Shown in pieces: positions 1 through 33,602 of a stretch of DNA of 33,602 bases; position 1 is the first letter of the stretch, and every line of letters starts with the position of its first letter. A program made the position numbers and the translations under genes. Under the pieces are notes generated by a model. That model searched no databases. It was not told the DNA's origin and was given only the letters and a program-made list of their open reading frames with translations. The stretch covers positions 1-33,602 of the forward strand of contig JAGGUL010000068.1 of the NCBI GenBank assembly GCA_021158525.1, read 5' to 3'. The DNA is from Candidatus Hydrothermota bacterium (GTDB lineage: Bacteria; Hydrothermota; Hydrothermia; B15-G9; DRBW01).

Positions 1-2
1 CT

Positions 3-533
3 TCTATCTACGTGAGCTACATAACCGCCGATACCCTGTGGGGTAATACAAAACTGTATACAACTTACTGGGAAACTGATGGCGACACATGGGCGGAAGC
101 CGATACCTTTGCCGACTATTCACCGGAGCTGATCCGGCCGGCACAGGGGTGGGAAGGGCCCGGATCGCCAGCCCTGGTTTACGTCGGCCAGGGTGCCCAG
201 AACGTCTATTACGACTCCTGGTCCAACACCGATGTAGAGGAAAATCCCCGGTCCGAGCCCGAAGCTGCAGCTGTCGAGGCATCACCTAACCCCTTCAGCG
301 GGGACGTGAGGATAAGGTTCCTTCTTCCGACAGACGGGAGAGTTTCCGTCAGGATCTACAATGCGGCCGGCGAGGCTATTGCATCTCTCCACGAGGGCGA
401 CCTGAACGCCGGATATCACACCTTCAACTGGAACGGCAGAAACAGGTGGGGCAAACCCGTGCCCAGGGGAATCTACTTCCTCTACGTAGAGTCGAAGGCA
501 GTCAAATTCTCCAGGAAGCTAATCAAAGAATGA
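3..533 (+). CDS. Secreted protein, C-terminal part, with FlgD-like/type-A sorting domain (5' truncated)
   Basis: The reading frame is open to the left window edge, so only the last ~176 codons are visible and no start can be given. The upstream part (TLWGNTKLYTTYWETDGDTW...) reads like repeats of a secreted beta-propeller or Ig-like protein. The last ~85 residues, from ASPNPFSGDVRIRF through YNAAGE, W-G-KPVPRGIYF and KLIKE, match the FlgD Ig-like/T9SS type-A C-terminal domain found on secreted proteins of FCB-group and related candidate phyla. In characterised members this domain directs export across the outer membrane and is removed. I infer a cell-surface or secreted product. The catalytic or binding part lies outside the window. 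Confidence 0.8.
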   Translation, partial: SIYVSYITADTLWGNTKLYTTYWETDGDTWAEADTFADYSPELIRPAQGWEGPGSPALVYVGQGAQNVYYDSWSNTDVEENPRSEPEAAAVEASPNPFSGDVRIRFLLPTDGRVSVRIYNAAGEAIASLHEGDLNAGYHTFNWNGRNRWGKPVPRGIYFLYVESKAVKFSRKLIKE

Positions 534-544
534 GCAAATCCCGG

Positions 545-570
545 TGGGGCGGCGCGTAAGCGCCGCCCCA
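545..570 (+). terminator. Strong GC-rich hairpin after the secreted-protein gene
   Basis: There is a perfect 11-bp inverted repeat, TGGGGCGGCGC / GCGCCGCCCCA, with a GTAA loop, 11 bases after the stop codon at 533. It is followed by CAAAATTCC rather than a U-run, so it is not a classic intrinsic terminator. It may stop or pause transcription, protect a 3' end, or be a copy of a dispersed palindromic repeat. Confidence 0.6.
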
Positions 571-587
571 CAAAATTCCTGAAACGC

Positions 588-2549
588 TTGAAGTCCCTCT
601 TAGAAAAGATTGAAGACCACCCGTTTTCCTTCCTGAGCGGTTTTGCCGGCCTTCTCTCGGTTATCTACGTGAGAAATTTCCTTGAAAGTTCTCTCGAGGG
701 CGACCTCATCCTCGGATTTTCTCCGATAACGGCCAACTCCTTCTATTCCATGTTCCTGCATTTCTCCCTTTTTTACATCTCTCTCTACCTATGGTTTCTT
801 CTCCTCCTCCTGATCCTGACCGGCGAAAGGATCGAAAGGCTTGCCCGGGTCCTTCTCTGGGGAATGGGGGTCATACTCATTGTTCCCCTGATAGACTACG
901 TCCTCTCCCACGGGGCAGGGTACAAGCTCACCTACCTCAAGGGTGCGGAGGAAATCCACAGGATCCTCGACTTCTTCAACTTAAAAAGGGACATAGTGCA
1001 GGCAAGCCCGGGCCAGCGGGTTGAGATACTGCTGGCTATGGCCGGTGCCGCTTCCTACGTTTACTATAAGAGGAAAAATCTGTTCAGATCCCTCCTCGCC
1101 ATTCCTCTGACCTATATCCTGATCTTTCTCCACGGGATCTACCCGAACACAGCTGCTAAACTCCTCGCCTCTCTTCCCACCTCAAAGGTCTCTTTCGGGA
1201 CCGTTCTCACCGGTGGTATCGCCGGAACTGATAGCCAGAACTACGCCCTCCTCTTCACTTTCTCCTGCCTCTTCGCGGGATGGCTCATACTTTTGAGATC
1301 GAAAGAAAAGAAGCTGCCCCGTCCCAATTCGAAGGCCTTTCTCCTGCCTTTACTTTTCTCCGTCTCCGCCCTCCTCGGCCTTCTTTCACTGAGGGGGATC
1401 TACAGGCTGGCCTTTTCAAACCCCGTGAACGTACTGACGGTGTTCGGAGGAGCTCTATTGCTCTTCATAATCTATCAATCGAGCAAAACCCGGGGGGAGA
1501 TCAGGAATATGCTGGCAGTATCGGCGCTGTTCCCCGGAATCGCTTTGGGCCCCCTGTATTTCCTTGCGGTCATCCTGACAGCTTTGCTGATCAAAAGGCG
1601 TGCAGGCCTTCTCATGGCTTCTCTCATCTCCATTTTTGCCGGGATAGGTCTCGTTTACGGCGGGAAAACTCATCTAATTCTGTCTCATAAGGGAAGGGAG
1701 ATAAAAGCCGCGGAGCTCATGGCCTTCGACCTTTTCCTCGAAAAAGACACAAGAGAGGCCCTCGATCTCTATAAGAGGCTCGTCGGGCATACCGGCTCCG
1801 AAAAATACAAAATCAGAGAGGCGCAGTGCCTCGTGAAGCTCGGCTTTCCCCACGATGCCCTCTCTCAGCTCAAAAGCCTGAAAAATCCAGGGTACGAGGG
1901 TTATTTGACTCTCGGTGAAGTCTATGAGATCCTCGATCATCGCCGCGAGGCTTCAGAGCTTTATCAAGACGCATCCACAAAACCCTATGATCCGGCGGGC
2001 TTCCTCATATCTGGGGCGAGAGCCCTTGCCCGCTCGGGGGATAAGGAGGGCCTTCTGAAACTGGTAAAAAGGGCGGAAAGGCACGGGGCTCCCCCTCACG
2101 TGAGATACCAGGTCCTGGGCGACTACTACTTGAGAAAAGGCAAACCCCAAAGAGCCATAGAGGAATTTCGCAGAGCTCTGAACCTCTATCCCAGGGACAA
2201 AATATCACTGGCGGGCCTGGGATATGCCTATTATTCGCAGGGAAAAATCGATTCGGCTTTGACCTTCTTCGAAGAAGCCATGATTTGGTCTCCCCGGGAT
2301 TACGCGGTGTATAACAATATCGGCGCCTGCGAGCTCAAAAAAGGTAACCTCAAAAAGGCACTTTACAACTTTCGCAAGTCCCTGAAGATAAACCCATCGC
2401 AGTATCAGGCCTATTTCAACATCGGACTCGTATACGAGATGGCTGGCGACACCCTCAACGCCGTCAAGTACTACAAAAGAGCCCTGGACCTCAACCCCTT
2501 CTACGAGGATGCGAGACGGGGCCTGTCCAGACTGGGGGGCGCGAATTGA
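588..2549 (+). CDS. Multi-pass membrane protein with C-terminal TPR repeats
   Basis: 653 residues. The N-terminal ~370 residues contain about ten hydrophobic segments (for example FYISLYLWFLLLLLIL, VLTVFGGALLLFIIY). From ~395 to the end there are tandem TPR-like helices, with clear TPR signatures from ~510 (YYLRKGKPQRAIEEFRRAL, GYAYYSQGKIDSALTFFEEA, GLVYEMAGDTLNAVKYYKRA). The start is TTG at 588. No ATG or GTG gives a better N-terminus, and the ribosome-binding site is weak. The stop overlaps the start of the downstream prenyltransferase (TTGA), so the two are probably translationally coupled. I do not recognise a named family for the membrane half. The TPRs suggest a scaffold for a membrane-bound assembly or glycosylation process. 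Function unknown. Confidence 0.8.
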   Translation: MKSLLEKIEDHPFSFLSGFAGLLSVIYVRNFLESSLEGDLILGFSPITANSFYSMFLHFSLFYISLYLWFLLLLLILTGERIERLARVLLWGMGVILIVPLIDYVLSHGAGYKLTYLKGAEEIHRILDFFNLKRDIVQASPGQRVEILLAMAGAASYVYYKRKNLFRSLLAIPLTYILIFLHGIYPNTAAKLLASLPTSKVSFGTVLTGGIAGTDSQNYALLFTFSCLFAGWLILLRSKEKKLPRPNSKAFLLPLLFSVSALLGLLSLRGIYRLAFSNPVNVLTVFGGALLLFIIYQSSKTRGEIRNMLAVSALFPGIALGPLYFLAVILTALLIKRRAGLLMASLISIFAGIGLVYGGKTHLILSHKGREIKAAELMAFDLFLEKDTREALDLYKRLVGHTGSEKYKIREAQCLVKLGFPHDALSQLKSLKNPGYEGYLTLGEVYEILDHRREASELYQDASTKPYDPAGFLISGARALARSGDKEGLLKLVKRAERHGAPPHVRYQVLGDYYLRKGKPQRAIEEFRRALNLYPRDKISLAGLGYAYYSQGKIDSALTFFEEAMIWSPRDYAVYNNIGACELKKGNLKKALYNFRKSLKINPSQYQAYFNIGLVYEMAGDTLNAVKYYKRALDLNPFYEDARRGLSRLGGAN

Positions 2550-3406
2550 AGGGCATCTCGATTTCTTTAAGAAATTCCCTGAGGGGCAGTCGACTCCTGA
2601 TATCGCTTCACTACCTCTTCCCGGTAGCCCTGGGAGTCTTCCTGGGAAGCAAAATTTACGGCAAACCCATTTTTATCGGAAAAGCCGTGCTTGTATCTCT
2701 GAGCGTGCTTTTCTCCTTCTTCGCATCCATTGTACTTAACGATTTCAACGACCTCCTCATAGACAGGATAACCGGAAAGGAAAACCCTTTAAAAGGCGAC
2801 ATAGACAGCTCAGGATATCGAATTTCCGGATTTCTCTTCTTCCTGATTTCCCTGTTCATAGCCCTTTGCGTGAGCTACAGGATGTTTCTGATAGTCCTTC
2901 TGGGCAACGTATTGCACTTCACTTACTCCTCTCCCCCTTTCCGTCTCAAGAGGTTTTACCCAGTATCCGTATTTCTTCTCGCACTCGGGGCGCTCCTCGC
3001 GGCCATAGCAGGCTTCGCCATCTATGAATCGGCCCGCCCCCTTCTCGCCTTCCCGCTGAAAGCCTCTCTCTTCATCGTGATCCCCCTCTTCTTATCCCTC
3101 AACTTCAGGGATCTCACCGATTTCGAGGGGGACATGGCAGATGACGTGAGCACCCTCTTCACAATCCTGGGCCCTGCGAGGGGAAGAAGGGCAGCGGCAA
3201 TCCTCATCTTCCTCGGATATCTGAGCACTTCCCTTATCCTCGGGTATCCCCCTCTCCTCATCATCTCCGTTCCCCTGGGAATTCTCAGCGCCCTCGTCGT
3301 CCTGAGGGAACCCTTCAGAGAAAAACACATCTTCCTCATCTATTTTCTCTTTGTGGCGGCGCTCTCGGTCCTCTTCAACTTGAAGCCCGAGATTATAGTC
3401 AGATAA
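2546..3406 (+). CDS. UbiA-family prenyltransferase
   Basis: 286 residues, almost entirely hydrophobic helices. It has the two Asp-rich motifs of the UbiA superfamily: NDFNDLLIDRITGKENP (around residues 65-81) and DLTDFEGDMADD (around 190). These bind the Mg-diphosphate of a polyprenyl donor. Family members attach prenyl chains to quinone precursors, heme, sugars or lipids in the membrane. The acceptor cannot be read from sequence. No quinone, heme or archaeal-lipid genes are nearby, so menA/ubiA/cyoE labels would be guesses. The TTG start at 2546 overlaps the stop of the upstream TPR membrane protein by four bases, which suggests that they act together. Confidence 0.85.
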   Translation: MKGISISLRNSLRGSRLLISLHYLFPVALGVFLGSKIYGKPIFIGKAVLVSLSVLFSFFASIVLNDFNDLLIDRITGKENPLKGDIDSSGYRISGFLFFLISLFIALCVSYRMFLIVLLGNVLHFTYSSPPFRLKRFYPVSVFLLALGALLAAIAGFAIYESARPLLAFPLKASLFIVIPLFLSLNFRDLTDFEGDMADDVSTLFTILGPARGRRAAAILIFLGYLSTSLILGYPPLLIISVPLGILSALVVLREPFREKHIFLIYFLFVAALSVLFNLKPEIIVR

Positions 3407-3480
3407 GGATCACCTGTCCTGTCTTCCCCCGGAAGGCTCCTGCCTTTAAACTTATGAAAACTTTTTCAAGGAGGTTTGAG

Positions 3481-4659
3481 ATGGCCTTCTTCGTGGCGCG
3501 CGATGATGAGATCAAGAGCGGGAAGACGTCGGACATCTATTTCGTCAGAACCGAGGAAATCCTCAGGAAAAAGGGCGTTCACAAAAAAGTTACAGCTGAA
3601 TTCACCGTATCCAAGCTACCCGCATCCTATGAGTGGGCGATATTTGGCGGTCTCGCCGAGGTGATCGAACTCCTCAAAGGCAAGGAAGTGGACCTCTATG
3701 CCCTTCCTGAGGGAACGCTTTTCAGGAACAGGGACATAAGGGGGATTCCAATCCCCGTCATGGTCCTGGAGGGAGATTACCTGAACTTCGCCGTCTACGA
3801 GACGCCCGCGCTCGGGTTTATCTGTCAGACCTCGGGCATAATGACAAAAGCGGCAAGAGTGCGGAAGGCCGCCGGCGATGCCGTAGTGCTATCCTTCGGG
3901 ATAAGGCGGATGCACCCTTCCATCACTCCCCTCATCGACAGGGCGGCCTACATAGGGGGCTGCGACGGCGTATCGAGCGTCAAGGGAGCGGAGTTCCTGG
4001 GATTGAAGCCCTCGGGAACAATGCCCCATTCACTCATCATCGTGATGGGAGAAGAAGAAGCATGGAGGGCTTTCGATGAGCTGATGGCGGAGGACGTGCC
4101 CAGGATCGCCCTCATCGACACGTACGGAGATGAAAAAACTGAGGCGATAAAGGCCGCGGAAACTATAAGGAATCTGCTCGCAGTGAGGCTTGACACCCCG
4201 GGATCGAGACGCGGGGACTTTCCCTCGATCATACGGGAGGTCCGATGGGAGCTCGACATAAGGGGCTTCGAGAAAGTAGGGATCTTCGTGTCGGGCGGGC
4301 TCGACGAGAACACGATCCCGCCGCTTCTCGAAGCCGGCGCCACGGGTTTCGGCGTCGGCACCAGCATCTCAAATGCTCCGACCATCGATTACGCCATGGA
4401 TATCGTGGAGGTGGAGGGAGAGCCCAGGGCCAAGAAGGGAAAGTACGGAGGCACAAAGAAGGTCTATCGCTGCGCGAGCTGCCTCAATTACGTCGTGACA
4501 GGCAGCGATACGCCTCCCTCCAAGTGCCCCCTCTGCGGAGGGGAGATGAAAGAAGCTCTGGTACCATATCTCAAGGCAGGAAAGCCGGTGAGAGAACTGC
4601 CCTCCCTCGAAGAAACGAGGAAGTACGTCCTCGCTCAGCTTGAGCGAGCAGAGCTCTGA
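3481..4659 (+). CDS. pncB: Nicotinate phosphoribosyltransferase, archaeal-type with zinc ribbon
   Basis: 392 residues. It converts nicotinate and PRPP to nicotinate mononucleotide in NAD salvage. Visible features are the N-terminal GKTSDIYFVRTEEIL, the core SFGIRRMHPSITPLIDRAAY, the phosphate-binding region with VSGGLDEN and GATGFGVGTSIS, and a C-terminal four-Cys zinc ribbon (CASC and CPLC). This layout matches the short archaeal/thermophile NAPRTase rather than the longer E. coli PncB. Start choice: AAGGAGG at 3468-3474 lies six bases before ATG 3481. The in-frame ATG at 3454 is upstream of that site and is rejected. The gene faces the convergent operon ending at 4710. Confidence 0.92.
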   Translation: MAFFVARDDEIKSGKTSDIYFVRTEEILRKKGVHKKVTAEFTVSKLPASYEWAIFGGLAEVIELLKGKEVDLYALPEGTLFRNRDIRGIPIPVMVLEGDYLNFAVYETPALGFICQTSGIMTKAARVRKAAGDAVVLSFGIRRMHPSITPLIDRAAYIGGCDGVSSVKGAEFLGLKPSGTMPHSLIIVMGEEEAWRAFDELMAEDVPRIALIDTYGDEKTEAIKAAETIRNLLAVRLDTPGSRRGDFPSIIREVRWELDIRGFEKVGIFVSGGLDENTIPPLLEAGATGFGVGTSISNAPTIDYAMDIVEVEGEPRAKKGKYGGTKKVYRCASCLNYVVTGSDTPPSKCPLCGGEMKEALVPYLKAGKPVRELPSLEETRKYVLAQLERAEL

Positions 4660-4681
4660 TCTCTCGACTTTTTAGTTTTTG
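4630..4681 (+). terminator. Candidate terminator at the end of pncB
   Basis: A perfect 8-bp inverted repeat, CTCGCTCA / TGAGCGAG, with a 3-nt loop (4630-4648) lies in the last codons of pncB. A CAGAGCTCTG palindrome (4649-4658) and a T-rich stretch, CTTTTTAGTTTTTG (about 4668-4681), follow. The T-run is too far from the first stem for a textbook terminator, so this is a tentative call for the convergent junction with the PIN/TRAM gene. Confidence 0.4.
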
Positions 4682-4709
4682 TCCCGAGGCCGATTTGGCC
4701 TGGAGACGA

Positions 4710-5699
4710 TCAGGACTGCTTGGGCCTCGCGAAAACCATTCTTCCGGCCTCTGTCTGTAACACCGAGACAACTATGCAGTTAATGTCCCTTCCCATGAAC
4801 TGATAACCGTTCTCTACGACAACCATGGTGCCGTCATCGAGATAACCCACGCCCTGCGTCTCTTCCTTGCCCTGTTTCACGACTTTCACCTTGATCTCGT
4901 CGCCGGCCATTATAACCGGCTTCAGGAGGAAAGTGAGTTCGTTCACGTTCAATACCTTTATTCCATGGATGTCAGCGATCTTCTTCAGGTTGTAATCAGT
5001 GGTTATTATCTTGGCTTTCTTCGCCTTCGCGAGCTCGATGAGCTTCAGGTCCACCTCTTTGATCCTCGGGAAATCGTCGGATATTATGTGTATGCTTATG
5101 GAATCCAGCTTCTGCATTTCTTTTAAGACGTCCATTCCTCGCCTTCCGCGGGTCCTCCTGACGTGGTCTTTTGAATCGGCTATCCTCTGAAGCTCTTTCA
5201 GGATAAACCTCGGAACGAGCACCTCTCCCTCGAGGAATCCGCTCTTGGCCACTCCGAGTATCCTGCCATCTATAAGCACGCTGGTATCGAGGATCTTGGA
5301 CGAACAGGACGCCGTCGTGACCCTGGGCCTCAAAAAGAGGTTGAGTATCCTGAGCTCGTGCCTCTTGTGGTAAGTGAAGCTCCCGAAGATGTAGATGCCT
5401 ATGAGGTTCATCGCAACATACACCCAGAAGCTTGCGGGCCTCATAAAGGGAAGTAGCGTAATAATGAAAGCGAGTATGCTGGAAATGATCACTGCCAGGG
5501 CTATGCCCACATAAAAAGCCAGCACATCCCGTGACCGCCTGGTGGAGATGAAGTATTCGATACTGAAGACCACCAGGCTGATCACCACAGCACCCAGGGT
5601 ACTGACTTCATTGGTAAAACCCGATTTGAGGCCCGCATATCTTATGAAAAACACCATCAATATGAAGAAGAACAGCCTGTAAAAAGCTACCCAACGCAT
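4710..5699 (-). CDS. Membrane-anchored PIN/TRAM-domain protein (YacL family)
   Basis: 329 residues. Four N-terminal transmembrane helices (about residues 5-25, 33-50, 60-85, 90-110) are followed by a PIN nuclease-like domain starting at KILDTSVLIDGRI (~135), with further acidic residues in the ELQRIADS and ITTDYNLKKIA regions. A C-terminal TRAM domain (around 265-325, DEIKVKVVKQGKEE...VGYLDDGTMVVV) is expected to bind RNA. This is the Bacillus YacL architecture. YacL-like proteins are predicted ribonucleases of uncertain target. It is the last gene of the truA operon, and its ATG overlaps the 3' end of radA by 13 bases. In many bacteria yacL and radA are neighbours, which supports both calls. 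Confidence 0.88.
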   Translation of the reverse strand: MRWVAFYRLFFFILMVFFIRYAGLKSGFTNEVSTLGAVVISLVVFSIEYFISTRRSRDVLAFYVGIALAVIISSILAFIITLLPFMRPASFWVYVAMNLIGIYIFGSFTYHKRHELRILNLFLRPRVTTASCSSKILDTSVLIDGRILGVAKSGFLEGEVLVPRFILKELQRIADSKDHVRRTRGRRGMDVLKEMQKLDSISIHIISDDFPRIKEVDLKLIELAKAKKAKIITTDYNLKKIADIHGIKVLNVNELTFLLKPVIMAGDEIKVKVVKQGKEETQGVGYLDDGTMVVVENGYQFMGRDINCIVVSVLQTEAGRMVFARPKQS

Positions 5700-7057
5700 A
5701 TTTCTATCACCTCGTTTATATCATTTATACCCACAATTTCGATTCCGGGATCCCCATCAATTTTCGACCCGGCCGGGACGAAGGCCCTTTTCATGCCCAT
5801 CCTCCTGGCCTCTCTCAGCCTCTGAGCGAGGCCCCTGACTGGCCTTATCTCGCCGCCGAGCCCGACCTCTCCAACAAAAAGGTCGGTCCCGGAAAGGGGC
5901 TTCTTTTTCCGGGAAGACACTATGGCCACGGCAACGCCGAGATCGGCAGCCGACTCGTTGATCCTTATCCCCCCAGTGACGTTGATGAAGACATCGGACT
6001 TCCTGAGGAGCAAACCCGTCCTTTTCTCCAGAACGGCGAGCAACATGGAAAGGCGCTTCACGTCATAACCTGTCGCGGTTCTCTGAGGAACTGCAAAGGG
6101 ACTGGACAAAACAAGGGCCTGGACCTCGACGAGGAGGGGCCTGACTCCCTCGAGAAGGGCTGTCAGCGCCACCCCTGTTCTCTCTCTCCTCTCTTCCGAT
6201 ATGAAGAGAAAAGAGGGGTTCTCCACCTCCACCAGGCCTCTATCGCCCATCTCGAAAACCCCGATCTCATCCACGGACCCGAACCTGTTCTTGATGCTCC
6301 GCAGTATTCTCAACCCCGAAGTCCTCTCTCCCTCGAAGAAGAGGACTGCATCCACCATGTGCTCGAGCGTTCTGGGGCCAGCCAGTGTGCCATCCTTGGT
6401 CACGTGTCCGACTATGATAACGGTGCAGCCCGTCCTTTTGGCGAACCTGAGAAGCTCGGCTCCGCATTCCCTGACCTGACTGACCGTGCCCGGTATGGAC
6501 TGGAGGGACGGATGATAGACGGTCTGTATCGAATCGACAAAGAGATAATCGGGGGAAAATTCCGAGGCAACCTCCAGTATCCTCTCCAGGTCAGCCTCCG
6601 CCAGGGCCTCGATGCCATTTAGATCGATGCCCAGCCTCTCCCCCTTTTCCCTGAGCTGGCTCAGGGACTCCTCTCCCGTGACGTAAAGCACCTTCCTTCC
6701 GGGACCCGCCAGCCTGCTCGCCACCTGGAGCAAAAGCGTTGACTTGCCGATCCCGGGATCCCCTCCTATCAGAATAAAAGCCCCCTCGGGAATCCCGCCT
6801 CCTATCACCCTGTCAAACTCCTTTATCCCGGTGGCGACCCTGCCCCTTTCCTCGCCCCTCACCTGGCTGAGCTTCACCCTGGTACTCCTCTCCCCTCCTC
6901 CCGAGAGCCAGGATCTTCCCTCGCCCTTCTTTCTCTCGCTGGAAACTTCCTTGAAGGAATTCCATGCCCCGCACACAGGACAGCGTCCGAGCCATCGCGG
7001 AGACTCGTAGCCGCAATTCTCACAAACGTATACGCTTTTCATCCTGTCCTTAACCAT
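5687..7057 (-). CDS. radA: DNA repair protein RadA
   Basis: 456 residues, normal for RadA/Sms, a RecA-like branch-migration ATPase in recombinational repair. The N-terminal zinc finger CENC...CPVC is at residues 12-29, Walker A GDPGIGKST at ~99-107, Walker B-like LFVDSIQT after that, and the RadA-specific KNRFG motif and a Lon-like C-terminal domain (around GGIRINESAADLGVA) follow. The start at 7057 gives a TGATG overlap with the MCE gene. A second ATG at 7042, preceded by AAGGACAGG, is an equally reasonable start (MKSVYVCENCG). Confidence 0.95.
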   Translation of the reverse strand: MVKDRMKSVYVCENCGYESPRWLGRCPVCGAWNSFKEVSSERKKGEGRSWLSGGGERSTRVKLSQVRGEERGRVATGIKEFDRVIGGGIPEGAFILIGGDPGIGKSTLLLQVASRLAGPGRKVLYVTGEESLSQLREKGERLGIDLNGIEALAEADLERILEVASEFSPDYLFVDSIQTVYHPSLQSIPGTVSQVRECGAELLRFAKRTGCTVIIVGHVTKDGTLAGPRTLEHMVDAVLFFEGERTSGLRILRSIKNRFGSVDEIGVFEMGDRGLVEVENPSFLFISEERRERTGVALTALLEGVRPLLVEVQALVLSSPFAVPQRTATGYDVKRLSMLLAVLEKRTGLLLRKSDVFINVTGGIRINESAADLGVAVAIVSSRKKKPLSGTDLFVGEVGLGGEIRPVRGLAQRLREARRMGMKRAFVPAGSKIDGDPGIEIVGINDINEVIEICVG

Positions 7058-7857
7058 CAGAAGATTTTGACCGTTATATAGCGTCTCGGATTCTCCCTTA
7101 TGTCAAGGAGAAGCTCCTCCAGGGATCGAAGGGCCGAATCAGCCCGGTAATAGAGGTCGTCTTCCTGAAGGAGTTTCCCCAGCGTGCCACGGCCTTCGAG
7201 TATAAGGCTCTCTATGCTGTCCAGTTTAGTGACAACGAGATCGAGTTTCTCCCTGCTCGTATCGACATCGGCGGACTTTTCGGCGAGCACCTTGCGCAGG
7301 TCATCCACCAGCGAGTTTATGTTCTCGAGAGTCCTGGCGAGCCTTCCGCTCGCCCCTCCGATCACATCTTCGGCTTCACCCATGAGCCTCAATCCGCCCA
7401 CCAGGAGGGAATCGGAGCGCCTCAGAAATTCAGCGAGACGGGATATAACGTCTCCGAGATCTTCCTTTGCGATGCCGGGTATCGTGCTCCAATCGGGCAA
7501 CGGCTCTCCCCTGCCGAGCCTTATGCCGAGGCGCATCTGACCTATGATCCCCAGGCTCTCGAGCCAGGCGGTGGCCCCTTCTCTCAGGCGATACCCATCG
7601 ATCCACACTATGACGATCACGCTATCGGGAAAGAGCTCTATGTCCTTCACCCTCCCCTTGGGAACCCCCAGAATCGTGACGACATCGCCCTTATTTATCC
7701 ATCCCACTTCCTTGAACTTTATCCTGTAGTAATGCTTCTCCTTGCGTATCTTGAACTCGTTGAGCCAGGAATAGCCAAAAATAAGAAGCACCAGACCCAG
7801 GGCGACAAGAAGGCCCACCTTAACCCTGTGTTTTCTCTCCTCCCTATCGATAACCAT
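7057..7857 (-). CDS. MCE/MlaD-domain lipid-transport protein
   Basis: 266 residues with a single N-terminal transmembrane helix (about 12-31, VGLLVALGLVLLIFGYSWL). The MCE domain follows at about 40-115 (YYRIKFKEVGWINKGDVV, GVPKGRVKDIEL, GIIGQMRLGIRLG). The C-terminal ~140 residues are predicted coiled coil (LARTLENINSLVDDLRKVL). MCE proteins form hexameric periplasmic tunnels that carry phospholipids between the membranes and normally work with MlaE-type permease and MlaF-type ATPase subunits. Neither partner is in this window. The gene overlaps htrA by 14 bases and radA by one, so it is cotranscribed with both. Confidence 0.85.
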   Translation of the reverse strand: MVIDREERKHRVKVGLLVALGLVLLIFGYSWLNEFKIRKEKHYYRIKFKEVGWINKGDVVTILGVPKGRVKDIELFPDSVIVIVWIDGYRLREGATAWLESLGIIGQMRLGIRLGRGEPLPDWSTIPGIAKEDLGDVISRLAEFLRRSDSLLVGGLRLMGEAEDVIGGASGRLARTLENINSLVDDLRKVLAEKSADVDTSREKLDLVVTKLDSIESLILEGRGTLGKLLQEDDLYYRADSALRSLEELLLDIRENPRRYITVKIF

Positions 7858-9229
7858 AGGTAGTCACCACAAAGGGCGTTCCGAACCTGTCCACATAGAT
7901 CCGGAGAAGCCCTCCTTTTTTAATCTTCTTCAGAACTTTCTTTAGTTCCTCCACGTCGTTAACCTGAGTGTTGTTGACCCTGAGTATCACGTCTCCCCTT
8001 GTGAGCCCGAGAGAATAAGCGTGAGACCCTGGCCTGACCTTCAGAACGAGAACGCCTTTCCCGATCGAGAGGTTGTACTTCCTGGCAATGGCATTGTTGA
8101 CCGTAACGGCAAGTATCCCGAATTCCAGGTCTTCGGGATTTTCCTCTATGAGGGAGGCTCTCCCCTTAAGCCTCCTCTCCTCACCCTCGTGATCCACCAG
8201 AAGCTCGATCTCCTCTCCCGGAATCAACGCATAGGTCACATCCTCCCAATCCCCCTCGTTGTATATCTTCCGCCCGTTGACCTCCTCGATTATGTCCCCT
8301 TCCGACAACTTGCCGGCAAAGGGCCCATCCTCGTCAATCGATGTGACCGCCACCCCCCGGGTCTTTTCGTAGCCGAGTCCCTCCCTGATCTCTTCGGTCA
8401 GGTTCTGAACCATCACTCCGAGATAGCCCTCCCTGACCTTTCCGTATTTCTCAAACTCGGGAACGAACTTCTTCACGAGGTTTATGGGAATGGCAAAGCC
8501 TATCCCCTCGCTTCCTCCCGATGACGTGATTATAAAGGTGTTCACGCCGATAACCTGTCCCAGGCTGTTCACCAGAGGGCCTCCGGAATTTCCGGGGTTA
8601 ATGGCGGCGTCGGTCTGTATCATATCCCGGTATATCCGCTCTCCTCTCCCCTTGAAAGTCCTGTGCAGGGCCGAGACAACCCCGACGGTCACCGTGGGCT
8701 CCAGGTCCTCGAGCATGTAGCCGAAGGGGTTCCCGATGGCAATAACCCACTCGCCGATGAAAAGGCTATCGGAGTTGCCCAGCTCGGCCACCGGCAGATC
8801 TTTTCCCTCTATCTTCAGGAGGGCGAGATCTCTCCTTTCGTCGGTGCCCACTATCTGGGCATCGAAAACCCTGCCGTCGGAAAGAGTTACCTTTATCTTC
8901 TCGGCTCCCTTTACGACGTGTTCATTGGTCACCACGTGGCCCTGTTCGTCGATTATGAACCCCGAACCCAGAGACTGAACCTTCTCCCTGTAGTACCTGG
9001 GTGGGAAAAACTCCTTCCAGAACTCGCCGAAAAAGGGATCCTCAAAAAAGGAAGGCCTCTCTGCCACAACCCTCGTGGATATGACGGAGATGGAGACGAC
9101 CGCGGGCCCTGCCTTCTCAGCAGCCCTGACAATGGCATTCCGCCTGGTCGCCGTTATGTCCTCCTCTGAGCGTAAGTGGCCGAAAAACAACGGGAGAAAA
9201 ACGAGAAAAATACGGACCGTCCCTCTCAT
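7844..9229 (-). CDS. htrA: HtrA/DegP-type periplasmic serine protease with two PDZ domains
   Basis: 461 residues. It has an N-terminal signal-like segment ([12 protein letters not shown]) and a trypsin-like domain with the full catalytic triad: His104 (VTNEHVV), Asp134 (ERRDLALL) and Ser215 (NPGNSGGPL). Two PDZ domains follow (from ~265 at REGYLGVMV, and ~370 to the end, with [17 protein letters not shown]). The family degrades or refolds damaged envelope proteins. The ATG overlaps the transaldolase stop (ATGA). It lies between a metabolic enzyme and an MCE lipid transporter, which suggests that the operon mixes housekeeping and envelope maintenance. Confidence in the family is high; the degP/degQ distinction cannot be made. 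Confidence 0.93.
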
Positions 9230-9882
9230 TTAGCCTTACCGCCCTTTACCTTTTCCCAGTCCGCCAGAAACCTCTCTATGCCTATATCGGTGAGCGGATG
9301 TTTGACGATCTGTCGGAGAACTTTGGGGGGAACCGTCGCTATATCTGCCCCTGCAACAGCTGCCTCGAGGACGTGCATGGGGTGTCTCACCGAGGCAACG
9401 AGAAGCTCCGTCTCCACCTCATAATTCATGAATATCTCCATGGTATCCCTGACGACCTTCATTCCTTCGGTCGCGATATCGTCGAGCCTGCCGATGAAGG
9501 GCGACACGAAGGCGGCACCGGCTTTGGCCGCGAGAAGGGCCTGAAGGGGCGTGAAAATGAGGGTGACGTTGGTCCTGATCCCCTCGTCGGCAAGTCTCCT
9601 CACTGCCTTCAGCCCATCTACGGTGAAGGGTATCTTTATCACGATGTTCTTGTGAATGGCCGCAAGTTCGCGCGCCTCCTTCACCATCCCTTCGGCATCG
9701 AGGGCTATGACTTCGGCCGAAACGGGCCCCTTCACGATCTCACAGATCCTGTAAAGAATTTCCCGAGGATCGCCCTCTTCCCTCGATAAAAGCGTCGGAT
9801 TGGTAGTAGCTCCTTCTATGATCCCCCAGGAAGCAATTTCCTCTATATCCGGGATATGAGCTGTATCGATAAAGAGCTTCAT
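9226..9882 (-). CDS. tal: Transaldolase (short TalC/fructose-6-phosphate aldolase-like form)
   Basis: 218 residues, the length of the short transaldolase class. It opens with [16 protein letters not shown] and [12 protein letters not shown]. The Schiff-base lysine is in [16 protein letters not shown], and it has [19 protein letters not shown] and [10 protein letters not shown]. It transfers dihydroxyacetone units in the non-oxidative pentose phosphate pathway. Some members are fructose-6-phosphate aldolases, and sequence alone does not settle which. It has a strong Shine-Dalgarno site (AAGGAGGAG) before ATG 9882, 16 bases after the truA stop. Confidence 0.92.
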
Positions 9883-9898
9883 CGAAACTCCTCCTTTT

Positions 9899-10612
9899 TC
9901 AATAATAGACCCGTACGAGCGTCAAACCATGGGGAGGTGCGACGAGCACTCTCGATCTCCTCCCCCTGAAAAACCCTACAAGGCTCTTCTCTTCCAGCCT
10001 GCCCGAAGCGATCAAGACCATCGTCCCTGCGAGTATCCGCACCATCTTGTGCAGAAACCTGTCAGCTATGATCTCGAAATAGAGCTCCTCTCCCCTCTCG
10101 AGCCAGGCGGCATATTTAACATTACATGTCCCTCCTCTCTCGTCGGTCGAGAGGAGGGAAAAATCGTGCTCGCCCAGCGCCTCCGAGGCGAGCCTGTTAA
10201 GAGCCTCGAGATCGGGCTCGAAGGGACATTCCCAGGCAAATCGCCTCAAAAGAGGCGATTTGCCGAGCAACACTCTGTATCTGTAAAGCTTACCTTTTGC
10301 GCTGTATCTCGCATTGAAATCAGGCTCAGCCTCTGAGGCCTCTTTTATCAAAATATCCGATGCGGTGAGCCCGTTGAGCGACCGCTTCAGGGATTCCACA
10401 TCCACGTCAAAATCGGTGTGAAGACTGGCAACCTGTCCCTCAGCGTGAACTCCCCTGTCGGTCCTCGAAGCGCCGACGAGTTTAAACTGTCCCTCAGGGA
10501 AAAGAACCCTCAGAGCTTTCAGAAGTTCTCCCTGAACGGTCCTCACCAGAGGCTGCACCTGCCAGCCATAAAAATCCCCCCCATCATACTCTATAAGAAG
10601 CCGTATCACCAT
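9899..10612 (-). CDS. truA: tRNA pseudouridine(38-40) synthase TruA
   Basis: 237 residues, starting with the typical [17 protein letters not shown]. The catalytic Asp is in [17 protein letters not shown], and the conserved [16 protein letters not shown] is near the C-terminus. It isomerises U38-40 in the anticodon stem of many tRNAs. It is the first gene of the six-gene minus-strand operon. The ATG at 10612 lies about 20 bases after the predicted transcription start of the consensus promoter at 10639-10667, with an AAGG site about 11 bases upstream. Confidence 0.95.
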
Positions 10613-10638
10613 TATGCATAAAGCCTTATTTCGCAGAG

Positions 10639-10667
10639 ATTATAAAACAAAGGCAATTTGCTGTCAA
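10639..10667 (-). promoter_or_regulatory. Perfect-consensus sigma70-type promoter for the truA operon
   Basis: On the minus strand, TTGACA (10667-10662) and TATAAT (10644-10639) are separated by exactly 17 bases. Both hexamers match consensus at all positions. Predicted transcription starts near 10632, giving a ~20-nt leader to truA. The -35 hexamer shares five base pairs with the -35 of the divergent promoter on the other strand. Confidence 0.85.
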
Positions 10668-10689
10668 TCGAGGGAAACTCTGTTATAAT
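10661..10689 (+). promoter_or_regulatory. Promoter for the radical SAM gene, -10 at leaderless distance
   Basis: CTGTCA (10661-10666), a 17-base spacer and a perfect TATAAT (10684-10689). The predicted start site falls at about 10696, essentially on the ATG at 10697. The -35 box overlaps the -35 of the truA promoter, so the two divergent promoters may exclude each other. Confidence 0.7.
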
Positions 10690-10696
10690 TAAGAAA

Positions 10697-11602
10697 ATGC
10701 TCCCGCCTGCAGAGATCAAAGTAAGGGCAGAGAAACTGCTGAGATACATGAAAAAATGCAATCTCTGTCCGGTAAAATGCGGAGCAAACAGGCTCAGCGA
10801 TGAAAAGGGGCTCTGCGGTGTCGGCAGGCACGCCCTCGTGTCCTCCTACGGGCCCCACTTCGGCGAGGAACCTGTTCTCGTCGGAAGAAGGGGGTCGGGG
10901 ACGGTCTTTTTCGCCGGATGCTCAATGCATTGCGTTTACTGTCAGAACTATGAGATAAGTCAGCTAAAACTGGGAAGAGCGACGAGCCCGCACGATCTTG
11001 CAGATATATTTCTCGAAATTCAGGAGATGGGCTGCCACAACCTGAACCTTGTAACCCCCTCCCATGTCGTCTCCCAGATCGTCGAAGCCCTATCGATCGC
11101 CAGGGGGAGGGGGTTTGACCTGCCCGTGGTTTACAACTCGGGAGGCTACGACAGGGTCGAGACACTCAGGCTTCTCGAAGGGATCATCGACATCTACATG
11201 CCCGACATAAAATACGGCGATTCCGAGATCGCCGAGAGATATTCAGGGGTTCCGGGTTATTTCGAGACGGCGAAGAAGGCGGTCAGAGAGATGCACAGGC
11301 AGGTGGGAGACCTCATCATCGTCGATGGCGTCGCAGTGAGGGGCCTCATCGTGAGGCATCTGGTTCTGCCCAAAGGCCTCGCGAGCTCCGAAAAAGTGTT
11401 GAAATTCTTGCGTTACGAGATATCGAAGGATACCTACCTCAACATAATGGATCAGTATTACCCGGCATACAGGGCTTTCGACTTTCCCGAACTCAGCCGA
11501 AGGATAACGGCCGCCGAGGACAGAGAGGTCGTTGAAATGGCCCTCGAAATGGGATTCCATCGGGGTATCCCCTTTGACTTTATGGGTTCGAGACAAAAGT
11601 AG
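10697..11602 (+). CDS. Radical SAM protein, PflA-like/PflX (COG1313) family
   Basis: About 301 residues. An N-terminal Cys-rich motif (CNLCPVKCGANR...GLCGVG) precedes the radical SAM cluster CSMHCVYC, which binds the [4Fe-4S] cluster that cleaves S-adenosylmethionine. The conserved HNLNLVTPSHV and DIYMPDIKYG segments place it in the PflX-like group, whose substrates are mostly unknown. ATG 10697 is chosen because the in-frame TTG at 10658 lies inside the promoter. With that start the mRNA would be nearly leaderless. A later ATG at 10748 (MKKCNLCP) would also keep all cysteines but has no clear ribosome-binding site. It is a monocistronic gene followed by its neighbour's own promoter. Confidence 0.85.
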   Translation: MLPPAEIKVRAEKLLRYMKKCNLCPVKCGANRLSDEKGLCGVGRHALVSSYGPHFGEEPVLVGRRGSGTVFFAGCSMHCVYCQNYEISQLKLGRATSPHDLADIFLEIQEMGCHNLNLVTPSHVVSQIVEALSIARGRGFDLPVVYNSGGYDRVETLRLLEGIIDIYMPDIKYGDSEIAERYSGVPGYFETAKKAVREMHRQVGDLIIVDGVAVRGLIVRHLVLPKGLASSEKVLKFLRYEISKDTYLNIMDQYYPAYRAFDFPELSRRITAAEDREVVEMALEMGFHRGIPFDFMGSRQK

Positions 11603-11632
11603 TTGTCAAGCCGCGGCCTATCGGGTTATAAT
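11603..11632 (+). promoter_or_regulatory. Promoter for the DUF2723 operon
   Basis: TTGTCA (11603-11608), an 18-base spacer and TATAAT (11627-11632) lie directly after the radical SAM stop codon. Predicted transcription starts near 11639. The leader contains AAAGGAGG at about 11644-11651, seven bases or so before ATG 11658. Confidence 0.75.
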
Positions 11633-11657
11633 TCGGTTGTTCCAAAGGAGGTATCAG

Positions 11658-14504
11658 ATGCAGGAAAAGAGGCTGAGAGGTATTATTTTTATCATTCTGA
11701 CCTTCCTCACGTGGCTTCTGTATTTCAAAACGACTGCCCCCACCGTGGTATTCTGGGATGTCGGCGAATTCCTTGCCAGTTCCTATATATTGGGAATTCC
11801 CCATCCTCCCGGGACACCCCTCTACGTCATACTCGGAAAATTCTTCTCCCTGCTTCCCCTTCCGATGGCTTTCTTCTACAGGCTGCTCAACGGCGGACAT
11901 CCCGTGGAGGCCGTTCTCAGGATAACGATGATCTCCATATTGAGCGGTGCTTTCACCGCCGGCTTCGGCTATCTCGTGATCGCGAGGCTGCTCAGGAAAT
12001 GGGATCCCAAAGTGCCCGGTTTTATAGTTCACCTCTCAGCAATTTTCGGCGCCCTCGTGGGGGCAATCGCGGTGACGGTCTGGATGAACTCCATCGAGGC
12101 CGAGACCTATTCCCCCTCGGTGGCCGTCATGGTCTTCCTCACCTGGGTTGGGCTCAACTGGTACGACAAAAGGAACGACGCCAAGAGCCTGCGATATCTT
12201 CTCTTTGCCCTCTATTTCCTCTTCCTTTCATCGGGAATACACCTCATGCCCCTAATATTCTTCCCGGCTCTCTTCGTCTTCGTATGGGCGATAAAACCTA
12301 AACTCATCTGGGACCTGGAGTTCCTGGCGATCATCGCCCTTTCCTTCATGATAATTACCTTGATAAAACTCACCTACGAACCGACAAGGGGAGCCGTCTT
12401 CATGCACATACTGGCCTATCTCGTTCTCCTCTGGTACCTTAGGCTCAGAAATCTCCTGGACTTCGATAACATCTGGGTGATGGGTTATCTCATCGGAGGC
12501 CTCCTCATCGTGATAGGCCTCATCTCTTCGGGAGCCCTTTTCCTCTTCGTGGTCGGAACTTTTCTGGCTTTCATATCCCTCTATATGAGGGCTGACCTCC
12601 ACAGGGAATGGAAGGGATTCGCGCTGATTCTGATCGTACTTGCCTTAACTACAGAATTTTACATGATCGTACGGGCCCATCATCATCCCGGGATAAACGA
12701 GGCAGATCCCGAAAACTGGAAGGCTTTCTGGGATGTGCTCTTCAGGAAACAGTACGAGCCTGCCAAGATATTCCCGAGGAGAATACCCTTCCCCGATCAG
12801 TTCAGGCTCTTCTGGCTTTACTACACCTGGCAATATTTCGGCAGCCTGACATTCATAATCCCGCTCCTGGGCATCATAGGCTTTGTGATGCATTACTTTG
12901 AGGACAGGAAGACCTTCGCCCTCGTCGGAACTGCCATGCTCATGGGCAGTCTGGGGCTCATAATCTACCTGAACCTCAAGGACTCCCCCACTCATCCCAT
13001 TCACAGCTTCAACCCGAGGGAGGTGAGGGACAGGGATTACTTCTTCGCCCCGGCCTACACCTACATAGGGTTTTACGCGGGCATCGGGCTCTGGGAGATC
13101 CTCAAATTGCTCCTCGAAAACGTCAAAAACAGGCTCATACCCATCGTCACAGGGCTCGTGATCAGCATCGCTATCATAGGCTATCAGATGGCTATGGCCT
13201 ATCCCCGTGTTGACAGGTCCAAGAACTACATAGCCGAAGATTACGCCTACAACATGCTCATCTCACCCAAAGGGAAGTCGGTCATGTACACAAACGGGGA
13301 CAACGACACCTTTCCCCTCTGGTTCGACCAGGAGGTACTGGGCGTCCGAAGGGACGTGATCATAGCGAACCTGTCGCTCCTGAACACAAACTGGTACATA
13401 AAACAGCTGAAGAGCTGGGGCGCTCCCATCAGCTTCTCCATGTCGGAGATCGAATCCCTTCCGCCCTTCTTCAGGACGGAATGGGGAGGCATGCTCCTGA
13501 GGGACTTCATGATAAGGGACATGTTGGCCACCAGCGCCGGTTATGAAGCCGATTCCTTTTACTATCTCTACGGCGGCTCGATCAAGTTCCCGAGGATCTA
13601 CCTGGCGCCCAAGGACAAGTTCCTGAAAGAGGTCATCGACGGGGCAAAATTCAAAATCCCCATCTACTTCGCCCTCACGGTCGCCAGGAATGTCTACGAC
13701 GGCTGGCAGGATCACTTCAGGATGGAGGGGCTCGCTTTCAGGGTCGTCCCATACAAAGCCTCTCCCGCCGGTATTCCCGGGATGGAGGGCATCGACGTCG
13801 AGAGGACCAGGCGCCTTCTACATAACGACATGCCACCTGACGAATTCCTGAAATTGTACAAGGACACCCTGCCCCCCGACGGTGTTTTCCGGTACAGGGG
13901 CGTCTTCAATCCCTCGGTCTTCAAGGACGGAAATCACATAAAGCTCGTGAGGAACTATGCCGCTTCGGCCCTCAGGCTCGGCCTCTACCTCAATCAGATG
14001 GGCAGGAAAGAAGAAGCCGCCCAGGAATTCGACTTTGCCAACAAACTCCTCTATCAGATAATTTACATGGCCGATCACTTCGGCCTGAAGGACGAGGACC
14101 TGAAGGCGCTGCCCGAGATAAGGAACCAGATAATTGCCATCTCTCAGAGGCTCGCCGACCTCTACCGGGAACTCGGCAAATATGAACTCGCTTCAAAGAC
14201 CGTCAGAGAAGCTCTTGAGCTGGAAAAAACGGGGGCTCTTTACACTGAAATGGCGATGATTTATCAGGATATGGGCGAAATCGACAGCTCAATACTCTAT
14301 TTCAGGATAGCCAAAGATCTCTCTCCCAGAGAACCGGCGAACTACCTGGGGCTTCATGAGACCTACCTCGCCAGGGGAGACACGGAGAACGCCATTGACA
14401 TCCTGGATCAATGGCTTAAAATCAACCCGAAAGACAGGACTGCCGAGTCGCTCAAGGTGGAGCTCGAGAAAAAATACAGCAAATCACAGAGAAAAGGGGG
14501 TTGA
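11658..14504 (+). CDS. DUF2723 multi-pass membrane protein with C-terminal TPRs (putative GT-C glycosyltransferase)
   Basis: 948 residues. The DUF2723 signature is near the N-terminus: PTVVFWDVGEFLASSYILGI and HPPGTPLYVILGKFFSL, with the acidic D-x-G-E motif typical of GT-C-fold enzymes. About 12-14 transmembrane helices extend to ~520. A large soluble domain (from about 530, including VMYTNGDNDTFPLWFDQEV) ends in TPR-like helices (~830-948). DUF2723 proteins are predicted to transfer sugars from polyprenyl carriers to proteins outside the membrane; activity here is inferred. The start is ATG 11658 with AAAGGAGG; the longer upstream frame runs into the radical SAM gene and is rejected. The next gene starts seven bases after the stop. 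Confidence 0.88.
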   Translation: MQEKRLRGIIFIILTFLTWLLYFKTTAPTVVFWDVGEFLASSYILGIPHPPGTPLYVILGKFFSLLPLPMAFFYRLLNGGHPVEAVLRITMISILSGAFTAGFGYLVIARLLRKWDPKVPGFIVHLSAIFGALVGAIAVTVWMNSIEAETYSPSVAVMVFLTWVGLNWYDKRNDAKSLRYLLFALYFLFLSSGIHLMPLIFFPALFVFVWAIKPKLIWDLEFLAIIALSFMIITLIKLTYEPTRGAVFMHILAYLVLLWYLRLRNLLDFDNIWVMGYLIGGLLIVIGLISSGALFLFVVGTFLAFISLYMRADLHREWKGFALILIVLALTTEFYMIVRAHHHPGINEADPENWKAFWDVLFRKQYEPAKIFPRRIPFPDQFRLFWLYYTWQYFGSLTFIIPLLGIIGFVMHYFEDRKTFALVGTAMLMGSLGLIIYLNLKDSPTHPIHSFNPREVRDRDYFFAPAYTYIGFYAGIGLWEILKLLLENVKNRLIPIVTGLVISIAIIGYQMAMAYPRVDRSKNYIAEDYAYNMLISPKGKSVMYTNGDNDTFPLWFDQEVLGVRRDVIIANLSLLNTNWYIKQLKSWGAPISFSMSEIESLPPFFRTEWGGMLLRDFMIRDMLATSAGYEADSFYYLYGGSIKFPRIYLAPKDKFLKEVIDGAKFKIPIYFALTVARNVYDGWQDHFRMEGLAFRVVPYKASPAGIPGMEGIDVERTRRLLHNDMPPDEFLKLYKDTLPPDGVFRYRGVFNPSVFKDGNHIKLVRNYAASALRLGLYLNQMGRKEEAAQEFDFANKLLYQIIYMADHFGLKDEDLKALPEIRNQIIAISQRLADLYRELGKYELASKTVREALELEKTGALYTEMAMIYQDMGEIDSSILYFRIAKDLSPREPANYLGLHETYLARGDTENAIDILDQWLKINPKDRTAESLKVELEKKYSKSQRKGG

Positions 14505-14510
14505 GAACCC

Positions 14511-15638
14511 ATGGCACATGCATACACTCCAGGCCTCAGAGTTACGAAGGCCGCCATCATAAGAAAAGAAAGAAGATTGCCCCTTCCGGGCCAGGTTCTT
14601 GCTGAGAAAGGCGACAGGGTCAGGGCGGAGGACGTCGTCGCCCGGACCGAGCTTCCCGGAAACGTTCAGCCCATCAACGTTGCCGGACTCCTCTCTGTTC
14701 CGCCCGAGGATGTCCCCCAGCTCATGCTGAAGAAGGAGGGAGAGTCTGTCAGAAAGGGCGAACCCATAGCTCAGTCGAAGGGTTTCTTTGGCCTCTTCAA
14801 ATCGACCGTCACAGCGCCCTCCGACGGGACCATAGAGAGCATCTCGCGGATCACCGGCCAGGTGATACTGAGAGAGCCTCCCATTCCCGTCGAGGTAAAT
14901 GCCTATGTGGACGGGACCGTGATCGATGTCTTCGAAAACGAGGGTGTGGTGGTGGAGACTAAGGCCAGTTTCATCCAGGGAATCTTCGGCATCGGCGGCG
15001 AGAGGATCGGGATCATCAAGGCCCTCGTCGAAAATCCCGAGGACGAAATCACACCCGACCTGATCACGCCGGACTGCGAGGGAAAGATCCTGATCGGCGG
15101 TTCCTTCATCACCGCCGAAGCCATAAACCGCGCCATATCAGTGAAGGCGAAGGGAATAGTGGTGGGCGGGATCGATGACAAAAACCTCCGCGATTTCCTG
15201 GGCTACGACATCGGCGTGGCCATAACAGGCTCCGAGCAAAAGGGAATTACCCTGATGATCACCGAGGGTTTCGGAAAGCTCAGGATGGCCAAGAAGACTT
15301 TCGAACTCCTCGTTTCTCTCGAGGGCAAAAAGGCCTCGATAAACGGGGCAACTCAGATAAGGGCGGGCGTGATAAGGCCCGAGGTCATAGTCCCTCTCGG
15401 CGAGGACGCCGAAGTGAAAGAGGAAAGAGGAGAAGAGCTGAAGGAAGGACTGGTCATCGGTTCCCAGGTCAGGGTTATAAGGGAACCATATTTCGGGATG
15501 CTGGGGAAGGTGACAGCATTGCCTCCCGAGCTCAAGGAGATCGAGACCGAGGCGAAGGTGAGGGTACTCGAGCTCGAGCTCGAGGACGGCAGGAAAGTCA
15601 TCATACCCCGTGCCAACGTGGAGATAATCGAGGAATAA
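14511..15638 (+). CDS. Unknown protein with RnfC-like barrel-sandwich N-terminus and C-terminal KOW-like domain
   Basis: 375 residues, soluble and rich in beta strands. Residues ~10-110 (LPLPGQVLAEKGDRVRAEDV, KGEPIAQSKGFFG, VTAPSDGTIESIS) resemble the barrel-sandwich/lipoyl-like domain at the N-terminus of RnfC and NqrA. Residues ~135-290 form an unrecognised domain with repeated GGERIG / GGSFIT / GGIDD turns. The C-terminus (VIGSQVRVIREPYFGMLGKV) looks like a KOW motif. No [4Fe-4S] or flavin motifs of Rnf subunits and no other Rnf genes are present, so it is not an Rnf subunit. It sits seven bases after the DUF2723 gene and five before rimO. Function unknown. Confidence 0.8.
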   Translation: MAHAYTPGLRVTKAAIIRKERRLPLPGQVLAEKGDRVRAEDVVARTELPGNVQPINVAGLLSVPPEDVPQLMLKKEGESVRKGEPIAQSKGFFGLFKSTVTAPSDGTIESISRITGQVILREPPIPVEVNAYVDGTVIDVFENEGVVVETKASFIQGIFGIGGERIGIIKALVENPEDEITPDLITPDCEGKILIGGSFITAEAINRAISVKAKGIVVGGIDDKNLRDFLGYDIGVAITGSEQKGITLMITEGFGKLRMAKKTFELLVSLEGKKASINGATQIRAGVIRPEVIVPLGEDAEVKEERGEELKEGLVIGSQVRVIREPYFGMLGKVTALPPELKEIETEAKVRVLELELEDGRKVIIPRANVEIIEE

Positions 15639-15642
15639 ACCC

Positions 15643-16956
15643 ATAAGAAGGTTTTTCATCGAGACTCTGGGATGTCCCAAAAACCTCGTTGATTCCGAGG
15701 TAATCAGGGGCCTGCTGGAGAAGAAGGGCTATATCTTCGACGCTGAGAAACCTTCCTATTACATCCTGAACACCTGCGCCTTTATAGAACCTGCCCTGAG
15801 AGAATCATTTGAAGCCATTGAGAGGCTCATCGACCTCAAGAAGAAGGGCCGGATAGAGAAATTAGTTATTGCGGGCTGCCTGCCCCAGAGAAAAGCTGAT
15901 TTTCTCCGGAAGATGTACCCCGAGATTGACCTCATCGTCGGCTCGTCGATGATCGGTTACATATCGGAGTTGATAGAAAAAAGAGGTTTCTACGCGAATA
16001 AAAGAAAGGCCTTTCTCTATTCCCACGATACTCCTCGTAACCTCCTCACGCCGGGACACTACGCCTATCTTAAAATTGCCGAGGGATGCTCCAGAAAATG
16101 TACCTTCTGCACCATACCGTCCATTAAAGGCCCAGTAAAATCGCGTCTTCTCGAATCGGTGCTCGCCGAAGCCCGCCAGCTAATTGAAAAGGGTGTCAGG
16201 GAACTGATCCTCATAGCTCAGGACCTCACGATGTACGGCATTGACCTCTATGGTAAGCCGGCCCTTCGGGAGCTCCTCGCTAAACTCGACGCCCTGCCCG
16301 GAGATTTCTGGATCAGGCTGCTTTACCTCCATCCCGCCGGAGTCAACAGACGCCTCCTCCAGGCCATAAAAGCGATGGACAAGGTAGTCCCCTATCTCGA
16401 TGTCCCGGTACAGCACGTCTCGGACAAGCTGCTTAGACTTATGGGAAGGGCCGGGGGCGGGAAAAAGGTCAGGTGGGTCGTGGAAAAAATAAGGTCAGGC
16501 CTTCCCGGCTTTTACCTCCGCACCGAGATCATAGTCGGCTTTCCCGGCGAGAGCGATGAGGAATTCCAGGAGCTGCTCCGATTTGTCGAGGATGCCCGTT
16601 TCGAGAGAATAGGCCTCTTCAGATACTGGGATGAGCCCAGGACCCCATCGAGCCGCATGGAGGAGAAGGTCCCCGAGGAGACGATCGAGGAGAGATATGC
16701 CATCGCCTTCGAGATATCAAACCTCGTCATGGAAAGGGCACAGGAAAGGCTCGTCGGGAAAACCCTCAAAGCCATCGCCGATGAAAGCGGGGCACTGGGA
16801 ACATTCCTCAGAACCCCCTACGACGCCCCCGAGATCGATATGGGGATCCGAATCGGGGAAAAACTAAAGCCAGGCCATTTTTACAAGGTAGAGGTCACGA
16901 AAAGGGAAGGTCTGAACCTCGAAGGCAAAGTCAAAAGGGGAGGAAACAACAGGTGA
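15643..16956 (+). CDS. rimO: Ribosomal protein S12 methylthiotransferase RimO (apparent AUA start)
   Basis: 437 residues counted from 15643. It adds a methylthio group to an aspartate of ribosomal protein S12. The N-terminal methylthiotransferase domain has its three cluster cysteines at 11 (TLGCPKN), 45 (NTCAF) and 79 (AGCLPQ). The radical SAM motif CSRKCTFC is at 149-156, and a TRAM-like C-terminus is present. No ATG, GTG or TTG occurs in this frame between the upstream stop (15625) and ATG 15913, and starting at 15913 would remove all three cluster cysteines. ATA at 15643 gives the expected N-terminus (xRRFFIETLGC) and has GAGGA at 15630-15634, eight bases upstream. A single-base error from ATG is the alternative. 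The stop overlaps the next gene (GTGA). Confidence 0.92.
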   Translation: MRRFFIETLGCPKNLVDSEVIRGLLEKKGYIFDAEKPSYYILNTCAFIEPALRESFEAIERLIDLKKKGRIEKLVIAGCLPQRKADFLRKMYPEIDLIVGSSMIGYISELIEKRGFYANKRKAFLYSHDTPRNLLTPGHYAYLKIAEGCSRKCTFCTIPSIKGPVKSRLLESVLAEARQLIEKGVRELILIAQDLTMYGIDLYGKPALRELLAKLDALPGDFWIRLLYLHPAGVNRRLLQAIKAMDKVVPYLDVPVQHVSDKLLRLMGRAGGGKKVRWVVEKIRSGLPGFYLRTEIIVGFPGESDEEFQELLRFVEDARFERIGLFRYWDEPRTPSSRMEEKVPEETIEERYAIAFEISNLVMERAQERLVGKTLKAIADESGALGTFLRTPYDAPEIDMGIRIGEKLKPGHFYKVEVTKREGLNLEGKVKRGGNNR

Positions 16957-17615
16957 AAGAGCCAAAGTGCGGCGTGATTCTGGACATGGACGGAGTGATC
17001 CTGGATTCGGAGCCGATACACCTTGAGGCGACAAACAGGGTCCTGAAAAAATTCGGGGCAAAGCTCTCTTACGGGGAGAACATCTCCCTTCAGGGAATCG
17101 CCGAAATCCCGTACTGGAAGATCCTCATGGACAGGTTTGGCTTCTCAGAGGATGTCACGGTGCTCATAAAAGAGAAAGAGAAACACATGCTCGATGTTCT
17201 CTCCCGAAAAGAGCTGGCCCCCAGCGAAGGCCTCCTCGAATTTCTGAGAGCCCTTCGAAAAAGGAGAATACCGATCGGCCTCGCCTCATCGTCTCAGCTC
17301 AATCAGATCAACTTCATCCTCCGTAAACTCGGACTGAGGGAATTCTTCTCCGCCATAACCTCCGGCGAGGAGGTATCGGAGGGGAAACCCGAGCCGCAGA
17401 TATATCTCGAGACCGCGAGGAGGCTCGGCGTACCCCCCGAAAGATGTGTGGCCATCGAGGACTCAAGAAACGGCCTCATTTCGGCCAAAAGGGCCGGGAT
17501 GAAAGTCATCGCCTACAGAAACGACTTCGGCCTGGATGTCGACATGAAAATAAACTCTTTCCTGGAACTGAAGGACCTGAGGTTTCTCGAAGAATTAGGG
17601 CTGCTCGAGGACTGA
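16953..17615 (+). CDS. HAD-family phosphatase/phosphomutase (beta-phosphoglucomutase-like)
   Basis: 220 residues with all four HAD motifs: the nucleophile DMDGVILDSEPIHLE, motif II LASSSQ, the motif III lysine in SEGKPEPQIY, and the motif IV acidic pair in CVAIEDSRNG. The helical cap is of the PGM/GPH type. Substrates in this group include sugar phosphates, phosphoglycolate and nucleotides; none can be assigned here. The GTG start at 16953 overlaps the rimO stop by four bases, and the stop is directly followed by the Trm1 ATG, so it lies inside an RNA/ribosome-modification operon without an obvious reason. Confidence 0.9.
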   Translation: MKEPKCGVILDMDGVILDSEPIHLEATNRVLKKFGAKLSYGENISLQGIAEIPYWKILMDRFGFSEDVTVLIKEKEKHMLDVLSRKELAPSEGLLEFLRALRKRRIPIGLASSSQLNQINFILRKLGLREFFSAITSGEEVSEGKPEPQIYLETARRLGVPPERCVAIEDSRNGLISAKRAGMKVIAYRNDFGLDVDMKINSFLELKDLRFLEELGLLED

Positions 17616-18749
17616 ATGGGAAAAGGACACGAATTCACAGAAGGTTCCGTGAGGCTCTTCATACCGGAAGGGGAACCCGTATTCTATAACCCCCGAGGTG
17701 CTCTTGCCCGCACCCTCGGCGTGCTCGCCCTGAGAGAGCTACTCGAGAACTTCGGGGAACCAGTTATCGCGGCTGACGCCTTCACCGGAAGCGGTGTCAG
17801 AGCCATCAGGTATGCCAAAGAGGGCGGTGCCCTGAGGGTCTTTGCCAACGACTCATCCCCCTTCGCTCTGGAGGCTGCCGAGAGAAACGCCCTCCTGAAT
17901 AAGGTGCGGTCCAGGATAAAGTTCTCGTCAACCGAGAGCATAAAGTTCCTCTGGAGCCTCAAGGAAAGAGAGATCTTCCCACATTTTCTCGACCTCGATC
18001 CCTACGGGTCGCCGGCCCCCTTCATGGAGGCAGCCCTGCTTGCATCGAGAATAGGGGGATACGTTTACATAACGGCAACAGACCTGGCGCCCCTCTGTGG
18101 CATCAGGAGAGAAGCGGCCCTTCGGAACTACGGCGCCCTGACTGCAAGAACCGATTTCTGCCACGAGGCCGGAGCGAGGATAGTCATCGGAACTGCCCAG
18201 AGAATAGCGGGAAGACATGCATCCTTTTTTCGCCCTCTCATGACCTTTTATGACGGCTCTGCCCTGAGGATCCTTCTCCGCGTGGAAAGGGGAAGAAAGA
18301 GTTACCCGGGAGATCTCATTGGTTTCCTCGCCCATTGTCCGAAATGCAAACATCGGTTCGGATTCAGCATGAAGGGCAAATGGACGGTCAGATGCGAAAA
18401 GTGCGGCGCAGGGCTGGAGATAATCGGACCCCTCTGGCTCGGCGACCTGCACGATCGGGAATTCCTCAAAAGGTTAAAATTAAAGGCCGGGGAATACGGA
18501 GGCAAAGAGGGCAAAAAGATAGCGAGGCTGCTGGATAAAATGGAAGGCGAGATCGGGATGCCGCCCTATTACTTCGACATAGCCAGGGTCTCTGATATGA
18601 TCGACATTCAGACGCCATCGACAGAAAAGGTCATAGAGCTTCTCAGAAGGGCTGGCTTCAGGGCCTCGAGGACACATTTCAACGGCCGCGGGATCAAAAC
18701 AGACGCCGACATCTCGAGCCTCGCCGATTTGATGCCCCGGGGGCTGTGA
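17616..18749 (+). CDS. trm1: tRNA (guanine26-N2)-dimethyltransferase Trm1
   Basis: 377 residues. The N-terminus EFTEGSVRLFIPEGEPVFYNPRG (quoted in part here as VFYNPRG) and the SAM-binding AFTGSGVRAIRYAKE are typical. The catalytic-site DLDPYGSPAPFMEAAL matches the D-P-[FY]-G motif. A four-Cys zinc-binding insert (CPKC...CEKC) is at ~230-270. The C-terminal THFNGRGIKTDAD motif is strongly diagnostic of Trm1. It methylates G26, and sometimes G27, at the D-arm/anticodon-stem junction. Trm1 is general in Archaea and Eukarya but rare in Bacteria (Aquifex is the known example), so lateral transfer or an ancient thermophile trait is possible. The ATG abuts the HAD stop codon with no spacing. Confidence 0.93.
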   Translation: MGKGHEFTEGSVRLFIPEGEPVFYNPRGALARTLGVLALRELLENFGEPVIAADAFTGSGVRAIRYAKEGGALRVFANDSSPFALEAAERNALLNKVRSRIKFSSTESIKFLWSLKEREIFPHFLDLDPYGSPAPFMEAALLASRIGGYVYITATDLAPLCGIRREAALRNYGALTARTDFCHEAGARIVIGTAQRIAGRHASFFRPLMTFYDGSALRILLRVERGRKSYPGDLIGFLAHCPKCKHRFGFSMKGKWTVRCEKCGAGLEIIGPLWLGDLHDREFLKRLKLKAGEYGGKEGKKIARLLDKMEGEIGMPPYYFDIARVSDMIDIQTPSTEKVIELLRRAGFRASRTHFNGRGIKTDADISSLADLMPRGL

Positions 18750-18757
18750 GTTAAAAT
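18729..18757 (+). promoter_or_regulatory. Candidate promoter for the Ig-like lipoprotein/kdsA pair
   Basis: TTGATG (18729-18734), a 17-base spacer and TAAAAT (18752-18757) overlap the end of trm1. The start site would fall at about 18764-18765, two or three bases before ATG 18767. This is a near-leaderless arrangement like that at 10697. The match is good but not perfect. Confidence 0.5.
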
Positions 18758-18766
18758 AAAAAGGCG

Positions 18767-19150
18767 ATGAAAAAGTTCCTCCTGGTTATACTGATGCTGG
18801 CAGGGTGTGGCCACAAAGCGCCGCCTCCGGGCAAACCCGATGTGGACGGTCCGGAAGTCAGTATACTTTCGCCGCCGGATGGCTCGACGGTGAGCGGACA
18901 ATTCAGGGTCGAGGTCAAAGCCGATGACAGAAGCGGCGTCTCGCTGGTGGAACTCTACGTCGGCGGAGGCAAATTCGGCGCAGATTCCGTCCCGCCTTAC
19001 GAATTCGTCTTGAACGCCGATTCCATCTCCGATAGCCTCGTCTCTCTCACGGCAAAAGCCAGGGACAACTGGGATAACTGGGGCAAATCGCCCGTCGTGA
19101 AGGTCAGGATCAAAAAGGAGAATGAAGATGATAAAAACCCGGGTAATTAA
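18767..19150 (+). CDS. Lipoprotein with bacterial Ig-like domain
   Basis: 127 residues. Lys-Lys and a short hydrophobic run precede the lipobox LAGC, giving a predicted lipidated Cys14. After a Pro-rich linker, residues ~30-118 (VSILSPPDGSTVSGQFRVEVKA start, LVELYVGG, SLVSLTAKARD, VVKVRIKK end) form one Ig-like sandwich of the Big_9/cadherin-like type common in secreted proteins. No enzymatic motif is seen. It probably sits on the inner or outer membrane surface and binds a partner or wall component. Its 3' end overlaps kdsA by 23 bases. The SD candidate AAGG is too close to the ATG to be convincing. Confidence 0.75.
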   Translation: MKKFLLVILMLAGCGHKAPPPGKPDVDGPEVSILSPPDGSTVSGQFRVEVKADDRSGVSLVELYVGGGKFGADSVPPYEFVLNADSISDSLVSLTAKARDNWDNWGKSPVVKVRIKKENEDDKNPGN

Positions 19151-19961
19151 AGTAGGAAACATAGAGATCGGCGGGGGGAAAAAACTCGTCCTCATCGCCG
19201 GTCCCTGCGTTATAGAGTCGGAAAAAATCGTAATGGAAACGGCGGAAAGGATTAAGAAGATCGCCGACCGGCTCGGTGTGGACTTTATTTTCAAATCCTC
19301 TTATGCCAAGGACAACCGTTCGAGCGTCGAATACTATTACGGCCCCGGGGTGGTCAGGGGCACTGAGATTTTGAAAAAGGTAAAAGAGGAATTTGGAGTC
19401 CCCGTCCTGTCCGATGTCCACTACCCCGACGAGGTCCCCATAGCCGCAGAAGTCCTTGACATCCTGCAGATCCCCGCCTTTCTCTCCATGCAGACCAGAT
19501 TGACTCTGGCTATCGCGAAAACCGGCAAGGTCATAAACGTCAAAAAAGGTCAGTTTCTCGCACCCCAAGATGTCAAAAACATAATCGGAAAGATCGAATC
19601 GACGGGCAACCACAACATTCTGCTCACGGAAAGGGGAACTGTTTTCGGCTATCACAACCTGGTCGTCGACATGCGTTCCTTCAGGACGATGCAGAAAACC
19701 GGATATCCCGTGGTCTTCGACGTAACGCACACCGTGAGGGTCTACGGGATACCCTCCCGGGACAGGAGGGGCGGTCAGCCCGAGTTCATCGCTCCTCTGG
19801 CGCGTGCCGGCGTGGCTGCCGGGATCGATGCCATTTTTATCGAGACCCATCCAAAACCTGAAGAGGCCCTGTCCGATGCCGCCAGCATGCTGCCCCTCGA
19901 CGAGCTCGAGCCCCTACTCAAAAAGCTTCTGGAGATCGATCGGATCGTGAAGGAATACTGA
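19128..19961 (+). CDS. kdsA: 3-deoxy-D-manno-octulosonate 8-phosphate synthase
   Basis: 277 residues. It condenses phosphoenolpyruvate and arabinose 5-phosphate into Kdo-8-phosphate, the first committed step towards the Kdo of lipopolysaccharide. Diagnostic segments are LIAGPCVIES, FKSSYAKDNRSS, VLSDVHYPDE, IQIPAFLSMQT, NVKKGQFLAP, LTERGTVFGYHNLVVDMRS and IETHPKPEEALSDAAS. The Cys of AGPC marks the metal-dependent class, as in Aquifex KdsA, rather than the Asn form of E. coli. ATG 19128 is preferred because AAGGAG (19115-19120) lies seven bases upstream; ATG 19122 would leave one base. No other Kdo genes are in the window. Confidence 0.95.
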   Translation: MIKTRVIKVGNIEIGGGKKLVLIAGPCVIESEKIVMETAERIKKIADRLGVDFIFKSSYAKDNRSSVEYYYGPGVVRGTEILKKVKEEFGVPVLSDVHYPDEVPIAAEVLDILQIPAFLSMQTRLTLAIAKTGKVINVKKGQFLAPQDVKNIIGKIESTGNHNILLTERGTVFGYHNLVVDMRSFRTMQKTGYPVVFDVTHTVRVYGIPSRDRRGGQPEFIAPLARAGVAAGIDAIFIETHPKPEEALSDAASMLPLDELEPLLKKLLEIDRIVKEY

Positions 19962-19962
19962 A

Positions 19963-20421
19963 TCAAAGCCCGGCTTCCTCGAGCAGACTTTTGATGAAAT
20001 CGTAGCTGTGTCCGCGGCGGGAAAAGTAGGCGATGACCTTTTCCCTCTTTTTCCTCCGGTCCATTCCCTTCCAGCGACCGGCCAATTTCAGGACCTTCTC
20101 GACCGCTTCCCTCCTGACGAAGTCCTCATCGTAAACCTCCTCAAGGGCACTCCTGGCCTCATCGCCCCTTATGCCGAATTTGCCGAGCTCGTATTCTATC
20201 AACCTCTTGCCCCAGAGTTCTCTCATCCTGCTCCTCACGAGTGACCTGGCGAAATCGGCGTCATCGAGCAACCCCGCCCTCTCGAGGTCGGCCAGGGCCT
20301 CCTCCACCTCGTCTTCCGCGAAGCCTTTTCTCCTGAGCCTGTCCTCGAGTTCTTTTTTCGATCGGGATCGAAATTTCAAAAGGTAAAGGGCGTAATCCTT
20401 GGCCTTTTTAAACCTTGGCAT
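19963..20421 (-). CDS. recX: RecX-family regulator of RecA
   Basis: 152 residues, mostly charged helices in three similar three-helix units. RecX hallmarks are ALYLLKFRSRSKKELEDRL, LEEAGLLDDADFARSLV-like (here LERAGLLDDADFARSLV), and YFSRRGHSYDFIKSLL at the end. RecX binds RecA filaments and limits their activity. recA itself is not in the window. The stop codon is separated from the kdsA stop by one base with no terminator, so antisense read-through between the two is likely. The ATG at 20421 has only a weak GAGAGGG-like site. Confidence 0.88.
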   Translation of the reverse strand: MPRFKKAKDYALYLLKFRSRSKKELEDRLRRKGFAEDEVEEALADLERAGLLDDADFARSLVRSRMRELWGKRLIEYELGKFGIRGDEARSALEEVYDEDFVRREAVEKVLKLAGRWKGMDRRKKREKVIAYFSRRGHSYDFIKSLLEEAGL

Positions 20422-20422
20422 A

Positions 20423-20451
20423 TTGACTTATCCCTCTCATTGCTATATATT
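20423..20451 (+). promoter_or_regulatory. Upstream promoter (P1) of the ribosomal-protein operon
   Basis: TTGACT (20423-20428), a 17-base spacer and TATATT (20446-20451). Transcription would start near 20458, giving a leader of ~95 bases before rplM that could carry L13 autoregulation. It overlaps the recX start region on the other strand. The region 20422-20552 holds only these promoter elements. Confidence 0.55.
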
Positions 20452-20496
20452 AAGGCTCAACCCGGTACATATAAAGCTACAAACATATGTGAGAAG

Positions 20497-20526
20497 TTGA
20501 CTTAAAGAGGGGAGATAATTTATTAT
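20497..20526 (+). promoter_or_regulatory. Downstream promoter (P2) of the ribosomal-protein operon
   Basis: TTGACT (20497-20502), an 18-base spacer and TATTAT (20521-20526). The predicted start is near 20533, 20 bases before the rplM ATG. Together with P1 this gives tandem promoters, as is usual for ribosomal-protein operons. Confidence 0.6.
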
Positions 20527-20552
20527 TACTGCCCACGATGGAGGATTGGAGA

Positions 20553-20993
20553 ATGCGCACGTATTTGCCTAAAATTGACGAAATAAAGCGGGATTGGTGG
20601 CTCATAGACGCCGAAGGCAAACCCCTCGGCAGGCTTGCCTCCAAGATCGCCCTTCTTCTGGAAGGCAAGAGGAAGAGGATCTATACCCCCCACATAGACA
20701 CAGGCGACTTCGTGGTCGTTATCAATGCTGAGAAGGTGAAACTGACCGGGGGGAAGCTCGACAAGAAGATCTATTACCACCATTCCACCTATCCCGGAGG
20801 AATGCACACGAGAACTGCAAGAGAGCTTCTCAACAAGTTTCCCGAGAGGGTCATTCAGCTCGCAGTGAGGAGGATGTTGCCCAAAAACAAGCTTGGCAGA
20901 AAGATGTTCAGAAGGCTTAAGGTTTACCGGGGGCCGGAGCATCCCCACTCTGCCCAGATGCCCAGGCCCTTCGATATCGATAGGTTCAATTGA
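20553..20993 (+). CDS. rplM: 50S ribosomal protein L13
   Basis: 146 residues, the usual length. It contains MRTYLPKIDE, WWLIDAEGKPLGRLAS, GDFVVVINAEKVKLTG, KIYYHHSTYPGG and AVRRMLPKNKLGRKMFRRLKVY. L13 binds early to 23S rRNA domains. ATG 20553 is chosen because the family starts at M-x-T-Y and GGAGG (20540-20544) lies eight bases upstream. The in-frame ATG at 20538 would sit at the P2 start site. First gene of the operon; the rpsI start follows 12 bases after the stop. Confidence 0.97.
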   Translation: MRTYLPKIDEIKRDWWLIDAEGKPLGRLASKIALLLEGKRKRIYTPHIDTGDFVVVINAEKVKLTGGKLDKKIYYHHSTYPGGMHTRTARELLNKFPERVIQLAVRRMLPKNKLGRKMFRRLKVYRGPEHPHSAQMPRPFDIDRFN

Positions 20994-21004
20994 GGAGGCA
21001 TTTG

Positions 21005-21403
21005 ATGGAAGAAGCCAGGATATATTTCGCCACCGGCACCAGAAAGAGGGCGGTGGCAAGGGTAAGGCTGAGAGAAAGCGGAAAGGGTCGCATATATATC
21101 AACGGGAGAAGGGTGCTCGAATATTTTGGCCGTGAGGAGCTTGTGCAGCATGCACTTGAGCCCCTGCGGGTGACCGGGAAAGAGGGCCAGTTTGACGTCA
21201 TAGCCAAGATCAGAGGCGGGGGAATCTCCGGTCAGGCAGGCGCCCTCCGGCTCGCCATAGCCAGGGCTCTCGCAAGCTACGACGAAGGTCTTAAAGACCT
21301 CCTGAAACGGCACAAATTGCTCACCCGTGATCCAAGGGAAAAGGAGAGAATGAAGTATGGAAAAGCCAAGAGAAGGAAGTCTCCCCAGTACTCAAAGCGC
21401 TAA
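21005..21403 (+). CDS. rpsI: 30S ribosomal protein S9
   Basis: 132 residues: [63 protein letters not shown] and the basic C-terminal tail ending SPQYSKR, which reaches the P-site tRNA in the ribosome. GAGGAGG (20992-20998) lies six bases before ATG 21005 and overlaps the L13 stop. Upstream in-frame starts lack such a site. Its last 47 bases also encode the N-terminus of S2 in another frame. Confidence 0.97.
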
Positions 21404-22565
21404 TACCCTCGAGCTGCCGATCGACCTGAAAGACTTACTCGAGGCGGGCGTTCACTTCGGGCACAAACGCAGAAGGTGGAACCCGAAGATGAAATCCTAC
21501 ATCTTCGCCGAGAGACAGGGCATCCACATAATAGACCTCAGGAAAACCCTCGAACAGCTGAAAAAGGCTTACGATACCATAAGAAGGATAGCATCGGAGG
21601 GCGGAAGGATCCTCTTCGTCTGCACGAAGAAACAAGGAAAGGACATAGTTGCCGAAGAGGCCAGAAGGGCCGGCGTCTTTTATATGACAGAAAGGTGGCT
21701 CGGCGGTACCCTCACTAACTTCGAGACCATAAGGAACAGAATCGAATACATGAAAGACCTTGAGAGGATGGTCGAGACTGGCCAGATCAATCAGCTTCCC
21801 AAAAAGGAAGCCGCAAAGCTCCAGAAAGAACTGGAAAAGCTGAGAAAGGTCCTCGGCGGGATCCGCGATATGGAAGAGCTCCCTGACGTGATGTTTGTGG
21901 TTGACATTATAAACGACGAGATAGCAGTCAAAGAGGCGATAAAACTCTCTATCCCCATTGTGGCCCTCGTGGATACGAATGCAGATCCGGAAGTTGTAGA
22001 CCTCCCCATACCTGCCAATGACGATGCTATCAGGTCCATCAGGCTTATCACCAAGGTCATGGCCGATGCGGTGATTGAGGGCAAACAGGGCAAAGATTAT
22101 CTCGTGAAAGAAGCAGAATTCGCTGAGAAGACCGAGGAAAAAGAAAAGGAGACGGCAACGGCTGTCGAAACTGCCCCCGAAGAGACCCAGGAAAAGACGA
22201 AAGAAACGGCCGAGACGACAGCTCCCGATACGGAGCTCTCTCAGAAGGAGAAAGAGGCTCCTACTGAGGCCGTTCCGGAGGAGGCCCCTCAGGAAGAACA
22301 GAAACCGGCCGAAGAGCCCCCTGCTGAGGCCAAGGCCCCGTCGGAGGAAGAGAAAGCCATCGACGAGAAAGCTCAAGCTGTCGAAGAAGCGACCGAGCCT
22401 CAGGCGGAAGAGGGCGCTGTGAAAGAAGAGAAGGAAGAAGCTGCTGCGGAGGAGAAAACCGAAGCTTCCGCCGGGGAGACGGAGGAGGCCGCCGGGGAAA
22501 AAGCGGCTGAAGGGTCCGAAGAGAAAGTCGAGAAAGAGAAGGAAGACGAAAGGGAGGCTTTGTGA
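21357..22565 (+). CDS. rpsB: 30S ribosomal protein S2 with a long acidic C-terminal tail
   Basis: 402 residues, against roughly 230-260 for most S2. The core (about residues 24-248) has [56 protein letters not shown] and [19 protein letters not shown]. Residues ~250-402 (22104-22562) are a low-complexity Glu/Ala/Lys-rich extension with almost no hydrophobics, probably disordered. The ATG at 21357 has AAGGAG (21341-21346) ten bases upstream. It lies inside rpsI, so ~15 codons overlap S9, and the first ~22 residues are not like other S2 proteins. No canonical in-frame start exists nearer the conserved core. Confidence 0.95.
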
Positions 22566-23161
22566 TGGCAGTGGACATGGAACTGGTCAAGCAACTCAGG
22601 AAAATGACGGGGGCCGGGGTTCTCGACTGCAAGAAAGCCCTGGAAAAAACCGGCGGCGATCTCGACAAGGCTGTCGAAGAGCTCAGAAAGATGGGGATCG
22701 CGAAGGCCGAGAAAAAGATGTCCCGTGAAGCCCGGGAGGGGATAATAGATGCATACATTCACCCCGGGGCCAAGCTCGGAGTGCTGGTAGAGGTGAACTG
22801 TGAGACCGATTTTGTGGCAAATACAGATGAGTTCAAAGACCTCGTCCATAACATCGCCCTTCAGATCGCAGCCACAGGGCCTCTCGCTGTCTCGCGGGAA
22901 CAGATATCCGAAGAGATCGTCGAGAAGGAAAAAGAAATCTACATGGCTCAGCTCGAGGGCAGCAACAAACCGCCTCACATCATCGAGAAGATCGTAGAGG
23001 GTAAACTGGAAAAGTTTTTCCAGGAGGCGGCTCTCCTGGAGCAGCCTTTCATAAAGGACCCGCAGAAAACGGTAGGAGATCTCGTCAAAGAATACATAGC
23101 CAAATTCGGGGAGAACATCGTAATCAGACGGTTTGCGAGGTTCCGCCTTGGAGAGGAGTGA
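22565..23161 (+). CDS. tsf: Elongation factor Ts, short form
   Basis: 198 residues, the compact type seen in Thermus and Thermotoga rather than the ~280-residue E. coli form. The N-terminal UBA-like domain (LVKQLRKMTGAGVLDCKKAL, EELRKMGIAKAEKK) and the core motif NCETDFVANTDEF are present. It exchanges GDP on EF-Tu. ATG 22565 is preferred over GTG 22562, since GGGAGG lies about six bases upstream; it overlaps the rpsB stop by one base (TGATG). The rpsB-tsf-pyrH-frr order is standard in bacteria. Confidence 0.96.
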   Translation: MAVDMELVKQLRKMTGAGVLDCKKALEKTGGDLDKAVEELRKMGIAKAEKKMSREAREGIIDAYIHPGAKLGVLVEVNCETDFVANTDEFKDLVHNIALQIAATGPLAVSREQISEEIVEKEKEIYMAQLEGSNKPPHIIEKIVEGKLEKFFQEAALLEQPFIKDPQKTVGDLVKEYIAKFGENIVIRRFARFRLGEE

Positions 23162-23888
23162 GCCCAGATACAGAAGGGTACTCCTTAAAATCTCGGGCGA
23201 ACTGCTCGGAGGGAGTGGGGGGGAAGCTCTCTCAGAGGGAAACCTCAAATTTATCATTGACGAGATAAGCGAGGTTGTGGAGCTCCTCGGTCTTAAAGTG
23301 GGACTCGTAGTCGGAGCTGGCAACATCGTGCGGGGCGGGTCACTTCACGGGAAACTCGGCATAGATAGGCCTACTGCTGACTACATGGGCATGATCGGCA
23401 CGATTATAAACTCCCTGGCCCTTCAGAGCGCCTTTGAGAAGCGCGGATTGAAGGCCACCGTGATGAGCCCCCTGGAGATAAGGGGAGTTGTGGAAGCCTA
23501 TACCATCAGGGGAGCGCTGGACCGCCTCTCGAAGGGAGAAATCGTGATATTCGCCGGAGGAACGGGCAGTCCTTATTTCACAACCGACACGGCGGCCGCC
23601 CTCAGGGCGGTCGAAACGGGTTGCGATGTTCTCCTGAAAGGCACCAAGGTTGACGGCGTTTTCGATCGCGATCCCGAAGTTTATCCCGACGCTCAAAAAA
23701 TAGACAAAATCAGCTTCGACGACGTGATAAGGCGGGAACTCAGGGTGATGGATATCACAGCTTTCACGCTGTGCAGGGAGAACTCGCTGCCCATAATAGT
23801 CTTTAACCTCACCGAGAGGGGAAATCTCAAAAAGGCAGTTCTGGGGGAAAAAGTGGGCACCTTTGTGTGGTCAAAAAAGGAGGCTTGA
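23148..23888 (+). CDS. pyrH: UMP kinase
   Basis: 246 residues from the TTG at 23148. It phosphorylates UMP to UDP, using the amino-acid-kinase fold. Motifs are RRVLLKISGELLGG, VVGAGNIVRGG, ADYMGMIGTIINSLAL, FAGGTGSPYFTTDTAAALRA and LLKGTKVDGVFDRDP. No ATG is available near the N-terminus. TTG 23148 has GCGAGG seven bases upstream, whereas TTG 23133 has no site. The start lies inside tsf (14-base overlap), so translation is probably coupled. Confidence 0.95.
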   Translation: MERSEPRYRRVLLKISGELLGGSGGEALSEGNLKFIIDEISEVVELLGLKVGLVVGAGNIVRGGSLHGKLGIDRPTADYMGMIGTIINSLALQSAFEKRGLKATVMSPLEIRGVVEAYTIRGALDRLSKGEIVIFAGGTGSPYFTTDTAAALRAVETGCDVLLKGTKVDGVFDRDPEVYPDAQKIDKISFDDVIRRELRVMDITAFTLCRENSLPIIVFNLTERGNLKKAVLGEKVGTFVWSKKEA

Positions 23889-23889
23889 T

Positions 23890-24453
23890 ATGCCTGTCCT
23901 TGACAGTGTTTACAGAGACGCAGAAAACAGGATGACAAAATCCGTGGCAGCTTTTAAGATGGAAATGGCTCGTATTCGCACCGGCAGGGCCACCCCTGCC
24001 CTTCTCGAGGGCATCAAAGTCGAGTATTACGGAAACCCCGTCCTGATCAACCAGATCGCCAGCGTGATGGCGCCCGAACCCAGGCTGCTCATCGTTCAGC
24101 CCTGGGACAAAAGCGTGATAAAAGAGATCGAAAAGGCCATCAGGTCTTCGGAGTTGGGCCTGAACCCCCAGAACGACGGGAACGTCATCAGGATACCCAT
24201 CCCGCCTCTATCCGAAGAGCGGAGACACGATCTCATCAAGCTCGTGAAGAAGCTCGCAGAGGAGGCCAGGATAGCCATCAGAAACATCAGAAGGGACGCC
24301 ATGGAGAAAATAAAGTCCTTAGAGAAAAAGAAGGAGATCTCCGAGGACGATAGGAAGAAGGCCGAGGAAAAGGTTCAGGACATAACCGACAAATACATCA
24401 AAGAGATCAACGATCTCCTGGAAAGAAAGGAGAAGGAGATCCTGGAGGAATAG
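23890..24453 (+). CDS. frr: Ribosome recycling factor
   Basis: 187 residues, standard length: RMTKSVAAFKMEMARIRTGRATPALLEGI, then VEYYGNPVLINQIASV, RLLIVQPWD, LGLNPQNDGNVIRIPIPPL and RRDAMEKIKSLEKKKEISED, shown here in short parts. It splits post-termination ribosomes together with EF-G. ATG 23890 follows AAGGAGG, which overlaps the end of pyrH; the start is one base after that stop. The segment ends in the charged helix expected for domain I. Confidence 0.96.
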   Translation: MPVLDSVYRDAENRMTKSVAAFKMEMARIRTGRATPALLEGIKVEYYGNPVLINQIASVMAPEPRLLIVQPWDKSVIKEIEKAIRSSELGLNPQNDGNVIRIPIPPLSEERRHDLIKLVKKLAEEARIAIRNIRRDAMEKIKSLEKKKEISEDDRKKAEEKVQDITDKYIKEINDLLERKEKEILEE

Positions 24454-24462
24454 TATTTCCTC
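24445..24462 (+). promoter_or_regulatory. Small hairpin spanning the frr stop and the uppS leader
   Basis: GAGGAA (24445-24450) and TTCCTC (24457-24462) form a perfect 6-bp stem, with the frr stop codon TAG in the 6-base loop. The only SD-like sequence for uppS (GGAGG at 24444-24448) is in the 5' arm, 16 bases from the ATG. This suggests uppS translation depends on ribosomes terminating on frr. Confidence 0.35.
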
Positions 24463-24464
24463 AG

Positions 24465-25184
24465 ATGCAAGATATCTCTCACCTCAAGATACCTAAACAT
24501 ATTGCCATCATAATGGACGGCAACGGCCGATGGGCACAGAAACGCGGCCTTCCGCGAATTATTGGGCACAAAACGGGTGTGGAATCGGTGAGAGAAGTAG
24601 TCAGGGTTGCCTCGGAATTGGGAGTGGAATACCTGACCCTCTATACCTTTTCCCGGGAGAACTGGAAGCGCCCGAAGGATGAGGTCATGGGTCTCATGAA
24701 CCTCCTCAAAAGGCTTTTGAGGATAGAAGTCGAGGAGCTCAACAGGAACAACGTGAGGATCAAAGCCATCGGCAGGCTTCAGGACCTGCCCGACGAGGTA
24801 CTGGAGGAGCTGGAGAGGGCCCGCAGGCTCACCGAGAAAAACGATGGGCTGAAGCTTTATCTCGCCCTTTCTTATGGGGGAAGGGCCGAGATAGTGGATG
24901 CCCTTAAAAAAGCCCTCAAAAAGTGGGAGGAGGGAAAACTATCGCCTGACGTGATCGATGAGGAATCTTTCCACCAATTTCTGTACGATCCCGAACTACC
25001 CGACCCCGATCTTCTTATAAGGACTTCGGGAGAGATGAGGGTATCCAATTTTATGCTGTGGCAGATAGCCTATTCGGAGATCTACGTCACCCCAACCCTC
25101 TGGCCCGATTTCAGGAGAGAAGAGCTCCTCAAAGCCATTGAGGACTACAGCAAGAGGGAAAGGCGCTTCGGTGGCATTGGCTGA
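24465..25184 (+). CDS. uppS: Undecaprenyl diphosphate synthase (cis-prenyltransferase)
   Basis: 239 residues. It extends farnesyl diphosphate with isopentenyl units to the C55 carrier used for peptidoglycan and O-polysaccharide. Motifs are IAIIMDGNGRWAQKRGLPR (with the catalytic Asp), GHKTGVESVREVV, TLYTFSRENWKRP, and the C-terminal signature DLLIRTSGEMRVSNFMLWQ. ATG 24465 fixes the family N-terminus (LKIPKHIAIIMDGN). The frr-uppS-cdsA order is common in bacteria. Confidence 0.96.
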   Translation: MQDISHLKIPKHIAIIMDGNGRWAQKRGLPRIIGHKTGVESVREVVRVASELGVEYLTLYTFSRENWKRPKDEVMGLMNLLKRLLRIEVEELNRNNVRIKAIGRLQDLPDEVLEELERARRLTEKNDGLKLYLALSYGGRAEIVDALKKALKKWEEGKLSPDVIDEESFHQFLYDPELPDPDLLIRTSGEMRVSNFMLWQIAYSEIYVTPTLWPDFRREELLKAIEDYSKRERRFGGIG

Positions 25185-25974
25185 CATCACAAAAAGGCTC
25201 CTTGTCGCCCTCATTCTGATCCCCTTATTTCTTCTGATCCTCTACGCAGGAGGACCGATTTACCTTGCCTTCGTATTGATCGCCATCAGCCTCGCATATC
25301 ACGAGTACCTGAGGCTTCTAAAACTGCGCGGAGAAAATCCCGCATATTTTCCGGGGTTTGTCGGACTCTGGGCCCTAATCCTTGCCTTTTACACGGGAAA
25401 CACGAGGACGATGGCCATAGCCCTCGGGGCCGTTCCGTCGTTTTTCCTCCTGGCCTTTCCCCTCTGCAAAATCAGGGGAACGGACCTGAGGAGTCACGGG
25501 GCATCTTTTTTCGGAAGTATGTATCTCGGAGTGGGGGGCGGTGCAGCCTATCTCCTGAGGAACTGTGGGTTCAGGGAGGCCCTCTTTTTCTTTTTCCTGA
25601 TATGGACCTTCGACACGGGAGCCTATGTGGTGGGTTCGCTCGGGGGAAGGAAAAAACTGGCGAGCTCCATCAGCCCCGGGAAAACCGTGGAGGGATTCTT
25701 CGGAGGTATACTCTGGAGCATCGCCCTTCTTTTTGTATTCTACTTCGTGCCCTTCCTTAAATTCACGTCGATCCCCCGAATGCTGGCGCTCGTCCTCGCC
25801 ATAGCAGGAACGGCCACACTGGGGGATCTGGCCGAATCGGCCATCAAGAGGGAAGCCGGAGTCAAGGACTCCTCGTCGCTCCTTCCGGGTCACGGAGGAG
25901 CTCTCGACAGGCTCGACAGCATCATTGCCAGCTCGCCGATCTACCTTCTTATCCTCGCCTGCTTTAAAATGTAG
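25171..25974 (+). CDS. cdsA: Phosphatidate cytidylyltransferase
   Basis: 267 residues with about eight transmembrane helices. It makes CDP-diacylglycerol from phosphatidate and CTP. The C-terminal signature is SSSLLPGHGGALDRLDSII, with the cation-binding FDTGAYVVGSLGGRKKL and SPGKTVEG earlier. GTG 25171 is chosen: AAAGG lies about seven bases upstream. TTG 25177 is also possible. It overlaps the uppS 3' end by 14 bases. dxr and rseP, which often follow in other bacteria, are replaced here by three small unrelated genes. Confidence 0.93.
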   Translation: MALADITKRLLVALILIPLFLLILYAGGPIYLAFVLIAISLAYHEYLRLLKLRGENPAYFPGFVGLWALILAFYTGNTRTMAIALGAVPSFFLLAFPLCKIRGTDLRSHGASFFGSMYLGVGGGAAYLLRNCGFREALFFFFLIWTFDTGAYVVGSLGGRKKLASSISPGKTVEGFFGGILWSIALLFVFYFVPFLKFTSIPRMLALVLAIAGTATLGDLAESAIKREAGVKDSSSLLPGHGGALDRLDSIIASSPIYLLILACFKM

Positions 25975-25976
25975 CC

Positions 25977-26276
25977 ATGACAATCGAAGAGTTTCAGAGG
26001 ATCATCAGGGAAACATATTACGAGAAGGACAGCCGCCGGGGCCTGGCATCCACATTCCAGTGGTTCGTGGAAGAGGTGGGGGAACTGGCGAGCGCCCTGA
26101 GGAAGGGCTCTAAAGAGGAACTCCTTCACGAGTTCTCCGACGTCTTCGCCTGGCTCACTTCCCTCGCCAACCTGACCGGCGTGGACATGGAAGAGGCGGC
26201 AAAAAGGTACGAGAAAGGCTGCCCCAAATGCGGAAAATCTCCCTGTGTCTGCGGAGAACCGAACGGGAGGAAATAG
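25977..26276 (+). CDS. MazG-like nucleotide pyrophosphohydrolase with C-terminal Cys knuckle
   Basis: 99 residues. The all-alpha MazG metal-binding pattern is complete: Glu33 and Glu36 in FVEEVGELASAL, then Glu52 and Asp55 in HEFSDVFAWL. Such proteins hydrolyse (d)NTPs or modified nucleotides to the monophosphate and pyrophosphate with Mg. The C-terminus adds CPKCGKSPCVC (Cys 82, 85, 90, 92), a probable zinc site. It starts three bases after cdsA and its stop abuts the next ATG. The substrate is unknown. Confidence 0.85.
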   Translation: MTIEEFQRIIRETYYEKDSRRGLASTFQWFVEEVGELASALRKGSKEELLHEFSDVFAWLTSLANLTGVDMEEAAKRYEKGCPKCGKSPCVCGEPNGRK

Positions 26277-26999
26277 ATGCGGCCCGAAATAGAGAAAATA
26301 GCCAGGGACTTCACAAAGGACATAAAGAAACTCTACGGGAAAAAGCTCGTCTCCATTTTCCTGTATGGAAGCGCTGCCGGCGAGGATTATATCCCGGGGA
26401 AATCCGACATCAACTTCCTTGTGGTACTGGAAGAGATAAACGTCGGCGATTTGGACCTGTACCTGAAAAAGAGGAGCAAGTGGGAAAGGAAAAAGGTTGT
26501 CACCCCTCTCTTTCTCACGGAGGACTACATTCGGCGTTCCCTCGACGTTTTCCCCATCGAATTTCTCGACCTCAAAGAAAAACACGTTACCCTCTACGGA
26601 AAGGACCTCCTCGCCGAGCTCACCATTGACCCCGCAAACCTGAGGCTGCAGATAGAGAGCGAGATCAAGGGCAAGCTGCTGAGGCTCCGCCAGTCTTACA
26701 TGGAACTCGAGGGAAAGCCCAAAAAGGTCAAAAAACTGCTCGACATCGCTCTGAGCTCCCTGACCCCTGCCTTCAGAAATCTCCTCAGGCTCGTGGGGGA
26801 AGAAGTCCCCTTATCGAAACCGGAGATCCTCGAAAAAATCGCGAGGAGATTCGCCCTTGATCCCGATCTTTTCGGCAGATGGTGGAGGCTCAAGACGGGT
26901 GAGATGAAGGCCTCAGCGGCTGAGATCAGAAAGCTCTTTGGCGACATCCACGAGGAGATAGAGAAACTGATGGACATCGTCGACGGGTTGAAGGTATGA
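26277..26999 (+). CDS. Nucleotidyltransferase-fold protein with altered active-site motif
   Basis: 240 residues. Residues ~5-60 fit the Pol-beta/MNT nucleotidyltransferase start: SIFLYGSAAGEDYIPGKSDINFLVV, read in parts as FLYGSAAGED and GKSDINFLVV. The usual D-x-[DE] pair is Asp44-Ile-Asn46, so the second metal-binding carboxylate appears to be replaced by Asn. The rest (~100-240) is helical and charged, like the substrate-binding helical domain of MNT-type proteins. It may be an inactive or altered-specificity enzyme. The ATG follows directly on the MazG stop, and the stop overlaps the TPM gene (ATGA). Confidence 0.75.
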   Translation: MRPEIEKIARDFTKDIKKLYGKKLVSIFLYGSAAGEDYIPGKSDINFLVVLEEINVGDLDLYLKKRSKWERKKVVTPLFLTEDYIRRSLDVFPIEFLDLKEKHVTLYGKDLLAELTIDPANLRLQIESEIKGKLLRLRQSYMELEGKPKKVKKLLDIALSSLTPAFRNLLRLVGEEVPLSKPEILEKIARRFALDPDLFGRWWRLKTGEMKASAAEIRKLFGDIHEEIEKLMDIVDGLKV

Positions 27000-27700
27000 T
27001 AGCCGTCCTCAGGTCTTTTTTCCTCATCCTGTACCTTCAGCTCCCCAATCCCGTCGGCTACATAAACGATTTCGCCGGCATAATCGATCCCCAATGGGAA
27101 TCCAAGATAGAGGCTGTGATAAGGGAGGTCAGGGACAAAACGGGCGCCGAGATCGCCGTGGTCACGGTGAACTCAATAGAACCCTACGGCACGATAGAGG
27201 AATACGCCGTGAAGCTGTTCGAGAAATGGGGGATCGGTGAAAGGGAGAAGGACAATGGGGTGCTCATCGTCGTGGCCCTCGACGTCAAAAGGATCAGAAT
27301 AGAGGTGGGCTATGGCCTCGAAGGGGCCATTCCAGATGGATTTGCCGGCGAGATCATCAGGAAAACGATCGCCCCCTCTTTCAGAAAAGGAAATTACGGA
27401 GAAGGCCTTTACTACGGGGTACTGAGGCTTGCCAAAAGGATCGCAGAGGAATATAACGTCGAGCTCAAGGGAACGGAAGGCGTGAAGGTCCCGGGCGAGG
27501 AACCCAGGATCGATAAGTGGCAGCTGGTAAAGTTTCTCATCTTCGTTTTCTTTTTCTTTCCCTTCTTCTTCGGAAGGAGAGGAAGGCACTACTTCTGGAT
27601 AATGCCCTTCTGGGGCGGCGGAGGAGGAGGATTCGGAGGGGGCTTCGGAGGCTTTGGAGGAGGCGCCTCCGGAGGTGGAGGTGCTTCGGGCGGCTGGTGA
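26996..27700 (+). CDS. TPM-domain membrane protein with Gly-rich tail (YgcG-like)
   Basis: 234 residues. A short N-terminal signal segment (VLRSFFLILYLQL) precedes the TPM domain (~20-150): VGYINDFAGIIDPQWESKI, TGAEIAVVTVNSIEP, EKDNGVLIVVALDVKRIRIEVG and a YGLEG...PDGFAG stretch. Then come a transmembrane segment (~178-195, FLIFVFFFFPFFFG) and a Gly/Ser/Phe-rich tail ending GGW. This matches the YgcG/TPM_phosphatase group. Plant TPM proteins act in photosystem II repair. Bacterial roles are not defined. Last gene of the operon, followed by a hairpin at 27723. Confidence 0.88.
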   Translation: MIAVLRSFFLILYLQLPNPVGYINDFAGIIDPQWESKIEAVIREVRDKTGAEIAVVTVNSIEPYGTIEEYAVKLFEKWGIGEREKDNGVLIVVALDVKRIRIEVGYGLEGAIPDGFAGEIIRKTIAPSFRKGNYGEGLYYGVLRLAKRIAEEYNVELKGTEGVKVPGEEPRIDKWQLVKFLIFVFFFFPFFFGRRGRHYFWIMPFWGGGGGGFGGGFGGFGGGASGGGGASGGW

Positions 27701-27722
27701 GAGGCCCGGACTTCCGTTTCTC

Positions 27723-27752
27723 CCGGGAGAACCTTTTTCTTTGTTTTCCCGG
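27723..27752 (+). terminator. Hairpin between convergent operons
   Basis: CCGGGAGAA (27723-27731) pairs with TTTTCCCGG (27744-27752), nine pairs including one G-U, around a 12-base T-rich loop. The 14-base palindrome at 27718-27731 overlaps it. No long U-run follows on either strand, so termination is inferred. The rest of 27701-27845 shows no gene. Confidence 0.45.
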
Positions 27753-27845
27753 AGCTTGATCCCACACAGGACGTGATTCTACCAGTCGCCGATAGATCAT
27801 AATGCCGATGTCTTTGAATTCCCTTTATCCCCTGAAAGTCGCCTC

Positions 27846-28916
27846 TCAGCTCAGCTTTTCCCGCATGGCCCTGTCTATAGCCGACCAGAAGGGGTCTATG
27901 CGGGGATGCTCCAGCTTCTCCCTGCCACCGCCGCCCTCCAGCCAGAATCCTTCCTCTTTTCTGAGAATCACTCCTACTTCTCTGGCAAGAATTCCGCTGT
28001 CCTCCAGCCTGGCAATCAGCTCGCCCTTCTTATTCGGCCTGACCGTGATTATGAGGGTACCCTCGCTGATGGAAATAAGGGGATCCATTCCGAAAAGCCC
28101 GCAGATCTTCTTCACGGCCTCGTCGACAGGAATCTCATCCCTGTAAATGAGCACGCCCGTTCCCGATGCCTGAGCCACTTCATAGATCCCGCCGATAACT
28201 CCACATTCGGTGGCATCGTGAAGGGAGGTAACGCCTTTTTCCCTGACGCCGACCTTCACGGCGGTAAGGGCGTCGTCCACCGTCGACATCCTGTAAAAAA
28301 GGTCCTGTCCTCTCCTCAAGATCTCCTCGCCCAGTTCCCTCTCTATTGTCGACGGGAAGAGGTGGGAAAAGATCCCGGTGGCCTCTATGGCGGCCCCCTT
28401 CGTGATCACTATGACATCGCCCGGGGAGGCCATCTCCGGCGTGAGATATTCGGCCTCAGGTCCTATGGCCATGAAGGTCGCTCCTCCCACCATGGGATAA
28501 TCGGTGCCCGTGTACCTGGCCGTGTGTCCGGCCACCACGGCGGTACCGTATTTCTCCGATTCCCTGTGTATGACATCCCAGACTATCTCGAACTCCTCCT
28601 CCTTTATTCCCATCGGGAGGTTGAAATCGAAGACGGCGTGGGAGGGCGGGAACCCGCTGGTGGTAACGTCGGATGCCAGGATGTGCCAGGCGAACCAGGC
28701 AGCCTTCTCCCAGCCATACTGGGGAACTATATAAATGGGATCTGTCGTCACTGCCATCACCAGTCCGGAGCCTATTTTCACTATGCCCACATCAACCCCG
28801 TGCCTCGGCCCCACGAGGACATCATCCCTCCTGGCGCCGAGCTTTCGATAGATATACCTGTCAAAAAACTCGGGCGAAATCTTTCCGATCTCCGGGAAAC
28901 CCACTTTCTCTCTCAT
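27846..28916 (-). CDS. PurM/HypE/ThiL-superfamily ATP-binding protein at the end of the thiamine operon
   Basis: 356 residues of the AIR synthase-related (PurM) superfamily. The N-terminal domain has VGPRHGVDVGIVKIGSGLVM, TTDPIYIVP and HILASDVTTSGFPPSHAVF, with the acidic D-x-T-S-G segment that binds metal-ATP. The C-terminal domain has GDVIVITKGAAIEATGI, TSLHDATECGVIGGIYE and a late EGTLIITV. HypE's C-terminal PRIC cysteine tail is absent. The closest named relatives by pattern are HypE-like AIR synthase proteins. Because it ends a TPP-regulated operon with ThiD and ThiE but no ThiL, I infer that it may phosphorylate thiamine monophosphate. The ATG overlaps the thiE stop (ATGA). Confidence 0.8.
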   Translation of the reverse strand: MREKVGFPEIGKISPEFFDRYIYRKLGARRDDVLVGPRHGVDVGIVKIGSGLVMAVTTDPIYIVPQYGWEKAAWFAWHILASDVTTSGFPPSHAVFDFNLPMGIKEEEFEIVWDVIHRESEKYGTAVVAGHTARYTGTDYPMVGGATFMAIGPEAEYLTPEMASPGDVIVITKGAAIEATGIFSHLFPSTIERELGEEILRRGQDLFYRMSTVDDALTAVKVGVREKGVTSLHDATECGVIGGIYEVAQASGTGVLIYRDEIPVDEAVKKICGLFGMDPLISISEGTLIITVRPNKKGELIARLEDSGILAREVGVILRKEEGFWLEGGGGREKLEHPRIDPFWSAIDRAMREKLS

Positions 28917-29560
28917 CTCGCACCTCCCGTGTATCTGGATATTACGGATTTGAGCTCGCGGGCTGCTCTCTCGGGATCGTCGGCGCCGAAGACCGCCGAC
29001 ACCACAGCCACGGCGTCAACCCCTGCCTTCAGGACTTCTTCCGCGTTCTCCCTGTTGATCCCCCCTATCGCCACAACAGGTATCCTCAGCTTCTCCCTGG
29101 CTTCTCTCAGGATATCGAGGGATCCCATGAGGGGGGCATCCTCCTTGGTGGGGGTGGGGAAAACGGCCCCGAAAGCCACGTAATCGGCCCCTCTCCTCTC
29201 CAGATCGAGGGCCTCCTCTATCCCGCCATAGCAGGAAACCCCTATGATGGCGTGTCTCCCCAGAATCCTCCTCGCCTCCTCCAGGCTCACGTCTCCCCTG
29301 CCTATGTGCACTCCGTCGGCCCCGGAGCGAAGAGCCACCTCGGGGAAATCGTTGACGATAAAGGGAATGCCGTATTCCCGCGTCAGGTCCCTCAACCTCC
29401 TCGCGAGGGAGATCTGTTCCTCTATGGGAGTATCCTTCTCCCTCAGCTGAAGCACGTCGGCGCCGCCCTTAAGGGCCTTCTCCACCGTCTCGAAAAACCT
29501 GTCCCTCGGGATCAGCTTCTTATCGGTGATAACGTAAAGCCCTCTAATTCTCGGTTTCAT
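28913..29560 (-). CDS. thiE: Thiamine-phosphate synthase
   Basis: 215 residues. It joins HMP-diphosphate and hydroxyethylthiazole phosphate to thiamine monophosphate. TIM-barrel motifs are GLYVITDKKLIPRDRF, ADVLQLREKDT, PFIVNDFPEVALRSGADGVH (adenine/pyrophosphate site), IIGVSCYGG, DYVAFGAVFPTPTKED and VVAIGGINREN. The start is ATG 29560 (MKPRIRG), with GGAG about seven bases upstream. A longer frame from 29611 lies mostly inside thiD and adds residues unlike the family. It overlaps thiD by 17 bases. Confidence 0.95.
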   Translation of the reverse strand: MKPRIRGLYVITDKKLIPRDRFFETVEKALKGGADVLQLREKDTPIEEQISLARRLRDLTREYGIPFIVNDFPEVALRSGADGVHIGRGDVSLEEARRILGRHAIIGVSCYGGIEEALDLERRGADYVAFGAVFPTPTKEDAPLMGSLDILREAREKLRIPVVAIGGINRENAEEVLKAGVDAVAVVSAVFGADDPERAARELKSVISRYTGGAR

Positions 29561-30356
29561 CCCTGATCTCCAGGTTGTGAAAGTGATTGAGGGGCCCGTG
29601 ACCCTTTCCAAGGTCGAAGCTGTTCCTTATAGCACCCGTTATATAATTCTTGGCGCTCCGGACGGCGCTCAAGATGTCCTTTCCGAGAGCGAGGTTGGCG
29701 GCTATCGCCGCCGAATAGGTACAGCCCGTGCCGTGGGTGTTCCTTGTCTCGAACCTCGGCGATGAAAAGAAGCAAAATTCACCGTCGGCGTAAAAGAAGT
29801 CCACGGCCTCATCTCCCTGAAGGTGTCCTCCCTTGACGAGGACAAACTGAGGTCCCAGGGAGTTTATTGCCCTGGCGGCCTCCTCCACGTCGTCGAGAGA
29901 CCTGATCTCGATCCCCGAGAGTCTTTCAGCTTCGGGGATGTTTGGAGTCAGAACCAGTGCCAGAGGGAGTATCTCCTCCTTCAGGGCATCCACCGCCTCC
30001 GGAGCAAGAAGGGGATCCCCAGACTTGGCCACCATGACCGGATCGACGACCAGAGCCTCAATCCCGAAGTCCCTCACTCCCCTGGCGACCGCCTCTATTA
30101 TGCCGGCGTTCGAGAGCATGCCCGTTTTCGCGGCATCTGCTCCGATGTCCTCCATCACCGCCTTTATCTGAAGGTAAACGAAGTCGGGATCGAGATCGTG
30201 AATGCCGAGAACGCCTACGGTATTCTGCGCCGTCACCGAAGTGAGGACCGACATCCCGAATACCTTAAAAGCCGTGAAGGTCTTGAGATCGGCCTGTATT
30301 CCGGCTCCTCCTCCCGAATCAGAGCCGGCTATGGTCAACGCTCTCCTCACTTTCAT
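29544..30356 (-). CDS. thiD: Hydroxymethylpyrimidine/phosphomethylpyrimidine kinase
   Basis: 270 residues, ribokinase fold. Motifs are [79 protein letters not shown] and the anion hole/catalytic base [19 protein letters not shown]. It phosphorylates HMP twice to HMP-diphosphate, the ThiE substrate. ATG 30356 is chosen over GTG 30362, since GAGG (overlapping the thiY stop) is seven bases from the ATG. The length is that of the single-domain form, not fused to ThiE or TenA. Confidence 0.96.
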
Positions 30357-30365
30357 TTTCACGCC

Positions 30366-31304
30366 TCAGGGTATGGTGTAAAGATCTCTCGGCTCAACTT
30401 CCCTTGAGATCAGACCCCATTTCATGGCGAACTCGGCGAATTCCTTCCACCTCGCTGGATCCTGAGCCGTAACCTCGGCGTACAGAGGGAGAGTGTCGTG
30501 AAAGGCCTTCCTGTCGAGGTCCTTCCTGACATCGGGGTTGGCGCTGAAGTAGAGGTCAAGAGCCTCTTCCGGCTTTTCCCTGACGAATCGAAGGGCTCTG
30601 TCAATGGCCCTGAGGAACGACGAGAGCAGCCTCTTCTTCTCCGCTATTTTCCCGTCGCTGGCGATGAAAACGAGCTCATAGTAGTCGGGGAGTCCGTACT
30701 TCTCGAGGGGGAAAAAGGATGCCCTCTTGCCCTCGAGTTCGATCTCGTTCTTCTCATAATTCCTGTAAGCGCCTATGACTGCGTCGACCTTTCCCGAGAG
30801 AAGGGATGGGGTGAGGTTAAAACCCACGTGTATGAGGTCGACCTTCGCCGTGTCCACTCCGTTTTTCTCGCAGAAAGCCCTGAAGAGTATATCCATCATG
30901 TGCGGCACGGAGTAGCCGACTTTCCTGCCCTCGAGGTCCTTCGGCTCCTTTATGCCCGAATCTTCCAGGTAGAGAATCGTAGTGAGGGGGTGTGCCACGA
31001 GGACCCCGATGCTCTTCACCGGCAAACCTTCCGAGCGGGCGATCACGACCTGGGGCATGTAGCTAACTCCTATATCCGCCTTTCCGCTCGCCACGAGCTT
31101 CTGCGCATCAGAGGGATCGGAGGGAATGACGATCTTCAGGTCGATCCCCTCATCGGCGAAGAATCCCTTCTCCTTCGCCACGTAAATCGGCACATGGTCG
31201 GCATTGGGAAACCAGTCGAGAACGAGGGTAAGCTGATTTTTGGGTTTGCCCGCACAGCCCGACAACGTCAGCGCTGCGAGGCCGAGGAGAAACAATTTCT
31301 TCAT
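30366..31304 (-). CDS. thiY: ThiY-like substrate-binding lipoprotein (NMT1/THI5 family)
   Basis: 312 residues. The signal peptide ends in a lipobox LSGC, giving predicted lipidated Cys17. The mature part has [67 protein letters not shown] (read in short parts) and [11 protein letters not shown], all typical of NMT1/THI5-like proteins. ThiY binds pyrimidine precursors of thiamine (formylaminopyrimidine in Bacillus). ATG 31304 has GGGAGG upstream; it overlaps the thiX stop (ATGA). Ligand identity is inferred from the riboswitch and neighbours. Confidence 0.9.
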
Positions 31305-32068
31305 CCCTTTTCCTCCCATTTTCTATCCCTCCTTTTCCAGGGAAGGAGTGCCCTTTCCAAAAGTTCAACTCCGTAAAAAAGGGCGAGCCCTATAGCCGAC
31401 AGAATCAAAATAGAGGCGAAAATCAGGGAGATCCGGAGCTGGGCATTGGCGTGCAGCATAAGGTAACCGAGGCCCTCCTCGGAGCCGACCCATTCGCCGA
31501 TCACAGCGCCTATCGTGGAGACAGAGACACCTATCTTGAGGCCGGCAAAGAGGAAGGGAAGGGCCCAGGGAAACCTTATCTTCCACAGGATCTGCCACTT
31601 CGTTGCTCCGGCCACCCACAGTAAATCCACCAGGTCCCTGTCGGCATCCCTTATTCCCTGCAGAAGGTTCAGGGTAATCGGAAAGAACACTATGAGGGCC
31701 GCCATCAGGACCTTTGACAGGATGCTATAGCCGAACCAGTAAACGAAGAGGGGTGCGAGGGCAAAGACGGGGATGGCCTGAGAAGCTATGAGGAGCGGAT
31801 AAAAAGCCCTCTCGAGGGATTTCCTGAAAAACATGACGAGTGCCAGGGGAAAGGCCAGGGCGAGGGCGAGGATTATCCCGAGCAGTATCTCCTCGAGGGT
31901 CACCAGGGTGTGCCTGAGGAGAAGCGAAAAGTTAACCGCGAAGGTCTGAAATATGCCGCTTGGAGGAGGGAGGATGTAAGAGGGAACCTCGAAGAGCCTG
32001 ACCAGAAACTCCCAGACCGCGATAAGCGCAAGTAATATGAAAACGGGATAGAAGTTCCTACGATCCAT
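31301..32068 (-). CDS. thiX: ABC transporter permease of the thiamine-precursor system
   Basis: 255 residues, about six transmembrane helices, BPD-type permease. The EAA loop is readable around DLLWVAGATKWQILWKIRFP, and IPVFALAPLFVYWFGYS and the C-terminal GLGYLMLHANAQL are typical of the SsuC/ThiX group. It forms the membrane channel with ThiZ and ThiY. It overlaps thiZ by 11 bases and thiY by four, so the three subunits are made together. Confidence 0.92.
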   Translation of the reverse strand: MDRRNFYPVFILLALIAVWEFLVRLFEVPSYILPPPSGIFQTFAVNFSLLLRHTLVTLEEILLGIILALALAFPLALVMFFRKSLERAFYPLLIASQAIPVFALAPLFVYWFGYSILSKVLMAALIVFFPITLNLLQGIRDADRDLVDLLWVAGATKWQILWKIRFPWALPFLFAGLKIGVSVSTIGAVIGEWVGSEEGLGYLMLHANAQLRISLIFASILILSAIGLALFYGVELLERALLPWKRRDRKWEEKG

Positions 32069-32804
32069 TCTGAACCTCCTCCAGGAGCTCGTCGAGAATT
32101 TCCTCTTTCAGCTCGAGAAAGCGCCTGTCAGCTATGGACCTGGGCTTCTCCATCTCCACCTTGATCACTCTCCTGACCCTCGCCGGCAGCGCCGAAAAAA
32201 CGTAGATCCTGTCGGAAAGCAAAAGGGCCTCCTCCACATCGTGGGTGATCATCAGGACCGATTTGCCGAACCTATCCGACAGGGCCAAGAGATAAGACTG
32301 CAGTTTCCTCCTGGTAATCGCATCGAGAGCGGAAAGCGGCTCATCCAGAAGAAGGAGGTCCTTCCCGAACATCAGCGTCCTTGCGAGCGCTGCCCTCTGT
32401 CTCATCCCTCCCGAAAGCTGCGAGGGATACATGTCGGAAAAGCTATCGAGCCTGAAAAAGGAAAGAAGCTCCTTCGCACGCGTGAGAGTCTCTCCGTTGA
32501 GCTCGCCCTGAATTTCCGGTCCGATGAGGACGTTTCCCATAAGGGTCCTCCAGGGAAGGAGGAGGTCCCTCTGCTGCATATAGGCCACGAGCCCCCTCAG
32601 GTTTTCCACCCCCCTGCCCTCGTAAACTATCTCGCCGCCATCGTAGGTCGCAAGCCCTATGAGAACGTTGAAAAAAGTCGTCTTTCCACAGCCCGAAGGG
32701 CCGACAACTGTCACGAACTCCCCTTCGTCGAGCTGGACGCTCACCCCGTCCAGCACCAGAAGGCCGTTCATCTCCTTTCTTATGTCACGCGCGATAAGTT
32801 TCAT
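32058..32804 (-). CDS. thiZ: ABC transporter ATPase of the thiamine-precursor system
   Basis: 248 residues. Walker A is GPSGCGKT (~35-42), the Q-loop is near YMQQRDLLLPWRT, signature LSGGM is at 131-135 followed by RQRAALARTL, and Walker B is LLLLDEP (~151-157). The H-loop is in LMITHDVEEALLLSDRI. The NitT/TauT-type subclass fits ThiZ/SsuB. The ATG at 32804 overlaps the methyltransferase stop (ATGA). The assignment to thiamine precursors rests on the TPP riboswitch and neighbours. Confidence 0.93.
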   Translation of the reverse strand: MKLIARDIRKEMNGLLVLDGVSVQLDEGEFVTVVGPSGCGKTTFFNVLIGLATYDGGEIVYEGRGVENLRGLVAYMQQRDLLLPWRTLMGNVLIGPEIQGELNGETLTRAKELLSFFRLDSFSDMYPSQLSGGMRQRAALARTLMFGKDLLLLDEPLSALDAITRRKLQSYLLALSDRFGKSVLMITHDVEEALLLSDRIYVFSALPARVRRVIKVEMEKPRSIADRRFLELKEEILDELLEEVQNGS

Positions 32805-33463
32805 TTTCCCTTGATCGTCAGGAAAAGGAGAAGGGCTCCTCTATCCTTGCAAAGAAGCTTACCCAGGGGCTCGATCAGGCCGGAGAAACGGCTCCAGATC
32901 TCGACCGGCGGAAAGAAAACGGCCGAAGTCCACACAGTCCTGCCCCGCGATCTCAGTTCCGGGAGAAGCTCTCTCAGTTCAAAATAGTGGGCTTTCTCGT
33001 AGATCGTCCCCGGCTTTTTCTTCCTGGCCCAGGAGCTCCTTCTGTTCAGAACTCCGAGAAGCACTCCCCCACCCTCTTTTGTCACCCTGAACATCTCGTC
33101 GATGGCTACCCCCGGGTCATCGAGAAACTCAAACACCGTTATCGAGTAAACCAGGTCAAAAATTCCGTCTTTGAAGGGTAGCTTCAGGGCATCTCCCCTC
33201 ACGAGCCCGAGGAGATCATCGCCGCACCTCTCCCCGGCGACCTTCAGCATACCCCCGGACAGATCCAGTCCGACGAGGTCGAACTTCTGAGCCAGCAGAC
33301 AGCCGAAATGGCCGGTCCCTATGCCAACCTCGAGAGCATACCCGTCCCCGAAATCTCCGAGCAGAGACAGGAGAGCCTTCCTCTCGGCCCTGTCCGCCCT
33401 TTCCCCGAGAGGAGTCTCGAACCAGGATTCATACCTGTATGCGATTTCGTCCCATATATTCAT
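32801..33463 (-). CDS. Class I SAM-dependent methyltransferase, first gene of the TPP-regulated operon
   Basis: 220 residues. Motif I ALEVGIGTGHF is at ~43-53, the acidic ribose-binding residue is in LVGLDLSGGM, and a post-motif region reads DALKLPFKDGIFDLVYSITVFEFLDDP. This is the Methyltransf_11 (UbiE-like) fold. The substrate is not evident. It is the first gene after the TPP riboswitch and overlaps thiZ by four bases, so it is made with the uptake system. ATG 33463 is preferred; its only ribosome-binding candidate is GGGAAA, which can be masked by the leader hairpin. An in-frame TTG at 33481 is less likely. Confidence 0.87.
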   Translation of the reverse strand: MNIWDEIAYRYESWFETPLGERADRAERKALLSLLGDFGDGYALEVGIGTGHFGCLLAQKFDLVGLDLSGGMLKVAGERCGDDLLGLVRGDALKLPFKDGIFDLVYSITVFEFLDDPGVAIDEMFRVTKEGGGVLLGVLNRRSSWARKKKPGTIYEKAHYFELRELLPELRSRGRTVWTSAVFFPPVEIWSRFSGLIEPLGKLLCKDRGALLLFLTIKGK

Positions 33464-33490
33464 TTTCCCACAATCGGGCAACTGGGGAAA
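33464..33490 (-). promoter_or_regulatory. Candidate SD-sequestering hairpin of the riboswitch expression platform
   Basis: On the minus strand, UUUCCC (33490-33485) can pair with GGGAAA (33469-33464), the sequence just before the methyltransferase ATG. The same CCCC is part of CCCCAG (33487-33482), which can instead pair with CUGGGG (33593-33588) in the 5' strand of the aptamer. This suggests translational control. It is inferred by eye. Confidence 0.45.
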
Positions 33491-33506
33491 GCTGCGGAAG
33501 GAAGTC

Positions 33507-33596
33507 GCGCTTCCCTACGCCGGCATTACCCGGATCAGGTTCCAGGGGTCGGCCACGAGGCCCTCTCAGCCGGGATTTACCCAGCTCCCCCAGCGC
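33507..33596 (-). promoter_or_regulatory. TPP riboswitch (THI element)
   Basis: Reading the minus strand, the conserved THI-box blocks occur in order: GGGGGAGC, GGCTGAGAGGG, GACCCCTGGAACCTGATC, CGGGTAATGCCGGCGTAGGG, then AAGCGC. P1 is formed by GCGCT (33596-33592) with AGCGC (33511-33507). The P3 arm is the short GGCCTCGTGGCC hairpin. TPP binding should switch off the downstream methyltransferase-thiZXY-thiD-thiE-PurM-like operon. The promoter lies beyond the window end. Confidence 0.97.
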
Positions 33597-33602
33597 CTCA
33601 TC

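Follow-up and report, generated by a model that had tools for sequence, protein, structure and literature searches.

A methyltransferase at the head of a TPP-riboswitch operon is probably a previously undescribed part of vitamin B1 salvage in Candidatus Hydrothermota

Why is a methyltransferase the first gene of a thiamine operon that is controlled by a TPP riboswitch? We know of no standard thiamine step that requires a class I methyltransferase. The first-pass annotation of this locus had made the same point and had proposed a role in salvage, a role connected with an antivitamin, or a fortuitous passenger; its candidate substrates were HMP, formylaminopyrimidine, a thiazole fragment and an antivitamin. 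The window, which is the whole stretch of 33,602 nucleotides that was analysed, contains the following features.

33495 to 33601, minus strand: TPP riboswitch aptamer (RF00059; cmscan 81.5 bits, E 7.7e-15, full model)
32801 to 33463, minus strand: class I SAM-dependent methyltransferase (MT), 220 aa, first gene of the operon (Methyltransf_11)
32058 to 32804, minus strand: thiZ-like ABC ATPase (Pfam ABC_tran, 97 bits)
31301 to 32068, minus strand: thiX-like ABC permease (Pfam BPD_transp_1, 110.7 bits)
30366 to 31319, minus strand: thiY-like NMT1/THI5 substrate-binding lipoprotein (Pfam NMT1, 251 bits)
29544 to 30362, minus strand: thiD, HMP/HMP-P kinase (TIGR00097, 370.7 bits, cut-off 204.95)
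28913 to 29560, minus strand: thiE, thiamine phosphate synthase (TIGR00693, 222.5 bits, cut-off 145.1), start placed at the ATG at 29560
27846 to 28916, minus strand: AIR-synthase-related protein (ThiL/HypE-like), last gene of the operon (Pfam AIRS_C, 69 bits)

The riboswitch match at the end of the window covers model positions 1-105 completely, and its score of 81.5 bits compares with a gathering threshold of 54.3. A complete aptamer therefore lies directly upstream of the operon, and the start codon of the MT follows 31 nt downstream of it. Since the aptamer reaches the edge of the contig, the junction was checked in the WOR-3 hydrothermal-vent MAG HyVt-237 (G021), a congener and the only other genome of the genus that was examined. 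There, an aptamer of 107 bases, letter-identical to that of the window and with sequence upstream of it, is followed by the same order of MT, thiZ, thiX and thiY. In the window the genes run in the order MT-thiZ-thiX-thiY-thiD-thiE-AIRS and overlap or sit a few nt apart; the junction read from the sequence shows that the stop codon of the MT and the start codon of thiZ overlap in ATGA. The first-pass annotation was right to join the MT to ThiZXY as the first gene under the riboswitch, but it had drawn the operon too short, omitting thiD, thiE and the AIRS-like gene. With the NMT1 and ABC genes, and with ThiD and ThiE above their curated cut-offs, the genes downstream of the riboswitch are genes of thiamine uptake and synthesis. 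When TPP is scarce, the riboswitch would permit the joint production of the MT, ThiZXY, ThiD, ThiE and the AIRS-like protein. Between riboswitch and MT, the leader (33440-33500, minus strand) can fold into a hairpin in which UUUCCC pairs with a GGGAAA that immediately precedes the start codon, which makes it a possible translation switch. For the predicted hairpin over GGGAAAAUG, folding was not above that of shuffled sequence (z 0.12), and the terminator and promoter predictions were not above chance level.

The MT matches Pfam Methyltransf_11 with 75.9 bits (cut-off 21.2) and has the glycine-rich SAM motif E45-G47-G49-T50-G51 of the Rossmann-fold class I enzymes. Its AlphaFold model has a pLDDT of 94.8, and the best fold matches are methyltransferases, the closest solved folds being 2gs9 (TT1324) and 1vlm (TM1293) with a TM of about 0.8. 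Judged by motif and predicted fold, the protein is a class I SAM methyltransferase. The first-pass name "UbiE-type" applies to the fold only: UbiE/MenG methyltransferases have the class I Rossmann fold in common with the MT, but the MT scores far under their curated cut-offs (NCBIfam UbiE/MenG 49.8 bits versus 327, TIGR01934 47.8 versus 158.35). When the curated families UbiE, BioC, ArsM, CpaM and DVU1556 were tried, the window MT remained far under every cut-off; the same families match other MT members weakly. The MTs of the window and of the congener are 84% identical. Between them dN/dS is 0.12 for the MT, 0.10 for ThiZ and 0.05 for ThiX. The MT is under purifying selection and, with a value close to that of ThiZ, is not a decaying gene.

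The MT could nevertheless be a generic methyltransferase that came under the riboswitch by chance, as a passenger, in a single WOR-3 genus. The sister families (G022, G023, G025) and family f11 (G054) have TPP-ThiZ-ThiX-ThiY without the MT, so the MT is not essential to the transporter. Among 34 TPP-bearing WOR-3 genomes, no MT was found under another TPP riboswitch outside the genus, and the genus is represented by two genomes only, that of the window (G000) and G021. From the WOR-3 data alone, in which the MT stands under a TPP riboswitch in one genus only, a passenger would be a fair reading. Two further observations were made in this phylum. In families f2 and f6 a TPP riboswitch governs a TonB-dependent receptor (L060:558-3110, L070:574-2676) that presumably imports thiamine or a precursor. 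In families f30 and f37, more distant, generic TM1293-like methyltransferases have a Thiamine_BP gene at a distance of about 1 kb or less (L194:5907-6869, L195, L196).

The Chloroflexota speak against the passenger reading. In 400 genomes of this phylum, two strong MT matches were found inside ThiXYZ operons. At L214 the order is TPP riboswitch, TPK, MT, YkoF, ThiX, ThiY, ThiZ; at L209 it is a TPK-YkoF fusion, ThiX, ThiY, MT, ThiZ. The fusion (L209:2810-3778) joins a thiamine pyrophosphokinase to a Thiamine_BP domain. Every TPP riboswitch in the order to which L214's genome belongs was then listed, and 14 of its 15 genomes have one. The MT was present at eight of the 14 loci. Six of these eight have the block TPP-TPK-MT-YkoF/Thiamine_BP-ThiXYZ, or as much of it as the contig holds, with the YkoF match at L233 just under the Pfam cut-off; at the other two (L236, L241) the contig ends after TPK-MT. 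At L234 and L235, TPK runs straight into ThiX and leaves no room for the MT or YkoF, and the remaining four loci have other ABC genes or a contig end. Since the MT and YkoF are missing together at L234 and L235, the two genes are gained or lost as a unit. Outside its genus, the window MT is best matched by the MT of L232, with 43% identity over 215 aa, in a TPP-TPK-MT-YkoF-ThiX-ThiY-ThiZ operon of the Chloroflexota, where the MT stop and the YkoF start overlap in ATGA as the MT and thiZ do in the window.

The partnership with YkoF extends beyond this phylum. A scan of the genome collection with the MT, picking loci by sequence alone, returned the congener and four loci with 35-36% identity in the best segment; the detailed searches covered about 1,200 genomes. 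The four come from two Desulfobacula species, one WOR-3 of family f12 and one Dehalococcoidia, and in each of these top loci outside the genus a Thiamine_BP/YkoF-family gene directly adjoins the MT. In the Desulfobacteria the profile scores split into 14 matches of at least 172 bits and a tail below 147. When the high scorers of the Desulfobacteria and Chloroflexota searches, selected by sequence, were taken as the subfamily, a Thiamine_BP gene was present within the 1.5-kb flanks at 10 of 22 loci versus 0 of 44 loci of generic methyltransferases (Fisher p=3e-6, or 3e-5 after the cluster of related Desulfobacteria was collapsed). Many of the Desulfobacteria members (L154-L162) stand away from any thiamine gene, and no TPP riboswitch was found near the Desulfobacteria members. 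In Desulfobacula and relatives (L096:5613-10606, L098:5605-10816, L181, L182) the genes after the Thiamine_BP-MT pair encode an FAD-linked oxidase, which is conserved, and a cysteine-rich Fe-S protein (a GlcD/GlcF-like pair), and there are no thi genes in the vicinity.

According to the first-pass annotation, the absence of a recurring thiamine link among homologues would have pointed to chance. The check on homologues shows a link to thiamine that recurs in a second phylum, in TPP-ThiXYZ operons of the Chloroflexota, and as MT-YkoF/Thiamine_BP pairs in several lineages. This recurrence and the purifying selection leave the passenger with hardly any credibility, while the salvage part of the first-pass proposal gains support.

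The gene orders differ between lineages (MT-Z-X-Y; TPK-MT-YkoF-X-Y-Z; X-Y-MT-Z), and the window ThiX and ThiY are 56-59% identical to those of the TPP operons of WOR-3 sisters that lack the MT. This suggests that the MT joined B1-uptake operons independently and more than once. On the MT tree, parsimony counts five changes of the thiamine-linked state. The deep branches of the tree are below support thresholds; the subfamily is thus not supported as one orthologous clade, and we do not claim such a clade across phyla. What can be proposed is a ThiXYZ-associated MT group: in phyla unrelated to one another, its homologues are repeatedly found next to ThiXYZ, YkoF/Thiamine_BP or TPK. Within the thiamine-linked set E112 is found in 19 of 19 sequences and N140 in 16 of 19, whereas the generic TM1293/TT1324-like homologues examined are without the 'EF' and 'LN' positions of this set.

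ThiC and TPK are absent from G000 and G021, so the organism must import the pyrimidine and process it via ThiD, ThiE and ThiL. A canonical ThiL is encoded elsewhere in G000 (C35), and the AIRS-like gene of the operon is therefore not needed to explain TMP phosphorylation; its product is under the thiL cut-off (63.9 versus 184.15). In G054 and G055, homologues that are 69-71% identical follow a TPP riboswitch directly, together with ThiE. This gene (27846-28916, minus strand) is another TPP-regulated gene without an assigned function. The Chloroflexota operons, in turn, carry TPK. Since ThiXYZ uptake is common to both routes, the substrate of the MT is most simply imported material.

Since relatives of the MT recur in similar B1-uptake operons of an unrelated phylum, the MT is probably no stray gene but a real component of B1 salvage that has not been described before, and that it functionally belongs to B1 uptake or salvage we regard as very probable. 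The molecule that it methylates is most likely a vitamer, a breakdown product or an analogue of B1 that enters through ThiXYZ. We infer the identity of the substrate, a B1-family molecule, and the purpose, which would be repair and salvage or detoxification. In the proposed mechanism, ThiXYZ would bring in a B1 vitamer and the MT would use SAM to methylate the incoming molecule, which may be an unusual or damaged pyrimidine or thiamine form, or an analogue. Methylation would render the molecule usable or disarm it. YkoF/Thiamine_BP, the immediate partner of the MT in many relatives, would bind the vitamer. That the MT is a genuine member of a TPP-riboswitch salvage operon and methylates a B1-family molecule imported by ThiXYZ seems to us fairly likely. 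For the substrate taken by itself, a B1-family molecule is somewhat favoured, and any single reaction, taken one at a time, is at best unlikely. The chances are about even for a fuller scheme, an undescribed salvage step in which a TPP-controlled MT and a YkoF-type binder act on a methylatable vitamer brought in by ThiXYZ, converting or disarming it, and which came together separately in WOR-3 and in Chloroflexota.

Alternatively, the MT could act on a protein, quinone, thiol or metalloid whose level has to keep step with the TPP status, the adjacency to YkoF and ThiXYZ reflecting shared regulation only. The weak profile likeness to UbiE, ArsM and BioC would fit a substrate of this kind, as would the several homologues that lie beside unrelated genes, namely a polyamine-type ABC transporter, a nitrilase and a FAD-linked oxidase. 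In one Desulfobacteria genome (L184:2434-7045) an MT homologue closes the operon of such a polyamine-type transporter; for some members the substrate may thus be a different imported compound. However, the window MT reaches none of the curated cut-offs for UbiE, ArsM and BioC, the recurring partners are specifically proteins that bind, take up or phosphorylate B1, and the MT and YkoF are absent together. We consider a substrate outside the B1 family unlikely.

B1 metabolism is regarded as well mapped, and B1 auxotrophy, with growth on precursors and breakdown products, is common among environmental bacteria. The link of a conserved, TPP-regulated methyltransferase to the uptake machinery would imply a B1 vitamer, a damage product or an antivitamin outside the existing pathways. 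For finding that molecule, the MT, YkoF as its partner and the transporter provide a small, concrete set of genes. The MT step is also common to ThiXYZ operons whose downstream routes differ, being ThiD/ThiE/ThiL in one case and TPK in the other.

Among the known systems, the nearest solved structures TM1293 (1vlm) and TT1324 (2gs9) are also the nearest by profile, with 185 and 194 bits; they are methyltransferases without assigned function and about 29% identical to the MT. The commonest immediate neighbour of the MT outside the genus of the window is YkoF/MTH1187 (Thiamine_BP, PF07615/PF01910; for example Thermotoga TM0486), and the window genome has its own member on another contig (C33), outside the operon. 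In the non-subscription literature we found no description of thiamine methylation or of an association of the MT with YkoF or ThiXYZ; priority for the link between the MT and thiamine is not proven.

The bacimethrin/thiaminase I operon of Paenibacillus and Clostridium botulinum likewise combines a SAM methyltransferase with a TPP riboswitch, thiD and thiE (PMC5627462). This route is the one known case in which a TPP riboswitch controls a SAM methyltransferase, and the first-pass annotation had overlooked it. By analogy with the methyltransferase of that operon, which in Paenibacillus stands with thiM-thiD-thiE under the riboswitch (PMC5627462), the MT could produce a methylated antimetabolite of thiamine. 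However, the annotated operon genes of the window, L214, L209 and L231-L239 include no thymidylate-synthase-like protein, nucleoside deoxyribosyltransferase or thiaminase I. Instead of these hallmark genes the operons have ThiXYZ, accompanied in the Chloroflexota by TPK and YkoF, and with such neighbours of the MT the biosynthesis of an antivitamin is very unlikely.

The operon also resembles the ThiXYZ (NMT1/THI5-type) salvage operons under TPP control, which have the same importer genes with an NMT1-family ThiY, the TPP riboswitch and thiD/thiE. ThiXYZ and ThiY have been linked to HMP and to base-degraded thiamine (PMC5627462). A large survey of riboswitch regulons tallies orthologues for biosynthesis and transport and names no methyltransferase in the main text (PMC3766115). 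The regulons described there are made up of biosynthesis and transport genes (PMC3766115); the operons compared here repeatedly include a SAM methyltransferase as well.
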